A program made the position numbers and the translations under genes. From contig QIBA01000036.1 in assembly GCA_003225175.1 (NCBI GenBank), positions 62,001-126,000 of the forward strand: a DNA stretch of 64,000 nt. Reading direction: 5' to 3'. Source of the DNA: Acidobacteriota bacterium (lineage in GTDB: Bacteria > Acidobacteriota > Terriglobia > Terriglobales > Acidobacteriaceae). Position 1 is the first letter of the stretch. Each line of letters opens with the position of its first letter. Shown one piece after another: positions 1-64,000 of the stretch. The notes beneath the pieces were generated by a model, which saw only the letters and a list, made by a program, of their open reading frames with translations, had not been told where the DNA came from and did not search any database.

Positions 1-54
1 ATTCGCCAGTATATAAGCACCGAAGTTTGGTCCTGGGAGCTCACGTTCGCATGA
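1..54 (+). CDS. possible 3' end of an upstream gene
   Basis: Reading from base 1 in frame 1 gives 17 sense codons and a TGA at 52-54. The residues visible (ending in VWSWELTFA) are too few to assign a family. The stop lies 40 bases before the heptosyltransferase start, as expected for a preceding co-directional gene. It could equally be chance open frame. Confidence 0.3.
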   Translation: MRQYISTEVWSWELTFA

Positions 55-94
55 GAAAATTAACATTGCCTCTCTCGGAGACAACAGAGCAGCA

Positions 95-1144
95 ATGCGG
101 ATATTGATCGTTCGACTTAGCGCGATGGGCGATGTGATTCACGCGATGCCTGCCGTCGCGGGGTTACGTTCGCAGTTTGCCGAGAGCCGCATCGATTGGG
201 CGATCGAAGAGCGCTGGGCTCCTCTGCTAACGTCACGAGATGTCTCCGACCTGAGTGCCTCGATTTCTCCCGAACAGCCGTTGGTGGACCTGGTGCATCG
301 CGTGCACATGCGCCGATGGCGAGAACGCCCGCTCTCGACTCTGACGCGCGACGAGATGCGCGCATTGCGCTCTCGATTGCGCGAGCTGAGCTATGACCAC
401 GTCATTGACCTGCAGGGAGCAATCCGCTCGGCTTTACTAGCAAAGGCGAGTGGCGCCAGGGTTATAGCAGGAGCTATGCATCCGCGTGAATTGCCAGCAC
501 GCTGGTGGTACAACGTCAAAGCACACACGGCGGCTCGCCATGTTGTCGATCAGGCGGCTGAAGTTGTTTCTGCGGCAGTGGCACGAGTAACCGATCCTCT
601 CCCGCCATCATTTCCAGTCTCTGCTGAGGCCGAGCGTTGGGCTGACCAGTTGACCGGAATAACCTCAAGTCTGTTCGCAGTCATTAATCCTGGAGCCGGT
701 TGGGGAGCGAAGTGTTGGCCGGCAGAACGATATGCGGCATTGGCTCGAACCCTTGGGGAACACGGCATCGCAGTTCTCGTGAATGCGGGGCCAGGCGAAA
801 CGGACCTGGCGCGGGAAGTGGTGCGAAAGAATGAGAAATTTGCACGCGTTGTAGAGTGCTCACTGCCACAGCTAATCGCGATTGCTCGCCGTGCTTCGCT
901 CTTCATCGGAGGCGATACCGGACCGTTGCATCTTGCCTCTGCACTGGGAACACCCTTAGTTGCGATCTTTGGACCGACCGATCCGGCTCGAAATGGTCCT
1001 TACGGAGGGCGCAATGTCGTGCTGCGCAGTCCTGAAAGCAAAAGAGACCACAGTCGCCGCCGCAAGCCCGAAGCGGGACTGCTGACCATCACTGTGGGAC
1101 AGGTAACTGAAGCGGCTCTGGGACTTCTTGGAGTTCCGGCATGA
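95..1144 (+). CDS. waaC: ADP-heptose:LPS heptosyltransferase (GT9), WaaC-like
   Basis: A 349-residue glycosyltransferase family 9 protein, expected to transfer L-glycero-D-manno-heptose from ADP-heptose to the Kdo region of the lipopolysaccharide inner core on the cytoplasmic side of the inner membrane. It opens with the typical N-terminus MRILIVRLSAMGDVIHAMPA. The C-terminal Rossmann half carries the family motif GDTGPLHLASALGTP, followed by AIFGPTDPARNGP. Length matches heptosyltransferase I. Its TGA overlaps the next ATG by 4 bases, so the two genes are translationally coupled. It implies an LPS-bearing outer membrane. Distinguishing WaaC from WaaF or another GT9 member by eye is less certain than the family call. 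Confidence 0.85.
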   Translation: MRILIVRLSAMGDVIHAMPAVAGLRSQFAESRIDWAIEERWAPLLTSRDVSDLSASISPEQPLVDLVHRVHMRRWRERPLSTLTRDEMRALRSRLRELSYDHVIDLQGAIRSALLAKASGARVIAGAMHPRELPARWWYNVKAHTAARHVVDQAAEVVSAAVARVTDPLPPSFPVSAEAERWADQLTGITSSLFAVINPGAGWGAKCWPAERYAALARTLGEHGIAVLVNAGPGETDLAREVVRKNEKFARVVECSLPQLIAIARRASLFIGGDTGPLHLASALGTPLVAIFGPTDPARNGPYGGRNVVLRSPESKRDHSRRRKPEAGLLTITVGQVTEAALGLLGVPA

Positions 1145-1722
1145 ATAGTGAAGCTCCCGCAAAAGCTGTGCCGAGCGGATGGTCGCGAATTGCGCGTCGC
1201 ATTCGCGTGCCGCTTGGGTTCGTCTTCGCTGTGATATATCTTTGGCTCGCGCAGCCAACCCCGATGCTAATTGTGGTTAGCTCGCTTATCGTAGCCACTG
1301 GGCTGGCGATTCGAGCCATCGCCTCCGGACAACTTAGAAAAAACGAGGATCTCGCGACAACTGGGCCTTACAGCTACACGCGAAATCCACTCTATCTCGG
1401 CTCCATGCTCATCGGGATTGGTTTCGCCTTGGCCGCGAGGAGTCTGTGGATATGGATTCTGCTGGCCATGATGTTCACAGCCATCTATGTCCCAGTAATT
1501 CGGAGCGAGGAGGCATTTCTGCGATCGAAATTTCCCGCTTTTGAACTCTATGCTCAGCGCGTTCCCCGGCTGCTGCCGCAGTGGTCAAGCGAGAGTCTGA
1601 CCGCCAACTTCTCGAGCGCGTTGTATTTGAAGCATCGCGAGTACAATGCTTTAATCGGCGCGGTTCTAATGATGCTGGCCATTACAGTGAAAATGCTTCG
1701 AGCAGGGAGCGCGGGAGTCTAG
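1141..1722 (+). CDS. isoprenylcysteine carboxyl methyltransferase-like integral membrane methyltransferase
   Basis: A 193-residue multi-spanning membrane protein of the ICMT/phospholipid methyltransferase (PEMT-like) family. The diagnostic region is TTGPYSYTRNPLYLGSM, in which the R-N-P segment belongs to the SAM-binding part of the fold, with a later acidic R-S-E-E-A motif. It has about four hydrophobic segments. Bacterial members are often annotated as isoprenylcysteine methyltransferases, but their substrates are mostly unknown; a lipid or isoprenoid methylation role is an inference. The start is fixed by the ATGA overlap with the heptosyltransferase, and the link to that gene suggests an envelope role. 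Confidence 0.8.
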   Translation: MNSEAPAKAVPSGWSRIARRIRVPLGFVFAVIYLWLAQPTPMLIVVSSLIVATGLAIRAIASGQLRKNEDLATTGPYSYTRNPLYLGSMLIGIGFALAARSLWIWILLAMMFTAIYVPVIRSEEAFLRSKFPAFELYAQRVPRLLPQWSSESLTANFSSALYLKHREYNALIGAVLMMLAITVKMLRAGSAGV

Positions 1723-1784
1723 AGCGACGGTCCGAGGGAAAACTGATCGATAGACACGGCACAGCGCTTTTCCTGAAGCACATC

Positions 1785-2615
1785 GTGATTGTCCGGCTAC
1801 TACTCGCGACGGTCATCACCACCGGATTTCAAACGGGACCATCTACTCGGCCATCCACCTCGGCTGCGGCTACGAGCGTTCCGAATCAGAACTCCGGCGC
1901 TGCAGTGGTTGCCGGCTCAAAGATCAATCCTCCGGCTCCGATGTATCGCTTCCAGGAGGGCACATTTAACTATAGCGTTGACTGGCGGCTGGTTACGGCA
2001 GGTACGGCCACGCTCCGCTTGGACAACGTCAACGGGGAGCATCACATTATCGCGAATGCCGATTCCACCGGAGCAGTTGCGCTTCTATATCACGTTCACG
2101 ACCTTCTTGAAACCTTCTACAATCCGCAGAGAAATTGCGCACTGTCACTCATCAAGCACACAGAAGAGGGCTTCCGTCGGGTCGAAAGCAAAATTCGCTA
2201 CGATTACTCTCACAAAAAGGCCATCATCGACGAGCAAAACTTCCGCGCGAAGAACCAGAAGCATGAGGAAAATGACATTGAAAGTTGCGTATCGAACACT
2301 CTGGCGGCACCGTATTACGTCGCTTCACAGCCGCTACAAATCAATTCAAAGTTCACCTTCCCAAGCAGTGACGGTGGCAAAAACGCTGATATCGAAGTGA
2401 CCGTCGAAGCGCGCGAATCCGTGAAAACTCCGGCAGGAACTTTCGGCACGATTCGCGTCTCTGGTGAAGCCCTTAGTGGTCCACAGAAGGGCAAGGGCAA
2501 GATCTGGCTGTGGTATTCGGACGACGAGCGCAGGATCCCCGTACAAATGCGTGCCCGCGCATTTTGGGGAACTATGACGTTCCGCCTTACTCAAATGCGG
2601 CCAAGCGCAACATAA
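1785..2615 (+). CDS. DUF3108 domain secreted protein
   Basis: A protein of about 276 residues when started at GTG 1785. The open frame extends upstream to 1581, but that stretch lies inside the previous gene. Starting at 1785 yields a short basic-hydrophobic N-terminus (IVRLLLATVITTGF) that resembles a signal peptide. After a Ser/Thr/Pro-rich linker, the segment YRFQEGTFNYSVDWRLVTAG begins a DUF3108 domain, which runs to the C-terminus. DUF3108 proteins are periplasmic or outer-membrane-associated and often lie near envelope biogenesis genes, but no molecular function is known. The ribosome binding site is weak, so the exact start is uncertain. Confidence 0.7.
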   Translation: MIVRLLLATVITTGFQTGPSTRPSTSAAATSVPNQNSGAAVVAGSKINPPAPMYRFQEGTFNYSVDWRLVTAGTATLRLDNVNGEHHIIANADSTGAVALLYHVHDLLETFYNPQRNCALSLIKHTEEGFRRVESKIRYDYSHKKAIIDEQNFRAKNQKHEENDIESCVSNTLAAPYYVASQPLQINSKFTFPSSDGGKNADIEVTVEARESVKTPAGTFGTIRVSGEALSGPQKGKGKIWLWYSDDERRIPVQMRARAFWGTMTFRLTQMRPSAT

Positions 2616-2719
2616 TCCGAGATAAGTAGGGCCAGTAACAATCCAAAGTTACTGTGAAACAGGTTGCGCAGCCGTTGAGTTTTCATTGCTAATTCACAGC
2701 TTTCCGTCCCGAAAAGTTG

Positions 2720-2748
2720 TTGACTCCTTTTGCGCTCCAACTCAGAAT
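2720..2748 (+). promoter_or_regulatory. possible sigma-70-type promoter for the giant repeat protein
   Basis: TTGACT at 2720-2725 and CAGAAT at 2743-2748 are separated by 17 bases, 134 bases ahead of the ATG at 2882. The -35 box is good; the -10 box matches only partly. The rest of 2616-2881 shows a small GC-rich hairpin (GCTGGC/GCCAGC near 2782-2799) and no recognisable riboswitch. Confidence 0.3.
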
Positions 2749-2881
2749 GCTTGGACCCCACATTTTGGGATTTGGATTTTTGCTGGCTTGCGGGCCAGCC
2801 ACACCGCGCGGAGCCATCCCCCGGCTCCCAGGCAGTAATTGCTCTCGGCCCTGGTGAATTTATCCCGCTAAGGAATCTTTG

Positions 2882-5800
2882 ATGAATCGACGCTGTCTGG
2901 GTCTGTCTGCGTTTGTTGTTTTCCTGTGTGTCTTATCGTTGTCATCGTCCGCGCAAGTAGCCGGACAGAACATCAACATGGTGTCGGGCACGCAGCCTAT
3001 CGGGGGTGATCCTTACCTACAACGGCAGAACGAACCGTCCATGGCGGTTTCAACTCGGAACCCGCAGCATCTGCTGGCGGGAGCTAACGACTATCGCACG
3101 GTCGACATTCCGTTTCCTCCTGATCAGGGGAAGGAAACCGGCGACGCATGGGTAAGTATCTTCACTTCACTCGATGGTGGGCAAAGCTGGAGCAGCACGC
3201 TCCTGCCAGGATTTCCGCAGGACACCAGCGGAGTTGGCCCGGCATCCACGCTGCACAACTACACAACCGCGACAGATCCGACTGTGCGCGCTGGAACACA
3301 CGGGCTCTTCTATTACAGCGGTCTCGTCTTTAACCGTGGTACTAATTCCCCCAGTGGCGTCTTTGTGGCAACCATTCAGGACCAGAACAACAAAGGGAAT
3401 GGTGCCGGCGCTATCCAGCGGCAGAAGAACGGGACAGGAAGTCCGTTTCTATACTTGAACGTGAACCTGGTGGATACTGGAACGAGTGGGCAGTTCCTCG
3501 ACAAACCTTGGATTGCGGTCGACGTGCCGCGGCCGGGAAGAACTGCAACCTGCAACATCAATGGCAAGACGATTCTGAGCGGCTACGTTTACGTGTTCTA
3601 TACGCAGTTCACCGGCTCGAGCGTTAATCCAAGTTCAAAGATCAAGGTCGTCACGTCGACGAATTGCGGAGCCAGCTGGAGCCATCCCACATCCTTGGCT
3701 CAAAGCATCAAGCTGAGTCAGGGAACGGTGGCTAGTATCGATCCGGGCACGGGCACGGTATACGTGTTCTGGCGCCAGATCGACAGGATTAACCAGCCGG
3801 ATGCCATTCAGTACGCTTATTCCACGAATGGAGGAAGCACGTTCAGCAACGGAACGGCGTATACGTTCCCGGCTTTCACCGCATTTGATGAAGACGTGAA
3901 TGGCGCAACCTTTCGAGAGACAGATTTGCCAGCGGCCGCAGTTGACGGCTCCGGACGAGTCTGGCTTGCCTTCTCGCAGCGCAACATGGGCCCGCTGGGC
4001 GCTTCGCGAATCATGATCACAACGCTAGCTAGGGGCTCACAAACCTGGACGAAACCATACATTGCCGATCCTACGGCGGCGAACGTTCCTGGTCATCAGC
4101 TCATGCCTTCGCTGTCCTTTGCGTACGGCAAGATTCTCTTGGCCTTTCTCGACAATCGCGAGGACAACACCAAAGGAATTTTGACGTGCCCCACAGGGAG
4201 TGTTTGTGCCAAGACGTCCGATCTCGTAGAACAGCGAGTTCCCATTCAGGGAAGCGACCTCGACGGCGCGAACCCTAATTATGCGAAGGTATTCAGCGCC
4301 ACAATCTCTGACGCAGGCATGAAGATTCGCCACACGATCGATGTGCGCGGAGCTCTCATTGATCCTGCAAAGTTCAGTACGGGAACGAACCTATTATTCC
4401 CCAGCGTCAGGATCTCGCAATACAAGTACGGTAGTCGTCCCGGTTCGCGGCAAATTGAGCAAATGCAATTTAATCCGCCGAACTTTCCGATGTTTGCTCA
4501 AGGAACCAAGCCATTCATCGGGGACTACATCGATACCGCAGCACTGACTATGCTGCCTGGACCCAACAACACTTGGCTGTTCAATACCCAACCTTCGAAC
4601 GCTGCGGTATTCCACACTACCTGGACCGACAATCGCGACGTTCGTCCGCCGCCCGTGGTGTGCAACAACGGTGTGTGCACCCAGAATTGGCAGCTGTACA
4701 CGCCAGTGGGATTTTCTAGCCCGGGCACAAGCGGATATGACCCGACGCAGACACGCCCTGCTTGCGTGCCAGGACAGGCTGGTTCCCGCAACCAGAATGT
4801 CTACGCGTCTCGTATTACTCAAGGTTTGATGGTCGGCATAAAAGAGAACACCAAGCCGCTGACGGATTCGACCAAGAACAACGCACCAATCCAACGCGCA
4901 TTTTCGGTTTTCGCGAGGAACACAACCAATCAGCAGACGTTTTATCGCTTCAGCGTGATCCCTCTCAACCCGCCTGGGGCTAGCCTCTGCCAGACCGATA
5001 ACTCCGGCACAACCGCATCCTTCACTCAATTCAATTGCGCGAACTTTGTCGACGTAATCGCCTTGCCGAGGACAACGGTCTCCCGAACTGTCTTCGTAAC
5101 GTCGTCGCTGAAGTTTCCGAGCATAAGTGTCAACGTTGCCCAGATTACGGGAATCGGCGGCACTCCGATCAATGGCGGCTTGCAGAGCACAACAGCGATC
5201 AACCCAGATTCCACCAATCCTGACATCACCAATCCGGATATCACCAACCCGGATATCACAAATCCAGATATTACGAACCCTGACATCACAAATCCGGACA
5301 TCACGAACAGCGAAGTCTACAACCCGACGGTAACAAATCCGGATATCACCAACCCCGACATCACGAACCCTGACATCACCAACCCCGACATTACGAATCC
5401 GGATATTACCAACCCAGACATTACGAATCCGGATATCGTCAATGTGCAAGTCACGAATCCGGATATCACAAATCCGGACATTACGAATCCGGATATCACA
5501 AATCCGGACATCACGAATCCGGATATCACGAATCCGGACATCACGAACCCCGCCGACGGTGGGGGTATTACTGACTTCACTTTCAAACTCTCGAATAAAG
5601 GCAACACGAGTTCGAGCTATACAGCCAAGCAATTTGCGAAGGCGATCGGTTCGCTCTGTGACACGCGCAAGTGTCAATTAATCGCGCGTAAGACCTATCC
5701 CACACCAGTAGCGAGCGCCTGCGATCTGAAGGTGGAGCTGCAGAACCAATCCATTGCCAGCATTCCGAACCCGGCGCTCTCTACCAGTCCGGGTGTTCCG

Positions 5801-8725
5801 GATAATGGCAGCGACACGCAAGGCGTTCAGCCAGATGCGACGATCTCACTAGGGCCAGGCGAAGCCGGCCGGGTAACGATGCGCGTGTTCGGGATCATGA
5901 CGACCTCTTTGCCCGATCAGCCAGTGAAGACAGTCGCGGTCGCAGGGGGAGCAAATACCGGTACGAACACGCCGGCAGCCTCACTAACGATCACAACGAT
6001 TGCACTTCCCGTCGCCGTCGTCGGCACGAACTACAACAATGGTGCCGGCTTTATGGCCACTTTTGTAGGTGGCGTCGCTCCAGTTTCCTTCATCACCCAA
6101 AGCACGTTGCCCACGAATATCACTCTGAACCCTGCCGGATTGTTTTCAGGTCCTGTGACATCTGCTCCTGGTGCCTTTCCTGTGGCGCTACAGGCTGCCG
6201 ACGCTCCTACGGGAATACTGAATGGACAGGTCGTGCCGCGTCAGCAGAGCTTCGACCTGACCAACCTGACGCTGAACGTCAACAAATTCACCGTCACGGG
6301 AATCACGGCTCAAAATACGGACAACGGCGGGATTTATCTCTCCGGAAATCCTGGTGATTCGATCACTGTGAAGGCGACTGTGTCGAACATCGGTCCGGCA
6401 GCAGCCAGCAACGTAACGGCATCAGTGCTGGCATTCACCGCCATACCGGGTGGTGGCGGCCCAACACCGGTTCTCACTTGCTCGCCTGCAAGCCCATCCG
6501 GCGTTTTGATTGCATCCAACAGCTCGCAGGAGTTCCTCTATACGTGTACGACCTCCGGCGGCAACGGCTTGGTGAATCAATTCAGCGCGACCGCCAATGC
6601 AACCTACATCAACGGACCTACGAGTGTACCGGCAAGCTCTTCATTCTCCACAGATCCGTCAGTGCAGATCACGGTTGACACGGCTAAGCCCACAATTGCG
6701 ACTGTCACCGCGACCGCAGGAAATCCAAGCACTCCATATGCCCCCGGAACTTGGACGAGTCAAAACGTCACCGTGACCTTCACCTGTTCCGACAACTTCT
6801 CCGGCCCAGGTGCGGTTTATCCGGTGATCAACGGACTGCCTGCTGGCGTAATTGCTGTAGTGACACAGCTCGATCCGCTCACGTCCATGGCCGCAGCGAC
6901 GCTCACCGCTGAGACCTCAGGCACAACGTTGACAGGGAGTTGCATCGACAACGCCTCGAATGCTGTGTCTGCTCCGACTGCCTTTGGTCCAATCATGATC
7001 GACAAAACACCGCCGGTCCTTTCGGTTGGCGCGACTGCCGGGCAGGCTCCCTACATCGCAGGAACTTGGAGCAATCAGGATGTCACGGTTACTTACTCAT
7101 GCGTCGACAACACCTCGGCTGCGAACGCAAATTCAGGTGTTGCCCCTGGCTCGCCCACGGGCTCGCAGACGTTTACGCAAGAGACCACTGCGGCTGGTGT
7201 GAACTCAAGTGGCAGTTGCACTGATAACGCAGGCAATGTATCGATGAATGCGCCACTCGCGTTTGGGCCGATCCTCATCGACAAGACGCCACCGGTTGTG
7301 ACAGGAAGCGCAACAGCAGGACCGAACAATGCCCCGTATATAGCAGGTACTTGGACGGCCCAATCTCCGGTAACCGTCTCCTTCAGCTGCAGCGATACGC
7401 TGTCTGGTCCCAAACCGGGATCGACTACTGGCAACACTGCTCTGGCGGGGCCGACTCAGAACACGAACATTCAGGGAAGCTGCATGGACATCGCCGGCAA
7501 TACCGGCAATGGGTCATTTGGTCCGGTGAAGATCGACCAGATCACGCCAGTTATCATAATCACCAGCCCTGCACCTGCGCAGACGTTCCTTCTGAACTCG
7601 CAGATCACTCCGGCATTTACTTGCAACGACGCTGGCGGTGGCGATCTCGTAGACTGTCTGGCCAACCCCTCTGCTAATTCTTATACGGCGACACCGATTG
7701 GACCAGGAACGTTCACGGTGAATGCCGTCGATGAGTCCGGCAATCCGGCAACGGCGAGTACGAATTATCTCGTCATCTACGGCTTCACCGGCTTCCAGGC
7801 GCCACTGGCCTCCGCGGGAACGACAGCAGCTCCAAGCAACTCGGGCAACTTCCCGCTGGGCTCGGCTGTGCCGATTGCCTGGACGCTGGCAGACGGAAGC
7901 GTACCTCCAGTCGCCATCACGGACGTAAGCACACTGACAAGCATCGTTGCAATTCCAAATCAGGCGTGCACGGGATCTGTTCCCGGTCCGGGAATTACGC
8001 TCTACCCAATCCCCCAGGGATTGAACAGCACCTTTACCTATGATCCAGCGCGAGGAGCATTTGTCTTCAACTGGGATACGAGTGGACTTAACGGCGCCTC
8101 CGGCTGCTACAACATCGTGATATCGCTAAACGACACGACTCAGTACGCAACCATCGTGAAGCTGGTGACAGCTCTCTTCACCGGTCAAGCCATTGATCCT
8201 GTCGACGCTGGTGTTGCCAATGGGGACTTAGTGTCTGGCACAGTCACAACACTCAGCGACGGCACAGTGACACTCAGCGTTCGCTTTGCTCCAGCAACAT
8301 TTAATTCCTCAACTACCGAAGCGGAGTTCCTGCTTGACACAGATCAGAATCCCGCAACGGGAAGCGCGGGATCGGACGCAGGATGCGCAGGCGATGCGAC
8401 GACGCTTGGCACGGATTATCTGGTAATTGCACAGTCCGGATTCGGCGTCAACACAGCGGCGATTTACCAGGCCACAGGGGGCTGCAACAACTTCGCGTTT
8501 TTGGGGACGGCGCCAGTCACGATTCTAGTTGATGGAATGGATGTGAGCTTCCCGTTGTCGCTGCTCACGAACACGGCATCGAGCAACACGTCGGGGATAG
8601 CAACCAGCGGACCGTGGAACTTCAAAGTCACGAGCGACTTCAGTACGGGTGGCAATACATTCTCAGGAATCGTGGATGTAATGCCGGATGTGGGTTTGAA
8701 TCCGGTGGCGACAGTTCCACAATAG
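2882..8725 (+). CDS. giant secreted protein with BNR-like N-terminus, NPDIT pentapeptide repeats and Ig-like repeats
   Basis: An exported protein of about 1947 residues. An ATG at 2882 (preferred over the adjacent TTG at 2879) follows AAGGAAT and opens a signal peptide, MNRRCLGLSAFVVFLCVLSL. Residues about 40-560 contain sialidase/BNR-like features (TSLDGGQSW, YAYSTNGGSTF). Residues 774-888 are 23 five-residue units of NPDIT type. From about residue 1270, three to four Ig-like repeats follow, each with a TAG..APYIAGTW motif, paired Cys, and a closing D-K-T-P-P boundary. The last 250 residues form a separate beta-rich domain. The likely role is an extracellular or surface-attached structural or binding protein. 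No catalytic residues could be identified. No sorting tail is visible; a new gene of the opposite strand converges 130 bases downstream. Confidence 0.85.
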   Translation: MNRRCLGLSAFVVFLCVLSLSSSAQVAGQNINMVSGTQPIGGDPYLQRQNEPSMAVSTRNPQHLLAGANDYRTVDIPFPPDQGKETGDAWVSIFTSLDGGQSWSSTLLPGFPQDTSGVGPASTLHNYTTATDPTVRAGTHGLFYYSGLVFNRGTNSPSGVFVATIQDQNNKGNGAGAIQRQKNGTGSPFLYLNVNLVDTGTSGQFLDKPWIAVDVPRPGRTATCNINGKTILSGYVYVFYTQFTGSSVNPSSKIKVVTSTNCGASWSHPTSLAQSIKLSQGTVASIDPGTGTVYVFWRQIDRINQPDAIQYAYSTNGGSTFSNGTAYTFPAFTAFDEDVNGATFRETDLPAAAVDGSGRVWLAFSQRNMGPLGASRIMITTLARGSQTWTKPYIADPTAANVPGHQLMPSLSFAYGKILLAFLDNREDNTKGILTCPTGSVCAKTSDLVEQRVPIQGSDLDGANPNYAKVFSATISDAGMKIRHTIDVRGALIDPAKFSTGTNLLFPSVRISQYKYGSRPGSRQIEQMQFNPPNFPMFAQGTKPFIGDYIDTAALTMLPGPNNTWLFNTQPSNAAVFHTTWTDNRDVRPPPVVCNNGVCTQNWQLYTPVGFSSPGTSGYDPTQTRPACVPGQAGSRNQNVYASRITQGLMVGIKENTKPLTDSTKNNAPIQRAFSVFARNTTNQQTFYRFSVIPLNPPGASLCQTDNSGTTASFTQFNCANFVDVIALPRTTVSRTVFVTSSLKFPSISVNVAQITGIGGTPINGGLQSTTAINPDSTNPDITNPDITNPDITNPDITNPDITNPDITNSEVYNPTVTNPDITNPDITNPDITNPDITNPDITNPDITNPDIVNVQVTNPDITNPDITNPDITNPDITNPDITNPDITNPADGGGITDFTFKLSNKGNTSSSYTAKQFAKAIGSLCDTRKCQLIARKTYPTPVASACDLKVELQNQSIASIPNPALSTSPGVPDNGSDTQGVQPDATISLGPGEAGRVTMRVFGIMTTSLPDQPVKTVAVAGGANTGTNTPAASLTITTIALPVAVVGTNYNNGAGFMATFVGGVAPVSFITQSTLPTNITLNPAGLFSGPVTSAPGAFPVALQAADAPTGILNGQVVPRQQSFDLTNLTLNVNKFTVTGITAQNTDNGGIYLSGNPGDSITVKATVSNIGPAAASNVTASVLAFTAIPGGGGPTPVLTCSPASPSGVLIASNSSQEFLYTCTTSGGNGLVNQFSATANATYINGPTSVPASSSFSTDPSVQITVDTAKPTIATVTATAGNPSTPYAPGTWTSQNVTVTFTCSDNFSGPGAVYPVINGLPAGVIAVVTQLDPLTSMAAATLTAETSGTTLTGSCIDNASNAVSAPTAFGPIMIDKTPPVLSVGATAGQAPYIAGTWSNQDVTVTYSCVDNTSAANANSGVAPGSPTGSQTFTQETTAAGVNSSGSCTDNAGNVSMNAPLAFGPILIDKTPPVVTGSATAGPNNAPYIAGTWTAQSPVTVSFSCSDTLSGPKPGSTTGNTALAGPTQNTNIQGSCMDIAGNTGNGSFGPVKIDQITPVIIITSPAPAQTFLLNSQITPAFTCNDAGGGDLVDCLANPSANSYTATPIGPGTFTVNAVDESGNPATASTNYLVIYGFTGFQAPLASAGTTAAPSNSGNFPLGSAVPIAWTLADGSVPPVAITDVSTLTSIVAIPNQACTGSVPGPGITLYPIPQGLNSTFTYDPARGAFVFNWDTSGLNGASGCYNIVISLNDTTQYATIVKLVTALFTGQAIDPVDAGVANGDLVSGTVTTLSDGTVTLSVRFAPATFNSSTTEAEFLLDTDQNPATGSAGSDAGCAGDATTLGTDYLVIAQSGFGVNTAAIYQATGGCNNFAFLGTAPVTILVDGMDVSFPLSLLTNTASSNTSGIATSGPWNFKVTSDFSTGGNTFSGIVDVMPDVGLNPVATVPQ
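5201..5545 (+). repeat. 15-bp tandem repeat array encoding 23 NPDIT-like pentapeptides
   Basis: Within the giant secreted protein, 23 consecutive 15-base units encode Asn-Pro-Asp-Ile-Thr or variants. The order is NPDST, six NPDIT, NSEVY and NPTVT, six NPDIT, NPDIV and NVQVT, six NPDIT. The DNA units vary at third positions (aac/aat, ccg/cct/cca/ccc, gat/gac, atc/att), so the array is maintained at protein level and is not a fresh DNA slippage product. Confidence 0.95.
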
Positions 8726-8854
8726 GAATGCTATCAGCGAAGTGCCGGCTGGCCTCCCCAGGGCGGAGCTGGCTCACATTGTCGCTGGCCTGTTCTCTCG
8801 TGGAGCGAGCGCGCGTCGCCTCCCGGGTAATGGAAACTATCAGCTGGGAACCTT

Positions 8855-11782
8855 TTAGTGAGCTCGCCGGCTGGCGTCTGCGACCATTGGATCTTCCGCT
8901 TCGGCTACCTTGAATCCCAAGAAGGTCTTGTATGCGTCCGAGGCGCCGCCGCTCTTCAGGCCTTCGAGATTGCGTCCAAGGTAGTAGTACGTTGCAGGAA
9001 AGAAGCGGAAGGTCGGCACGACATCCACGTACACATCGGTCGCTTCTCCGCGGCGTTTTACGCAGCTCGAAAGTTCGCTATCGGCTTCGGTGTATGCGCC
9101 CGCGGCGATGTAAGCTCGAGCTAGATCAAATCGGCCAATCCATGTATCGAATATCTCTTGCGCTTCCTGGAAATTCTTGATGGCGTCGGTCGGTTGATTG
9201 TGTCGGAGAGCAATATCACCCGCGATTACCTTCGCAAAGGCTCGAGGACCTGGCTCAAGATTTTTGCTCAACATTCCCGCAAGGATAATAGCTTTTGCGT
9301 CCTGTCCCGCCTGAGCATACAGGCGAGCTGCGGGGAAGAGCACCGCGTCCTTCTTAAGAGCAGTCGCCTTGTCCAGAGACCCAAGCGCATCAGAAGTCTT
9401 CCCCATCATGAGCTGCGCTTCAGCGAGCATGACATATTTCTGTGCCGCACTGTCTTCACTTCTTTGCGGAGTATCCGCAAGGTCGTGAGCGATGCCTTTT
9501 TGCAGTATTGGCAAAGCCGCACCGGGATTGCTGCGGTACAGAGCCAGGTCCGCCTCAGCCGTCGCCGCCAAAGAGGGGTTCACAGCTGCGAGCTGCTGAT
9601 AGCTTTGCGCAGCTTCCGAATATTTTCCTGACGCGATTTGCGCAAATCCAAGCGATAGATATGCCTTCGCGTATGACGAATTCAGTTCCAGCGCAGCGCG
9701 TGCTTCTTTCTCCGCTGTAGGAAAATCCCCTGCATAGGTGGCGTATAAAGCGACATTGCTGTGATACGGCACATTTTTCGGATAAATCGCCAACGCCTTT
9801 CGTGCCTCTTCAATGGCGCGTTTGATGTCATGCTGCAAATAGTAACCATAGGCCAGAGAGCTGTGTCCCATAGTGTCCGCAGGATACTGGTCTACCAGAG
9901 TGCTGAACTCCTCAACAGCTTTCTGCGGATTCATGCTGGCGAGATAGTAGCCGCCGCGAGTGCGAAATTTTTCGCGCTCGGTCATTCGGTCAACATGCTT
10001 CATCGCCAGCTTGTAATACTCAGTGGCCTCCTCGCGACGTCCTTTATTGAAGTACATCGCTGCCAATCCTGCGTATGCAGTTCCGAAGTTCGGGTCGAGG
10101 TCGAGGGCGTTTTTAAATGCCTTGATTGCCTCATCAGTCTTTCCGGCGTAACGCAGATCCTGGGCCACGCTGTAAGCGTGCGCTGCTTCAAGCGATGCCG
10201 AAGTGAACGTCTCCTTTTGCGCCAGTTTGGTCGATTCCGGCGTATTGTCGCCCAGCGTGTCGCGCAGATTCGTGGCAAGCGTACCGAGCGAACTGAGTAC
10301 TGCACCCTTGTTTTCCGCCTCGCTACTATTCTGGCCCATCACTTTGCCGGTGAGCGCATCAATCGCCTTGCAGGTGAGCTGATAGCCGTTTCCCGCTTTC
10401 CCAATCGACCCGCTGATCACGACGCTGACCCCTTCGCGCTCCGCGACGAGGCGCGCATTCGCCTCGTCCAATATTGTTCCTTTGCTGAGTGGGCCTTTTA
10501 GTACCTTCCGTGCCTGTCCACGGTCGTAAGAATTTACAAAGGGCGCCGCCTCGATCGCCAGGCCGAAGCTGGATTCGAGAGTTCCATCGAAGACCGAGTC
10601 GCCGGTGGTGTTCTCGAAATCTGCAAGCAAAACTGTGACCGGCTTGTGAGTCGTCGGAGATAATCTGGATCCGATGAACCAAACGCCAGTTGCGATTGCC
10701 GCGGCGATTACAGCCACCGCTGCACTGATCATCACGACTGTCCGCTTACTCACGCCGCTGGGCAGCGGCTTAGCAAAAACTGACGACGGACGCTTCCCTT
10801 GTAGCTCCTCGATCGCCGCGATTAGCTCGTTGATGCTTTGATAGCGGTTCTTGGGATCCGTCTCGAGACACTTAGCGACAACGGCACTGATTGATCGCGG
10901 AATGCTTGCATCAACCTCTGACATCGAGACCGCACGCTCCTGTGTCCGCTTCAGCAAGCTGGCAATCGCACTCTCCGCCGCGTAAGGCGTCCGGCCGGTA
11001 ATCAGCTCGTAAAGAATCAATCCAATCGTGAACAGGTCAGACCGTTCGTCGAGAGACTCGGCCCTCGCCTGCTCAGGCGACATATACTCCATCGTGCCAA
11101 GCATCGCGCCGGTCTGAGTCATGCCTCCGCCATCAAGCGAGCGAGCGAGACCGAAGTCCATGACGACTACACGCCCCTGCTGATCGCGCATAATGTTGCC
11201 CGGCTTCAGATCGCGATGGATTACACCCTCGGCGTGTGCGGCGGCCAAGCCCAGGCAAACCTGGTGCATGATGTCGAGCGCCTCGGCAGCGGGAAGTTTG
11301 CCGTGTTGCGCGAGCAGGCCGCGGAGATCACGTCCATTGATGAACTCCATGGTGATGAACTTGATGCCGCCGGATTCGCGCACATCGAAGATACGTACTA
11401 CGTTCTTATGCGCAATCTGCCGAGCCAAAAGGAGTTCCTGCTTGAAGCGCTGGAGGAGCTCGGGATTCGATGCCAGATCGGGACGAATGACTTTCAGGGC
11501 AATCTCGCGCTCGATGTCGCGATCGTATGCTTTATAAACAGCACCCATGCCGCCCAGCCCAAGCATGGCGATAATTTCATAACGTCCGCCGAGCAGAGTA
11601 CCGGGTTCAAGGATGGCCGAGGAGTTGATGGCAGCGCGGGCAGCCGCTGCTGAACCTGCGCCCGTAGGAATGCCGCCAGTGACAAACGGACTAGGAGCTC
11701 CTGTTCCCGAACTCTCGTCTTTGACGGCGGGACCGGCGCCCAGAGTGGGGTCCTCGTGTCGTCGTCGGTCGCGCGGCTCCAT
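8855..11782 (-). CDS. Ser/Thr protein kinase with transmembrane segment and TPR region
   Basis: A 975-residue Hanks-type kinase. The catalytic domain spans about residues 68-335: glycine loop LGLGGMGAVY, Lys97, HRDLKPGN with catalytic Asp191, DFG at 209-211 and SPE at 235-237. One transmembrane helix lies near residues 346-371 (MISAAVAVIAAAIATGVWFI). The extracytoplasmic part begins with a domain resembling those of TPR kinases of this phylum (VTVLLADFENTTGDSVFDGTLE), followed by TPR-like helices from about 550 to 900 (for example AIKAFKNALDLDPNFGTAYAGLA). The architecture suggests a signalling kinase sensing through TPR-mediated protein contacts; its substrates are unknown. It stands alone on the minus strand. 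Confidence 0.9.
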   Translation of the reverse strand: MEPRDRRRHEDPTLGAGPAVKDESSGTGAPSPFVTGGIPTGAGSAAAARAAINSSAILEPGTLLGGRYEIIAMLGLGGMGAVYKAYDRDIEREIALKVIRPDLASNPELLQRFKQELLLARQIAHKNVVRIFDVRESGGIKFITMEFINGRDLRGLLAQHGKLPAAEALDIMHQVCLGLAAAHAEGVIHRDLKPGNIMRDQQGRVVVMDFGLARSLDGGGMTQTGAMLGTMEYMSPEQARAESLDERSDLFTIGLILYELITGRTPYAAESAIASLLKRTQERAVSMSEVDASIPRSISAVVAKCLETDPKNRYQSINELIAAIEELQGKRPSSVFAKPLPSGVSKRTVVMISAAVAVIAAAIATGVWFIGSRLSPTTHKPVTVLLADFENTTGDSVFDGTLESSFGLAIEAAPFVNSYDRGQARKVLKGPLSKGTILDEANARLVAEREGVSVVISGSIGKAGNGYQLTCKAIDALTGKVMGQNSSEAENKGAVLSSLGTLATNLRDTLGDNTPESTKLAQKETFTSASLEAAHAYSVAQDLRYAGKTDEAIKAFKNALDLDPNFGTAYAGLAAMYFNKGRREEATEYYKLAMKHVDRMTEREKFRTRGGYYLASMNPQKAVEEFSTLVDQYPADTMGHSSLAYGYYLQHDIKRAIEEARKALAIYPKNVPYHSNVALYATYAGDFPTAEKEARAALELNSSYAKAYLSLGFAQIASGKYSEAAQSYQQLAAVNPSLAATAEADLALYRSNPGAALPILQKGIAHDLADTPQRSEDSAAQKYVMLAEAQLMMGKTSDALGSLDKATALKKDAVLFPAARLYAQAGQDAKAIILAGMLSKNLEPGPRAFAKVIAGDIALRHNQPTDAIKNFQEAQEIFDTWIGRFDLARAYIAAGAYTEADSELSSCVKRRGEATDVYVDVVPTFRFFPATYYYLGRNLEGLKSGGASDAYKTFLGFKVAEAEDPMVADASRRAH

Positions 11783-12087
11783 GCAAGCGCCTCGGGGTAC
11801 AGATTGCTGGGAGAGTTGTCGAAGTATATAACAAATATCTTTCCGAAGTTCCTGTAATGGGTACGAGTTATCAGCGCCGTGGGTTCATCTCTCAAAGCGG
11901 CCGCCCTTGGCAATTCAGGTAACCTGTCCGGGTATTCCCGACACTCCGAAGGTTACTTAAACGCAAGCGTGCGACGAGCTATGAGCTTTAAGCTTGAGGA
12001 GCAGCTCGGTATTAGACATCCGTTATAATCCAAACAGCTTGATTACCCGGCGAATGCGATGTTTCTGCCGATGCTCGCATAATCTCC
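11783..12087. other. intergenic region between kinase and tRNA-Ser
   Basis: These 305 bases separate the divergently placed kinase and the tRNA. They must hold the kinase promoter (minus strand) and the tRNA promoter. Apart from the TATAAT at 12024-12029, no open frame, repeat or strong hairpin was recognised. Confidence 0.6.
12024..12029 (+). promoter_or_regulatory. probable -10 box for tRNA-Ser
   Basis: A perfect TATAAT lies 58 bases before the tRNA 5' end. No matching -35 hexamer is seen at 16-18 bases, so the promoter call rests on the -10 element and on position. Confidence 0.45.
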
Positions 12088-12180
12088 GGAGAGGTGGCCG
12101 AGTGGCTGAAGGCGGCGGTTTGCTAAACCGTTATAGGGTCAAAAGCTCTATCGGGGGTTCGAATCCCCCCCTCTCCGCCA
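12088..12180 (+). tRNA. tRNA-Ser (anticodon GCT), CCA encoded
   Basis: A class II tRNA of 93 nt. The acceptor arm GGAGAGG pairs with CCTCTCC, followed by discriminator G and an encoded CCA. The anticodon loop TTGCTAA places GCT, which reads AGC/AGT serine codons. There is a long variable arm, as in serine tRNAs, and the T arm contains GGTTCGAATC. Confidence 0.95.
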
Positions 12181-12279
12181 GTTTCCCCGTTCAAATTGCC
12201 CATTTCTGAAGAGTAAGCCTGCTGCGGTATTATGCATTCCACCTCTTCGATGACTTGCCAGCAAAGTCTCTGAGACCGA

Positions 12280-14508
12280 ATGACAGAGCGTCTGATTGGA
12301 TCTTCTCTTCCCCGCACTGAAGGTCGCAGCAAGGTTACCGGGCAAGCGCGATACGTGGACGATCTCTCCTTTCCCGAGATGCTGCATGGCGTTACCGTCC
12401 GCAGCTCCATCGCCCGCGGAAGCATCCGCAACATTCAGTTTGATCCCCGGATTCCCTGGCACGAGTTCACGATTGTGACTTCTCTTGATATTCCGGGCAG
12501 GAATCGAATCGCGCTCATTGCCGACGATCAGCCTTGTCTCTCCGAGAAGATAATTAATCATGCCGAAGAGCCTGTCTTACTCCTCGCGCATAGCGACGAG
12601 CAATTGCTGGAAGAAGCCCGGCGATTCGTGACGCTCGACATCGATCCGCTTCCGGCAATCTTCGACATCGACGATGCCTTGGCCAAAAAAGAGATCATCT
12701 GGGGCAGTGACAACGTCTTCAAGACTTTGCTCGTGGAGAAAGGGGACGTGGACAGCGCGTGGGCCAAAGCCCACGTCATCGTTGAAGGCGAGTACCACAC
12801 CGGAGCACAAGAGCAGCTTTACATTGAGCCTCAAGGGATGATTGCACAGTACAGTCCTGAATCGGGAATTACGATCTGGGGCTCGATGCAATGCCCTTAT
12901 TATGTTCATAAGGCTCTCATACTTCTTCTGAATTTGCCTTCAGAAAAAGTTCGCGTGATTCAGACTGAGACCGGCGGTGCATTCGGTGGGAAGGAAGAAT
13001 ATCCGTCGGTGATTGCTTGTCATGCGGCGCTGCTGGCGAGGAAGGCCGGTAGGCCGGTGAAGATTATCTATGATCGCGCGGAAGACATGGCGGCGACAAC
13101 GAAACGTCATCCATCGCGGACACGCCACCGCACTGCTGTGAGCCGCGACGGCAAGCTGCTTGCGATGGACATTGAATTTACAGTGGACGGCGGCGCTTAC
13201 AGCACGCTCTCAACCGTAGTGCTCTCACGCGGCACAATTCACGCAGGAGGTCCCTATGTCTGCCCGAACGTCCGCATTCGGAGCAAGGCTGTAGCTACGA
13301 ATCATCCTCCGCATGGCGCTTTTCGTGGTTTTGGCGCTCCGCAAAGTATCTTCGCGCTGGAGCGCCACATGGACCGAGTCGCGAAAAGACTCAACATGTC
13401 GCCGGCTGAATTTCGCCGACGGAACTTCGTTCATGAAGGGGAAAGCCTTGCGGTAAGCCAGATTGTGCGCGAGCCAATAAATCTCGAGCAGCTCATGAAC
13501 CGAGCTTTGGAGTTAAGCGAGTACCGCCTAAAGCAGGAACGCTTTGCTCGCGAGAATCAGACGTCGAAAATCAAGCGCGGCATGGGCTTTGCATCGTTCA
13601 TGCACGGCGCTGGATTCACCGGATCCGGAGAACGCTCCATGGGCTCGGTCCTCGCCGTAGAAGTTACCAAGGAGGGCAGGATCCGAGTACTCGCGTCAAG
13701 TACTGAAATGGGACAGGGGACAAACACCGTCTTTCGCCAAATCGCGGCAGAGGCGCTGGGAGTCGAAATTGATGCAGTGGAAGTAGCCACTCCGGATACT
13801 TCGATGGTCCCAAACAGTGGCCCAACCGTGGCTTCGCGGACTTGCATGATTGTCGGCAAGCTCGTGGAGTCGGCGTGTCTGCAAATTCGCGAGGTCCTGG
13901 TTCACAGTGAGCTATTGCGCCGCGAATACTCGGCTGAGGAATTCAAGATGGCCTGCGGGCAATACATTCAGCGGCATGGGATGCTCAAGGCTGAGAGTAA
14001 GTACTCGACTCCTGCGGGCATCTTTTGGGATGATGAGAAATATCAAGGGGACGCGTATGCGACCTATGCGTGGGCAGTGTACGTTGCCGAGGTCTCCGTC
14101 GACTCGCGCACCTGGGAGACGCAAGTCGAGGATTTTGTTGCAGTGCAGGAGGTAGGTCGAGTGGTCAATCCCATTCTGGCACATGGCCAAATCGAGGGTG
14201 GGGTGGCGCAGGGCATCGGATACGCGCTGTATGAAGATGTCTGCTGGCGAGAAGGGCGCATGGTAAACGCTCAGATGACGAATTACATCATGCCGACATC
14301 AGCAGATCTTCCGCCGATTCGCGTTTACTTCGAAGAAGTTCCATACAAACACGGTCCCGGAGGTGCGAAGGGTATAGGTGAACTGCCGATCGACGGACCC
14401 GCGCCCGCCATCGTCAACGCAATTGAAAATGCGATCGGAGTACCCATAGACCGCATTCCGGCGACGCCGGAAGTGCTGATGCGAGCGACGGAGGCTGCAC
14501 TTGTCTGA
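12280..14508 (+). CDS. xdhA: xanthine dehydrogenase, molybdopterin-binding subunit
   Basis: A 742-residue large subunit of the xanthine oxidase family, which oxidises hypoxanthine/xanthine to urate. Motifs include the N-terminal LPRTEGRSKVTGQARYVDD, GGAFGGKEEYPS at the molybdopterin site, RGFGAPQ, EMGQGTNTVFRQIAAEALG, and the C-terminal GPGGAKGIGELP, which contains the conserved catalytic-type Glu. The family also contains CO and aldehyde dehydrogenases; the purine role is inferred from the uricase and allantoinase genes in the same operon. ATG 12280 follows a weak ribosome binding site (TGAGA). The gene overlaps the Fe-S subunit by 8 bases. No XdhC-type maturation chaperone is present in the window. 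Confidence 0.88.
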   Translation: MTERLIGSSLPRTEGRSKVTGQARYVDDLSFPEMLHGVTVRSSIARGSIRNIQFDPRIPWHEFTIVTSLDIPGRNRIALIADDQPCLSEKIINHAEEPVLLLAHSDEQLLEEARRFVTLDIDPLPAIFDIDDALAKKEIIWGSDNVFKTLLVEKGDVDSAWAKAHVIVEGEYHTGAQEQLYIEPQGMIAQYSPESGITIWGSMQCPYYVHKALILLLNLPSEKVRVIQTETGGAFGGKEEYPSVIACHAALLARKAGRPVKIIYDRAEDMAATTKRHPSRTRHRTAVSRDGKLLAMDIEFTVDGGAYSTLSTVVLSRGTIHAGGPYVCPNVRIRSKAVATNHPPHGAFRGFGAPQSIFALERHMDRVAKRLNMSPAEFRRRNFVHEGESLAVSQIVREPINLEQLMNRALELSEYRLKQERFARENQTSKIKRGMGFASFMHGAGFTGSGERSMGSVLAVEVTKEGRIRVLASSTEMGQGTNTVFRQIAAEALGVEIDAVEVATPDTSMVPNSGPTVASRTCMIVGKLVESACLQIREVLVHSELLRREYSAEEFKMACGQYIQRHGMLKAESKYSTPAGIFWDDEKYQGDAYATYAWAVYVAEVSVDSRTWETQVEDFVAVQEVGRVVNPILAHGQIEGGVAQGIGYALYEDVCWREGRMVNAQMTNYIMPTSADLPPIRVYFEEVPYKHGPGGAKGIGELPIDGPAPAIVNAIENAIGVPIDRIPATPEVLMRATEAALV

Positions 14509-14995
14509 AGAACTCCGCCCGAACGTTCGGTTTACGGTGAACGGAAAGCCGCAGTCTGTAACTGCTCATCCTTTGCGCCGCTTGCTTGATGTATTGCGTG
14601 AAGATCTGCATCTCACGGGGACCAAGGAAGGATGCGGCGAAGGTGAGTGTGGCGCGTGCGCGGTGTTGCTCGACGGGGAGATCGTCAATAGCTGTCTGAT
14701 TCCAATTCTGCAAGTGCAAGAAACCCAAGTAATCACAATCGAAGGACTGGCTCAGAACGAAAAAGCCAGGGTGTTACAGGAGGCGTTTGTTGAGTGTGGT
14801 GGCGCGCAATGTGGCATTTGCACTCCAGGTATGGTGGTGGCGTCTTGGACTCTGCTCGAACGCAATCCCCTCCCGACCGATCAAGACCTGCGAAATGTCC
14901 TCGCGGGGAACCTGTGCCGATGTACCGGTTACACACGGATCTTTGAGGCGATCAAGACAGCATCCGGAAGACTGGCACAGGCTGTGGCCAAATGA
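14501..14995 (+). CDS. xdhC: xanthine dehydrogenase, [2Fe-2S] subunit
   Basis: A 164-residue iron-sulfur subunit that passes electrons from the molybdenum centre to the FAD subunit. The plant-type ferredoxin cluster is Cys45, Cys50, Cys53 and Cys65 (GCGEGECGAC ... NSC). The second, helical-domain cluster is Cys104, Cys107, Cys139 and Cys141 (CGICTPG, NLCRCTGY). Translation starts at TTG 14501, eight bases before the end of the Mo subunit, and ends in a 4-base ATGA overlap with the FAD subunit, so the three subunits are tightly coupled. The symbol follows E. coli usage; in Bacillus this subunit is PucE. Confidence 0.9.
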   Translation: MSEELRPNVRFTVNGKPQSVTAHPLRRLLDVLREDLHLTGTKEGCGEGECGACAVLLDGEIVNSCLIPILQVQETQVITIEGLAQNEKARVLQEAFVECGGAQCGICTPGMVVASWTLLERNPLPTDQDLRNVLAGNLCRCTGYTRIFEAIKTASGRLAQAVAK

Positions 14996-15849
14996 AATCG
15001 TATCTCCTACGCTATCAAATGCGCCAGGCCCGAGATCTCGGCGAGGCGCTGGAAATGGTGTCCTCCGAACCCGGCGAGTGGAAGCCTTTTGCCGGTGGCA
15101 CCGATTTGATGGTGCTTCTCGAGCAAGGTAAGTTGGCGCATCGCAAAAACTTTGTAGATCTTATGCGTGTAAGGGAGCTGCGTGGCATTGAGGTCAAAAG
15201 CACTCATGTAACGATCGGCGCTCTCACGAGGTACAGTGAGCTGCAGCGCAATGCTGTTCTACAAAGTGAGTTCCAGCTGCTGTGTCAAGCAGCGAGTGAG
15301 ACTGGCAGTATTGCTAACCAGAATCGTGGAACGCTCGCAGGGAATATCGCGAATGCATCGCCTGCCGCGGATTCACCTCCCGCATTGCTCGCGTACGATG
15401 CCGAGTTGGAACTCATGTCACACCGCGGAGTGAGAAGAGTTCCCTACTCGCGCTTTCATACCGGCTACAAGCAAATGGATCTGGCGTCCGACGAGATCAT
15501 CTCTCGCATTCGTCTGCCTCGCCGCAACAAGCAATGGCGACAGCACTACCGAAAGGTGGGAACCCGCAAGGCACAGGCGATTTCAAAAGTTTGTTTCGCC
15601 GGAGCAGCTGAGGTTGAAGATGGCAAAATCCGTGACATTCGTGTTGCCCTGGGGAGCGTCGCACCAACCGTTCTTCGCTGCTTGAAGACTGAAGCGTTGT
15701 TACTCGGCGGCGCAGGATCCTCTCGAATTAGAGAAGCACAGGAGCAACTCGCCGCGGAAATGAGTCCGGTTGACGATTTCCGTTCCAATGCCCAATATCG
15801 AACGCGCGTGGCGCAAAATCTGCTCGCAGAATTCCTTCTTCAGCTATGA
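14992..15849 (+). CDS. xdhB: xanthine dehydrogenase, FAD-binding subunit
   Basis: A 285-residue FAD-binding subunit of the molybdopterin dehydrogenase type. It shows the flavin-binding motif FAGGTDLMV near residue 38 and the second motif NQNRGTLAGNIANASPAADSPP, then the C-terminal CO-dehydrogenase flavoprotein domain with the phrase RKAQAISKV. The start is set by the ATGA overlap with the Fe-S subunit. With the two preceding genes it makes a complete three-chain xanthine dehydrogenase. Confidence 0.9.
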   Translation: MKSYLLRYQMRQARDLGEALEMVSSEPGEWKPFAGGTDLMVLLEQGKLAHRKNFVDLMRVRELRGIEVKSTHVTIGALTRYSELQRNAVLQSEFQLLCQAASETGSIANQNRGTLAGNIANASPAADSPPALLAYDAELELMSHRGVRRVPYSRFHTGYKQMDLASDEIISRIRLPRRNKQWRQHYRKVGTRKAQAISKVCFAGAAEVEDGKIRDIRVALGSVAPTVLRCLKTEALLLGGAGSSRIREAQEQLAAEMSPVDDFRSNAQYRTRVAQNLLAEFLLQL

Positions 15850-15947
15850 GTTCCGGAGAGCCGGATAAAAGCGCAGGAACTGCGTCTCTCGCTAATGGAG
15901 TGGCCGTTGCAGCGCGAGAGTTAACTTTTGCAAGGACATGCCCGTGA
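15846..15947 (+). CDS. possible 33-residue ORF bridging xdhB and allantoinase
   Basis: An ATG at 15846 overlaps the xdhB stop (ATGA). The frame runs 33 codons to TGA 15945-15947, passing 10 bases beyond the allantoinase ATG in another frame. It might be a translational-coupling leader. The peptide has no recognisable features, so it may be noncoding. Confidence 0.25.
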   Translation: MSSGEPDKSAGTASLANGVAVAARELTFARTCP

Positions 15948-17302
15948 GGGCAAGCGAACGCGTGCTTCGCAGCAATCGCGTTGTGCTCCCTGAAGGCATC
16001 CGCGCGGCTGCGATCGTGGTGCGCGACGGAGTGATTGCCAAGATCATTGAGCACAAAGCCATTCCGTGTGATGAGGTTATCGATTTCGAGGACTCAGTGA
16101 TCATGCCCGGAATCGTTGACACCCACGTACACATTAACGAGCCTGGCCGCACGGAATGGGAAGGATTTGAAACAGCAACAATGGCCGCCGCCGCTGGCGG
16201 TGTAACTACCTTGATCGACATGCCGCTCAATAGCATCCCTGCCACTACGACTATTGCGGCATTTCGAGAGAAGGTAGCGTTCGCCCAGGGCAAGTTGTTT
16301 GTCGATGTTGGCTTTTGGGGTGGAATGATTCCGGGAAATGTGGCCGAACTCTCGCGTATGTATGGAGAAGGAGTATTCGGTTTCAAATGCTTTCTAATTG
16401 CCTCAGGCGTGCCAGAGTTCGAGGCACTTAGTGAGTCCGAGCTGCGGCTCGCGTTCCCCGAATTGGCTCGGATCGACGCGCTGCTGCTTGCGCATGCGGA
16501 ACTTCCCGGTCCAATCGAAGACGCGACACAGAGGATCAGCCGGAGAGATTCCCGGTCCTATTCAACTTGGCTCGCGTCACATCCTTCAACAGCAGAAGAC
16601 CAGGCGATCGACCTACTCATTCGGCTGTCGAAGGAGTACAAGGCCAGGGTGCATATAGTCCATCTATCATCCTCCGCAGCTGCGCCGATCATTTGCGCGG
16701 CTAAAGCTGGTGGAACGAAGCTTACCGTTGAAACTTGCCCACATTACCTGACGATAGCTGCAGAAGAAATTCCGGATGGCGCAACTCAATACAAATGTGC
16801 GCCTCCCATTCGTGAGACTGCTAATCAAGAGCGTCTCTGGAAAGCTTTGGGCGACGGCACGATCGACTTTGTTGCGAGCGATCACTCTCCCGCGCCTCCA
16901 CAAACGAAGTGCACGGATACCGGAGACTACATGCGAGCGTGGGGCGGAATCGCTTCGCTACAACTCACGCTTCCGCTACTTTGGACTCGTGCTCACAAAC
17001 GTGGATTCGGCATCGAGGACATCGCACGTTGGCTGTGTCGAGAACCCGCCCGGATTTCGGGATTGTTGAAAAAGGGCGAAATTGCTGCCGGACGAGATGC
17101 CGACTTGGTAGTCTGGAATCCGGATCAGTCGTTCCAGGTGCAAGCTGAAAAAATGTTCTTTCGGCACAAGCTCACACCCTATTCTGGACAAACTCTTTTT
17201 GGAATCGTGCAATCGACCTTTCTTCGTGGGGAAGAGATCTATACTTCCGGCGACTTTCCACTTGGGCAGCGAGGACATGTCTTGCGTCGAGGAGAGGCAT
17301 GA
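15938..17302 (+). CDS. allB: allantoinase
   Basis: A 454-residue cyclic amidohydrolase that opens the allantoin ring to give allantoate. Metal ligands of the dihydroorotase/allantoinase fold are present: His63 and His65 (DTHVHINEPGRTEWEG), the Lys150 that becomes carbamylated (GFKCFL), His186 (LAHAE), His242 (IVHLSS) and Asp315 (ASDHSPAP). The glycine-rich entry AAAGGVTTLIDMPLNS is typical of allantoinase. AAGGA lies just before ATG 15938. The last four bases overlap the start of the allantoicase gene. Hydantoinase or dihydroorotase are alternatives by fold, but the neighbours decide for allantoinase. Confidence 0.92.
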   Translation: MPVRASERVLRSNRVVLPEGIRAAAIVVRDGVIAKIIEHKAIPCDEVIDFEDSVIMPGIVDTHVHINEPGRTEWEGFETATMAAAAGGVTTLIDMPLNSIPATTTIAAFREKVAFAQGKLFVDVGFWGGMIPGNVAELSRMYGEGVFGFKCFLIASGVPEFEALSESELRLAFPELARIDALLLAHAELPGPIEDATQRISRRDSRSYSTWLASHPSTAEDQAIDLLIRLSKEYKARVHIVHLSSSAAAPIICAAKAGGTKLTVETCPHYLTIAAEEIPDGATQYKCAPPIRETANQERLWKALGDGTIDFVASDHSPAPPQTKCTDTGDYMRAWGGIASLQLTLPLLWTRAHKRGFGIEDIARWLCREPARISGLLKKGEIAAGRDADLVVWNPDQSFQVQAEKMFFRHKLTPYSGQTLFGIVQSTFLRGEEIYTSGDFPLGQRGHVLRRGEA

Positions 17303-18792
17303 GTGAATTCTCCGATTTCCTTGACCTTGCGTCGGAGCGAGTTGGCGGCCGCGTACTTGCTGCGAACGACGATTTCTTTGCTCCCAAAGAAAATCTGATC
17401 AAAGCAGCCAAGCCGATTTGGTTGGAGGACAAATACAGTGATCGGGGCAAGTGGATGGACGGCTGGGAATCACGCCGTCGTCGCACTCCCGGACACGATT
17501 GGTGCATTCTGCAACTGGGAATATCAGGCGTAATCTCTCAGATCGTCGTTGACACCAGCTACTTCCGCGGTAACTTTCCGGAATCATGCTCCTTAGAAGC
17601 TTGCGCGATCGAGCAATCAAATGTTGACCTGGCTGGTGGCACGCCGTGGACTGAACTGCTTTCTCGATCGCAGCTTCAGGGAGACAGTCAGAATACCTTC
17701 ACCATAACTGATCCTCATCGCTACACTCATGTACGTTTAAATATCTACCCTGACGGCGGTGTGGCCCGGCTTCGCGTCTTCGGAGAAGCTGTTCCTAAAC
17801 TGGAAGGTGCTCTCAACTCCGCCGACTTGAACGACCTTGCCGCCCTGACGAACGGTGGGCGAGTGCTGGATTGCAGCGACAGATTCTTTAGCGCTCCACA
17901 GAACTTGCTCATGCCTGATCCCAGCTCCGGCATGCACGATGGGTGGGAGACAAAACGCCGTCGTGGCCCAGGTCACGACTGGGTAATAATTCAACTCGGG
18001 GTTGCAGGAGCGGTTCAGGCAATCGAGGTCGACACTTCATATTTCAAAGGTAATTTCCCAGAGAGCTGCTCGCTGGAAATCTGCGCGCATGAATCCCGAG
18101 CCTCAGATCTCGCGAATTGTTCATGGAGTGAATTGCTCTCACGCACATCACTTAGCGCAGACTCTGTTCATCGCTTCCAAGTCGAAGGACAAATGGTAGC
18201 GACTCACGTGCGCTTCAACATCTATCCAGATGGGGGAGTGGCACGGCTGCGCGTCTACGGAGTGCCCCAAAAATGCGCTCTGACCAAGGCTCGTTTGCGC
18301 TGGCTGAATGCATTGCCCGATTACGCAGCGAGCAGCGTCCTGCTGAACTGCTGCGGTTCGCTCAAATGGGCAGTAGCAATGACCGAGCACCGGCCATTCG
18401 CGGATCTCAAGCAACTGACGGATCAGCACGCGGCAAGTTGCGAGCGAATGACGCCTGATGACTGGAAGGAAGCGTTCGCTAGTCATCCGCAGATCGGCGA
18501 AGAAAAAGAGAGCATCAGTAGCGGACAGGCACGGCGCTGGTCACAACAGGAGCAGTCTCGAGCAGCGGTGGCCTCGCTTCAAGTCCGAAATGCGCTACAA
18601 CGGCGCAATCAGGAATATTATGAGCGCTTCGGGTACATCTTCATCGTGTGCGCGAGTGAAAAATCGGCTGAGGAGATCTTAGAGCTGCTGACCGATCGAC
18701 TCAGCAATGATGCCGCACGCGAGCTTCAGGTCGCCGCCGGTGAACAGAAGAAGATCACGCAACTTCGATTGCAGAAGCTCATCGAGGCATGA
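17299..18792 (+). CDS. fusion: allantoicase + OHCU decarboxylase
   Basis: A 497-residue protein joining two purine-degradation enzymes. Residues 1 to about 330 are allantoicase, with its usual internal duplication: each half has GWE.(R/K)RRR.PGHDW, VDTSYF(R/K)GNFPESCSLE and HVR(L/F)NIYPDGGVARLRV. It hydrolyses allantoate to ureidoglycolate and urea. Residues about 335-497 are 2-oxo-4-hydroxy-4-carboxy-5-ureidoimidazoline decarboxylase: MTEHRPFADLKQL, SHPQIGEEKES and YYERFGYIFIVCAS. This domain converts OHCU to S-allantoin. The two activities act non-consecutively, two steps apart, so the fusion is about co-supply and not direct channelling between adjacent steps. The gene overlaps allantoinase by 4 bases. 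Confidence 0.9.
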   Translation: MSEFSDFLDLASERVGGRVLAANDDFFAPKENLIKAAKPIWLEDKYSDRGKWMDGWESRRRRTPGHDWCILQLGISGVISQIVVDTSYFRGNFPESCSLEACAIEQSNVDLAGGTPWTELLSRSQLQGDSQNTFTITDPHRYTHVRLNIYPDGGVARLRVFGEAVPKLEGALNSADLNDLAALTNGGRVLDCSDRFFSAPQNLLMPDPSSGMHDGWETKRRRGPGHDWVIIQLGVAGAVQAIEVDTSYFKGNFPESCSLEICAHESRASDLANCSWSELLSRTSLSADSVHRFQVEGQMVATHVRFNIYPDGGVARLRVYGVPQKCALTKARLRWLNALPDYAASSVLLNCCGSLKWAVAMTEHRPFADLKQLTDQHAASCERMTPDDWKEAFASHPQIGEEKESISSGQARRWSQQEQSRAAVASLQVRNALQRRNQEYYERFGYIFIVCASEKSAEEILELLTDRLSNDAARELQVAAGEQKKITQLRLQKLIEA

Positions 18793-18806
18793 TCTTCTGA
18801 AATAAC

Positions 18807-19154
18807 ATGACCGACCGTTCCAGCCCGATTACGACTCACGTCCTCGATACGGCGCGAGGAGAACCGGCTGCCGGCATTCCGGTTTCACTTCATTTGCACT
18901 CGGACGGCACATGGCGAGAGCTTGCCCGCGGAGTGACGAACCGCGACGGACGACTGATGGATTTGCTTGGGGAATCGAAGCTGCAGCGAGGAAAATACCG
19001 GCTCACCTTCGAGACTGGTCACTATTTGTCCGGTCTGGGAGGTTCCTTCTTTCCCGAGGTAGAAGTAATCTTTGAGATCCACGATCCCGCGCAGCACTAT
19101 CACGTTCCGCTATTGCTTAGTCCATACGGATACGCTACTTATCGAGGCAGCTAG
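18807..19154 (+). CDS. uraH: 5-hydroxyisourate hydrolase (transthyretin-like)
   Basis: A 115-residue HIU hydrolase, which opens 5-hydroxyisourate, the uricase product, to OHCU. It shows the N-terminal THVLDTARGEPAAGIPV with the catalytic-type His, the central NRDGR arginine, and YHVPLLLSPYGYATYRGS with the family C-terminal signature YRGS. The length fits the bacterial enzyme without a leader. It starts 14 bases after the allantoicase fusion and ends three bases before the uricase ATG. Confidence 0.95.
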   Translation: MTDRSSPITTHVLDTARGEPAAGIPVSLHLHSDGTWRELARGVTNRDGRLMDLLGESKLQRGKYRLTFETGHYLSGLGGSFFPEVEVIFEIHDPAQHYHVPLLLSPYGYATYRGS

Positions 19155-19157
19155 CCG

Positions 19158-20003
19158 ATGAGCTTCGAACTCATCGCCAACAACTATGGCAAGTCGCGCG
19201 TGCGCCTGCTGCGTGTTACTCGAAGCGGTGCGCAGCACGAGATCAAAGACATCTCTGTAGACATTCGCTTCGAGGGCGACTTCGATGCCGTGCACACGAA
19301 GGGAGACAACAGCAAGGTTCTACCCACCGACACGATGAAGAACACCGTGTATGCGCTGGCAGCACAGCATCCGGTGGGCGAGATAGAACACTTCGGAACG
19401 GGATTAGTATCCCACTTTCTCGCAAACAATGCGCAGGTCACTGCGGTGACTGTGAGCATCTCCGAACATCACTGGTCGCGCATTCCAGCCGAAGCGAAGC
19501 CGCACCCTACAGCGTTCATTTCGGGAGGCAACGAGCGTCGTACCGCTATTGCATCGGGAAGTCGCGAAAGAATGACTCTCTCAGCCGGAATCGAAGATCT
19601 CCTGGTCATGAGAACTGCAGGCTCCGCCTTTGACGGGTTCCTCAAGGATAGCTTTACGACTCTGCCGGAGACTCGAGATCGCATACTTGCAACCGTGGTG
19701 AAGGCAGAGTGGGACTATCGGGTTGAGGATGCTAGTTTTGGCTTGTGCTGGACAACGGTCCGAGAGGCGTTGTTGGAGACGTTCGCGAACCATGTGAGTG
19801 AATCTGTGCAGCACACGCTTTATGCGATGGCCGAAGCCGCCCTGGAACGCTGCGATCAACTCAGCGAGATACGTCTGTCAATGCCGAACAAACATCATTT
19901 GGCGTTCGATGTGTCCCGCTTTGGAATCGATAATCGCAATGAGGTTTTCGTTCCGACTGACGAACCGTACGGTATGATCGAGGCAACTCTACGGAGAACG
20001 TAG
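19158..20003 (+). CDS. urate oxidase (uricase)
   Basis: A 281-residue cofactor-free uricase that oxidises urate to 5-hydroxyisourate. Expected active-site elements are visible: NNYGKSRVRLLRV (catalytic Lys), PTDTMKNTVYALA (Thr of the Thr-Lys pair), the oxygen-site region VSISEHHWSRI, and MPNKHHLAFD (His). The end, EVFVPTDEPYGMIEATLRR, is typical of the family. It is the last enzyme of the purine operon. Only 154 nt separate the Xdh operon's other members in total, consistent with one transcript. Confidence 0.95.
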   Translation: MSFELIANNYGKSRVRLLRVTRSGAQHEIKDISVDIRFEGDFDAVHTKGDNSKVLPTDTMKNTVYALAAQHPVGEIEHFGTGLVSHFLANNAQVTAVTVSISEHHWSRIPAEAKPHPTAFISGGNERRTAIASGSRERMTLSAGIEDLLVMRTAGSAFDGFLKDSFTTLPETRDRILATVVKAEWDYRVEDASFGLCWTTVREALLETFANHVSESVQHTLYAMAEAALERCDQLSEIRLSMPNKHHLAFDVSRFGIDNRNEVFVPTDEPYGMIEATLRRT

Positions 20004-20083
20004 GGCTCGAGGAGAAAAGATCGGGCATCAGCTGGGTGTAGAATTTCTGGGCTGTGATTCTGCCGTGATCCGGGAGGTGCGGT

Positions 20084-20248
20084 ATGCCTCGCTACGAATT
20101 CTTCTGCGAAGATTGCCAGAAGCCGTTCGAAATCATTCTTACTCTTAGCGAATACGAGAAAGGTGACGTGCACTGCCCAACCTGCGGCACGCAACACGTT
20201 CACCAGGATGCCACCGCGTTTTTCGCCGTGACGTCGAAAAAAAGCTGA
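20084..20248 (+). CDS. FmdB-like small zinc-ribbon protein
   Basis: A 54-residue protein starting MPRYEFFCEDC, with Cys8/Cys11 and Cys31/Cys34 (CPTCGT) forming a zinc-ribbon knuckle pair. This is the FmdB/CxxC_CXXC_SSSS pattern, of regulatory or unknown function. GGGAGG lies eight bases before the ATG. It follows uricase by 80 bases and may be the last gene of the purine operon or an independent gene; nothing in the sequence decides this. It ends in a Lys/Ser tail, without the long serine run of some homologues. Confidence 0.75.
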   Translation: MPRYEFFCEDCQKPFEIILTLSEYEKGDVHCPTCGTQHVHQDATAFFAVTSKKS

Positions 20249-20391
20249 GCTGTTGCTCAGGCTGATCTCGCTGCCTGGATGTGTTGTCCCATTCGGGGGC
20301 CTTCCCCAATCCGAGAGTGATTCCTCGTCTCAATTCCAAAGCAGCTACAATAATCGTTAAAGGGATCAGCAACTAGCTCTGATCGTCTGTC

Positions 20392-21762
20392 GTGAGAACC
20401 AGCATTTTTGAAATCTTCAAGATTGGTGTAGGGCCTTCGAGTTCCCATACTGGAGGCCCGATGCGGGCTGCTCGCGATTTCGTGGATCGCATCGCGCAAG
20501 CTGGAGATCTTGAAAAAGTTTCACGGCTCGGAATCGAGTTGTTTGGCTCCCTGGCACTAACCGGTCGAGGACACGCCACTGATCGCGCAATCATTCTTGG
20601 ATTGCTCGGCGAGTGTCCGGCCGACGTCGATCCCGCCAACATCGAGTCTCTGGTTAACGAGGTTCGCAGCGGCAGAACGATTCGATTGCTGCATCGTCAT
20701 CCGATCAGGTTTGAAGAAAGTACCGACCTCGTCTTTCGCACCACTGAGGTGCTACCAGGACACTCCAACGGTATGCGCTTCACCGCTTTTGCAGCGAATG
20801 GGTCTGTAGTCGATACGCAGATCTACTACTCGGTTGGCGGCGGCTTCATCAGCCGGGAGGGCGAAAAACCGAGTCATGCCATCGGGACAGTGAAACGAGC
20901 AGTACCGTATCCGTTCTCGAGCGCAGCTGACTTGCTCTGCATCGGTGAAGAGCGCCGAATCTCAATGTGGGAAATTGCGCTTGCGAATGAAAGGGTTTGG
21001 AGAAGTGAAGCAGAGATCAAGCAGCGACTCGACGAAATTCATCAAACGATGGAAGCCTGCATCGATCGAGGGTTGCGCACAGAAGGTATTCTCCCCGGTG
21101 GCCTTAGGGTCCGACGCCGCGCTCCCCATCTTTTTCAAAAGCTCAGCAAGCAGAGTAGCTCCGATCCGCTCGCCCCGATGGACTGGGTGAACGCCTTCGC
21201 CATGGCGGTCAACGAGGAGAACGCCGCGGGGGGTCGCGTCGTGACCGCTCCAACAAACGGTGCGGCTGGCATTATTCCGGCGGTTGGCCGCTATTATCTA
21301 CGTTTCATTCGCGGCAGTACCCCTGAAGGTATATTTCGCTACTTACTCACTGCGGGTGCGATTGGGATCTTGTACAAAGAGAACGCTTCAATTTCTGGGG
21401 CGGAGGTGGGCTGCCAGGGAGAAGTTGGGGTTGCCTGCTCAATGGCAGCTGGGGGGTTAGTCGCAGCGCTCAGTGGCAGCAACGCGCAGATTGAATATGC
21501 AGCCGAAATCGGCATGGAACACAATCTCGGGATGACGTGCGATCCGATCGGCGGACTTGTCCAGATTCCTTGCATCGAGCGTAATGCTATGGGATCAGTG
21601 AAGGCCATCAATGCTGCCCGAATGGCGATGAGCGAGACCGGCGAACACAAAGTTTCCCTGGACCAGGTAATCGAGACAATGTATCGCACCGGCCAGGATA
21701 TGCAATCTCGCTACAAAGAAACGTCACTCGGCGGACTCGCACTCAACATTATCGAGTGCTAG
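20392..21762 (+). CDS. sdaA: L-serine ammonia-lyase (single-chain, Fe-S)
   Basis: A 456-residue L-serine dehydratase producing pyruvate and ammonia. The N-terminal beta domain starts with [23 protein letters not shown]. The alpha domain carries the Fe-S cluster region with [16 protein letters not shown] and [20 protein letters not shown], plus the [10 protein letters not shown] substrate loop. It starts at GTG 20392; no strong ribosome binding site is evident. The gene is monocistronic between the FmdB-like gene and the phosphoesterase lipoprotein. It feeds nitrogen metabolism but shows no specific link to the purine operon. Confidence 0.93.
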
Positions 21763-21934
21763 GAGGCGGCATCGATTTGACCGACTCTTCCCGCACATTC
21801 ATCGGGCCGTAACACACTCAGAAGAAAAGGAAAGTTGGCACCAAAGGCGTCTGCGCGCCCCGCGACTGGCAACTTGCCAAGTTGCTGCTCCATCCGAGAA
21901 CTCAGCACGTCACATTCTGGTGGTAGAGGGCCAT

Positions 21935-24007
21935 ATGTTTGGGTTTCGAGTCTGTCGTACGCTGGGCGCACTCATTGTATCGCTTTCATTGCTGCTGCTA
22001 ATAGGTTGTTTGGGATTGAGCGGCAGTCACAACAATAACGGCGGAGGCAACCCCGTAACGAATCCAAATCCCAATCCGAACCCGAACCCAACGCCCACTC
22101 CAACTCCTACGCCAATTTCCACGAACCCCACGGCAACCATTACGGTGACACCGGCCACGGTGCAGCAGGGAGACAAGGTGACTGTGAGTTGGCAAACTCA
22201 GAATGCGACTTCCGTGTCCCTCGCCCAAAACGGGACACTCGTTCGGCTCGATGGTAATCCGCTGTCGTCGCCGGGAATGCAGTTTACACTCAACACAGTC
22301 GGGACCGCGACATTTACGCTGACGGCCACAGGGGCGGCAGGAACAAGTGCTGCGACTGCGTCGGGAACGGTTACCGTAACCGCTCCACCACCACCTGAAG
22401 GACCAACAGCTACTCTGACCGCCACTCCGACCACGGTCACGGCGGGACAATCGGTTACACTCCAGTGGACCACGAGCAACGCAAATTCCATCACATTGAC
22501 CCAGAATGGGAAAGATGTCATGGTTGGCGCCGGACAAACCTCAACCGTTGTCACCTTGAACGATGTTGGAACCGTCAACTTCGTTCTAACCGTGACCGGC
22601 GCTCAAGGAGCCAGAGCGATAGCGCAAGCTTCGGTGCAGGTAACGCCTGCAACTTCGCCGGGAGATGTCAGGGCGGTGAATCACATCATCTTCCTGGCGC
22701 AGGAGAACCGCAGCTTCGATACCTATTTTGGCAAATTGAACGAATACCGGGCCAAGTTCGGGTTGCCCGCGGAAGTGGACGGACTGCCGGACGATTGCAG
22801 CAGCACGAACTCCGACTGGACTAAGCCCTGCGGAGCCATGAATAAAGCTCCGAATTCCGCGGGATTCCCCACGACTCCAATCTACGCCTTTCATCTCAAG
22901 ACGATGTGCATTGAGAACACGAGCGCAGATTGGATCGTCTCCCGCTGGGCGTTTAACGCAGAAGACCCATCCTCCGATACTCCGCGGATGGACGGCTTTG
23001 TGATCGGCGCCGCCAGTGCGACGGCGGGAGCGCCCGGCACGAATCCCACAATTCCCGACAAACAAGGCATTCGTGCCATGGGCTTCTACACGGCACAGGA
23101 TCTCGCGTATCACTACTGGCTCGCCACTCAGTTCGGTGTTTCGGATCGCTGGTTTGCTCCGGCGCCTGCCAGGACCGATCCCAATCGCTACTATCTCGTT
23201 GGAGCAACCTCGGGAGGATATGCGTATCCCATGGCGGGAAGCGAACCTACCATCCAAGGTCCGACAATATTCGATCGTCTGCAGGCCGCCGGAGTTTCCT
23301 GGAAGATCTACAGCGACGAACTGTACACATCGGCCGCCGCCTTCACAGGCTTTATGAGTAGATTCGGACCCAATGGCGCGAGCCCCCACATATTCAAGCT
23401 TGCACAGTTCGACACCGACGTTGCGAATGGAACACTCCCCGCCGTGGCGTACATCGAACGCGCTGACAACGACGAGCATCCCGGCGTCCTCGACAATATT
23501 CAAGCCGGCGTGAAAGACACCGCCCACTTTATCAACGAGCTGATGCACAGCTCAGCGTGGAAGGACTCGGTCTTCATCCTCACCTTCGACGAGGGCGGCG
23601 GTTTGTACGATCACGTGCCCCCTCCGACGAATGTACCCAGCCCTGATGGCATTAAACCGGTGGACATTTGTATTAGTGCTTCTGATCCACGATGTTCGAA
23701 CGCGCACCTTACGCATGGAACTCCCCCATTTGACCCCGACGGGGACTTCACGCGCTTCGGATTCCGCGTTCCCACAATCGTGATTTCCCCGTTCAGCAGG
23801 CCACACTACGTCTCTCATCGACAGACGGATTCGACATCATGGCTGGCATTCGTGGAAACGCGATTCAACTTGAAGCCCTTGACGGCGCGCGATGCGTACG
23901 TGTCGAACCTGTTGGACTTCTTCGATTTCACCAACGCGCCGTGGAAGACGCCACCGAGCAATCCCCCGGGAACTCCAATTGGTGCGTGTTATGACGGGCT
24001 GCCGTAA
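21935..24007 (+). CDS. phosphoesterase-family lipoprotein (phospholipase C / acid phosphatase type)
   Basis: About 690 residues from ATG 21935, which is preferred over the in-frame GTG at 21920 because TAGAGGG precedes it. The signal sequence ends in lipobox LIGC with Cys25, so it is a likely lipoprotein. A low-complexity NPNPNP/TPTPTP linker follows, then two Ig-like repeats (about residues 65-235). The catalytic domain starts VNHIIFLAQENRSFDTYFGKL, the hallmark of the phosphoesterase family (PF04185) that includes phospholipase C and AcpA-type acid phosphatases. Further motifs are WFAPAPARTDPNR and FDEGGGLYDHVPPP. The substrate (phospholipid or phosphomonoester) cannot be told from sequence. 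Confidence 0.88.
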   Translation: MFGFRVCRTLGALIVSLSLLLLIGCLGLSGSHNNNGGGNPVTNPNPNPNPNPTPTPTPTPISTNPTATITVTPATVQQGDKVTVSWQTQNATSVSLAQNGTLVRLDGNPLSSPGMQFTLNTVGTATFTLTATGAAGTSAATASGTVTVTAPPPPEGPTATLTATPTTVTAGQSVTLQWTTSNANSITLTQNGKDVMVGAGQTSTVVTLNDVGTVNFVLTVTGAQGARAIAQASVQVTPATSPGDVRAVNHIIFLAQENRSFDTYFGKLNEYRAKFGLPAEVDGLPDDCSSTNSDWTKPCGAMNKAPNSAGFPTTPIYAFHLKTMCIENTSADWIVSRWAFNAEDPSSDTPRMDGFVIGAASATAGAPGTNPTIPDKQGIRAMGFYTAQDLAYHYWLATQFGVSDRWFAPAPARTDPNRYYLVGATSGGYAYPMAGSEPTIQGPTIFDRLQAAGVSWKIYSDELYTSAAAFTGFMSRFGPNGASPHIFKLAQFDTDVANGTLPAVAYIERADNDEHPGVLDNIQAGVKDTAHFINELMHSSAWKDSVFILTFDEGGGLYDHVPPPTNVPSPDGIKPVDICISASDPRCSNAHLTHGTPPFDPDGDFTRFGFRVPTIVISPFSRPHYVSHRQTDSTSWLAFVETRFNLKPLTARDAYVSNLLDFFDFTNAPWKTPPSNPPGTPIGACYDGLP

Positions 24008-24029
24008 AGGTGACGTAGAGGCGCAAGAT

Positions 24030-24047
24030 TCTGAGTCTCTACTCAGA
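24030..24047. terminator. possible bidirectional terminator hairpin
   Basis: TCTGAGT (24030-24036) and ACTCAGA (24041-24047) form a perfect 7-bp stem with loop CTCT, lying between the ends of the convergent phosphoesterase and CDP-alcohol genes. There is no clear T-run, so efficiency is doubtful. Confidence 0.4.
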
Positions 24048-24740
24048 TCAGGCAGAGATGGCGGGATTCAATTTGGGACGCTGTTCTTTCGGCTTTGACT
24101 CGGCCGCAATTGCCTGTGTCTTCAGTTCCTGCTCTGTCAGCGGCTTCATTTGCTGGTACGTGTACCACATTCGATGGATGACCGTGATAGTCGACAGCAC
24201 TGCGATCACCCACAGCACCGGAGCCATACGGTTGAACAAAGCACCGATAAGCACCAGCACGATTCGCTCCGGCCGCTCGAGAAAGCCCACTTTGCAATTC
24301 GGGATCAGCGACTCTGCGCGGGCACGCGTGTAGCTGACCATCACTGAAGTTGTCATTACAATTCCCACGAGCACAACATAGAAAAAGTGATTTGCGCGGG
24401 CGTAGCAAACAAGCAATCCAAAGAAGAGCGCGATGTCGCTATAACGGTCGATCACTGAGTCGAAAAACGCGCCAAAGGTCGTGACTTGATGGGTGGCGCG
24501 CGCAACTCGGCCATCGACCATGTCAAAGATGCCGGCCGCGAGGATCACTAGCCCGGCATAGAAGAAAAGCCTGGGCTGGCTGTCGCCGCTCGCGTATCCA
24601 AAAAGCACGCCGGCAATGATGTTGATGACCAGCCCCGTGAACGTAAGGATGTTCGGCGAAATGCGCGTGAGTGAGAGTCCACGCACGATGGCGTAGAGAA
24701 GCTTCCCGCATCCTCGGCCGAATGCGCCGGTCCAGCTCAT
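24048..24740 (-). CDS. CDP-alcohol phosphatidyltransferase family membrane enzyme
   Basis: A 230-residue polytopic membrane protein with the complete catalytic signature of the family: Asp73, Asp76-Gly77, Ala80-Arg81, Gly90, Asp94 and Asp98 (DMVDGRVAR ... G ... D ... D). Such enzymes displace CMP from a CDP-linked lipid using an alcohol such as glycerol 3-phosphate, inositol phosphate or serine. The acceptor is not decidable here; PgsA-type or inositol-phosphate-type are options. Its ATG immediately follows the greA stop, so it is co-transcribed with greA. Confidence 0.85.
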   Translation of the reverse strand: MSWTGAFGRGCGKLLYAIVRGLSLTRISPNILTFTGLVINIIAGVLFGYASGDSQPRLFFYAGLVILAAGIFDMVDGRVARATHQVTTFGAFFDSVIDRYSDIALFFGLLVCYARANHFFYVVLVGIVMTTSVMVSYTRARAESLIPNCKVGFLERPERIVLVLIGALFNRMAPVLWVIAVLSTITVIHRMWYTYQQMKPLTEQELKTQAIAAESKPKEQRPKLNPAISA

Positions 24741-25244
24741 CTAGTGTCCGCCCGAAGCGCCATTGCTTTCGGCCTGCTCCTGATCGTGGATAGTTGCGAG
24801 CTTCAGAATTTCCAGCTCGCGCTTGCCTGTGGGAGTTACCACCTCTACGACGTCGCCGACGCGTTTTCCCATGAGACTCTTCCCGATCGGCGAGGTGGTC
24901 GAGATCTTCCCGAGGGTAACGTCGGATTCTTCGCTGGTGACCAGCGTGTATTCGATCTTCTCGTCCTTCGTATTGTCGAAAACCTCGATGATAGAGCCGA
25001 ACGCTACGCGATCTTTGGGAATGTTGCTCAGGTTCACCAGCGACAGGTCGCCCATGCGTTTTTTGAGCTGGCCGAGGCGCGCGTTCACGAACTCCTGGCG
25101 CTGCTTAGCCATGTGGTACTCAGCGTTCTCGCTCAGGTCGCCGAGCGCTGCGGCCTTCTTGATTTCCTTTGGAAGCTCGTGGGCAAGCTCATGCTCCAGA
25201 GCCTTAATTTCTTCCAGCAATTTCTTCTTTACGTGTTCAGGCAT
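24741..25244 (-). CDS. greA: transcription elongation factor GreA/GreB family
   Basis: A 167-residue protein. The N-terminal coiled coil contains ALGDLSENAEYHMAKQRQEFV, with the acidic tip residues (D, E, E) that act in the RNA polymerase secondary channel to stimulate cleavage of backtracked RNA. The C-terminal domain contains VAFGSIIEV and TTSPIGKSLMGKRVGDVVEV. The tail (EQAESNGASGGH) is longer than in E. coli GreA. The gene is divergent from carD, another RNA-polymerase-associated factor, across 339 bases. Confidence 0.93.
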   Translation of the reverse strand: MPEHVKKKLLEEIKALEHELAHELPKEIKKAAALGDLSENAEYHMAKQRQEFVNARLGQLKKRMGDLSLVNLSNIPKDRVAFGSIIEVFDNTKDEKIEYTLVTSEESDVTLGKISTTSPIGKSLMGKRVGDVVEVVTPTGKRELEILKLATIHDQEQAESNGASGGH

Positions 25245-25509
25245 GGACCTCGCCGTTCCATCCGCGCCCGAGCGACACGGTGGGGATCAGGAATTAGGAC
25301 GATCTGAGCGACAATTCACCCTCCGCACTGGGAGGGGCGTACGCAGTATCGATAGATTTCCAAGCGATTATACTCCCCGCGACTCAGCCAATAAACAAAG
25401 CGACGCACCGACATTCACTCATCCCAAAGGACTTAACTAGACTGTCAGAAATTGGCGGCCTCGTTATCACAAGAAACGCATCATCTTGTCCGTAACACTG
25501 TGGAAAACA

Positions 25510-25538
25510 TTGACTTAACGGCACTTTGGGCGTATCTT
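25510..25538 (+). promoter_or_regulatory. sigma-70-type promoter for carD
   Basis: TTGACT at 25510-25515, a 17-base spacer, and TATCTT at 25533-25538. The predicted transcript would start near 25545, leaving a leader of about 40 nt before ATG 25584. This also argues against the longer upstream open frame being the true start. Confidence 0.65.
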
Positions 25539-25583
25539 TGCACATATAGCAGTACCCCGGTTCCCCCGCCCAAAGGTGCCTCA

Positions 25584-26108
25584 ATGAACCATGATTTCCA
25601 CATCGGTGACAAGGTAGTTTATCCCAACCACGGCGTAGGCATAGTAGAGCAGATCAGCAGTCGGACAATTGGCAGCATGGTGCAGAAGTATTATGAGCTG
25701 CACATCAAGGCAAGCAATCTGAGAGTTACGATCCCCTTCAGTAACGTGGCAGCCGTTGGCCTTCGCCGAGTCATTAAGAGCGCCGATATCGACCAAATTC
25801 TCGACATTCTGATCAACAGTAAGTGCGAGAACCACGCCGACTGGAAGTTCCGGTTCAAGGAAAACTCCGAAAAAATGCGGACCGGTTCGCTGCTGGACGT
25901 GGCCTATGTGCTCAAGAGCCTCTTGGTGCTAAACCAGACCAAAGCTCTTTCTTTCCGCGAGAAAAAGATGCTGGAACGCGCCCGCTACCTGCTGGTCAGT
26001 GAGATGGCGATGGCCAGGAACGTGGAAGAGACAGAAATGGAAGCGCTTCTGAATCGCGCGCTGGCCAAAGTAAAGCTGAAATTCCCTGAAGTGACTGCTG
26101 ACGCGTAA
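25584..26108 (+). CDS. carD: CarD/CdnL family transcriptional regulator
   Basis: A 174-residue protein from ATG 25584, which has AAAGGTG ahead of it. The N-terminal RNA-polymerase-interacting domain begins FHIGDKVVYPNHGVGIVEQI, the CarD_CdnL_TRCF signature. The helical C-terminal domain contains VAYVLKSLLVLNQTKALSFREKKMLERAR, the DNA-contacting region that stabilises open promoter complexes. The open frame continues 132 bases upstream, but that part covers the promoter and lacks family similarity. It is monocistronic, with its own promoter and a terminator. Confidence 0.93.
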   Translation: MNHDFHIGDKVVYPNHGVGIVEQISSRTIGSMVQKYYELHIKASNLRVTIPFSNVAAVGLRRVIKSADIDQILDILINSKCENHADWKFRFKENSEKMRTGSLLDVAYVLKSLLVLNQTKALSFREKKMLERARYLLVSEMAMARNVEETEMEALLNRALAKVKLKFPEVTADA

Positions 26109-26115
26109 GAATTGG

Positions 26116-26140
26116 AGTCCCGCTGCGAAGGCGGGACTTT
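26116..26140. terminator. terminator between carD and the AI-2E permease
   Basis: AGTCCCGC (26116-26123) and GCGGGACT (26131-26138) form a perfect 8-bp stem with a 7-base loop, followed by TTTA. It lies eight bases after the carD stop and touches the stop of the convergent permease gene, so it can serve carD and probably the other strand. Confidence 0.8.
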
Positions 26141-27359
26141 ACCTGCCAGCTTCCCTAGCTTGCTTGTTACGCTCTGATCCTTCTCCGAGCAATTGGCCGA
26201 ACGGCTGAAGCCCTTCCACGTTGTCGCACACGATCTTGATCGACCCGAGCACCGGAACGGCGAGAATCAGCCCCATCGCTCCCCAAATCCAGCCCCAGGT
26301 AAGCAGCCCCAACGTCACAGCCAGCGGATTAAGCTCCAGACGCCCGCCAAGCACCTTGGGATAGAGCACGTTCATTGAGAATACGTGCAGGCCAAAAATC
26401 AGCAGTGCAACTATTACGAATCCGCTGCCATGCAACACTCCCGCTCCTGACGCCACAGGCGGAAGGATGGCGAGGATGACACCTAGGTACGGAACCAGGC
26501 TCAAAAATCCGCTTATGAGGCCTAGAAAATAGAAATATGGCAAATGCAAAAAGGCAAAGCCGATTCCTGTGGCGACCGCCATGAATAAGCCGATGATGAA
26601 GTTGCCGACGATGAAGCCCTTCATCATCTCGGAGATCTTCCCTAAGGTCTGATACACGGTTAGCCGATTCTGGGGCGGAAAGAGCCGCACTGTCGACCGT
26701 CTCGCATGCTCTTGCCAAGTCAGCATGAAGTAGACGAGGAAGGGTATGAAGGCCACCGTAAGCAGTACTTCCCCCAAGTCGGCGATCTCTGCGCCGCCGA
26801 CCAAGGAACTAAGTCCCCGCTCCTGCTGAACCTTCACTGGCACAGCATTCTTGTCATCCGTCGTGGGTGGAATCACGTTCTGAGCACTCTGGCGGATGTC
26901 CACCGCATTCTGCTGATACTTGCCAACCACCTTTCTGATTTCCGCAGACATCTTCGGCAGCTGATGAACAAAGTCGACGGCTCGCTGGTAGAAGAAGTAC
27001 GTCAGGCCATAAAACATCGCCAGCACTAGTAACACCGCCAAAGCCGAACCAACGGTTCGAGCGATGCGGATCTTTGCGAAGCCCCGAACCAAAGGCTCCA
27101 GAATGAAAGCAATCAGGATTGAAGTGAAAATAGTTACCAGCACGAGTTTCGCAAAGTAGCAGATCGCAAGAGCAGCAAGCAGCGTAAGCGTGATTTGAGA
27201 AATAGTGGCTTTGCGAAGCTCCTCGTGGACGCCTTGGACGCCCTCTTCAAGGTCGAGCAACTCACTACCAGTTGGACTGGCAGCATGATTTTCGATAGCT
27301 ATGGGGCCGCGCTGCCCTTCTTGTGCTTCTCGGTTTTTCCAGTCCGGCTTTGAGGGCAT
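26139..27359 (-). CDS. AI-2E family transporter (UPF0118/PF01594)
   Basis: About 406 residues from the ATG at 27359, chosen because GGAG precedes it and because longer versions would run into the divergent ruvX gene. It is a polytopic membrane protein of about eight helices. The first hydrophobic pair lies near residues 60-110 (TLTLLAALAICYFAKLVLV), and the conserved LVPYLGVILAILPP and LLTWGWIWGAMGLILAVP segments are near the C-terminus. Members include the E. coli TqsA exporter and sodium/proton antiporter-like proteins; the substrate here is unknown. The charged N-terminal region (about 55 residues) is cytoplasmic. Confidence 0.85.
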   Translation of the reverse strand: MPSKPDWKNREAQEGQRGPIAIENHAASPTGSELLDLEEGVQGVHEELRKATISQITLTLLAALAICYFAKLVLVTIFTSILIAFILEPLVRGFAKIRIARTVGSALAVLLVLAMFYGLTYFFYQRAVDFVHQLPKMSAEIRKVVGKYQQNAVDIRQSAQNVIPPTTDDKNAVPVKVQQERGLSSLVGGAEIADLGEVLLTVAFIPFLVYFMLTWQEHARRSTVRLFPPQNRLTVYQTLGKISEMMKGFIVGNFIIGLFMAVATGIGFAFLHLPYFYFLGLISGFLSLVPYLGVILAILPPVASGAGVLHGSGFVIVALLIFGLHVFSMNVLYPKVLGGRLELNPLAVTLGLLTWGWIWGAMGLILAVPVLGSIKIVCDNVEGLQPFGQLLGEGSERNKQAREAGR

Positions 27360-27407
27360 CGCAATCTCCGATGAAGGTAAGATGCCGAGCTCTCCTATAA
27401 TCGCAGC

Positions 27408-27893
27408 ATGGTGCATAGTGAAAATGCGACTTCCCATAGCTCTGGTCGCGTTTTGGGACTTGACGTTGGCGCTCGCCGCATCGGAATTGCGGTTTCCGAT
27501 CCGCTGGGATTTACCGCGCAGGGGATCAGCACATTGCATCGCCGCAATCGAAGGTACGATCTCGCGGCATTACGAAAGCTCCTCGCGGAATACGAAATCA
27601 GCGAGATAGTAATAGGCAACCCGCTGCGTATGAGCGGACAGACCGGAACGCAGGCAGAGAAGATGGCTGATTTTGCGGGACATCTCGAGCAGGAGTTCTT
27701 ACTCCCAGTTCACTTATGGGACGAGCGCCTGAGCACGGCTGAGGCCCATCGTCTGCTCGATGAGACGGGCATTCGCGATTCCCGGCGCAAACAAGTGATC
27801 GACAAAATGGCGGCAGTGCTGATCCTGCAGTCCTTCCTCGATGCACGCGCTGCAAAGAGCCAGTTCACCACAGAGGCACAGAGACACCGGTAG
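27408..27893 (+). CDS. ruvX: Holliday junction resolvase-like YqgF/RuvX
   Basis: A 161-residue RNase H-fold nuclease of the YqgF family, implicated in 16S rRNA 5' processing and proposed as a resolvase. Conserved residues appear in LGLDVGARRIGIAVSDPLG (Asp19), IVIGNPLRMSGQTG, and LWDERLSTAEAHRLL (catalytic-type Glu), then RKQVIDKMAAVLILQSFLD. The last nine residues (about FTTEAQRHR) and the stop codon are encoded by an intergenic repeat that abuts the gene, so the native C-terminus may have been replaced. The gene is divergent from the AI-2E permease. Confidence 0.9.
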   Translation: MVHSENATSHSSGRVLGLDVGARRIGIAVSDPLGFTAQGISTLHRRNRRYDLAALRKLLAEYEISEIVIGNPLRMSGQTGTQAEKMADFAGHLEQEFLLPVHLWDERLSTAEAHRLLDETGIRDSRRKQVIDKMAAVLILQSFLDARAAKSQFTTEAQRHR

Positions 27894-27991
27894 AGACGCA
27901 GCATGCTGCGCCTCCAACCATGCGCTTCAGGAAGACGCGACTGCATGAGAAACTACGCTCATCGTCGAAACGCAGCGTGCTGCGTCTCTAC
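27890..27991. repeat. inverted intergenic repeat pair of the GTAGAGACGC type
   Basis: The left arm at 27890-27910 starts GTAGAGACGCAGCATGC; the right arm at 27971-27991 ends GCGTGCTGCGTCTCTAC. Each arm also contains its own small palindrome (GCAGCATGCTGC). The pair overlaps the stop codons of both flanking convergent genes. A related element is the hairpin at 63864-63904. Confidence 0.8.
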
Positions 27992-30900
27992 TTCAAACCC
28001 AGCTCTCTCGCCTTCGCCATCAAGTCATTCATCTGGCGAAGTGCCTCCGCCGTTGCGTCACCTGCTTGTTTTGTTGGCGGAGCGTCGGCGCTCTCAACAA
28101 CTCCGAGCAAATGCGAGAGCGATGTGCTCACTCGACGCAGTGTGACGGCATTAGCAGCGGCTGCGCCTTCTTCATCCTCCTCGCCACGCGGGACTCCGGC
28201 GATAGCTATGAGCTTTCGATCCAATTCGGGATTGGGTTGCTGCTTCAATTGGGCGCGACGCTCATCGATTTGGCGGACTGTTTGACTGCTCTGTCGTAGG
28301 GAGTCGTAGATGCGCTTAGCGAGCGCGAACTGCTGGGCGTAGTCTTGAGCATTCGCTTTCACGCGGGGATCAACACGAACCTCTAATGGCTGCTCGTAGC
28401 TTTGTCCTGCAACTGTAAGGCGAATTCGATACGATCCCGGAACGACCAATGGGCCCCGCGGCAACGATTCTGTCTGTATATTGGCGACCGCCATCGCATA
28501 TCCGCCACCGGCTGCCGGTGGAGCGTAGCGCAAATCCCAGATAAAACGATGCATCCCGGGTTCGGCAGAGAGCGTCTCCGGCCTCGGGAGCCAATAATCC
28601 GGGAATGGCGGAGGTGTACGCGGAGTGGATGGTCTGGCATTGCTCGAATAGCGGCGCACAAGCTGGCCCGATTGGTCGAGGATTTCGAGCGTGATCTCTT
28701 GCTGGTGCGATGGAGCCGCCCGATAGTAGATCACTGCTCCTGCAGGAGGATTCTCGCCTTGCGGTTCCTCCGGAGCAAGAGGTGTGTCATTGTTCACGCT
28801 GCGGCGAACTCTGACGGCCAACGCCGGTCTAAACAGGTAGCTGGTACTACCTGCCTTCTGAGCGAGTTCGCGCAATGGCGAGATATCGTCGAGCACCCAA
28901 AATGATCTTCCATGAGTCGCCGCTACAACATCGTTATTCTTGATAACCAAATCGTGAACAGGGGTATTCGGAAGGTTCTGCTGCAGCGTGTTCCAATGCG
29001 AACCATCGTCGACCGAAAAATAAACGCCGAATTCCGTTCCCGTTACGAGTAGGCCCTTGCTCATCTGATCTTCACGTACCGCGCGAGCAAATGCATTTGG
29101 AGCGATCCCGTCGACGATCTTCGTCCACGTCTTTCCGTAATCATGTGTGCGATAGAGCCACGGCGACATGTCATCCAGTCGATGACGATCCACGGCCGCA
29201 TATGCCGTTCCCGCATCAAAGTGTCCAGCATCAATCAGGCTGATCTTGCTCCAGTCGCTCAGCCCTGAGGGCGTAACGTTCTCCCACGTCTTCCCATCAT
29301 CCCGCGTGAGATAGATCATGCCGGTATCGCTGCCGGTCCAGATCACGTTGCCGTCAAGAGTCGAAGGTGCGACGGTGTAGATCGCGCCGTATCCCCGCGT
29401 CTTCGCGTTCTCAATCGTTGGCGGCCCGGACTGTGATGCGTTCGGATCGGCTCCCGTGAGATCAGGGCTTATGTGTTGCCAGCTCATGCCTCGATCCGTC
29501 GACCGCAGCAGGTACTGCGAGCCGAAGTACACCGTGTTCGGATCACGCGGTGACATCACGATTGGCGACGTCCACGTCGCGCGCAGCTTGCGCTGAAAGA
29601 TCTCTGTGCCGAAGGCCTGCACGGGTTGCGGCGATACGTCTTGCGTTTGGCCGGTGAGCCGTTCAAAGCGCATCACTGGACCATACGGGTCGCCGCCATA
29701 GACAGTACTGCCATCTGGAGTGGGCGATATGTAGCCGCTTTCCCCTGCGCCAATCGAGTACCAGTTCCGGAATGTGATGCTCCCATAATCGCTGCGGCTC
29801 GCGGTGGATACGGTGCCGCTATCCTGCTGCGAACCATAGATGTGGTACGGAAACTCGTCGTCCGTAATCACGTGGTAGAACTGCGCCGTCGGCTGGTTGT
29901 ACCAGGAGCTCCAGCTCTTGCCTCCATCGACGCTGATCGTCGCTCCCTGGTCGCTACCCGTGATCATCCGCTGAGGATTCGTAGGATCGATCCAGAGCGC
30001 GTGATAGTCATCGCCTCCGGGAGCGCCCTTGATCGCCTCCCAGCTCTTGCCGGCATCCTGCGTACGATAGAGCGACACGTTCGGAAGGTAAACAATGTCG
30101 GGGTTCTTAGGATCAATCGCAACTTCACCGAAGTACCAAAGCCTGCCGAGAATACGCGAGTCGGTCCCAATTCGGGACCAGCTAGTGCCGCCATCGTCTG
30201 AGCGGTAAAAGCCGGCTTGCTTTGAGTCTTTGTGATCCACAAGAGCGTAAATGCGCTTTCCACCAGTTCCGGCGGCAACTCGAATCCCAACGCGCCCCCA
30301 ATCGCCGGCCGGCAGTCCACCCCCGTCCACCCTTGTCCAGTCGTCGCCGGCATCAGTTGATTTGTAGATCGCCCCATTGCCGTTATCGGGTGGATACTGA
30401 CTCCACGGTGGACGTTGCACGTGCCACATAGCCGCATACAGCGTGCGCGAATCGTCAGGATCGAACGTGACGTCAATCGCGCCTCGCGTGTTGTCGATGA
30501 ACAGAACTTTTTTCCAGCTGTTGCCGCCGTCGATTGACTTGAAGACTCCTCGTTCGGGATTGGCACCGTAGGCATGCCCGACCGCCGCGACCAGCACGAT
30601 GTCTGGATCGTGCGGATCAACCACAATTCGCGCGATCTGCCGCGAGTCCTCGAGCCCGAAGTGCTGCCATGTAACGCCTGCGTCGGTACTCTTATAGATT
30701 CCATTGCCGGGAGAGAGATCAGATCGCAGATCGGGCTCGCCGGTGCCGACGTAGATAGTGTTCGGATCAGAAGCTGCGAGAGCGATGGCGCCAATCGAGG
30801 CGATGCTCTGGGCATCGAAGACTGGATTCCAAGTGACACCACCGTTAGTTGTCTTCCAAACCCCACCACCAACGGCGCCGAAGTAATAGACGTTAGGATT

Positions 30901-31065
30901 GCCAGGAATGCCCGCGACGGAGACGGTGCGTCCACCACGAAACGGACCGACCAGCCGCCAATGAAGCCCCTGATAGAGCTTGGGATCGAGCTGTTGACTG
31001 TTTATGACTGAAACGAGGAAGCTGACGAGGAGAAGAAAGACAAGAAAACGAGCGCGAATTGTCAC
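27988..31065 (-). CDS. secreted VPS10/BNR-repeat beta-propeller protein
   Basis: About 1025 residues from a GTG at 31065, chosen because it directly precedes a signal peptide (TIRARFLVFLLLVSFLVSVI). A TTG at 31155 would add 30 residues. The protein is a run of BNR-like blades, each with the Asp-box form S-x-D-x-G-x-(T/S)-W (KTTNGGVTW, KSTDAGVTW, RSDDGGTSW, RSTDRGMSW, RTHDYGKTW). It belongs to the sortilin/VPS10-like glycoside-hydrolase-related proteins abundant in Acidobacteriota. A C-terminal beta domain and helical tail follow from about residue 790. A binding or glycan-related role outside the cell is plausible; no catalytic acid could be assigned with confidence. The stop codon lies in a repeat arm. 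Confidence 0.8.
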   Translation of the reverse strand: MTIRARFLVFLLLVSFLVSVINSQQLDPKLYQGLHWRLVGPFRGGRTVSVAGIPGNPNVYYFGAVGGGVWKTTNGGVTWNPVFDAQSIASIGAIALAASDPNTIYVGTGEPDLRSDLSPGNGIYKSTDAGVTWQHFGLEDSRQIARIVVDPHDPDIVLVAAVGHAYGANPERGVFKSIDGGNSWKKVLFIDNTRGAIDVTFDPDDSRTLYAAMWHVQRPPWSQYPPDNGNGAIYKSTDAGDDWTRVDGGGLPAGDWGRVGIRVAAGTGGKRIYALVDHKDSKQAGFYRSDDGGTSWSRIGTDSRILGRLWYFGEVAIDPKNPDIVYLPNVSLYRTQDAGKSWEAIKGAPGGDDYHALWIDPTNPQRMITGSDQGATISVDGGKSWSSWYNQPTAQFYHVITDDEFPYHIYGSQQDSGTVSTASRSDYGSITFRNWYSIGAGESGYISPTPDGSTVYGGDPYGPVMRFERLTGQTQDVSPQPVQAFGTEIFQRKLRATWTSPIVMSPRDPNTVYFGSQYLLRSTDRGMSWQHISPDLTGADPNASQSGPPTIENAKTRGYGAIYTVAPSTLDGNVIWTGSDTGMIYLTRDDGKTWENVTPSGLSDWSKISLIDAGHFDAGTAYAAVDRHRLDDMSPWLYRTHDYGKTWTKIVDGIAPNAFARAVREDQMSKGLLVTGTEFGVYFSVDDGSHWNTLQQNLPNTPVHDLVIKNNDVVAATHGRSFWVLDDISPLRELAQKAGSTSYLFRPALAVRVRRSVNNDTPLAPEEPQGENPPAGAVIYYRAAPSHQQEITLEILDQSGQLVRRYSSNARPSTPRTPPPFPDYWLPRPETLSAEPGMHRFIWDLRYAPPAAGGGYAMAVANIQTESLPRGPLVVPGSYRIRLTVAGQSYEQPLEVRVDPRVKANAQDYAQQFALAKRIYDSLRQSSQTVRQIDERRAQLKQQPNPELDRKLIAIAGVPRGEEDEEGAAAANAVTLRRVSTSLSHLLGVVESADAPPTKQAGDATAEALRQMNDLMAKARELGLK

Positions 31066-31249
31066 CCGCGAAATTGTACAGGAGAGGCTGATAGTTCCCT
31101 GGAACAGGGGCCGACGCCCGCGCTCGCGCGGGTGTTTCTGCAACTCTCGCGCCAACCCGAGCCGTGACTATTTCTTCTTGGATTTCACTGGCCCTAACCG
31201 AACCTCAAAACCCGCGCGAGGGCGCGCGCCGCTCCTTAATTATTGCGCC

Positions 31250-32413
31250 CTAGGTTGCTCTCTGCGCTCCCCGCAGCTCGTCAAGCGTCACCTTCAGCGT
31301 GAGTCTCTGTTTGCCACGATAGACCGTTACTCTCACAGTATCACCGGAGTGATGATTGTCCAGTACGTTTTGGATGTCCTGCGGCGTCTCGATGTCCTGG
31401 TCATCGATCTGGACGATGAGATCTCCGCCGATATAGATCGGCGTATTCCCGAGATAGGCCCTTTCACGACCGCCACGTATGCCGGCTCTATCAGCAGCGC
31501 CGCCGGGAACTACCTGTTGAATGAGCACGCCGGAATCGGCAGCGAGTCCCATTTGGTCGGCCAGCTCGGGGCCAATTGGGAGCAATCCGGCGATTCCCAG
31601 ACTGGGACGACGGACTCGCCCGAACTGTACCAGGTCATTGAGCACGGCTTTTGCTGAGTTAATGGGAATGGCAAAGCCTACGCCTGCGCTCTGTTCCGCA
31701 CCCCCAGTCAGAATCATGCTGTTGATACCAATTACCTCGCCACGCGAGTTCAGCAGCGGACCTCCCGAGTTTCCGGGGTTGATAGCTGCATCGGTCTGAA
31801 TGGCTTCATCGATCCCCGTTCCTTCTGGTCCGCGTACCGAGCGGATGGAACTGATGATGCCGCGAGTCATAGTCCCGCTGAGCCCAAAAGGATTTCCTAT
31901 GGCATAAACCTTTTGTCCCACCTCGAGGCTGTGGGAGTCGCCCAGAGTAGCCGCCGAGAGACCCTTGGCGGGAATTTGAATCACTGCCAGATCCTTCTGG
32001 CGATCACTGCCGATGACCTCGGCACGATACTTCTTCTTGTTCCAAAGCGTGACCTCGACCTGACGTGCTCCGGCGATCACGTGATTGTTGGTGAGGATGT
32101 GGCCATCCGAATTAATGATGAATCCTGATCCTTGTCCTTGTTGCGGAACCGTCCCGTAGAAGAAGTCGAAGGCAACGGCGGTCGAGGTGATGTTGACTAC
32201 TGTCGGAATCACCTTGCGATACACGCTGATGTTGTTCTGCTCTTCAGGATCGAAACTCGCGGGCGAGGCGGCCTCAGTGATTTCAACCTTATCGGGACGC
32301 GTGATCCAGCTCTTATCGACCGGAAGGCGAAAAACGAAATTTCCATGTGTGGTAACGAGATAAAAACCAAGAAGCAAAAAAACAGAAAAGACTAGTGGAC
32401 GTAACGTTTTCAT
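31250..32413 (-). CDS. HtrA/Deg-type serine protease with PDZ domain
   Basis: About 387 residues from the ATG at 32413, which has AGCAGG upstream (a GTG six codons earlier is possible). An N-terminal signal anchor (LRPLVFSVFLLLGFYLV) places it in the periplasm. The trypsin-like domain carries the triad His111 (LTNNHVI), Asp141 (QKDLAVI) and Ser216 (NPGNSGGP). One C-terminal PDZ domain follows (SLGIAGLLPIGPELADQ ... GGDLIVQIDDQDIETPQDIQ). Having one PDZ, it resembles DegS or small HtrA proteins more than DegP. It is a likely periplasmic quality-control or regulated-proteolysis enzyme, and a sigma/anti-sigma pair is encoded 2 kb upstream on the same strand. Confidence 0.88.
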   Translation of the reverse strand: MKTLRPLVFSVFLLLGFYLVTTHGNFVFRLPVDKSWITRPDKVEITEAASPASFDPEEQNNISVYRKVIPTVVNITSTAVAFDFFYGTVPQQGQGSGFIINSDGHILTNNHVIAGARQVEVTLWNKKKYRAEVIGSDRQKDLAVIQIPAKGLSAATLGDSHSLEVGQKVYAIGNPFGLSGTMTRGIISSIRSVRGPEGTGIDEAIQTDAAINPGNSGGPLLNSRGEVIGINSMILTGGAEQSAGVGFAIPINSAKAVLNDLVQFGRVRRPSLGIAGLLPIGPELADQMGLAADSGVLIQQVVPGGAADRAGIRGGRERAYLGNTPIYIGGDLIVQIDDQDIETPQDIQNVLDNHHSGDTVRVTVYRGKQRLTLKVTLDELRGAQRAT

Positions 32414-32445
32414 CAGAAACCTGCTTGTCACCTCAATCTGAGGTT

Positions 32446-32611
32446 ACGTGGTTTCGGCCGCCCTCGGCCGGCACAAGGTTTGCGTAACCCATGCGTCGTA
32501 ACAGCGAAAGGATCCCTTTCATGCAAAAGCTGAAAATGCCGAGTTCGTCCTGTTACTCCAACACATAGGAATCGCTAGCCTTGTACCGGCCGAGGGCAGC
32601 CGGAACCACAT
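32446..32611. repeat. REPIN-like element, copy 1
   Basis: Two 33-base arms in inverted orientation, 32446-32478 and 32579-32611, agree at 29 of 33 positions. Each contains the GC core CCCTCGGCCGG followed by (T/C)ACAAGG. The interior contains ATGCCGAGTT, which is shared with copy 2. It fills the gap between coaE and the protease gene. Confidence 0.8.
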
Positions 32612-32627
32612 AATCTGATGCAACGGA

Positions 32628-33284
32628 CTAAATCGAAGAGTGAATTCCCCTTCGCGCTGCTAGCTGTTGAAGCTCCTTGTAAATCCTGCTGACCTGGCGC
32701 TCGGTTTGCGAAAAGTCACCGGAATTGTCGATCACATAGTCTGCCGCTGTGATCTTTTCCTGATCGGATAATTGCGCTCCGATTCGCCGTTCAGCTTCGA
32801 CGAGCGCTCTAGCATGTTCCAATTCGCTATCAGTACTGACAGTGCGAGTCGCAAAACGCTCGAGTTTTTGCTGCGGATTGCTGTTGACGACAAGCAGCTT
32901 GTCGAAATGCTTTCCCATTCCCGCTTCAAGAATGAGCGCAGCTTCGAATATGAGCACCGCGCGTGGATCGAACTCTGACATCTCCTCTATCCAACGCTCC
33001 AGCCGGGCTGCGACTGCCGGATGCACGACCCGATTCAACTCTTCGATTCGCCCGCTGCCAAATGCGATTTCAGCCAGTGTTGCGCGGTTGATGCTCTTGT
33101 CAGGATTGACGATAGACTTGCCGAAAAGTTTAATGATCTCTTCGTATACAGGTTCGCCGGGTTCCATTAGCTCGTGACCAACCTTGTCGGCGTACAGCAC
33201 GTGGGCCCCGCGGTCTGCGAACATTTTTGCAACAGTCGTCTTACCACTCGCCAATCCGCCGGTGAGACCGACGCGCAAACTCAT
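32628..33284 (-). CDS. coaE: dephospho-CoA kinase
   Basis: A 218-residue kinase catalysing the last step of coenzyme A synthesis (3'-phosphorylation of dephospho-CoA). It has P-loop GLTGGLASGKTT near residues 6-17, the substrate region ADKVGHELMEPG, and VVHPAVAARLERWI, which matches the family. The LID-type region SDQEKITAADYVIDN is near the C-terminus. Its start overlaps the end of folD by four bases, so both lie in one minus-strand operon. Confidence 0.93.
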   Translation of the reverse strand: MSLRVGLTGGLASGKTTVAKMFADRGAHVLYADKVGHELMEPGEPVYEEIIKLFGKSIVNPDKSINRATLAEIAFGSGRIEELNRVVHPAVAARLERWIEEMSEFDPRAVLIFEAALILEAGMGKHFDKLLVVNSNPQQKLERFATRTVSTDSELEHARALVEAERRIGAQLSDQEKITAADYVIDNSGDFSQTERQVSRIYKELQQLAARRGIHSSI

Positions 33285-34228
33285 TGAACCGGTAGCCCGC
33301 GACGCAAACGCGCAGCCTTGACGGTGTTGGACATGAGCATCGCGATCGTTAGCGGGCCGACGCCGCCGGGCACTGGAGTGATAGCACCGGCAACTTCAGC
33401 AACGCGCGGATGAACGTCACCCACCAGCGTTGATCCCTTTTTCGCGAACTCTTCCTGACGCTTGGAATCGTCGCCGAAGTATTCGCGCACCTTCTGCTTG
33501 TCCATCACGCGATTAATTCCTACATCAATAACGGCGGCTCCTGGCTTGACCATGTCTGGCGTGACCAGCGCTGGCTTGCCGATCGCCGCAACGAGAATGT
33601 CGGCCTGTCTCGTATGTGCCGCAAGGTCGACCGTGCGGCTGTGACAGACCATCACCGTGGCGTTGCTGTTGATGAGCATCATCGCCACCGGCTTGCCAAC
33701 GATGTCACTGCGGCCCAACACGACTGCGTCGCGTCCGAAGATTTCGATGTTGCTGCGCTTGAGGATCTCGATCACTCCTGCGGGCGTGCAGGGAATCAAC
33801 CCGGGACGCTGCGTAGACAGATTCCCGACGTTCACTGGATGAAAACCATCAACATCTTTCTCGGGCGAGACCGCGAGCAGCACTCGTTTTGAATCCACCT
33901 GCGGCGGCAATGGGAGCTGCACGAGGATGCCGTCAATGTCATCGCGGCGATTCAGGTCGTTGACGAGCTTGAGCATTTCATCGGTTGTCACTGAAGCTGG
34001 CGGCATGAATCTGTCGCTGTAAATGCCAAGGTGCTCGCATGCCCGTACCTTGTTGCGAACGTAGATCTCGGAGGCAGGATCATTCCCAGCCAAGACAGCC
34101 GCCAAGCCGGGCCGAATGCCTTGGGCCGCTAGTTCCTTTACCTGCGCAGCCACTTCCTCTTTGATTTGCGCAGCGATCCTGGTGCCGTCGAGTATGACGG
34201 CTAGAGCGTGTGAAGTCTCCGTTGGCAT
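33281..34228 (-). CDS. folD: methylenetetrahydrofolate dehydrogenase/cyclohydrolase
   Basis: A 315-residue bifunctional FolD that interconverts 5,10-methylene-, methenyl- and 10-formyl-tetrahydrofolate with NADP+. It shows YVRNKVRACEHLGI (containing the catalytic Lys), VQLPLPPQVDSKRVL, VLGRSDIVGKPVAMMLI for NADP binding, and the family C-terminal signature AGAITPVPGGVGPLTIAML. It is slightly longer at the N-terminus than E. coli FolD. The gene is followed by coaE with a 4-base overlap; a REPIN-like element separates it from the Trm112-like gene upstream. Confidence 0.95.
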   Translation of the reverse strand: MPTETSHALAVILDGTRIAAQIKEEVAAQVKELAAQGIRPGLAAVLAGNDPASEIYVRNKVRACEHLGIYSDRFMPPASVTTDEMLKLVNDLNRRDDIDGILVQLPLPPQVDSKRVLLAVSPEKDVDGFHPVNVGNLSTQRPGLIPCTPAGVIEILKRSNIEIFGRDAVVLGRSDIVGKPVAMMLINSNATVMVCHSRTVDLAAHTRQADILVAAIGKPALVTPDMVKPGAAVIDVGINRVMDKQKVREYFGDDSKRQEEFAKKGSTLVGDVHPRVAEVAGAITPVPGGVGPLTIAMLMSNTVKAARLRRGLPVQ

Positions 34229-34299
34229 GAACGATCAGTTTAAACGAGTAGCTCTTATGTATTCATCCAAAAGCCAACGTGTATTCACCAAGGAGCCAG

Positions 34300-34464
34300 C
34301 GTAGTTCCGGTAGTCTCGGCCGGTACAAGCGTTGACGAATAAACGCGATCTATTCAAGCAAGAAACGCAATGCGAATTGAAAAATCTGGCAGTATGCCGA
34401 GTTAGTCGTATCACTGCAAACTAGGGGATTGCCGACTTGTACGAGCCGAGGGGGCGGAGCCACG
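34300..34464. repeat. REPIN-like element, copy 2
   Basis: The left arm starts at 34300 (CGTAGTTCCGG) and reads to TCTCGGCCGGTACAAG; the right arm, 34436-34464, is its imperfect inverse (CTTGTACGAGCCGAG). The interior shares ATGCCGAGTT with copy 1 at nearly the same distance (43 versus 45 bases) from the right-arm TTGTAC. It sits between folD and the Trm112-like gene. Confidence 0.7.
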
Positions 34465-34491
34465 TTGCTGACTAGCTCGGCGACCGGGCTA

Positions 34492-34659
34492 TCAACCCTG
34501 CTTTGCTTTTTCGACGAGCATGACGGGAATATCCTCGACGATCGGATACACGCGGCCACAGGCTCCACATCGCAAGCCGTCCTGCTTTTCGGTTAGCTTC
34601 ACGGGCTGCTTACAGGCCGGACAGACGAGAATATCCAGAAGTTGCTGCGAAACGGGCAT
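34492..34659 (-). CDS. Trm112-like zinc-ribbon protein
   Basis: A 55-residue protein beginning MPVSQQLLDILVCPACKQPV. Cys13, Cys16, Cys31 and Cys34 form a zinc ribbon, followed by the family phrase YPIVEDIPVML. This is the Trm112/UPF0434 (YcaR) family, whose eukaryotic and archaeal members activate methyltransferases; the bacterial role is unclear. It starts 23 bases after the anti-sigma gene on the same strand, so it may be the third gene of the sigma/anti-sigma transcript. Confidence 0.85.
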   Translation of the reverse strand: MPVSQQLLDILVCPACKQPVKLTEKQDGLRCGACGRVYPIVEDIPVMLVEKAKQG

Positions 34660-34682
34660 AGTTGAATTCTAACGGACAGACG

Positions 34683-35957
34683 CTACGGCCTATTCCAGCT
34701 CTTCCCGCCATCGCCCGTGCTCCACGTGCCATCTGTAGTGACGACTGTGAGGCTGCCGAGACCGGCAAGGTTCACTCGCTCGATGGATCCTTGCCAAGGG
34801 CCGTCGATGGTCTTCCAGGATTCTCCTGCATCTGAGCTGTGAAAGAGCAGCGAACGAGGTTGCACATTTTTGGGAGTGGGAGCGAACTGCAAGCCTGCTG
34901 CCCAAACTTCGATACCTTCGGCCGCGACCGCGCGGATTATCGCCCCGGATAGGGGTTCGACAACGGTCAAGGTGCCGTCAAGCGCGCGGCGTTGAAGCTT
35001 GCCCGCGGCCGAGATCGTCCAGTGCACAAATCCCAGCATGCCGTAAGCACGCTTCGTCTTTGCCACAGATCCAGGAGTCGCTGCGGCGTTCAGAGCTTTG
35101 GCCGGTACGAATTGAGTGTGCGTAGAAGCTGAGTTCGCGGATCCAGCCACTTCCGAGGTCTCGCCATATGGCTTTCCCGACGGATTCCCCGCAACGACGC
35201 CACCCGACTCCTGAGCTACGTTTGCGTCAGCCGTCACAGAAGTAGATGGCGGTGGTGCGGGGGCAGCGGACGCTTCCTGCACGACGGAAGCTCGATCGCG
35301 CTTAAGCGCAAATTGAGCTTCAGGCGCCGGCGGAAGAGCCTTCGCGCGGGCGTCGTATTCGTCTTTGCTGCCAACGAAGGGTGCAGACGTTGAAAGTGCG
35401 CCCGGCATGGCTCCCGCAAGCGGCGCCGACTTCGTTGCCCGGTCTCGCCTGAGTTCCTGTTTCTGAGCGATGGTCGAATGTAGCTGGACCGCAGGCGCGG
35501 AGGACCTGTCGTTCAATTCCGGCTTGTCTGTGGTTTTGTTTTCTTTAACGCCCGGTTCCGGATTCACGGGAGGATTGGGGGCTTTCTCCTGTGCAAGCTT
35601 GAGCGTCGCGTGCGGGTTGGAACCCGCTTCGCGCTCGTAAGCGATCACACCAACTCCCACTACTACGGCCAATCCCACCGCCAACCCGGCCCAACGCATT
35701 GCCATCGGAAATTCGAAAATAGAGGCGCGCCCGACGCTCGCCTTCTCCGCACTTGCCACAGCCGCTTCCGGTGTCGCCAGCGCTACTGCCTGGCGACATT
35801 CCGGGCAGACGGAAAGGTGCGCCAGCACAGTTTCGTGCTGGGCGCTGGTCAGAGCCTGCTCAACAAACGCGATCAAGGCATTCGACGAGGGGTGTGCGGC
35901 CTCCGCTGATTGCATTGCATCGAGCCGCTGTTTCAGTATGTTACTAAACCGATCCAA
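34683..35957 (-). CDS. anti-sigma factor with zinc finger, TM helix and C-terminal BNR/Ycf48-like domain
   Basis: A 424-residue membrane protein. The cytoplasmic N-terminus holds a zf-HC2-type anti-sigma motif, His47-x3-Cys51-x2-Cys54 (HLSVCPEC). One transmembrane segment lies near residues 86-107 (AMRWAGLAVGLAVVVGVGVIA). A long low-complexity Pro/Ala/Lys linker (about 110-310) follows, then a C-terminal domain with BNR-like motifs (HSSDAGESWKTI, STGDGGKSW), resembling photosystem II assembly protein Ycf48 blades. The sigma factor gene lies 70 bases upstream, so this is its likely partner. The propeller domain would sit outside the membrane and could act as the sensor. Confidence 0.8.
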   Translation of the reverse strand: MDRFSNILKQRLDAMQSAEAAHPSSNALIAFVEQALTSAQHETVLAHLSVCPECRQAVALATPEAAVASAEKASVGRASIFEFPMAMRWAGLAVGLAVVVGVGVIAYEREAGSNPHATLKLAQEKAPNPPVNPEPGVKENKTTDKPELNDRSSAPAVQLHSTIAQKQELRRDRATKSAPLAGAMPGALSTSAPFVGSKDEYDARAKALPPAPEAQFALKRDRASVVQEASAAPAPPPSTSVTADANVAQESGGVVAGNPSGKPYGETSEVAGSANSASTHTQFVPAKALNAAATPGSVAKTKRAYGMLGFVHWTISAAGKLQRRALDGTLTVVEPLSGAIIRAVAAEGIEVWAAGLQFAPTPKNVQPRSLLFHSSDAGESWKTIDGPWQGSIERVNLAGLGSLTVVTTDGTWSTGDGGKSWNRP

Positions 35958-36027
35958 GCTGCCTCAATTCTGATCGTTGATAGTGGAACGTGCAAAAACT
36001 TAAATCTTGCAACTGCGCACGCCAAAA

Positions 36028-36921
36028 TTACGGGCTGTTCTCCGCCGGCGGATGTAAACGCGCCGCCACGTCCAGCTCCAAATCACGAACATCTATCTCC
36101 AAAGCCTCTTCCGCCTGGCGACGGCTCATCCCACGCCGTTCCAATCCCTTGCGAAGCCGCTTACGGATTCCAGAGAGCAGCTTGTCCATTTTCCTGCTGA
36201 TTGTGGACTCGTGCACACCCAGTGTTCGTCCTATCTCCGCTAGCCGTCGTCCGTCTAGAAAGTAGGAGGAGAGCAGAAAACGCTCTTCGGTGGAAAGGCT
36301 CGTGAGAACTTCGTCCGTGGCCTCCTTAATTCTTGAGTCTGTCGCAGACGCAGCCGGGCCCGGCGCTGCGGGAAATTGCCTCCCGTGCTCTTCTTCCTCT
36401 TCTTCAATGCTGACGAAACGCTTGCCGGCACGAATCTGATTTATGTAGCTCTGCGCCAGCACCATGCGCAGCCATCCGGCGAGAGATCCTCGTCCTGAGT
36501 AGAGCGCCAGCTTTGAGCGCCGATCCTCCATGGGACCAAGTCCGTAGAGCTCCGCATAGAGCGAGTCGGCCAACTCGCGTCCGGTAGTCTCGTTGCGAGT
36601 GATGCTGCGCGCTGACTGGTAGATCGATTCGCGGTACTTAGTCAGAAACACATCCCAGGCGTGTTGATTACCAACGGCACAGCCATTTGCCAAGGCAAGC
36701 TCATCAAGCTTGAGCGTGCCAAGAAACGCGCTGATCTGCTCTTTACCGGCACCAGCTATGCCTTCGGTCCGGTGCACCACGTTGTGCAAGATTACCGTAA
36801 ACTGCGCCAAAGTGAGCGCATAAGCCGAGCCGCCGCTGCGTGCAAAGAGCTCCGCCGCAAGGCGAGCATCGATCGGGGTGTTGGTTACCCCTTCGGCGTT
36901 GCTGGTCTGAACTACAGACAT
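36028..36921 (-). CDS. RNA polymerase sigma-70-like (ECF-type) factor
   Basis: A 297-residue protein, longer than a standard ECF sigma factor. Residues about 85-165 resemble sigma region 2 (AWDVFLTKYRESIYQSARSITRNET ... GRGSLAGWLRMVLAQSYINQIR). An acidic Glu-rich linker follows. Region 4 is at about 208-262: LSTEERFLLSSYFLDGRRLAEIGRTLGVHESTISRKMDKL, with a clear helix-turn-helix. The N-terminal 80 residues and the Arg-rich C-terminal tail are extra. It is encoded just before the zinc-finger anti-sigma gene. The phrase STISRKMDKLL rather than TVKSRL suggests a non-classical ECF group. Confidence 0.8.
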   Translation of the reverse strand: MSVVQTSNAEGVTNTPIDARLAAELFARSGGSAYALTLAQFTVILHNVVHRTEGIAGAGKEQISAFLGTLKLDELALANGCAVGNQHAWDVFLTKYRESIYQSARSITRNETTGRELADSLYAELYGLGPMEDRRSKLALYSGRGSLAGWLRMVLAQSYINQIRAGKRFVSIEEEEEEHGRQFPAAPGPAASATDSRIKEATDEVLTSLSTEERFLLSSYFLDGRRLAEIGRTLGVHESTISRKMDKLLSGIRKRLRKGLERRGMSRRQAEEALEIDVRDLELDVAARLHPPAENSP

Positions 36922-37052
36922 GATTCACCAAGACTTGTGGCCAAGGCGGATGGTAGCAAATTTCTTTGCAAGCCCATGCTCCATCGACGTTCTTCTCTCA
37001 TCGACGCGCAGGGCTCGCCCCCAAAGCCTCTGCCCGCCACCGGAGGAGAGCC

Positions 37053-38165
37053 ATGTCCCGGTCTGCGTTTTCCCGATTTGGCCTAGGGGTTCTGGTTGTC
37101 ACATTTGCGTGTTCATCGTTGGTGTGGGGTGGCACTGCAAGTCCAAATTACAAAGTCTTAAACCCAATCTCACACGGAAATCTCACAATTTTTCCCGTCG
37201 TGACTTCGATCACTCACGATACCAGCCGCTTCATCACCCTCGATGAGGGAATTCGATCCGGAGAGGTTGTCGTCACCGAGGGTGGCCGCACGAGCGGACT
37301 TATTCGAGGTCCGCAGCACCGAATTCCTGTATCCCGAGCGCAGGTGAACACCCTCGTTCTGGTGAACAATTCCAAGCGGCCGCTCATCCTGCTTGCGGGA
37401 GAGATTGTCATTGGAGGAAAGCAGGACCGAGTGGTTGCTAAAGATCGCGTAATTCCGGCTGAGAGCGATCCCGTAGATTTCGGAGTTTTTTGCGTCGAGC
37501 CAGGGCGCTGGACGGAAACGTCGGCTCAGTTCTCCACGATGAAATCGCAGATGGCTCAGCCGAGCGTGCGCAAGGAAGCTATGGTCGCGCAGGATCAGCA
37601 TCGGGTCTGGAGTTCGGTGGGTGAGGCGAACGGCGCAATCGCTGGGGCGCTAGCCGGCAGTCCTGCAGCCATGCCGGGACACCCTCCTTCCTCCTATGCA
37701 AAAACCTTCAACGACGAACGAGTGCGCAAAGCTATCGCCGATCAAGCTGCTCCGGTTGAGCAGTCCTATAGCTCTTCGATCAGCCAGCTCCGCGATCAGC
37801 ACGCAGTTGGTGTGGTTGTCGCGATTTGCGGAAGACTCATATGGGCCGACCTTTTCGCCAGCACAGCATTGCTCGAGAAGTATTGGCCAAAGCTGGTGCG
37901 TTCTTACGCGGCCGAAGCCATCACGACTCAACGCGCTGCCAAACCGGCAACGGTTTCCGACGCGCAGCAGTTCCTGGATCGAACCGAGGGCAATCGAGAG
38001 GTAATCGAGAACGAGCCCGGTATTTATCGGCAGTCCGAGACGATCGCGCCGAATTTCAAGCTGTTCACTTTGGCGTCGTTGCTGCCGGGCACTGGGTTCG
38101 ATCTTCATATCAGCAAAATTGCCGATGTGAACGGCTACAGTCCCGAAATAGGAAAACTGCAGTAA
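37053..38165 (+). CDS. secreted DUF6569/ARPP-1-like protein
   Basis: About 370 residues from ATG 37053, which has a strong GGAGGAG ahead; the open frame extends 29 codons further upstream without support. A signal peptide (RFGLGVLVVTFACSSLVWGG) precedes a domain starting YKVLNPISHGNLTIFPVV, with LLLAGEIVIGGKQDR-type strands (LILLAGEIVIGGKQDRV). This looks like the ARPP-1/DUF6569 family of secreted proteins found in Acidobacteriota, whose function is unknown. It is divergent from the sigma factor gene across 131 bases and might be part of that regulon, but this is speculation. Confidence 0.7.
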   Translation: MSRSAFSRFGLGVLVVTFACSSLVWGGTASPNYKVLNPISHGNLTIFPVVTSITHDTSRFITLDEGIRSGEVVVTEGGRTSGLIRGPQHRIPVSRAQVNTLVLVNNSKRPLILLAGEIVIGGKQDRVVAKDRVIPAESDPVDFGVFCVEPGRWTETSAQFSTMKSQMAQPSVRKEAMVAQDQHRVWSSVGEANGAIAGALAGSPAAMPGHPPSSYAKTFNDERVRKAIADQAAPVEQSYSSSISQLRDQHAVGVVVAICGRLIWADLFASTALLEKYWPKLVRSYAAEAITTQRAAKPATVSDAQQFLDRTEGNREVIENEPGIYRQSETIAPNFKLFTLASLLPGTGFDLHISKIADVNGYSPEIGKLQ

Positions 38166-38543
38166 GAATCGCAGAAAATTCGGGACGGTTTACAGCGGAC
38201 AGGGCACCGGAAGGGAGGACGTGGAGGAAATCTCTTTCGGCGATTCGAAAGGCATTGCGGTTACGCGTTTTCCGAGATGCCTGGAGTCAAGAGATGCCGC
38301 CCTGTCCACTGTAACCTGTCCGCTGTTCGCTGTGCTCTTCAGAAACCGAGCTGGCGTTGCTTACGTACAGTTAATATGCGGGTCGAAGAGGTAGCGGGAC
38401 GAAAGTAATGAGGCAGGCAACCTAAGTCATAGCACCACAGATACTTACTTTCGTGACCAGCTGGAAACGAATCTGCAACAAATGTCAAGCCAACTGAGTC
38501 TAATGTTGCAGGTAGCAAAAGTAGGGTCGGAGGTGACCTGAAA
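38166..38543. other. intergenic stretch with an inverted-repeat element
   Basis: A gap of 378 bases. It holds the 130-base inverted-repeat element at 38187-38316. The remaining 227 bases show no recognisable gene or hairpin; the ribosome binding site of the following small gene (GGAGGTGA at about 38528-38536) closes it. Confidence 0.6.
38187..38316. repeat. inverted-repeat element with GGTTTACAGCGGACAGGG ends
   Basis: The left end GGTTTACAGCGGACAGGG (38187-38204) is matched in inverse at 38300-38316 (CCCTGTCCACTGTAACC), one gap and one mismatch apart. About 95 bases separate the arms. It is a different sequence family from the CCCTCGGCCGG elements, and only one copy is seen in the window. 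Confidence 0.6.
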
Positions 38544-38774
38544 ATGATGGTGGAAAAGTTCTCAATCGCCGAATTATCCGCTCTGCGTAACGAACTAATG
38601 CAGAATGGGCTGGATTCATGGCAGGCGGCAGAGCTGTTCCACGTGTTTCTGTCAGGCCGTGGCTACGGCGTATCTTCGGATGCGGCCGTTGATGCGGCTA
38701 CGCGCGTCGAGGAATCGGGCTGCTCGATTGATGTACTGCAGCGCGAACTCGAGAGCCTTGCCATGGTGATGTAA
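38544..38774 (+). CDS. 76-residue orphan protein, helical, probably cytoplasmic
   Basis: A 76-residue acidic, helical protein with no recognised family (start MMVEKFSIAELSALRNEL; end LQRELESLAMVM). Support for its being real: an excellent ribosome binding site (GGAGGTGA) seven bases from the ATG, third-position bias like its neighbours, and its own rho-independent terminator 65 bases downstream. It has no transmembrane segment or signal peptide and no cysteine pair. The pattern of an amphipathic first helix followed by A-A-E-L-F-H suggests a small regulatory or interaction protein, but no function is proposed. Confidence 0.65.
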   Translation: MMVEKFSIAELSALRNELMQNGLDSWQAAELFHVFLSGRGYGVSSDAAVDAATRVEESGCSIDVLQRELESLAMVM

Positions 38775-38838
38775 TCCGGTCAAACAAGATTGTTCCGCTC
38801 CGCTGGCGGTGAGGCTGACGGACAGGACATGCAAGGAC

Positions 38839-38871
38839 GAGCCGGGAGAACCTGCCCGGCTCTTTGCTTTT
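38839..38871 (+). terminator. rho-independent terminator
   Basis: GAGCCGGG (38839-38846) and CCCGGCTC (38855-38862) form an 8-bp stem with an 8-base loop, followed by TTTGCTTTTG. It sits downstream of the 76-residue ORF and just before the convergent DUF3891 gene. Confidence 0.85.
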
Positions 38872-38908
38872 GCGCTGATTTTTAATATACGGACAGCTTC
38901 GGAGATGG

Positions 38909-39661
38909 TTAGAGGTTGAGATAAAACGTGGCGCCCGATTGTCCCTTTTTGCCGTCCACAACCGGATGCCTCAAAGCGGAAAAACTGAACTGCTTGGATT
39001 CCCGAAATGGGGATGGAGTGAGGCGGCACTCGTCTCCTTTGCGGGTGACCGTAATTGTCGGCTTCTCGAACTTAACGGTTTGTGAGGAGCCACAACACAG
39101 GTACAGGGAAAGCGCATCGCAAAATTGCAGGGCATCGACGAGTCCTTCCAGAGAGGATTCATCTCGATCAACCCTGGCCTTCAATTTCTGTTGTCGCTGT
39201 TTTTCCCGTTTGCGAAATGCTTCTACCTGAGCTTCCGCTCTCTGCTCGGCAAAAAGCGACAATCTCTCGAAATGCCGGCTCACTAAATATCCGCCAATCG
39301 GAGCAAATTTCGCAGCAGTCTCGATGGATCCAGTCCACGCCTGAAGAAAACGATCGACCGAGACGTCGAGAAAACTTGAAGGCTTTTGCTTCGGCTGGAG
39401 CCGGAGGCGCTGAATCTGCTCGGCGTCATCCATGCTCCATCCGGTATCGTGCAGCGCGATGGAACGCGCGACTGTCTTATCAATCGGGCCGAATAAATCG
39501 TCGTGTAGACTCGCTGCTAAGTCTCCGGCAAGAGCTGCGTGTGAAGGCTGCGTAACAAGCCAGTAATCAGACGCGGTTTGCTTCAGCCGTGACTGAATCG
39601 CAGGCCAGGGCGCGCTGGGTGTTGCCGAGAGCTTTTCGTCGGTAATAGGAAAGAGCACCAT
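38909..39661 (-). CDS. DUF3891 family protein
   Basis: A 250-residue protein whose N-terminal phrase DYWLVTQPSHAALAGDLAASL and the IALHDTGW segment match the DUF3891 family. The conserved His/Asp residues resemble a metal-dependent HD-like hydrolase core, but no activity is known. A basic coiled stretch (FRKREKQRQQKLKARVDRDE) is followed by the FCDALSLYLCC motif. The ATG lies only two bases from a REPIN-like arm, and no clear Shine-Dalgarno sequence is visible. Confidence 0.75.
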   Translation of the reverse strand: MVLFPITDEKLSATPSAPWPAIQSRLKQTASDYWLVTQPSHAALAGDLAASLHDDLFGPIDKTVARSIALHDTGWSMDDAEQIQRLRLQPKQKPSSFLDVSVDRFLQAWTGSIETAAKFAPIGGYLVSRHFERLSLFAEQRAEAQVEAFRKREKQRQQKLKARVDRDESSLEGLVDALQFCDALSLYLCCGSSQTVKFEKPTITVTRKGDECRLTPSPFRESKQFSFSALRHPVVDGKKGQSGATFYLNL

Positions 39662-39663
39662 AT

Positions 39664-39796
39664 CGTGGATCCGGCCGCCCTCGGCCGGGTTTTGACTCTG
39701 GTTCGAATCGTATTCTTTTGAGGAAACTTGATCCTGGTACCCTTAGAACGCGTGTTTCCAGATGCAAACACCGTGCCGAGGGCGGCCGCATCCACG
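39664..39796. repeat. REPIN-like element, copy 3
   Basis: The arms at 39664-39689 (CGTGGATCCGGCCGCCCTCG...) and 39771-39796 are inverted copies, matching at 23 of 26 positions. The CCGCCCTCGGCC core is shared with copy 1. The element occupies nearly the whole gap between the divergent DUF3891 and cytochrome c genes. Confidence 0.8.
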
Positions 39797-39838
39797 TGAC
39801 TCCTTTGCAGCCCATGCTGCACCGTTGATAATAGATGA

Positions 39839-40198
39839 TTGAGACTCCACTATAAGCGCCTACTAGCCGCTTCACTCTCCATCATCGCGTTCAGCCTTAC
39901 AGCCTGCGATTCGTCATCCTCCGCCTCCCGGCACCCGTTAACCATCGAAGAGCAACATGGACGCGAGGTTTTTCAAGCGAGCTGCGCCATCTGTCACAAC
40001 GCCTACAAAGAGGAGCCACTGCAAGGGCCGCCTCTTGTTGGCATGTTCCGCAAGCAAGCTCTTCCCAGCGGAATGCCGGCAACTGACCCACATGTGCGAG
40101 AGACGATCATGACGGGCCGCCGCAACATGCCGCCCTTCAATGCTGTACTGGATGAGAAGCAGCTTAATGACTTGATGGCGTTCCTGCACACCTTGTAG
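39839..40198 (+). CDS. monohaem c-type cytochrome, lipoprotein
   Basis: A 119-residue class I-like cytochrome c. It starts at TTG 39839. The signal peptide ends in SLTAC with a possible lipidated Cys23. Haem attachment is at Cys49-x2-Cys52-His53 (CAICH), and the likely axial Met97 lies in RRNMPPF. It would carry electrons in the periplasm, anchored to a membrane. The partner oxidoreductase is not in the window. Its promoter must lie in or near the REPIN-like element upstream. Confidence 0.85.
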   Translation: MRLHYKRLLAASLSIIAFSLTACDSSSSASRHPLTIEEQHGREVFQASCAICHNAYKEEPLQGPPLVGMFRKQALPSGMPATDPHVRETIMTGRRNMPPFNAVLDEKQLNDLMAFLHTL

Positions 40199-40330
40199 CG
40201 TACTCGCGTGAAACGCCATCTGATCTGCGTGAATCCACAAATCTGCGTTCATCTGCGTGAGTTTTTGGGTTTGCGCTTGCACCCCTGCAAGCAGCTCCAA
40301 CAGTGCCCACAGGTACAATAAAGACAACCG
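40199..40330. repeat. ATCTGCGT-type intergenic repeat
   Basis: The stretch near 40216-40262 repeats ATCTGCGTGA / ATCTGCGTTC / ATCTGCGTGA. This is a degenerate intergenic repeat upstream of lipA. I recognise it as the kind of low-complexity spacer common in such genomes; no function is claimed. Confidence 0.5.
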
Positions 40331-41260
40331 ATGTCTGCGACATCCCAACTCGTTCAAATCGATCTTGCGCCACGTGTGCCGAAGCCCAAGCCTGAATGGC
40401 TGAAGGCGCGCGCGCCGATGGGAGACAACTATCACGAGCTCAAAAAGCTCGCGCGCAAACTCGAGTTGCACACCGTGTGTGAGTCAGCGCAGTGTCCCAA
40501 CATCGGCGAATGCTGGAACCACCGCACGGCGACTTTCATGCTGCTTGGGAATTTGTGCACTCGCCGTTGCGGATTCTGCGCGGTTCCCAAAGGCAAGCCG
40601 AAAGCGATTGATTTCGACGAGCCGCGCCGCGTGGCCGAAGCCGTTGCAACACTGGGCTTGAAACATGCCGTCATCACGAGCGTGAATCGCGATGACGACA
40701 ATATCGGAGCAGCCAAGGTTTTTGCCGATACAATTCGCGAAATCAGACTGCAAGCTCCTGGGTGCCAGATGGAAGTGCTGATTCCAGACTTCCAGGGCCG
40801 CGAAGATGCACTGAACATTGTTCTCGAAGCCCGTCCCGAGGTGCTGAATCACAACACTGAGACGGTGCCGCGTCTCTATCGTGCCGTGCGCTCCGGCGCA
40901 CGCTACCAGCGCACGCTCAAGCTGCTGGAAAACGTTAAGAAATTTGCGCCCAGCATGGTCTCAAAGACCGGAGTGATGGTCGGCATCGGCGAAACCATGG
41001 ACGAGCTGCTTGAAGTATTCCGCGATCTCGCAGCGATCAAAGTCAACATCCTCACCATCGGGCAATATCTGCGTCCCTCACGCGATCACCTGCCAATGAC
41101 GCGCTACTACCATCCTGATGAATTTCGCCTCATGAAAGAAGAAGCCCTCAAGATGGGCTTCCGCCACGTGGAGTCAGGGCCGCTGGTGCGCTCCAGCTAT
41201 CATGCGCATGAACAGGCAGAGTCGACGGGATTGGTGGCGGTAACCTCGCTAATGCAATAA
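40331..41260 (+). CDS. lipA: lipoyl synthase
   Basis: A 309-residue radical-SAM enzyme that inserts two sulfurs into octanoyl groups on lipoyl domains. The auxiliary cluster motif is Cys50, Cys55 and Cys61 (CESAQCPNIGEC). The radical-SAM cluster motif is Cys76-x3-Cys80-x2-Cys83 (CTRRCGFC). Later phrases include HNTETVPRLY, KTGVMVGIGE and the C-terminal GPLVRSSYHA, which carries the serine that caps the auxiliary cluster. ATG 40331 is used; upstream bases give no strong ribosome binding site. No lipB is nearby. Confidence 0.96.
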   Translation: MSATSQLVQIDLAPRVPKPKPEWLKARAPMGDNYHELKKLARKLELHTVCESAQCPNIGECWNHRTATFMLLGNLCTRRCGFCAVPKGKPKAIDFDEPRRVAEAVATLGLKHAVITSVNRDDDNIGAAKVFADTIREIRLQAPGCQMEVLIPDFQGREDALNIVLEARPEVLNHNTETVPRLYRAVRSGARYQRTLKLLENVKKFAPSMVSKTGVMVGIGETMDELLEVFRDLAAIKVNILTIGQYLRPSRDHLPMTRYYHPDEFRLMKEEALKMGFRHVESGPLVRSSYHAHEQAESTGLVAVTSLMQ

Positions 41261-41281
41261 GTGCTGGGGTTGACCGTCGAT

Positions 41282-41653
41282 TCATTGCGACCCTTGTCTC
41301 GTCTTCTCTTGCGCTACCACCGGCCGAATCTCGATGGATCCGTCGCGTGCGCTGGGAATCTGGGCAGCGATAGTAATGGCCTCATTGAGATCGCTGGCAT
41401 TCACCAGAAAGTAGCCGGCCAGTTGTTCCTTTGTTTCGGCAAAAGGACCATCCGTAATGGTTTGATGCCCATCGCGTACCCGTACCGTTGTGGCTGTTGT
41501 CGTAGGTTTGAGCTCGTCACCAGCGATGAATTTTCCCGCTCCAGCGAGCTGCTGAATAAGCTCGCGGTACTCCCGGTAAACGCTCGCCTGTTGTGGCGGA
41601 TCAAGCTTTTCCCACTCCAATTCGGTCTGGTAGATCAGCAACAGATATTGCAT
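41282..41653 (-). CDS. YCII-related domain protein
   Basis: A 123-residue protein of the YCII-related family, started at the ATG at 41653 with GGAGAGG upstream (longer versions add a non-homologous leader). Conserved features are MQYLLLIYQTE at the start, TITDGPFAETKEQLAGYFLV, with the D-G-P-F-x-E-x-K-E signature, and the IEIRPVV end. In many genomes these are paired with ECF sigma factors (SigE-type), but none is adjacent here. Function unknown. Confidence 0.8.
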   Translation of the reverse strand: MQYLLLIYQTELEWEKLDPPQQASVYREYRELIQQLAGAGKFIAGDELKPTTTATTVRVRDGHQTITDGPFAETKEQLAGYFLVNASDLNEAITIAAQIPSARDGSIEIRPVVAQEKTRQGSQ

Positions 41654-41960
41654 AACCTCTCCTACCCGTACGACGAGTGGGCACGAGCAAATCGACAGAT
41701 TGCAGGGAACGGATGATCGAAAAAATGCAATGGCCAGATTCTCGAATTCCCTCAAATTGCCTCAGGTTTTCAGAATCTTCCGTATCCATGCGGGCCTGAC
41801 GTTAAGAAATTTTCCTTCCGGGAAAACTTCCCGGCTGGATTCCATGAAGCAGGGAATTGGCACGATGCAAAAATTTCAACGCGTCCGCAACAGAAATGCC
41901 CGGCCAATTCGACCGGGCACCATGGTTCACTGCCAAATGATTATCGATTACCGGCGACCT
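41654..41960. other. intergenic region between the YCII gene and the M13 peptidase
   Basis: A 307-base gap between the YCII start and the M13 gene's stop. It contains the M13 terminator hairpin at 41897-41919 and the probable YCII promoter. No open frame with coding character was recognised. Confidence 0.5.
41897..41919 (-). terminator. probable terminator of the M13 peptidase gene
   Basis: On the minus strand, TGCCCGG and CCGGGCA pair over 7 bp with a 9-base loop, followed by TTTCTGTTG. The hairpin lies 42 bases beyond the M13 stop codon. Confidence 0.55.
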
Positions 41961-44057
41961 TCACCAAACCCGACAAGCGTTCTCACTGACCATCGGCTGC
42001 CCCTTGTGGCAGCTGAAGGCCTTGGCGAAGTCTTCGCTGTTCTGCATGACGCCATCCACGCGGAAGCGTCCGGGTGAATGCGGGTTCGTTTGTACTTGCT
42101 GACGCAGAGCCGCCTCGGTCTGGTTCTCGCACCACACCTGACCGTAACCAATAAACGCGCGTTGCTCTGGAGTGAAGCCTTTGATTGTCTTAGTGCTGTC
42201 CTCCTGAGCGCCACTTTTTCCAGTCTTACCTTCAGCGGCCTGAGTGTTGTGCAGCGCTCGCAAGGCTACACGCATGCCGCCATTGTCGGCCGTATTTTCC
42301 CCTAATGTCAGCTTGCCCCGAACATGTAGCCCGGGAAGTGGCTCGAAAGACGAATATTCCTGGTCGATGCACGAGACACGCTCTTCGAAGGCCTTCGCGT
42401 CTTGCGGAGTCCACCAGTCGCGCAGATTGCCTTCGGGATCGAACTTGCGGCCCTGATCGTCGAATCCGTGCGTCAGTTCGTGACCGATCACGACTCCAAT
42501 GGCGCCAAAATTCACCGCGTCGTCTACGCTTTTGTCGAAAAATGGCGGCTGGAGAATTCCTGCTGGGAAGTTAATGTCATTATAAGCCGGACTGTAGTAG
42601 GCATTCACTGTCGGTGGTGTCATACCGAATTCAGTGCGATCGAGTGGCTTGCCTATCTTCGCAAGCTGACGATTCACCTCAAACGTATTCGCGCGCTCCA
42701 CGTTTCCAAGGAGATCGCCGCGCACGATATTCAGCTTCGAATAATCGCGCCATTTGCTCGGATATCCAATCTTGTTGCGTATGGCGGCCAGTTTCAGCAG
42801 CGCCTGCTTTTTCGTTTCCGGAGTCATCCAATCAAGACTCTCAATGTCTTGTTTAAGTGCCGTTTCGATAGCGTTCACCATCTTCAACATGCGAGCTTTC
42901 TCAGCCGGAGTGAATTCCTGCGCCACATATGGCTGGCCCAGCGCTTCGCCAAGCTGCTGGTCGGTCAGGCGCTCGCAGCGCTTCCAGCGCGCCTGGAGCT
43001 CTTTGGCACCGCCGAGGTATTTTTCATAGAAGCTGAAGTTTTCCTGCACGAAAGAATCAGACAATACTCCGGCAAACTCATGGATCAGGTGCCAGCGGAA
43101 GTACGCTTTCCAATCTTCCAGCGGAACTGAATCCGCAAGATTGTTCAGTTGCTTGAAGAATTCGGGATTGGCAACGTTCAGCGAATCGAAAGCAGGCGCG
43201 GTGGTCCCTTTCAGGAAATGCGTGAATTCGATGTTCGGCGTTATCGCGGTGAATTCTGCCAGCGTCATCTTGTGATCGCGATTCTCAGGTTTGCGCCGTT
43301 CGATGCGATCCATAGATGCTTCGGCGAGCTTAGTTTCGAGCGCCACCACTTTCTGAGCGTCAGTGTCAGCCTGGCCATCGCCTGACAACTTGAGGATGTT
43401 TGTTACGTGAGCCAGATACTTTTCGCGCTTCTCTTTGGAGTTGGCATCGTCCTTGAGGTAGTCGTCCCGGTCGGGAAGACCAAGGCCGCCCTGATCCACA
43501 TACGCGATTACATTATTCGCATTGTGCAGATCGGAGTTTGAGGTGAAGAAAAACACTGCGCCCCGCACGCCCAGTTCGTGCAGATGCGCGAGTTCGGCAA
43601 GTGCGCTATCGCGATCACTCACGCCGTTGATACGATCCAGCTCCGGCTGCAGCGGCTTGAGGCCTTTCTGATTTACGGCGTTTTCGTCCATGCAGGCTTG
43701 GTAGTAATCGCCAATCTTCTGATGGATCGAGTCTCGCTTGAGATCGTTAACTGACGCCCTCTCCAAAATCTCCTTCGCGATGAGACGATTGCGCTCTGCG
43801 AGTTCATTGAAACGTCCCCAGCGTCCCTGATCTGGCGGAATGGCATTGTTCTTGACCCAATTGCCACACACAAATTGGTAAAAATCTTTGCAAGGGTCAG
43901 CAGTCCGATCCATGGCCGACAGATCAAACGCGTGAATCTCCGGTATCTTTCCAGAAGAATTCTGGGACGAACTGGAGTGCTTCGGTGCACTTTGTCCGGC
44001 CAAATAGACGCCAGCAAATGCGAGGGCGAGCAGCATGAGTAGCAGGCGAAGCTTCAT
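41961..44057 (-). CDS. M13 family zinc metallopeptidase (neprilysin-like, PepO type)
   Basis: About 698 residues from ATG 44057 (the preceding GTG is part of the ribosome binding site region GAGGTGGGA). A signal peptide (LRLLLMLLALAFAGVYLAG) indicates export. The zinc motif HELTH with GFDDQGRKFDPEGNLRDWW lies around residue 525. ENTADNGGMRVAL supplies the third ligand Glu. The N-A-Y-Y-S substrate motif precedes the site. The protein ends ...CRVW, the common M13 C-terminus. It cleaves oligopeptides outside the cytoplasm. Four or more Cys suggest disulfides. Confidence 0.93.
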   Translation of the reverse strand: MKLRLLLMLLALAFAGVYLAGQSAPKHSSSSQNSSGKIPEIHAFDLSAMDRTADPCKDFYQFVCGNWVKNNAIPPDQGRWGRFNELAERNRLIAKEILERASVNDLKRDSIHQKIGDYYQACMDENAVNQKGLKPLQPELDRINGVSDRDSALAELAHLHELGVRGAVFFFTSNSDLHNANNVIAYVDQGGLGLPDRDDYLKDDANSKEKREKYLAHVTNILKLSGDGQADTDAQKVVALETKLAEASMDRIERRKPENRDHKMTLAEFTAITPNIEFTHFLKGTTAPAFDSLNVANPEFFKQLNNLADSVPLEDWKAYFRWHLIHEFAGVLSDSFVQENFSFYEKYLGGAKELQARWKRCERLTDQQLGEALGQPYVAQEFTPAEKARMLKMVNAIETALKQDIESLDWMTPETKKQALLKLAAIRNKIGYPSKWRDYSKLNIVRGDLLGNVERANTFEVNRQLAKIGKPLDRTEFGMTPPTVNAYYSPAYNDINFPAGILQPPFFDKSVDDAVNFGAIGVVIGHELTHGFDDQGRKFDPEGNLRDWWTPQDAKAFEERVSCIDQEYSSFEPLPGLHVRGKLTLGENTADNGGMRVALRALHNTQAAEGKTGKSGAQEDSTKTIKGFTPEQRAFIGYGQVWCENQTEAALRQQVQTNPHSPGRFRVDGVMQNSEDFAKAFSCHKGQPMVSENACRVW

Positions 44058-44149
44058 TCCCACCTCGGTGAATGAAAGAATTTAAAACCGAACAGTGTAC
44101 CGCTAATCGCGGATTTACGACCGGTCCCACCAAAGTGCTATCGAGACGT

Positions 44150-44428
44150 ATGCGAGCTGGCTTGATACTTTTTCGCGTGAACCGGCGAACGCTATCGGTG
44201 GTGCTCATCCTGGTTCTCTGTATTCCAGCCGCAGCTTTCTTCATTGCTGTACCGCAATGGCAGATCGAGCACCCGGGCGATCCGACGTTGATCCTGCGCA
44301 CTGAACGTCACTGGTTGTGGCGAGCGCCGGCGCGCGCGCATCTGGAATCAAGTGCGATCATTGTGCCGGTGTTGGCAATCGCCTTCGTCGCGGGCGCACT
44401 GCTGGCAGTTGCGCTGTATCAGGAATAG
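44150..44428 (+). CDS. small two-TM membrane protein, hypothetical
   Basis: About 92 residues from ATG 44150; the frame is open from 44072, where it would start with a non-hydrophobic leader. Two hydrophobic helices, LSVVLILVLCIPAAAFFIAV and SAIIVPVLAIAFVAGALLAVAL, flank a loop containing IEHPGDPTLILRTERHWLWRAP. No family was recognised. It is divergent from the M13 gene; the weak ribosome binding site leaves its reality open. Confidence 0.5.
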   Translation: MRAGLILFRVNRRTLSVVLILVLCIPAAAFFIAVPQWQIEHPGDPTLILRTERHWLWRAPARAHLESSAIIVPVLAIAFVAGALLAVALYQE

Positions 44429-44518
44429 TTCTAGGTTTGTTTGCTGTCCCAATCTCCTGCGCATAACGAAAGTTTCACGAATTGCGGGGACTTGTTAGAT
44501 TACTGAGAAAGTCCCTGT

Positions 44519-45571
44519 ATGGAACCGATCACTCACTTTCTTACCGGCGCATGTATCGGACGCGCAGGACTCAACCGGACTACCGGTTACGCGACATTGA
44601 TGGTCACTCTCGCCGCAGAATTCCCCGATGTGGACGTACTTTGGAGTTTCGATGGACCGGTGAGAGCGATGGCTACCCATCGCGGTTTTACCCATTCCTT
44701 CATCGGAGCACCCGTAGATTCTGCAATCGTGCTCGGCTTCGTCTACGCATTTCATCGCTGGCGAGTGAATCGCGGCAAATCTCCTCCCCTCGCGCCGCGC
44801 TGGGGATTGCTGTTCCTTTTTGGGATTCTGGCCGTTCTCAGCCACATTCTGCTCGATTTCACTAACAACTACGGCGTCCGGCCGTTTCTGCCATTCAACT
44901 GGCGCTGGTACTCGTGGGACATCGTCTTCATCCTCGAGCCGGTGATGCTTGCAGCATTGCTGCTTGGTCTGCTGATCCCCGCAATCTTCGGACTCGTCAG
45001 CGGCGAGATCGGCGCTCATCGCGAGATGTTTCGTGGGCGCCGCAGCGCGATTTGCGCGCTGCTTGCAGTCTGCGGAATATGGTGGGTGCGCGACTATCAC
45101 CACCGCAGGGCCATCACGCTGCTCAATTCGGCCGACTACCAGGGGGAGGTCCTCAAGAGAACGGGGGCAATGCCTTACGCTGTGAATCCGTTCTCCTGGG
45201 CTGGCATTGTCGAAACAGAAAACTACTACGCCGAGGTCCCAGTTGATTTAGGCGCGACCACGTTTGATCCGCTAGCGCACGCCAAGATTCTGTACAAGCC
45301 GGCGGAGACTCCGGCGACGCTCGCGGCCAAGCGCTCGCTTTTAGGCCGCGTATATCTCGATTGGGCGCGCTTTGCTTACGTTGAGAACCAACACCTTCCG
45401 CCTCCGGAGCAAGGCTATGATGTACGCTTTCGCGACCTGCGCTTCAGCTACATTGGCTTCCAGATTCCCGGAGAGCCTCGCGGACGTCCTCCGCTGAGCG
45501 CCGATGTGTTTCTCAATGAACAGCTGCACGTGGTGCTGATGCGAATGGGTAACCGTGAGGAGAAGCCGTAA
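44519..45571 (+). CDS. YdjM-family membrane-bound metal-dependent hydrolase-like protein
   Basis: A 350-residue polytopic membrane protein. The YdjM (LexA-binding, inner-membrane metal-dependent hydrolase) signature is present: MEPITHFLTGACIGRAG, AAEFPDVDVLW, HRGFTHSFIG and HILLDFTNNYGVRPF, giving conserved His and Asp residues. The first 200 residues hold the domain with about four to five helices. The C-terminal 150 residues are a soluble domain outside the membrane. Biochemical function is unproven for the family. Confidence 0.85.
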   Translation: MEPITHFLTGACIGRAGLNRTTGYATLMVTLAAEFPDVDVLWSFDGPVRAMATHRGFTHSFIGAPVDSAIVLGFVYAFHRWRVNRGKSPPLAPRWGLLFLFGILAVLSHILLDFTNNYGVRPFLPFNWRWYSWDIVFILEPVMLAALLLGLLIPAIFGLVSGEIGAHREMFRGRRSAICALLAVCGIWWVRDYHHRRAITLLNSADYQGEVLKRTGAMPYAVNPFSWAGIVETENYYAEVPVDLGATTFDPLAHAKILYKPAETPATLAAKRSLLGRVYLDWARFAYVENQHLPPPEQGYDVRFRDLRFSYIGFQIPGEPRGRPPLSADVFLNEQLHVVLMRMGNREEKP

Positions 45572-45727
45572 CGCTTTCGATGCTATTCCAAGCCGCCAGG
45601 CAAGGAATCCCTATGGTGAAACCAGACTGGCGATGCGACGAGAATCGCCGCACCTTCCGGATCACCACCCAAACAGTTGACGTTTCCCGCGGCGAAACGG
45701 AGAATAAAGCTTCGCGCGAGGCTCACT

Positions 45728-46249
45728 ATGTTGGCTTATCTATTCATTGTTCTGGCTGTAGTAGTTCGTTTACTGCCGCATCCTTGGCACCTCACCCCGC
45801 TCGGCGCAGCGCTGCTGTTCTTCGGCGCCAAGCGTCCAAAGCGAGAGTGGATCGCGCCACTGCTTCTGCTGGCCTCGGCAGACGTCTATCTCACCACGGT
45901 TCATTACCGCATGCACGTCGGAGCCGATCACATCGTGACGTGGGCATGGTACGTGGCGGCAATGGTGATTGGACGTGCGCTCGTTCGGAGAGTCGAACCT
46001 CTGCGCGTGGTTGGCGCCTCTCTTGCTTCTGCAATTTCGTTCTTCCTGGTCAGCAACTTCGCTACATGGCTCTTCCAGAACATGTATCCGAAGACACTTG
46101 CGGGGCTGGTACAGTGCTACACGCTGGCGATTCCATTCTTCCGAGGAACGTTTGCCTCTGACCTGATCTACACACCGATTTTGTTCAGCGTGCCGTATGC
46201 GTTGTCGTTGCTCGAAAAGAAAGCGGCAGAATCGCGGGTTCGGAGCTAA
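45728..46249 (+). CDS. DUF6580-like membrane protein
   Basis: About 173 residues from ATG 45728, which has GAGG upstream. It has five or six hydrophobic helices, including LAYLFIVLAVVVRLLPHPWHL, TPLGAALLFFGAKRP, and SFFLVSNFATWLF, a pattern I associate with the DUF6580 family that resembles substrate-binding subunits of ECF transporters. The start choice drops a 17-residue basic leader. No transport partner genes are adjacent, so function is unknown. Confidence 0.65.
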   Translation: MLAYLFIVLAVVVRLLPHPWHLTPLGAALLFFGAKRPKREWIAPLLLLASADVYLTTVHYRMHVGADHIVTWAWYVAAMVIGRALVRRVEPLRVVGASLASAISFFLVSNFATWLFQNMYPKTLAGLVQCYTLAIPFFRGTFASDLIYTPILFSVPYALSLLEKKAAESRVRS

Positions 46250-46295
46250 GCCCCGGAGTTCGATAGCCTCAATTCTTCAGGACGAAGGTAGACCC

Positions 46296-49100
46296 TTATC
46301 CGTGTGTTCCGTTAGGTCCGCTCGCCGGACTCTTTTCCAGTTCTTGCAGCGCCACCCTCGTTTTGGGAACGAGTTGCTCCAGTTCGGCGTGGCGCCTGCG
46401 CAAGCCCTCGATAACGGTAGCTGGCGCCTTGGCGAGGAAGCCTTGGTTGCTTAACTGGCGCTCTGTGTTGCCGCGTTCCGACTCAAGTTTTTCCAGTTCT
46501 TTGGAAAGACGGTTGCGCTCAGCGGCGATATCGATCTTCCGTTCATAGACAACAAGCACCTCAAAGGCGTTGGTCGTTTGCACACCTGGCACCTTCGCCA
46601 TGCTCTCAGGGCTGAATTCGATATGATCCACGTCAGCGCCTTGTCCGATCAAATTCCGATTCGAATCGATCAGCGCTCGAGTCGAAGCTTCCGTAAAGAT
46701 GCGCACAGTGATCTTTTCTTTTGGCGCAACCTTCAGTTCTGCCCGCCGGTTGCGAATGCCCTCGATGAGCCGCTTAATGATCTCCATCTGATCGATAGTC
46801 GCGACGTCTGCCTTGCCGAGTTCGGCGCCAAGCGGGAAACGTGTAAGTGCAATGGACTTTGCTGGTGCCTTTTGTTGCCACAGCGCATGCCAGATTTCCT
46901 CAGTAATGAATGGCATGAATGGTGACAGCAGCCGCAGCGAACCCTCAAACATCCTGACTAGCTGATTGAGCGCAGCTTGTGCTTGCGCCCGAGCGCCGCC
47001 AGAGAAATGCGAGCGCAGCTTTACGGCCTCAATGTACCAGGCGCATAGGTCGCCCCAGAAGAACTGGTAGACCATATTCGCGGCTTCGTCAAAGCGATAG
47101 TGGCCGAGAGCGGCATTCATGTCCTGAGTCGTCTGCTGAAAACGCGCTTCGATCCAGCGATCCACGAGCGGAGCTGAGCTATCCAGTTTGTACGCGCCGC
47201 TCACAAGCCACGAGAGTTCCTCCTGCTTCCATGCTCCCGCCTCGGTTGCCTTGTCGATGTTCATGAACATGAAGCGGGCAGCGTTCCAAATCTTATTCGC
47301 AAAATTGCGATAGCCTTCAATGCGGCTCTCGTTGAAGGCAATGTCCGTACCGGGCGATGCCATGGAGGCGAGCGTGAAACGTACGGCATCGGTGCCGTAC
47401 TTGTTCGTGATGTCGATGGGATCGACCACGTTTCCTTTCGTCTTCGACATCTTCTGGCGATCTGCATCGCGCACCAGCGCATGGATGTACACCTCCCGAA
47501 ACGGAACTGCCTCGGAAGCGGGACGGTTGCTGCCATCGCCCATCGGCATATCTTGCATGAAGTGGCAGCCCATCATAATCATCCGCGCTACCCAGAAGAA
47601 CAGGATGTCGAAGCCGGTAACCAGCTGCGCCGTCGGGTAGAACACATCGAGATCGCGCGTGTGCTCGGGCCAGCCGAGCGAGGTAAACGGAAGCAGCGCC
47701 GACGAGAACCAGGTGTCCAGAACGTCGGTTTCCTGCTCAACGGCAAAGCCACAGGCGGGGCACTTGAATGGATCTTCGCGACCCACAATGGGCTGAGAGT
47801 TCAAGTCGCTCTTCGAATGCGCGCATCCGTTATTCGTGCAGTACCAGGCTGGAATGCGATGTCCCCACCAGAGCTGGCGCGAGATGCACCAGTCGTAGAT
47901 CTTATTCATCCAGTTCAAGTAGACGGTCTTGTAATTCTCCGGCGTGAAGCAAATGTGACCATTCATGACCGCGGCGATCGCCCTGTCTGCCAGCGGCTGA
48001 ATCTTGACGAACCACTGCATCGAGAGGCTGGGCTCGACAACATCCATGCTGCGGCTGCACTTGCCGATCGAGAGCACGTGATCCTTGGCGTTCACCAGGA
48101 ATCCTTGGATCTCAAGATCAGCGAGCACTCGCTTGCGCGCTTCGTAGCGATCGAGCCCGGCATAGGTGGCACCGTTCTGGTTGATGCGCGCGAGCTCGTC
48201 CATGATCTTCAACATCGGCAGGTTGTGTCGTTTGCCGATCACGAAGTCGTTCGGATCATGCGCAGGCGTCACCTTCACCGCACCTGTCCCGAATTCGGGA
48301 TTCGCGAGTTCATCGGCAATAATCGGGATCTCGCGATTGATCAGCGGAAGCCGCAACTTCTTGCCAATCAACTCGCGGTATCGCTCATCATTTGGACTCA
48401 CGGCCACGGCAACATCGCCTAACATCGTTTCAGGACGCGTGGTAGCGATGTGAATCGAGCCACTGCCGTCAGCCAACGGATAACGAATTTCGTAGAGCTT
48501 GCCCTGCTGCTCCTCGTGAACCACTTCCAGGTCGGAGATCGCAGTCAGGCATCGCGGGCACCAGTTCACGATGTACTCACCGCGATAAATAAGTCCCTGT
48601 TCCCAAAGACGCACGAAAACCTCGCGCACGGCACGGTTGAGGTTTTCGTTCATGGTGAAGTACTCGCGCGACCAGTCAACAGAATCGCCGAGCCTCTTCA
48701 TCTGCTTGAGAATGTTGCCGCCGTAGAGGCGACGCCACTCCCACACGCGTTCGACGAACTTCTCACGTCCAAGGTCGGCGCGTTTTGTCCCTTCGCTTGC
48801 GAGCTGTCGCTCAACCAGCATCTGCGTCGCAATGCCGGCGTGGTCTGTACCGGGAATCCAGAGCGTGATTTCACCACGCATTCGCCGCCAACGCACAAGA
48901 ATGTCCGACTCGGTGTGCTCGAACATGTGCCCCATGTGCAGATTGCCGGTCACGTTTGGCGGAGGCAGCAGAATCGTGAACGCCGCTGGTGCGTCCTTGG
49001 ACGGAGTCTCAACGTGAAAAAGCCTCTCGTTCACCCAGTACTCGGCCCAGCGCGGCTCGATGGCGCTTGGGTCATAGGTTTTTGGAAGCTCGTGGGGCAT
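46296..49100 (-). CDS. valS: valyl-tRNA synthetase
   Basis: A 934-residue class Ia synthetase started at ATG 49100 (MPHELPKTYDPSAIEPRW). A 78-residue upstream extension of the frame has no family similarity. Catalytic signatures are NLHMGHMFEHT (HIGH-like) near residue 50 and QKMSKTKGNVVDP (KMSKS-like). The editing domain (about 200-340) contains TTRPETMLGDVAV, and a zinc-like cluster CTNNGCAH / CPACG lies near residue 430-475. A C-terminal coiled coil (AERNRLSKELEKLESERGNTE) completes the usual ValS layout. Confidence 0.96.
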   Translation of the reverse strand: MPHELPKTYDPSAIEPRWAEYWVNERLFHVETPSKDAPAAFTILLPPPNVTGNLHMGHMFEHTESDILVRWRRMRGEITLWIPGTDHAGIATQMLVERQLASEGTKRADLGREKFVERVWEWRRLYGGNILKQMKRLGDSVDWSREYFTMNENLNRAVREVFVRLWEQGLIYRGEYIVNWCPRCLTAISDLEVVHEEQQGKLYEIRYPLADGSGSIHIATTRPETMLGDVAVAVSPNDERYRELIGKKLRLPLINREIPIIADELANPEFGTGAVKVTPAHDPNDFVIGKRHNLPMLKIMDELARINQNGATYAGLDRYEARKRVLADLEIQGFLVNAKDHVLSIGKCSRSMDVVEPSLSMQWFVKIQPLADRAIAAVMNGHICFTPENYKTVYLNWMNKIYDWCISRQLWWGHRIPAWYCTNNGCAHSKSDLNSQPIVGREDPFKCPACGFAVEQETDVLDTWFSSALLPFTSLGWPEHTRDLDVFYPTAQLVTGFDILFFWVARMIMMGCHFMQDMPMGDGSNRPASEAVPFREVYIHALVRDADRQKMSKTKGNVVDPIDITNKYGTDAVRFTLASMASPGTDIAFNESRIEGYRNFANKIWNAARFMFMNIDKATEAGAWKQEELSWLVSGAYKLDSSAPLVDRWIEARFQQTTQDMNAALGHYRFDEAANMVYQFFWGDLCAWYIEAVKLRSHFSGGARAQAQAALNQLVRMFEGSLRLLSPFMPFITEEIWHALWQQKAPAKSIALTRFPLGAELGKADVATIDQMEIIKRLIEGIRNRRAELKVAPKEKITVRIFTEASTRALIDSNRNLIGQGADVDHIEFSPESMAKVPGVQTTNAFEVLVVYERKIDIAAERNRLSKELEKLESERGNTERQLSNQGFLAKAPATVIEGLRRRHAELEQLVPKTRVALQELEKSPASGPNGTHG

Positions 49101-49275
49101 GACGGCAGTACCTAAACCATAACACGCAAGAAACAGGAGATCGGCCTTCGGCCCGGACTCAGCAGGGTTCTTTGCGGGAACCAAATGTCTGTAGAGGACT
49201 GCTTGAACGAATATCAGCGATAATTCCCATGCCATTCCATACCCGAAAGTCGACCGCCGAGAGCCGAGTGCCCCC

Positions 49276-52017
49276 TTACTCGAACAACTCTTCCTTCCAC
49301 AACTTCTGCCCCGCAAGCGCGGTATAAAACGCAATCAACGCCAAAGCCGTCGCACTGGCGTAAACGAAGATCGTCGAGCCGATAAACCAGTTGGAGAAGT
49401 TGGCGGTCATGGGCGCGTTCAGCAGGAAATCGGTTAGGAAGAGGGCTGCGGCTAAACTGACCAGACCGAAGCGCACTAGTGCGATTGCAGCAAGCGAATA
49501 AATGATGAGGAAGACGATCAACGCTACCCAAAAATACTCTTCGCGCAGAGATTGCATGATGCTGAAGAGAACTACGAACGCTCCCGCCGCGAGCCACTCA
49601 TTCCGAAGAACGAGGCGCAGCAGGAAGATCAGGAAAAAGAAGAGCAGTGTTGTGCGGATGTCCGCGGGAACGAGGAGCAGCCCTGCGCCCAACGTACGGC
49701 GAACACCCAACAGAAACTCAGCGTCCCCGATGTGCGGGACCGCACCGATACGAATCAAGTAGGCGATGAATAACTGGATCACGATCACCCAGAAAGTTCC
49801 CAGCACGAATCCGAAGAGAACATCGCGTCCTACCAGCGGATCGCGCCAACGGCCCAGAAGCAGCCTGCTCCAGGAGATGATGCTATGGGGCCAACGGCGG
49901 CGGACATATGGCTCCAATGCGAGATACACGAGCGCAACCATCACGCCCCAGAAAAGAGATGTGCTGATCGCAATCACGATGCCGCCGAAGGTGGAGATGC
50001 TCATTGTGAAATGCGCTCGAAAAATCCACAGCGCCATTTGCACCGCGAAGACAAACAACACAAGGCGGAGCGCACCCCGAGGATCGGTTCTCCTTACCTG
50101 GTAGTTGCGGTAAGCGAAGAAGATCGCTCCCAACATCACCGTGCAGGCGACAATAACCAGAATAATGGCACCGGCCTGTTGTGCCTTCGTGCTCTGGTCT
50201 GGATTCTGGCGCCATGCCGGCGTCCACGGTCCGAAGAGCGAAAACGATACCGGCTTCCCATGCAGAGCGGCAGCTTCCAGTCGCAGTGGACGCGTGCTGC
50301 CCGGCCAGGTTCCGGTCCAGGCAGCCCTGGTATCCGAGCTTGCGAGAGAGTTCCAAATTGGCTGGGAGGATATGAGCGCTTTAGGATCGAGCCCAGCCGC
50401 GGCAAACAGCGGACTCCAATCCACTGGCTTTATTCCTTCCGGTCTGTCTTCCCGCTGCGGAGGAATGCTTTCGAATGAAATCAGTCTGCCGTCCAGATCG
50501 AGAATGATCGAGACCATGCCTGGGGCCGTGAACGGCGGATCGTTTTCCGTAACGATTCCAGGAGTCAGAGAACTCTCTCTGTAATCCGTTGCAACCATAA
50601 GCTGAGGACTGCTGCGGTACCAGAACCGCAGGATTGGAGGGCTCTTTTTCAGCAGGTCATCCCAATTGGGAACTGGCTTGTCGTTTTGCTTCGCATATTG
50701 CTCATATTGATCGTCATTGTCGAATCCGTAGGCGGTATCCGCCGGTGGAGTCGTGTAGCCGGCACTGGCAGCGATCTCCTGTGCACGATGCGTGAGCACT
50801 TCGGGGGATTGCTCGGTTCGCATCTTGTCGTAAATGCTTATGCGAACACCCAGAAAGTAGCTGAGAATCACTCCAAATAGCAGTACAGCGAGACAGGTCA
50901 CGGCAATCCGCGGTGCGAGTCCTTCGACTTCACCTGCGGCGGCCACCATCTGCGGCGACGGTGTTTCGCCTGCGGCAAGCGCAGCAGCGAGTGGATCGCC
51001 GCCGGGTAGCGCGGCTGCAACGCTCAACACGGTAACCGGACGCATTGCGGGCTCGGGCTCGAGACAGCGCAATATGACGCGCTCTACGCCCGGGTCGAGA
51101 TCGCGCACCAGACTTGACGGGCTTGCTGGTGTTGGAGTCTCGCTTCGCGTGCGAACAATTTCCGCGAGCGTGTCTGCTTGAAACGCGCGTTTACCCGTGA
51201 AGATTTCGTAGAGCACTAGCCCTAGTGAATAGATGTCGCTCTTGAGCGTGACTTCCTTACCCGCGAGTTGCTCCGGAGCCATGTATGCCGGAGTTCCATG
51301 ACGGACCTGGTGCTCGGTGATGAGTTCGGCAAATTCAGCCAGCCCAAAATCCATGATCGCAACTTCGCCCTGGCTGTTGAGCATAATGTTGGCAGGCTTC
51401 AGGTCGCGATGGAGGACACCTTTGTCGTGCGCAGCGGCCAGACCGGCGCAGAGCTTGCGCGCAATTTCCAGAGCCTTATCACCAGGCAGGCGTCCGATAC
51501 GGCGGAGCAGCGAACCAAGATCCTCGCCATCGACGTACTCCATTGACAGGAAGGTGAGTCCGTCTGCTTCACATATATCGTAAATGCGGCAGACATTCGG
51601 ATGCGAGATGCGGCGAGCGATCCGCACTTCGTTGCGAAAGCGTTCCAGCGACGCGGGATCATTCGTGACAGCTTCGGGAAGGAATTTCAAAGCAACCGGC
51701 TGAGCGAGTGTCAGATCATCGGCACGGTAGACCTCGCCCATACCTCCGCGGCCAAGCAACGCGATGATGCGATAACGGGAGGTGAGCAGCGTTCCCGGCA
51801 AGAAGCGGCCCTGTGAAATCGAACTGCTCGATGAAGAGGAGCGAGGCGTGCTCCGGCTTATCTGCTTTGCATTGCCAAATGAAGCCGGAGTGGAAGTAGC
51901 CGTGGCCAACGGGTCGGAACTTGGCGATTGCGCCGTGCCACACGAGGGGCAGAACCTTGCGCCAGAGTTGATCTCCGTGCCGCACGAGGAGCAGTAGATG
52001 GAGGAGACTTTAGCCAC
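49276..52017 (-). CDS. Ser/Thr protein kinase with N-terminal zinc ribbon and polytopic C-terminal membrane domain
   Basis: A 913-residue kinase starting at GTG 52017. Residues 9-26 form a double-CxxC zinc ribbon (Cys9, Cys12, Cys23, Cys26). The kinase domain spans about 82-345: GRGGMGEVY, Lys111, HRDLKPANIM with Asp205, DFG 223-225 and APE. A hydrophobic helix near 375-395 (LAVLLFGVILSYFLGV) leads to an extracytoplasmic domain (about 400-620). After this come eight or so transmembrane helices (about 630-900). The membrane region resembles the CPBP-like or unknown integral domains fused to kinases in Acidobacteriota. It is transcribed upstream of valS. Confidence 0.88.
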   Translation of the reverse strand: MAKVSSIYCSSCGTEINSGARFCPSCGTAQSPSSDPLATATSTPASFGNAKQISRSTPRSSSSSSSISQGRFLPGTLLTSRYRIIALLGRGGMGEVYRADDLTLAQPVALKFLPEAVTNDPASLERFRNEVRIARRISHPNVCRIYDICEADGLTFLSMEYVDGEDLGSLLRRIGRLPGDKALEIARKLCAGLAAAHDKGVLHRDLKPANIMLNSQGEVAIMDFGLAEFAELITEHQVRHGTPAYMAPEQLAGKEVTLKSDIYSLGLVLYEIFTGKRAFQADTLAEIVRTRSETPTPASPSSLVRDLDPGVERVILRCLEPEPAMRPVTVLSVAAALPGGDPLAAALAAGETPSPQMVAAAGEVEGLAPRIAVTCLAVLLFGVILSYFLGVRISIYDKMRTEQSPEVLTHRAQEIAASAGYTTPPADTAYGFDNDDQYEQYAKQNDKPVPNWDDLLKKSPPILRFWYRSSPQLMVATDYRESSLTPGIVTENDPPFTAPGMVSIILDLDGRLISFESIPPQREDRPEGIKPVDWSPLFAAAGLDPKALISSQPIWNSLASSDTRAAWTGTWPGSTRPLRLEAAALHGKPVSFSLFGPWTPAWRQNPDQSTKAQQAGAIILVIVACTVMLGAIFFAYRNYQVRRTDPRGALRLVLFVFAVQMALWIFRAHFTMSISTFGGIVIAISTSLFWGVMVALVYLALEPYVRRRWPHSIISWSRLLLGRWRDPLVGRDVLFGFVLGTFWVIVIQLFIAYLIRIGAVPHIGDAEFLLGVRRTLGAGLLLVPADIRTTLLFFFLIFLLRLVLRNEWLAAGAFVVLFSIMQSLREEYFWVALIVFLIIYSLAAIALVRFGLVSLAAALFLTDFLLNAPMTANFSNWFIGSTIFVYASATALALIAFYTALAGQKLWKEELFE

Positions 52018-52075
52018 GCAATCAGCGACACAACGTCGCCATCATATTAGGCGTAACCGGGGCTTATCGCTACGG

Positions 52076-52270
52076 CTAGGCTCCAGCAGCCCTGGCTCTC
52101 GCATTATCAGGCTGCGGTTCCCGGAAAGGAATGATCCTGGCCTGATTCATCTGATGCATCGCGCCGGCGATCTCCGGCGTGTCCGATTTTCCGGCAAACT
52201 TGCCGAAAAAGTACGTGAAAAGAATCAAGGCGCAGAGAAAGGGAAAGACGGTGATGGCGACGAGAAGCAT
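52076..52270 (-). CDS. small single-TM protein, hypothetical
   Basis: A 64-residue ORF with one strong hydrophobic segment at its start (MLLVAITVFPFLCALILFTYFFGKFAG) and a polar C-terminus rich in Ala/Arg. It lies between the response regulator and the zinc-ribbon kinase, on their strand. GGGAGG sits about 12 bases before the ATG, longer than optimal spacing. No family was recognised. Confidence 0.45.
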   Translation of the reverse strand: MLLVAITVFPFLCALILFTYFFGKFAGKSDTPEIAGAMHQMNQARIIPFREPQPDNARARAAGA

Positions 52271-52410
52271 AGCGGGGCAAGGCCTCCCGGGGAACGCCGA
52301 AGAGTATGTTACAAAACGAGGTTCTCTCGCAATGGGTGCACTTGCTTAGGGCATGAGACAATTTACGCCGAATGGCAGAATCGGATGAAGTTCCGTCACG
52401 GAATGTGGGT

Positions 52411-54435
52411 TTAGCGCTTGGTGAGATCGAGCTCTGCCATGATCTTCCAAATCAGGCCGGGAAGCTCGCGCTGCATGACTCTCTCGACGGCTGCAGCAAC
52501 ACGATTTGCATCTTTAGCCGAGTGCGCTTGCTCAACCTCGGATTCTCCAATGGGGGCGGCCTCACCAACGGCTGATTCGCCCAGGGTAGCCTTAAGTGCA
52601 CGAGCCAGTTCCGTTTCAGCTTCGTGATTGGAATGCGAAGGCACAACTACCGGCGCGGAAGCAGCGGCGGCTGTGGCCATCGCCATCGGCACGACCTCGG
52701 CTGTTTCAAGCGTCTCCGAAGGCGCAGGGTGTTGGCTGGCGATCGCAGTCAATTCAGGAGCATGCGCATCGACGGCCGCTGCAGCCTCCTCGATAGCCTT
52801 TTCGTATTGAGACTCGCTGATGGCGGAAGCCATTGCAGACGCAGGAAACTCGACTACATTCGAGGCTACAACTTCAGCCGAGGCCACGACTTCAGCTGGC
52901 GCTTCTACTGCTGGCGTAGGCTCGGGAAGGGCAAGGTCCGTCGATCCAATCGGAGCCGTGGCGAAGAACGGCTCGTCTTCTTCCTCAAGCGAGCCGGCCT
53001 GCATCGGGACCGGCAACTCTGGAATGAATTCCACGTGCGTTTCAGCGGGAATTGGCAGATCGGTTCCGGGCGCGGCATGCAGACCCGGCGGCGTATTAGT
53101 CAACGGAGTTGGCAGCGGCAGATCCGCTGATCGCTGCTCGTAGCTCGACATCGCTGCCTGTAGGCGCGCCTCGAAGTCGTCGATCGGTGCGGTGGCGGCT
53201 CCGGCTGGAATCGTCAGATCCGCTACCGGAGCATCAGCGGTTCCGAACTGCGTCGGAAAATCCATAGTGGCACGATGCGGATCGGTGACCAGCGCCGGAT
53301 CCTTCAGGATAATTGTCGGAGTCTCGGCGCTCTGCATCGTTTCGAGTGCGCTCTCCCGTGGTATGGCAACATCGGGAACCGGAGGAGCAGAAGTCAGCTC
53401 CAAGCCCTCGACCAATGCGACCGGAGGCTGAGGCGCGCCAGGAAAACGGTGCGAAAGCAATTCGCCCGAAATGGGAATCGTAGGCGACGATTGTTCGATT
53501 CCAGGGAAGCCGGAACCCGGAGTAGGAGCCCTTTGCACTACGATCGTCTTTTCCGCGTCGAACTCAGCGGAAGGGCCTACAGCCGGACGCGCTGTAACAG
53601 CAGTATCGGCATCTTCAGCCGATTGATCCAGATACTGAGCCATGTAAGACGGAATTTGTGGGGGCAGCGGTGCGCCAGCGTGCCTTTCAGGCAGCAGCTC
53701 GTTTCCCAAGAATGGCGTGCTTGCCTCTGCCTTGGCGAAATCCGCAGTCGCCGCAGGCTCAATTCGGAACTCTTCAGCGGCGAGAGCCGGCGTCCCGGCG
53801 GCGCTCAATTGTTCTGCTGGAATGTTCGCCGTGATCGGATCTTCTTTCTTGGGTTCTTCCTTCTTCGGCGTCGCTGTGTTGAGCAGAGCCGCGATCTGAG
53901 CGGCGTCGAGACGCATCGTCTGCTCGTACACTCGCTGCTCGCCCGCACCCGTCGCGATTGCAATCTTCTGGCTCTCTCTCCCGGTCTCATCTCTCGATCC
54001 CGGAGGAGCCGCGATCTTTATGGTCTTTGCGTAGGGACGTGGAGGTGGCTCATCCTGAGCCGCTTTGGCCTTCTGGGCAAAGCGTTCAACTGCGGCGGTG
54101 AGATCTGTGGCCTCGAACGGCTTCACGATTACGCCGTCGGCTTTGACGCGAGCACCATCCTGCGGACTGTAGGGCTCCATGCGTCCGACGGTTAGCAGTA
54201 CTGGAAGCTTGGCGGTCTCGATAGAATTGCGGAGCTTCTCGCAGAGCTCCAGGCCGCTGTAACCAGGCATAAAAACATCGAGCAGGACGAGTTCGGGTTT
54301 GACCTCCGCGATCTTCTTGGCGGCGGCTGCGCCGTTGCTGACAGTGACTACATCGTGGCCGGCTTCGCTCAGAATCTTCTTGCCCATGTTCTGGGCGGTG
54401 ACACTGTCATCGGCGAGTAATATCTTGATACCCAC
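52411..54435 (-). CDS. response regulator with ~500-residue Pro/Ala-rich linker
   Basis: About 674 residues from GTG 54435, preceded by AAAGGACG; the ORF upstream is not part of the domain. The receiver domain (residues 1-125) has the acidic pair Asp9/Asp10, phospho-acceptor Asp53 (LLDVFMPGYSG), Thr82 and Lys105 (VIVKPFE). After it the protein is mostly low-complexity Pro/Ala/Glu, likely disordered, to residue about 620. It ends in a short helical segment, NRVAAAVERVMQRELPGLIWKIMAEL, that recurs in Acidobacteriota/Myxococcus receiver proteins. No output DNA-binding domain is present. It may act in motility or polarity signalling, but this is a guess. Confidence 0.85.
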   Translation of the reverse strand: MGIKILLADDSVTAQNMGKKILSEAGHDVVTVSNGAAAAKKIAEVKPELVLLDVFMPGYSGLELCEKLRNSIETAKLPVLLTVGRMEPYSPQDGARVKADGVIVKPFEATDLTAAVERFAQKAKAAQDEPPPRPYAKTIKIAAPPGSRDETGRESQKIAIATGAGEQRVYEQTMRLDAAQIAALLNTATPKKEEPKKEDPITANIPAEQLSAAGTPALAAEEFRIEPAATADFAKAEASTPFLGNELLPERHAGAPLPPQIPSYMAQYLDQSAEDADTAVTARPAVGPSAEFDAEKTIVVQRAPTPGSGFPGIEQSSPTIPISGELLSHRFPGAPQPPVALVEGLELTSAPPVPDVAIPRESALETMQSAETPTIILKDPALVTDPHRATMDFPTQFGTADAPVADLTIPAGAATAPIDDFEARLQAAMSSYEQRSADLPLPTPLTNTPPGLHAAPGTDLPIPAETHVEFIPELPVPMQAGSLEEEDEPFFATAPIGSTDLALPEPTPAVEAPAEVVASAEVVASNVVEFPASAMASAISESQYEKAIEEAAAAVDAHAPELTAIASQHPAPSETLETAEVVPMAMATAAAASAPVVVPSHSNHEAETELARALKATLGESAVGEAAPIGESEVEQAHSAKDANRVAAAVERVMQRELPGLIWKIMAELDLTKR

Positions 54436-54651
54436 AAAAGCGTCCTTTGTACTAGTCGGGAAAACGTACGGGTGCTGTGGTGGAAAAGTACTGTGTCCCA
54501 AGCGCTAAGTCAATGAAAAGGGTACCTGAGTAGGTGGCGAGGGTTATCGCTTAGTTACCAACGGACTAGCCCGACTGGGATACCTCTAGACCGGCTGGCA
54601 AGAGCCGAGAACCGACCGCGCTCGACCGCTCCCCGGCTCGAATTGGACTTG

Positions 54652-54999
54652 CTAGGCCGCGTGCTTGACCGTAATCGAATGTTTGATCGTCTCGTAGACC
54701 GCCTCAGGAATGATGCGGCGGCCGACTAGATCTATTTTCGTGAGATATGGTCGGTTGTCGACAATACGGTTGGCGAGGACGTCCCCAATTCCACTAAGTT
54801 CCTTAAGTTCCAGCAAAGTGGCGGAATTTAGGTCGAGTAATCCGTCCACCGTTCGATGACGCAGGCGCATCTTGCGCGCTCGCCGCGGCTTCGGCTGCTC
54901 AATGATGCGCTCAGCTTTGTGCCGAGTTCCGGATTTTCGGTAATTGGCGAACGCGAGCAGCCCCAGCGCTCCCAATGCAAATGCCCATGCCTGCTTCAT
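54652..54999 (-). CDS. helix-hairpin-helix (ComEA-like) protein
   Basis: A 115-residue protein. The N-terminus has a hydrophobic stretch (WAFALGALGLLAFANYR), which could be a signal anchor. A basic linker rich in Arg/Lys follows, then a helix-hairpin-helix pair at about 52-105: DLNSATLLELKELSGIGDVLANRIVDNRPYLTKIDLV, the ComEA-type motif that binds DNA non-specifically. It may participate in DNA uptake or another DNA-contacting role at the envelope; no other competence gene is adjacent. Confidence 0.8.
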   Translation of the reverse strand: MKQAWAFALGALGLLAFANYRKSGTRHKAERIIEQPKPRRARKMRLRHRTVDGLLDLNSATLLELKELSGIGDVLANRIVDNRPYLTKIDLVGRRIIPEAVYETIKHSITVKHAA

Positions 55000-55383
55000 G
55001 GTTCCCCTCCATGGCGTGCGAATTTAATCGGATGAGACCGCAAAAAGTGAAGTTGTAAGAAGCCTTCGGAGCTGCTCAGCTTCTGAGCTGCTGAGCTGAT
55101 CCTGCGTTTTCTGATCGTTCGTTCGCGTTATCATTGCAACGGCACAACCTGAAAGAACAGCGAAAATAACAGTGAATTTTTCCGGATCTCACCTGAACGT
55201 TATCGAATTCTGCCCAGAATCCGCGAAACTCGATTTTGGGAGCAGTGAACAACAGTGAATTAGCAGTGAATTTCTTGCAGCAGCGCTTTGATTGTCTGCT
55301 GCCCTTTTGGTCAGTAGTCCGTGAAGCCGAATTCTTTGGGAGGACGTGAAGTGCTCTCAGAAGGAGCTCAGAAGATTAGCAAC
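55000..55383. other. intergenic region with repeats between HhH and ABHD18-like genes
   Basis: These 384 bases contain no supported gene. They hold an imperfect hairpin near 55068-55098 (GAGCTGCTCAG/CTGAGCTGCTGAG), and several copies of CAGTGAA(T/C)(A/T)-type words (about 55160-55275). These suggest degenerate intergenic repeats. The downstream part should carry the promoter of the HhH gene on the minus strand. Confidence 0.5.
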
Positions 55384-56574
55384 TTAGGAGCTTAATGGCT
55401 GGGCTTGCAGCTGCTTAAAGGCCGAATAGATGAACCAACCAAGATGCCAGCCGTCGAGGAACTTGAACGGAATCTCTCCCACCGTGTAATGGCCGCAGGG
55501 CAGTGCTACGGCTTTGAAATCGACCTGATAGTCGCGGAAAAGCTTCACAACCTGCTCTGAGAGCTCGCGCAAGAACGTCAGGTCGTATTTTGCATAGACC
55601 ACGAGCACTTTTTTGCGATGTGCGGCGAACTTTTTCATGTAGGCAACCGGACTAATCGCTAGCCAGAGCTGTCGCAGCCGTTCGAGGTCGATTACATCCT
55701 CGAGAGCCGCGCGGATGTGACGCGTGGATTGTCCTGTCCAGACAACATCGCCAAAGTATGTGGAAGCGTGGTTGAAGGCATTGACTTGGAGCCGCGCATC
55801 GTGCGCGCTGGCAATGAACGCATAACACGATCCCAGGCTTGTTCCGAGGATACCGAAACGCTGGCAGCCCTGCATCTCCAGCCAGTCGAGGCAGCACCGA
55901 ATGTCGATCACTCCTTGACGGCACGAATCGAGCGTGCGCCCGATGTTCGCAGAAACAGCGTAGTCGCTGCGTTCGATCTCTGCGGGCCGGCGAATGTCAT
56001 GGTAGGGCTTACTAAGACGGAGCGCTGAGACTCCATAGAGATTCATGATCGCGCACAGCGCGTTGTGGCTGAAAGCATCCGCGTTCCATTGTGGGAGGAC
56101 GATAACCGCCTTTTTGCTGGGATTGCCTTTACGATCGAATGCCGGAAACCAGCGAGCATTGACGACGTCATTTTCGGGATAGGGTGTACGGACCGGCGAT
56201 GTGAATCTCAAAAACTGTGCCGGACGCAATTTGCCTGTGCGCGACATATTCTCAAGCTTCTCGAGTTGCCTCTGCTGCCGCATGTTGGTGGGAAAGAGCT
56301 TCGGCAACCGCTCTTCAAGATAGAAATCGCTGGGAGTCTGATAACTGAAAAACCGATCGCTGTCGCTTACGATCCGTCGATTCAACTCGGTAAAGTAGCT
56401 CTGGGCTCGAGCGTTGTCATCTTCGGAAGGCGAGGCGGGAAAGTTACCGTTTACCTGCGGCCATTGCCGCGTCCACTCAATGCCCCACTCCAGGGGACGC
56501 ACGATGCGATTGCTGTCGCGCGTGGTGAGATGGGTCTCCCACGCAAACATCCATTTCTCCCAGAGCTTACGCAT
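55384..56574 (-). CDS. alpha/beta hydrolase, ABHD18-like
   Basis: A 396-residue alpha/beta hydrolase. The nucleophile elbow is GTSLGS with Ser246. The candidate acid is Asp331 (VVYAKYD) and the His is His362 (CGHYTVGE). The N-terminal 150 residues (MRKLWEKWMFAWETHLTTRDSN) match the ABHD18/DUF2048-type family, an enzyme group of uncertain substrate. The conserved phrase LPQWNADAFSHNALC is unusual for a lipase. It is followed on the same strand by nothing close, and preceded by dtd with a gap of 60 bases. Confidence 0.75.
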   Translation of the reverse strand: MRKLWEKWMFAWETHLTTRDSNRIVRPLEWGIEWTRQWPQVNGNFPASPSEDDNARAQSYFTELNRRIVSDSDRFFSYQTPSDFYLEERLPKLFPTNMRQQRQLEKLENMSRTGKLRPAQFLRFTSPVRTPYPENDVVNARWFPAFDRKGNPSKKAVIVLPQWNADAFSHNALCAIMNLYGVSALRLSKPYHDIRRPAEIERSDYAVSANIGRTLDSCRQGVIDIRCCLDWLEMQGCQRFGILGTSLGSCYAFIASAHDARLQVNAFNHASTYFGDVVWTGQSTRHIRAALEDVIDLERLRQLWLAISPVAYMKKFAAHRKKVLVVYAKYDLTFLRELSEQVVKLFRDYQVDFKAVALPCGHYTVGEIPFKFLDGWHLGWFIYSAFKQLQAQPLSS

Positions 56575-56634
56575 AGTAATTCCAATTTAACAAACTGGGC
56601 AGGATTGAACCGAGTGCGCCGGTTCATTAGCGGA

Positions 56635-57084
56635 TTAAAAAGCTTTTTCGGAGTCGATCAGAATCGTCACCGGACCATCATTAACGAGAGAGACCTGCAT
56701 CATTGCCTGAAACTCTCCAGTGCCGCAATCGATCCCCTGTTCCCGAATTTGCTTAACCACATATTCGTAAAGAGTACGAGCTTGTTCCGGACGGGCGGCA
56801 TCGTCGAAGGAAGGGCGCTTTCCCCGACGCACATCGCCGAAGAGAGTGAACTGTGGAACGACGAGCACGGCTCCCCCGACCTCGCGCACGTTAAAGTTCA
56901 TCTTGGAGTCATGATCCTCAAATATGCGAAGGCCGAGCAACTTATCGATCATGTAGTCAGCTGAAGTGGATGTATCGCATTTGCCGATACCAAGCAGCAC
57001 GAGCAGCCCGAGGCCAATTGTCCCAACAATCGAGTTGTTCACCGTAACTGAGGCTTGAGTGACTCGCTGAACAACCGCGCGCAT
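56635..57084 (-). CDS. dtd: D-aminoacyl-tRNA deacylase
   Basis: A 149-residue DTD that removes D-amino acids mis-attached to tRNA. It opens MRAVVQRVTQASVTV. The cross-subunit Gly-cisPro motif is present in VNDGPVTILID, and the other active-site strand reads VVPQFTLFGD with KRPSFDDAA after it. The usual SQFTL serine is a proline here. The lengths agree with bacterial DTD. It starts 170 bases from the divergent amidohydrolase and probably shares a transcript with the ABHD18-like gene. Confidence 0.9.
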   Translation of the reverse strand: MRAVVQRVTQASVTVNNSIVGTIGLGLLVLLGIGKCDTSTSADYMIDKLLGLRIFEDHDSKMNFNVREVGGAVLVVPQFTLFGDVRRGKRPSFDDAARPEQARTLYEYVVKQIREQGIDCGTGEFQAMMQVSLVNDGPVTILIDSEKAF

Positions 57085-57097
57085 AGCGGGAAGGATA

Positions 57098-57187
57098 AAG
57101 CAGCAATTAGCAATTAGCGACTGGCTACAAGAAAAGCCAGATTCTTCGAAAGCTAATTGCTAATCGCTTCTTGCTAATCGCCGCTTT
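57098..57187. repeat. GCAATTAGCAATTAGC-type inverted repeat
   Basis: AAAGCAGCAATTAGCAATTAGCGA near 57097-57120 is matched in inverse by GCTAATTGCTAATCGC near 57151-57166 and again by TTGCTAATCGCCGCTTT. The central TGGCTAC...AGCCAG adds a small hairpin. It sits between the divergent dtd and amidohydrolase genes. Confidence 0.65.
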
Positions 57188-57254
57188 GTCCATTTACCCT
57201 GCTGTGTCTTCGTCGTCTAATTCCAATCCTCACAAGTCATCAAGGAGAATCGCG

Positions 57255-58655
57255 ATGGCAATCTTTTCCTGGGCGTCACGCCTGGGTCTCATTGCGCTCG
57301 TATTCACTTATGCAGCTGCTGCGCAGGGTTCCGCTGATTCGCAGAATCCTGGAGCTACGCAGGCACCGGCAGCACAGCCTGCTAGTCCGCAACCTGATCT
57401 GCTCATCAAGAACGGCACTGTATTGACGGTCACTCATGGAGTGATCCAGAACGGCAGTGTGCTCGTCCACAATGGGAAGATTGCCCAAATAGGAACAAAC
57501 ATTGCCGCTCCTGCTGGAGCGACGGTCATTGATGCCGCGCGCAAGTTCGTAATGCCAGGCGTGATCGACTGCCATTCGCACCTTGCTCTCGATGGCGACG
57601 TGAACGAAGCCAGCAGCCCGATTACGCCAGCGATGAACATGCTCGATGCCTTCGTCAACACCGACAAAGGCCTGTATCACGCGCTGGCCGGTGGAGTGAC
57701 ATCGCTCTTGCTGCTTCACGGATCGGCCAACATGATTGGCGGGCAGGCGGTGGTCATCAAGAACAAGTTTGGCCTGAGCCGCGATCAGATGCTCTTCCCG
57801 AATGCTCCGCGCTCGATCAAGTTCGCGAGCGGCGAAAATCCTAAGCGCGTCTATGGATCGCGTAATCAGGCGCCTTCCACCCGCATGGGCAACTTCGAGG
57901 TGCAGCGTGAGGCGCTGCAGCAGGCCAAGGAGTACATGCGCGATTGGGATGATTACAACGCCAAGATTCAGAAAGGTGAGAAAGAAGCCCGTGCTCCAAA
58001 ACGGGATCTAAAGCTAGAAGCTTTGGCCGATGTTCTGCGGGGCAGGCTCCTGGTCCAGATTCATTGCTACCGTGCCGATGAATTTCTAACTGAGATGGCG
58101 ATGGCGCGCGAGTTCGGATACAAGATCCGCGCCTTCCACCATGCTCTCGAGGCCTACAAAGTTGCGGACAAAATCGCTGCGGAAGGAATCGCGATCGCAA
58201 CCTGGCCGGATTGGTGGGGCTTCAAAGATGAAGCTTGGGACGCGCAGCCTTGGAACGCAGTGATGTCGTCACGTCACGGAGTGCGCGTTGCCCTCAAGAG
58301 CGACTCGAACGATGTGGTTCGCCGCCTGAACCAGGATGCCGGCAAAGTGATCCGTTACGGCGGAGCAACGCAGGAAGAGGCGCTAAAGATGATCACGCTG
58401 AATCCCGCATGGATCATCGGTGTGGACGATCGCGTGGGATCGCTTGACGTGGGCAAAGACGGCGACATGAGCATCTGGGACAAAGATCCGCTCTCCAGCT
58501 ACGCCAAAGTGGAGAAGACGATCATCGACGGCGAAGTCTACTTTGACAATTCGCTTCCCGGTCTGGGACTGACGCACTGGAAAGATGCGCCGATGTCAGG
58601 CTCGGATTTTGATGGCAATGAATTGGACGAGATGGGCATAGCGGAGGTGCACTGA
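57255..58655 (+). CDS. secreted amidohydrolase (imidazolonepropionase-like)
   Basis: About 466 residues from ATG 57255, with AAGGAG ahead; the upstream open part has no signal. A signal peptide (MAIFSWASRLGLIALVFTYAAAA) implies a periplasmic or secreted enzyme. The metallo-amidohydrolase core shows LLIKNGTVLTVTHG, FVMPGVIDCHSHLAL with His107 and His109 as metal ligands, later His residues (AFHHALEAYK) and the closing DVGKDGDMSIWDKDPL. The substrate is unknown. The TGA overlaps the next ATG (TGATG), so it is coupled to a second family member. Confidence 0.88.
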   Translation: MAIFSWASRLGLIALVFTYAAAAQGSADSQNPGATQAPAAQPASPQPDLLIKNGTVLTVTHGVIQNGSVLVHNGKIAQIGTNIAAPAGATVIDAARKFVMPGVIDCHSHLALDGDVNEASSPITPAMNMLDAFVNTDKGLYHALAGGVTSLLLLHGSANMIGGQAVVIKNKFGLSRDQMLFPNAPRSIKFASGENPKRVYGSRNQAPSTRMGNFEVQREALQQAKEYMRDWDDYNAKIQKGEKEARAPKRDLKLEALADVLRGRLLVQIHCYRADEFLTEMAMAREFGYKIRAFHHALEAYKVADKIAAEGIAIATWPDWWGFKDEAWDAQPWNAVMSSRHGVRVALKSDSNDVVRRLNQDAGKVIRYGGATQEEALKMITLNPAWIIGVDDRVGSLDVGKDGDMSIWDKDPLSSYAKVEKTIIDGEVYFDNSLPGLGLTHWKDAPMSGSDFDGNELDEMGIAEVH

Positions 58656-60274
58656 TGACGGCGACGAATGATTCAATTTTCTTAAAAAGAATCAGAGGGG
58701 TCTCCCGGGAACCAGCTTCAGGGAGGAGCACGGGTTATGACGGTGGCGTTGAAGAACCAAACATAACTGCGCTTCGGCTCCCGAGGTCTTCGGCGGCGGA
58801 TAGAAACATAACCTCACTGGCTAAAGCCGGATCCATTCGCGCGCGTTGGATGGCACGGCTTGAAGCGCTGCCCTTCCCTAAGTTTCTATGGTTATCAATA
58901 CTCGTGGTCGCACTGTCCGCGAGCCTGTCCTTCGCGCAGGCTTCGAAACAGAAAATAAAGATGGCCACTTCACAAGCTGAGGCCACCGGTCCCGTCGCCA
59001 TCCGCGGGGGCAAACTGCTGACCATCACTCACGGGGTCATTGAGAACGGCGTGGTTGTGATGCAGGATGGGAAGATTACTGCCGTCGGTCCAGCGGGAAC
59101 TGCCATTCCACGCGGCGCGACCGTTGTAGACGCTACCGGAATGACCGTCTACCCCGGACTCATCGACTCGGAAACCAATCTAGGACTGGTGGAAGTCGAA
59201 GCCGACCAGATGAGCAACGACATGAACGAGCCGAGCGACGAGATCATGCCGCACATGCACGTCGCCGATGCGTTCCATTCTGAAACTCAGCGAATTCCTG
59301 TGGTGCGTGTAAATGGCATCACGAATGCCATCGTCGCTCCTGGAACCGAAGACAGTCTCCCCGGGCAAGATATTTTCATTCAGCTCGATGGCAAGGACCG
59401 CGATCAAATGATCCTGGTTCGCGACATTGCACTGGCATTGAACTTTTCCGGCGACCAGCGCCGGCGCGGCGGACGCGGGGAGGGCGGTGGAGGAGGTATC
59501 AGCGGCCGTTTCCCCTCGACCAGAATGGGACTGACGACGCAGTTGCGCCAGGCGTTCATGGACGCTCAGGATTACGAAGCCAAGCTGAAGTCGGCGGAGA
59601 ATCGGAAGCCGGACAGTAGCGGAGGAGCAACTCGCGGTGGAGGAGGCGAGCGTCAGAAGCGCGATCTCAAACTAGAAGCTGTGCTCCCCTATCTGCATGG
59701 TCAAAAGCCCGTCGTCATCGGCGCAAGAGATGGCTACGACTTGGAAAACGCCATGCGTCTGGCCAAAGAGTTCAACCTCAAGGTGGTGCTGAACCATGTG
59801 ACACATTCGCAGCAGATTCTGGACGAGATCGCATCTTGGAAGGTACCGGTGATTGTTGGTCCCATTTACGACTTTCCTCGCGGCGACGAGCGCTACGACG
59901 CTGTGTACTCATTGCCCGCGGAGTTGGCTAAGCGGGGAGTAAAGATCGCCTTTGCCTCCTATCGCGTGGAACATAATCGCAATTTGCCGTATGCAGCTGG
60001 TTACTCAGTGGCTTTTGGTCTGCCCTATGAGGAAGCGTTAAAAGCGGTGACAATTAATCCCGCAGAAATATGGGGTGTCTCGGATAGGCTGGGCTCGCTC
60101 GATCTAGGCAAGACGGCAAACGTGGTGATCGCCAACGGCGATCCGCTGGATGTGAAGACCGACGTTAAACAAGTTTTCATCGAAGGCAGGAGCATTCCCA
60201 TGGAGAACCGTCAGACGCATTTGCGGGATCAGTACGGCGGGGTGCCACCCGCGCCGCAGTCCGGTAGCCGGTAA
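58655..60274 (+). CDS. amidohydrolase-like protein lacking the HxH metal motif
   Basis: A 539-residue protein starting at ATG 58655, with GGAGGTG ahead and a one-base overlap with the previous stop. It has about 75 extra residues before a hydrophobic export segment (FLWLSILVVALSASLSFAQA); an internal ATG at 58850 would give a conventional signal peptide. The amidohydrolase fold is clear (VAIRGGKLLTITHGVIENG, TVYPGLID, NPAEIWGVSDRLGSLDLGKTANVVI). However, the position of the HxH motif reads Asp171-Ser-Glu-Thr-Asn, and the later Asp ligand region is also altered (FASYRVEHN). A Gly/Arg-rich insert lies at about 268-285. It may be a non-catalytic partner of the preceding enzyme. Confidence 0.85.
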   Translation: MTATNDSIFLKRIRGVSREPASGRSTGYDGGVEEPNITALRLPRSSAADRNITSLAKAGSIRARWMARLEALPFPKFLWLSILVVALSASLSFAQASKQKIKMATSQAEATGPVAIRGGKLLTITHGVIENGVVVMQDGKITAVGPAGTAIPRGATVVDATGMTVYPGLIDSETNLGLVEVEADQMSNDMNEPSDEIMPHMHVADAFHSETQRIPVVRVNGITNAIVAPGTEDSLPGQDIFIQLDGKDRDQMILVRDIALALNFSGDQRRRGGRGEGGGGGISGRFPSTRMGLTTQLRQAFMDAQDYEAKLKSAENRKPDSSGGATRGGGGERQKRDLKLEAVLPYLHGQKPVVIGARDGYDLENAMRLAKEFNLKVVLNHVTHSQQILDEIASWKVPVIVGPIYDFPRGDERYDAVYSLPAELAKRGVKIAFASYRVEHNRNLPYAAGYSVAFGLPYEEALKAVTINPAEIWGVSDRLGSLDLGKTANVVIANGDPLDVKTDVKQVFIEGRSIPMENRQTHLRDQYGGVPPAPQSGSR

Positions 60275-60280
60275 TTTTTT

Positions 60281-60418
60281 TCACCCTGGAGACACGGAGG
60301 CACGGAGAACTGCCGGTTTCGAATGGCAGCCGCAGAATTTTCGAGAGCGGCTCCCCCGGACAGATTTCCTGAACCTACATCTCTTGCGTTCCTCCGTTCC
60401 TCCGCATCCGTGAAATAG
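60281..60418. repeat. CACGGAGGCACGGAG-type intergenic repeat pair
   Basis: CACGGAGGCACGGAG near 60293-60307 and its inverse-type partner CTCCGTTCCTCCGC near 60391-60404 (with TTTCAC and GTGAAA outer edges) bracket about 80 bases between the amidohydrolase and the acyl carrier protein gene. Confidence 0.55.
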
Positions 60419-60500
60419 CCCTCGTCTTGCGCGCTTTTCCCAGCGCCATATAGACTGAGGAGTTTGTGATGTGCACGTTGCGCACACAGGAGGAGTTCGC

Positions 60501-60749
60501 ATGCCTGGGGTACAAGATAAAGTTAAGCAGATCATTGTGGACCAGCTCAGCGTGGAAGAGGGCGAGGTTACACCCAGTGCATCTTTCGTCGACGATCTCG
60601 GCGCCGATTCGCTTGACCGCGTAGAACTTATCATGGCCTTCGAGGAAGCTTTCGATCTCGAAATTCCGGACGAAGAAGCCGAGAAGATCAAGACTGTGCA
60701 GGACGCCGTCAGCTACATTGAGAAAAATTCCAAAATAGCCAAGCAATAG
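60501..60749 (+). CDS. acpP: acyl carrier protein 1
   Basis: An 82-residue acidic ACP that carries acyl chains on a 4'-phosphopantetheine attached to Ser37 ([11 protein letters not shown]). ATG 60501 follows AGGAGGAGTTCGC, a strong ribosome binding site. Its sequence matches the second copy (60966-61211) closely through the helix-II region. It lies ahead of an ACP remnant, then ACP 2 and fabF. Confidence 0.9.
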
Positions 60750-60763
60750 GAATCGATTCGGAT

Positions 60764-60878
60764 GAACGATTCTCTCGATGGCCTCAAGTTTGAAGTTGAT
60801 GATGGCTTTCGACATAGAAATTCCTGACGATCAGATAGAAACCGTCCGAAGCATGGATCATGGCCATACAGCTGATTG
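60764..60878 (+). pseudogene. acyl carrier protein remnant
   Basis: Between the two ACP genes, a broken third copy is recognisable. GATTCTCTCGAT (about 60768-60779) corresponds to the Asp-Ser-Leu-Asp around the pantetheine serine. The codons at 60802-60837 (ATGGCTTTCGACATAGAAATTCCTGAC, split) read [10 protein letters not shown], as in the helix III start of the intact ACPs ([15 protein letters not shown]) with four residues deleted, and then ETVRSMD before a TGA. The two pieces are in different frames. Confidence 0.6.
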
Positions 60879-60965
60879 ATCGGTTAAAAATAGAGCAGGA
60901 GAAAAAGAAATCCAACAAAAAGTGGTAGCGGTTGCAGTCACATCCCAGAAGAGCGAGGAACGCGA

Positions 60966-61211
60966 ATGGCCGCAGTAGACGAGAAGGTTAAGCAGATTAT
61001 TGTGGAGCAACTTGGCGTCGATGAAGGTGAAGTCACCCCCAACGCGTCGTTCGTGGACGACCTTGGCGCCGACTCGCTCGATACTGTCGAACTCGTGATG
61101 GCATTCGAAGAGGCCTTCGACATTGAAATTCCTGACGAGGAGGCTGAGAAGATCAAGACGGTAAAGAACGCCATCGACTACATAAACGCCCACGCGAAAG
61201 GTGGCAAGTAA
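60966..61211 (+). CDS. acpP: acyl carrier protein 2
   Basis: An 81-residue ACP with the pantetheine site Ser37 ([19 protein letters not shown]), differing from copy 1 mainly at the C-terminus ([11 protein letters not shown] instead of [12 protein letters not shown]). GGAACGCG precedes the ATG. Its TAA is two bases before the TTG start of fabF, the classic acpP-fabF arrangement of fatty acid synthesis, which makes this copy the best candidate for the housekeeping ACP. Confidence 0.93.
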
Positions 61212-61213
61212 GC

Positions 61214-62458
61214 TTGAGTCGTAGGGTCGTCGTCACTGGATTGGGCCTGATTTGCGCGGTGGGCAACACCAGTGCGGAGGCTTGGACGAATCTACTGGCA
61301 GGCAAGAGCGGCGTTGCGACCATCACCGGTTTTGATACCAGCGGGTACGCCTGCACCATCGCCGCCGAGGTCAAGAACTTCGATCCACTAAATTTCATCG
61401 AGAAAAAAGAGGCCCGCAAAATGGGCCGGTTCATTCATCTGTGCATGGCGGCTACAGATGAAGCGGTAAAGATGTCGGGCTTAAATATCACATCTGATAT
61501 TGCCGAGCGCGTAGGCGTACACATCGGCTCCGGCATTGGCGGATTTGACATCATCGAGCGCGAGCACTCGAACCTGCTCAAGGGCGGTCCGCGCAAGATC
61601 TCGCCATTTTTCATTCCCGCGGCGATCATCAATCTTGCTGCTGGACATGTGAGCATTCGCTACAACGCCAAGGGGCCGAACGAGGCGACAGCCACGGCCT
61701 GCACGACGAGCGCACATTCGATAGGCGACGCATACAAAATCATCGCGCGTGGCGACGCGGACGTGATGATCGCCGGCGGTACCGAAGCTGCGATAACTCC
61801 GATGGGCGTTGGCGGGTTTGCGGCTATGCGCGCACTCTCTACGCGAAATGATTGTCCAGAAAAGGCAAGCCGGCCGTTCGATATCGATCGCGACGGTTTC
61901 GTGATTGGTGAGGGTGCAGGCATCCTGATTCTCGAGGACCTGGAGTTCGCCCGCCGACGTGGAGCGACTCTCATGGCCGAAATAATCGGCTACGGCATGA
62001 GCGCTGACGCATACCACATCACTCAACCTGCCGAAGAAGGCGAAGGCGGGTATCGCGTGATGCTGAATGCGCTGCGCGACGCCAAGCTCAAACCGGAGCA
62101 GGTGGATTACATCAACGTGCACGGCACTTCGACCCCATTGGGAGACGTGCTCGAAACCAAAGCCATCAAGCACGCTTTCGGAGAACATGCCAGCAACGGC
62201 CTTGCCGTAAGCTCCACCAAATCCATGACCGGACATCTGCTCGGGGGGGCCGGCGGCCTCGAAGCGGGAATTACCGTTTTGGCATTACGCGACCAGATGC
62301 TTCCACCGACGATTAATCTCGACAATCCAGATCCGGAATGCGATTTGGATTACATCCCGAATAAGTCGCGCAAAGCCGAAGTCAATATCGCGCTCTCGAA
62401 CTCGTTTGGATTCGGCGGGACTAATGGCTCGCTGATTTTCCGCCGCTGGGCTGGCTAG
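61214..62458 (+). CDS. fabF: beta-ketoacyl-ACP synthase II
   Basis: A 414-residue condensing enzyme of type II fatty acid synthesis, elongating acyl-ACP with malonyl-ACP. It starts at TTG 61214, two bases after the acpP stop. The catalytic triad is Cys163 (ATACTTSAHSIGDAYK), His303 (NVHGTSTPLGD) and His341 (TKSMTGHLLGGAGG). Both the length and the ends (VVVTGLGLICAVGN; NSFGFGGTNGSLIF) are standard. Confidence 0.96.
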   Translation: MSRRVVVTGLGLICAVGNTSAEAWTNLLAGKSGVATITGFDTSGYACTIAAEVKNFDPLNFIEKKEARKMGRFIHLCMAATDEAVKMSGLNITSDIAERVGVHIGSGIGGFDIIEREHSNLLKGGPRKISPFFIPAAIINLAAGHVSIRYNAKGPNEATATACTTSAHSIGDAYKIIARGDADVMIAGGTEAAITPMGVGGFAAMRALSTRNDCPEKASRPFDIDRDGFVIGEGAGILILEDLEFARRRGATLMAEIIGYGMSADAYHITQPAEEGEGGYRVMLNALRDAKLKPEQVDYINVHGTSTPLGDVLETKAIKHAFGEHASNGLAVSSTKSMTGHLLGGAGGLEAGITVLALRDQMLPPTINLDNPDPECDLDYIPNKSRKAEVNIALSNSFGFGGTNGSLIFRRWAG

Positions 62459-62503
62459 AATCTTCAACTAGTCCTCAAAAATAAAGAAGTCGAACCAAAC
62501 TCT

Positions 62504-62562
62504 GCGGTACAGCAGCCTCGGCCGTCTTCGTTAGAGCAGACAGCCGAGGCTGCCTTTGCCGC
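62504..62562. terminator. long GC-rich hairpin between convergent fabF and the methyltransferase gene
   Basis: The arms 62504-62526 (GCGGTACAGCAGCCTCGGCC...) and 62539-62562 pair imperfectly over more than 20 bp, with a 12-base loop. It lies in the 108-base gap between two convergent genes, so it can end both transcripts, although no T-run follows. The word CAGCCTCGGC also suggests a repeat family member. Confidence 0.5.
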
Positions 62563-62566
62563 AAGT

Positions 62567-63538
62567 CTAAGAGCGCACTGCGCACGCGAGTATGAAATTT
62601 CCATCGCGGCTCTCCCATTGAGATTCAATCCGGAATCCTGCGTCCCCAACTAAACTGAGAAGACCATCTCGATTCGCGTACTTGATCGAGCTGCTCATCC
62701 TCAGCGTCTCTCCTTCGGGAATCTCAATGATATGAGCACCGATGTTTACACGCAGATCGCGGGTCGCGGTGAAATGCTTTGTAACTGCGAACAGACCGTC
62801 ACCTGCTGCCGCAGTAGAAAATTCCAGCTTGCCGTCGTTTTCCGTAATGCCAACTCCAGTGAGCGGGCCCCACGCAAAACGCCGGTTGGTCGGATTATCG
62901 TAGCCTGCAAGCGTTTGCTCGTTGAACATCTCGCCATCAAAGAGGAACCGGTCCTGGCTGCGCATATGAGTTCGCAGACGTCGGGGAAAGTTGTGTGGAT
63001 CGAATGCTCCAAGAGTGTTACCCAAAACTGAGAGCAAAACGGGCCCCTCGAAGCTCTCGGCGGCGCCGACCGCCGCAGCTAAATGGCCTTCATCGAAAAT
63101 ATCGAGCTTGCAGCCGAGACTTGACTGGACAATTCCGTCCACCTGATCGGCAGCAAGTTCGAGCAACGGCTGACTGAAATCGGCAGCCACGTAATTCAAT
63201 AGATAGCCCTGGTTGGCGAATTGCTCAAGCAAGACGCGATCCTTGCTTCCCTCGCCGCATCCGAGACCGCAGAGCGTGCGAATGTGAGGAAGCTGTCGGC
63301 CCAGGTCACTAGCCGCCAGATTCAGCACCTCGAGTGCGCGACTCGCGTTTACATATTCGGTTGAACGGCACAGATCGACCCACGCCTGAACCGACGATGG
63401 CAGCCAGTAAAACAGGTGCTCCGGCAGATATCGCTGCTGAAAGGCGATTTGTAGTTGTTCAGCAATTTCCTGCTCGCGCAGCAGCACGATGGTATAGAAA
63501 GGCAATTTCGTTGGACCGGGTGCCGAATTGGAAGCCAT
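62567..63538 (-). CDS. EgtD-like (histidine-specific methyltransferase fold) SAM-dependent methyltransferase
   Basis: About 323 residues from ATG 63538 (GGTTGAG ahead), close to the 321 residues of EgtD. The N-terminal segment (LREQEIAEQLQIAFQQRYLPEHLFYW) and the SAM-binding region (TLCGLGCGEGSKDRVLLEQF, then YVAADFSQPLLELAA) match the Methyltransf_33 / DUF2260 fold. A further conserved strand is LSVLGNTLGAFDP. EgtD itself trimethylates histidine on the route to ergothioneine; no egtB is nearby, so the substrate is open. Its gene is divergent from the putative RiPP precursor across 173 bases. Confidence 0.8.
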   Translation of the reverse strand: MASNSAPGPTKLPFYTIVLLREQEIAEQLQIAFQQRYLPEHLFYWLPSSVQAWVDLCRSTEYVNASRALEVLNLAASDLGRQLPHIRTLCGLGCGEGSKDRVLLEQFANQGYLLNYVAADFSQPLLELAADQVDGIVQSSLGCKLDIFDEGHLAAAVGAAESFEGPVLLSVLGNTLGAFDPHNFPRRLRTHMRSQDRFLFDGEMFNEQTLAGYDNPTNRRFAWGPLTGVGITENDGKLEFSTAAAGDGLFAVTKHFTATRDLRVNIGAHIIEIPEGETLRMSSSIKYANRDGLLSLVGDAGFRIESQWESRDGNFILACAVRS

Positions 63539-63711
63539 CTCAACCGCATTGTATCGGGCGCCAGATCCCGCCAATCCCAGTCAGGGATGTAAAAACTGCT
63601 CAATTTGCCCAAATTCGGCCGCTCTGAGAGAATTTCGCACACCGGTTTGGACTTCTGAAGCATCTAGTCACTGGCTGTAACACAATTCGGAGAATTACAA
63701 GGAGAAACTGA

Positions 63712-63852
63712 ATGAAGATTATCGAGATCAGCGAAGTAGCTCCGACAAGTCACTCCAATTTAAGACTGGTTGAGACCGCCGAGGTGGCCCCGACCTGTCA
63801 CAACGGCCTAAAGCTGGTTGAGAGCACTGAGGTCGCTCCCACCTGCCACTGA
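63712..63852 (+). CDS. 46-residue repeat peptide, candidate multi-core RiPP precursor
   Basis: A 46-residue ORF with a strong ribosome binding site (AAGGAGA, six bases from the ATG). The protein is three near-identical 16-residue units: Glu8-, Glu24- and Glu40-Val-Ala-Pro-Thr-(Ser/Cys)-His, separated by (S/N)(N/G)L(R/K)LVE(T/S)(A/T). The last unit stops right after Cys45-His46. Unit one has Ser13 where units two and three have Cys29 and Cys45. There is no signal peptide, transmembrane helix or known domain, and no classical long leader: the first seven residues (MKIIEIS) are the only non-repeat part. A tandem Thr-(Ser/Cys)-His motif conserved while the spacer drifts is what multi-core RiPP precursors show. 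No family was recognised. Confidence 0.8.
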   Translation: MKIIEISEVAPTSHSNLRLVETAEVAPTCHNGLKLVESTEVAPTCH

Positions 63853-63863
63853 TTGAGCGCATG

Positions 63864-63904
63864 CTAGAGACGCTGTCCGCCGTGGCGGCGGACTGCGTCT
63901 CTAG
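63864..63904. repeat. 18-bp hairpin of the GAGACGC repeat type
   Basis: CTAGAGACGCTGTCCGCC and its inverse GGCGGACTGCGTCTCTAG enclose a five-base loop (GTGGC), with one internal mismatch. It begins 12 bases after the repeat peptide's stop and ends 15 bases before the next ATG. The outer eight bases match the 27890-27991 repeat family. Confidence 0.85.
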
Positions 63905-63918
63905 GTTGCTGAGTGCAC

Positions 63919-64000
63919 ATGCCACAAATTCCTCAAAACCGGCTCTCGATCGGCACCTTCTACAATCCACATCTTGCGCAATTTACGCTGGATCATCTTG
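63919..64000 (+). CDS. 5' end of the gene following the repeat peptide (partial)
   Basis: ATG 63919 (an in-frame GTG lies at 63913) starts a frame that is open to the window edge, giving 27 residues: MPQIPQNRLSIGTFYNPHLA then QFTLDHL. No strong ribosome binding site is seen. The pattern hydrophobic-Gly-x-x-Tyr-x-Pro-x-Leu followed by F-x-L-D-H is reminiscent of the N-terminus of DUF692 (MNIO, multinuclear iron oxidase) proteins that modify RiPP precursors; the likeness is weak and rests on a few residues. The rest of the gene lies outside the window. Confidence 0.5.
   Translation, partial: MPQIPQNRLSIGTFYNPHLAQFTLDHL

Follow-up and report, generated by a model that had tools for sequence, protein, structure and literature searches.

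What could be the product of a gene for a peptide of 46 residues, made of three units of 16 residues each, and which enzyme would act on it? This question is raised by an acidobacterial stretch of 64,000 nucleotides, hereafter the window. The original prediction, made from its letters, took the gene for a multi-core RiPP precursor with Cys motifs. The translation of the ORF bears out the three in-phase units (E8, E24 and E40, the last one ending the protein), and a strong ribosome-binding site does stand in front of the gene (Table 1). The reading as a multi-unit, RiPP-type gene stood, with an MNIO gene beside it; it can be added that unit 1 carries Ser, so that this genome has two Cys cores, not three.

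It had also been argued from codon usage that the repeat is under selection, and the comparison of the units with one another points the same way, as they differ at four to five of five synonymous sites and at none or one of 16 non-synonymous ones. Across nine aligned orthologues, the pooled pS is 0.51 and the pN 0.10 (pN/pS 0.20): the precursor peptide is under purifying selection.

Table 1. Features of the precursor locus and loci with an in-frame TGA (positions refer to the window unless a locus is named)
Feature	Position	Strand	Basis or remark
EgtD-like methyltransferase gene (Methyltransf_33), divergent from the precursor	62567..63574	-	77 bits, cut-off 23
Ribosome-binding site AAGGAGAA, 5 bases 5' of ATG	63699..63706	+	sequence
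Precursor peptide gene, 46 aa, three 16-residue units; reads MKIIEISEVAPTSHSNLRLVETAEVAPTCHNGLKLVESTEVAPTCH	63712..63852	+	conservation with close MNIO, pN/pS
Unit 1, EVAPTSH, Ser replacing Cys	63733..63753	+	private to the window's genome
Unit 2, EVAPTCH	63781..63801	+	
Unit 3, EVAPTCH, C-terminal	63829..63849	+	
Inverted repeat TAGAGACGC...GCGTCTCTA, between precursor and MNIO genes	63865..63903	.	sequence
MNIO gene, 275 aa, first 82 bases in the window	63919..64000	+	whole gene L002:3920-4747, past the window's end
Partner-protein gene, 255 aa	L002:4750-5517		two bases after the MNIO stop codon
TGA loci, Acidobacteriota	L051, L054, L059, L060, L061, L063, L066, L068		
TGA locus, Planctomycetota	L065		
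TGA loci, Rokubacteria	L067, L072		

The inverted repeat that follows the precursor is possibly an interspersed repeat or an attenuator, and similar hairpins (AGAGACG...CGTCTCT) occupy the same place in L031, L033 and L071. A search of the window for the pattern AGAGACGC...GCGTCTCT, with arms at most 20 bases apart, gave 0 matches because the window's own copy has 21 bases between its arms.

The precursor and its unit across genomes

Within the order, the MNIO was found at E <= 1e-20 in 21 of 298 genomes. Seven of them carry a close MNIO (67-100% identity, one copy being broken), and the same peptide is encoded upstream in all seven. The other 14 have a distant MNIO only (30-34%), and no such peptide was found in their fetched loci of about 3.5 kb, where a single regex match proved to lie inside a long unrelated ORF.

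By running the MNIO alignment against one genome per species (84,980 species), 44 loci of this subfamily were gathered from Acidobacteriota, Gemmatimonadota, Nitrospirota, Rokubacteria and Planctomycetota, all of them from MAGs, no isolate being known among the carriers. The original prediction had named, as what would speak against it, a repeat with no conserved neighbour across the genomes that carry it; what was found, at 42 of the 44 loci, is a conserved short ORF with the Cys motif in direct linkage with the MNIO gene. The two exceptions are L058, with no recognisable precursor within 1.7 kb upstream, and L052, where none was found in the 0.2 kb of upstream sequence.

These 42 loci, together with the window's own genome (G000), G109, G139 and L099, provide 46 precursors with 93 units, every one of which can be written as [VIL]-[ED]-x5-P-[TSA]-[C/U/S]-H. 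The P, the [CUS] and the H are not independent findings because they were included in the search pattern, of which neither V/I/L at -9 nor E/D at -8, both present in 93 of 93 units, formed part. The core residue is Cys in 80 units, a TGA codon in 12 and Ser in one, and the spacing between units is 15 residues in 27 instances and 16 residues in 20. The number of units per precursor is three among relatives of the window, two in Gemmatimonadota and Nitrospirota, and four in L047. Altogether, the Cys lineages repeat the core two to four times; the other lineages have a single, TGA-encoded core at the C-terminus.

It could be argued that such a peptide remains unmodified, serving as a microprotein with metal or redox activity or as a regulatory leader, and that the MNIO acts elsewhere. 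It is very short and has almost no leader, its modification is a candidate one only, and it occupies an upstream regulatory position with a hairpin behind it. However, its amino acids are under the purifying selection described above, and the precursor stays with the MNIO over five phyla in differing gene orders. Moreover, the Cys-type precursor profile (E <= 1e-5) gave no match outside the window's genome among 396 genomes of the phylum, a profile that is insensitive to the short TGA forms and missed three Sec-form genomes among the same 396. We regard this alternative as very improbable, and the units as very likely the substrate of the MNIO.

In-frame TGA codons at the core position

At 11 of the 44 loci the frame runs to ...VPT and then stops; if TGA is translated as U, it reads ...VPT-U-H before the next stop. 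A twelfth case came from an MNIO profile search of the 396 genomes of the phylum, whose four matches were the window, the two genomes that contain L051 and L068, and the previously unseen G431; its locus (L099) reads VPT-TGA-CAC-stop and was reached through the MNIO only, the pattern being already known. The TGA falls exactly at the Cys codon in 12 of the 46 precursors, all 12 having E/D at -8, and the next codon is CAC in every one of them, with the stop following at once in nine and after AAC in three.

Behind the TGA of the eight acidobacterial loci of the first scan there is a hairpin (GATCCGGC-loop with GT-GCCGGxATC and similar) with 94.2% of its cells paired. Three of its pairs are changed on both sides, which was equalled in 4 of 500 shuffles; its covariation of 0.267 was reached in none of 500 shuffles, and versions slid along the sequence gave at most 0.152. 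The three loci of Rokubacteria and Planctomycetota, as well as L099, present different stems at a similar distance after the TGA. The apical GT starts some 20-27 bases after the TGA, a spacing in keeping with bacterial SECIS elements. The hairpin z-scores differ between the forms (mean -1.22 for Sec, n=11, vs +0.18 for Cys, n=31; p 0.0008), these being related sequences and not independent ones. A generic scan for SECIS-like hairpins did not separate them (11 of 11 Sec vs 31 of 32 Cys loci), because the Cys loci carry terminator-like hairpins further downstream, and the search of Rfam gave no family for the hairpin, its three chance matches lying below gathering.

With regard to the decoding machinery, tRNA-Sec scores above gathering in 10 of the 11 TGA genomes of the first scan and in G431, i.e., in 11 of 12, and ARAGORN assigned the anticodon TCA to 12 of 12 stretches, 11 from TGA genomes and one from the window's own. 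SelB is above cut-off in 7 of the 11 first-scan genomes, which are incomplete MAGs.

The standard reading of DNA would make of these 12 codons ordinary stops, so that the precursors would end in ...LVPT with their Cys-His lost. The Sec machinery is common in any case, tRNA-Sec being present in 125 of 199 genomes of the phylum and in 40 of the 46 cluster carriers of either form, and one TGA-form genome, G682, has no tRNA-Sec above cut-off, yet it has SelB and is an incomplete MAG. Nevertheless, a plain stop sits badly with the His codon right after the TGA in 12 of 12 loci and the closing of the frame one or two codons on, with a TGA placed precisely at the Cys position of a unit that keeps its E/D, with a covarying hairpin at a roughly fixed distance behind it, and with the occurrence of the TGA form in two separate lineage sets. 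In an MNIO tree built by a quick method, the Cys/Sec label needs two changes, below every one of 500 shuffles. The rooting of this tree is unsafe, since L010_out, one of its four outgroup rows, sits on a branch of length 10, probably from a wrong-frame reading; the count of two changes is independent of the root. Taken together, the TGA at the Cys codon, the CAC, the near stop, the hairpin and the tRNA-Sec point to a family with Cys and selenocysteine forms. In the 12 relatives the TGA is most likely read as selenocysteine, ordinary termination appearing highly unlikely.

Two observations can be added here. The window's genome, whose own precursor uses Cys, encodes a tRNA-Sec (G000:C44:44150-44244, 64 bits, anticodon TCA) and a SelB (G000:C30:19999-21879, 377 bits). 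In the two Rokubacteria loci, a common ORF end (...RVEVVNVGRGGALACAFVA...) is found just upstream of the Sec precursor (L067:2780-3070 and L072:3132-3338).

If the TGA does encode selenocysteine, these precursors would rank with the smallest known selenoproteins and would be, within the open PMC literature searched, the first MNIO substrates with Sec. Annotation would pass over them, as their reading frame looks finished after 15-25 residues. They would also constitute a new family beyond the 119 prokaryotic selenoprotein families and subfamilies inventoried in 2026, among which selenobacteriocin (TIGR04081) is listed as the sole RiPP (PMC13188914). The PTUH motif is absent from the motifs given in the accessible part of that inventory, where a formate dehydrogenase entry has the motif UHxP, in a large enzyme (PMC13188914). 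Selenobacteriocin resembles the present family in being a RiPP precursor (SbtA) with Sec from TGA and a SECIS just behind (PMC11002830), but differs from it in its modification by a radical-SAM enzyme (SbtM; PMC11002830) and in its SGUG motif and the two Sec residues listed for it (PMC13188914). Three of the 12 Sec precursors were scanned with NCBIfam and gave no match to any model, TIGR04081 included, up to E 10.

The MNIO, its partner and the proposed core reaction

The gene for a modifying enzyme had been expected just downstream of the precursor, with DUF692/MNIO among the profiles to try. The next ORF is indeed a match to Pfam PF05114 (DUF692), with 105.1 bits (cut-off 25), and the gene of a partner protein comes after it. 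The MNIO profile matches TglH at 2e-19. In the latter, Fe1 and Fe2 are bound by His71, His107, Glu151, Asp184, His216 and Glu258, and Fe3 by Asp184, Asn187, Asp229 and His231 (PMC10880893). H71, H107, E151, D184 and H216 align with H58, H91, E138, D171 and H202, invariant in 31 members, the sixth ligand, E258, falling outside the profile alignment. The third iron site would differ from that of TglH because N187, D229 and H231 face His174, Pro215 and Ile217 in the same alignment, and a site of the TglH kind is unlikely here.

The partner has no DUF2063 match. Its AlphaFold model (mean pLDDT 90.4, from an alignment of 34 rows) has its best Foldseek matches in TglHI (8hci_A, E 1.4e-6, and 8hi7_A) and NGO1945 (3dee, 1.1e-3). 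As modelled, the partner has the TglI fold, a DUF2063-like plus an RRE-like fold without the DUF2063 signature, i.e., what Antoine et al. term a PME-type 2 partner (PMC12452194).

A close relative (G206; L030:6000-7900, minus strand; also L071) has a broken MNIO gene, in which residues 3-115 and 177-272 are matched in separate frames and what lies between them is absent; the precursor, partner and methyltransferase genes next to it seem whole. This is either a real pseudogene or an assembly fault.

Among the NCBIfam models, those of aminopyruvatide biosynthesis are the best for both proteins, ApyH for the enzyme (NF050151, 106 bits, cut-off 400) and ApyI, faintly, for the partner (NF050149, 21.6 bits, cut-off 200). 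These scores are far below the cut-offs and membership was rejected; furthermore, the YLY motif described for ApyA (PMC13192836) is absent from our precursor. The methanobactin and chryseobactin models were likewise discarded (MbnB 17 of 325 bits, ChrH 30 of 600). That no described family was known with this motif, as originally stated, agrees with NCBIfam and with a search of open PMC papers, in which we found no report combining MNIO/DUF692 with selenocysteine, or MNIO with ergothioneine. The main text of a study on MNIO precursors makes no mention of seleno, Acidobacter, Gemmatimon, Methyltransf, OpuAC or betaine (PMC12452194).

The superfamily brings to mind a copper chelator of the bufferin or captophorin kind, in which the MNIO would turn Cys into 5-thiooxazole and the His would aid metal binding. 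Tens of thousands of MNIOs have been tied to thiooxazole metallophores (PMC12668002), a radical-SAM route from Sec precursors to a thio(seleno)oxazole is known (PMC11002830), and a Cys adjoining a His suits metal binding. The BufB and HvfB models do match, but weakly (97 and 59.5 bits) and below cut-off (310 and 360 bits), and membership in the bufferin/HvfA type was rejected. Bufferins, oxazolins and captophorins share with the present system the MNIO superfamily and the Cys-centred motifs, whereas the signal peptides and DUF2063 partners described for them (PMC12452194) have no counterpart here, no Sec-type signal peptide being evident by eye. The peptide also lacks the DUF2282 or Lys-Cys features described for bufferin/HvfA-type clusters, and a thiooxazole alone would leave the EgtD-like methyltransferase and the betaine transporter unexplained. 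Altogether, we find a chelator of this kind unlikely.

It is likely, in our view, that the ORF is a RiPP-type substrate belonging to a cassette in which the Cys/Sec-His pair would be oxidised on a scaffold, methylated to a betaine and transported. The partner would bind each unit by its acidic [VIL]-[ED] part and present the Cys/Sec-His pair to the MNIO, which would oxidise the Cys or Sec of the presented core. The bond made could be a thio- or selenooxazole, a carbon loss as in TglHI, or a coupling to the His. In the Cys forms, more copies would offset the less reactive residue; a Sec form would have room for a single core, since no UGA can do without a hairpin of its own right after it. A Sec analogue of the TglHI substrate inhibits TglHI (PMC9016710), so a Sec-accepting MNIO would have to differ from it. 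The Cys and Sec forms offer a natural experiment on the part of selenium in the oxidative MNIO reaction.

The closest parallel is pearlin (3-thiaglutamate) biosynthesis by TglA and TglHI, with an MNIO of the same superfamily, a partner that shares the TglI fold and a small molecule obtained from a scaffold peptide that ends in Cys (PMC9016710). It is set apart by its Cys, added by a tRNA-dependent ligase, whereas that of the present units is encoded and followed by His, and by the changed Fe3 ligand positions, the EgtD-like methyltransferase, the transporter and the Sec forms found here.

Methyltransferase, transporter and other neighbours

A link with the neighbouring methyltransferase had been suggested from the window, and the wider comparison supports it: of the 48 loci compared (the 44 loci, L100 and the windows of G000, G109 and G139), 42 have an EgtD-like methyltransferase next to the cluster. 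Five of the remaining six (L045, L051, L052, L058 and L072) are cut by contig ends; L067 is not, and the 3.3 kb flanking it on each side contain no methyltransferase gene. In most Cys loci, and in L065, the gene lies upstream of the precursor and divergent from it; in the acidobacterial Sec loci its place is downstream of the partner gene.

A profile of 35 members of this methyltransferase matches the EgtD structures 7scf and 4pim (2.7e-19 and 7e-16); the window's protein alone gave no PDB chain at E 0.01 with phmmer, and 56.6 bits with the NCBIfam egtD model (TIGR03438), whose cut-off of 290.9 is not reached. The equivalents of EgtD Tyr39, Tyr56 and Ser284 are kept, with Ser or Asn at the position of Glu282, the imidazole contact in EgtD; the substrate is thus probably not plain histidine. 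The likeness to EgtD and EgtU consists in the Methyltransf_33 family and in a binding protein of the OpuAC family, to which EgtUC belongs, the unmet egtD cut-off and the change at Glu282 being the differences from EgtD. The absence of EgtB (TIGR03440), above cut-off in 0 of 19 genomes, is weak evidence because the controls also gave 0 of 14, with no working positive control.

A complete OpuC-type ABC transporter (ATPase, permease and OpuAC binding protein, with OpuAC matches of 187 and 206 bits) is encoded in 23 of the 48 loci, that of L040 lying on the opposite side of the cluster, and L054, L056, L060 and L063 have a partial one. In 11 of the 48, the window's own Terriglobales relatives, no such transporter was found nearby, so that the window itself may lack the betaine step. 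The PDB relatives of the binding protein are choline/betaine binders, sensors derived from those, and EgtUC (160 bits, not the best).

Could methyltransferase and transporter be independent neighbours, engaged in osmolyte or ergothioneine housekeeping? The Terriglobales loci without transporter and L067 without methyltransferase are in line with this idea, as is a binding protein that resembles choline/betaine binders at least as much as EgtUC. Against it, the genes stay together while their order changes, being divergent upstream, downstream of the partner or, in L100, in a single seven-gene operon whose members follow one another on the same strand, from methyltransferase through ATPase, permease, binding protein, precursor and MNIO to partner. 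We consider mere neighbourhood rather unlikely.

For the later steps of the proposed cassette, a small fragment might be cut off after the oxidation and its amino group methylated to a betaine by the EgtD-like enzyme, the product then being moved by the ABC transporter. The peptide might be a disposable scaffold, as in pearlin biosynthesis. A more particular version seems doubtful to us, that of a ribosomal route to metabolites of the ergothioneine or selenoneine type: the MNIO would move or couple the sulfur or selenium of Cys/Sec to the adjacent His, the unit would be released, trimethylated to a betaine by the EgtD-like enzyme and transported in EgtU-like fashion, and the Sec lineages would put selenium in via the genetic code. 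Given the EgtD-like and transporter genes, the idea of a betaine made on a ribosomal template can be put directly to the test.

Other genes accompany the cluster. Most Gemmatimonadota loci have an extra aldo-keto reductase gene between precursor and MNIO (217 bits in L046), and an LssY_C gene stands between MNIO and partner in L046 (8783-9985, 140 bits) and in at least seven other loci of this phylum. Of two ORFs next to the cluster of G095 (L028:8810-10133), one resembles an arsenite methyltransferase and the other an ArsR/MarR-type regulator, as judged by eye from their translations. In the window itself, two tandem ORFs resembling acyl carrier proteins (60471-60749 and 60966-61211) precede a ketoacyl-synthase-like gene (61214-62458), as judged by eye.
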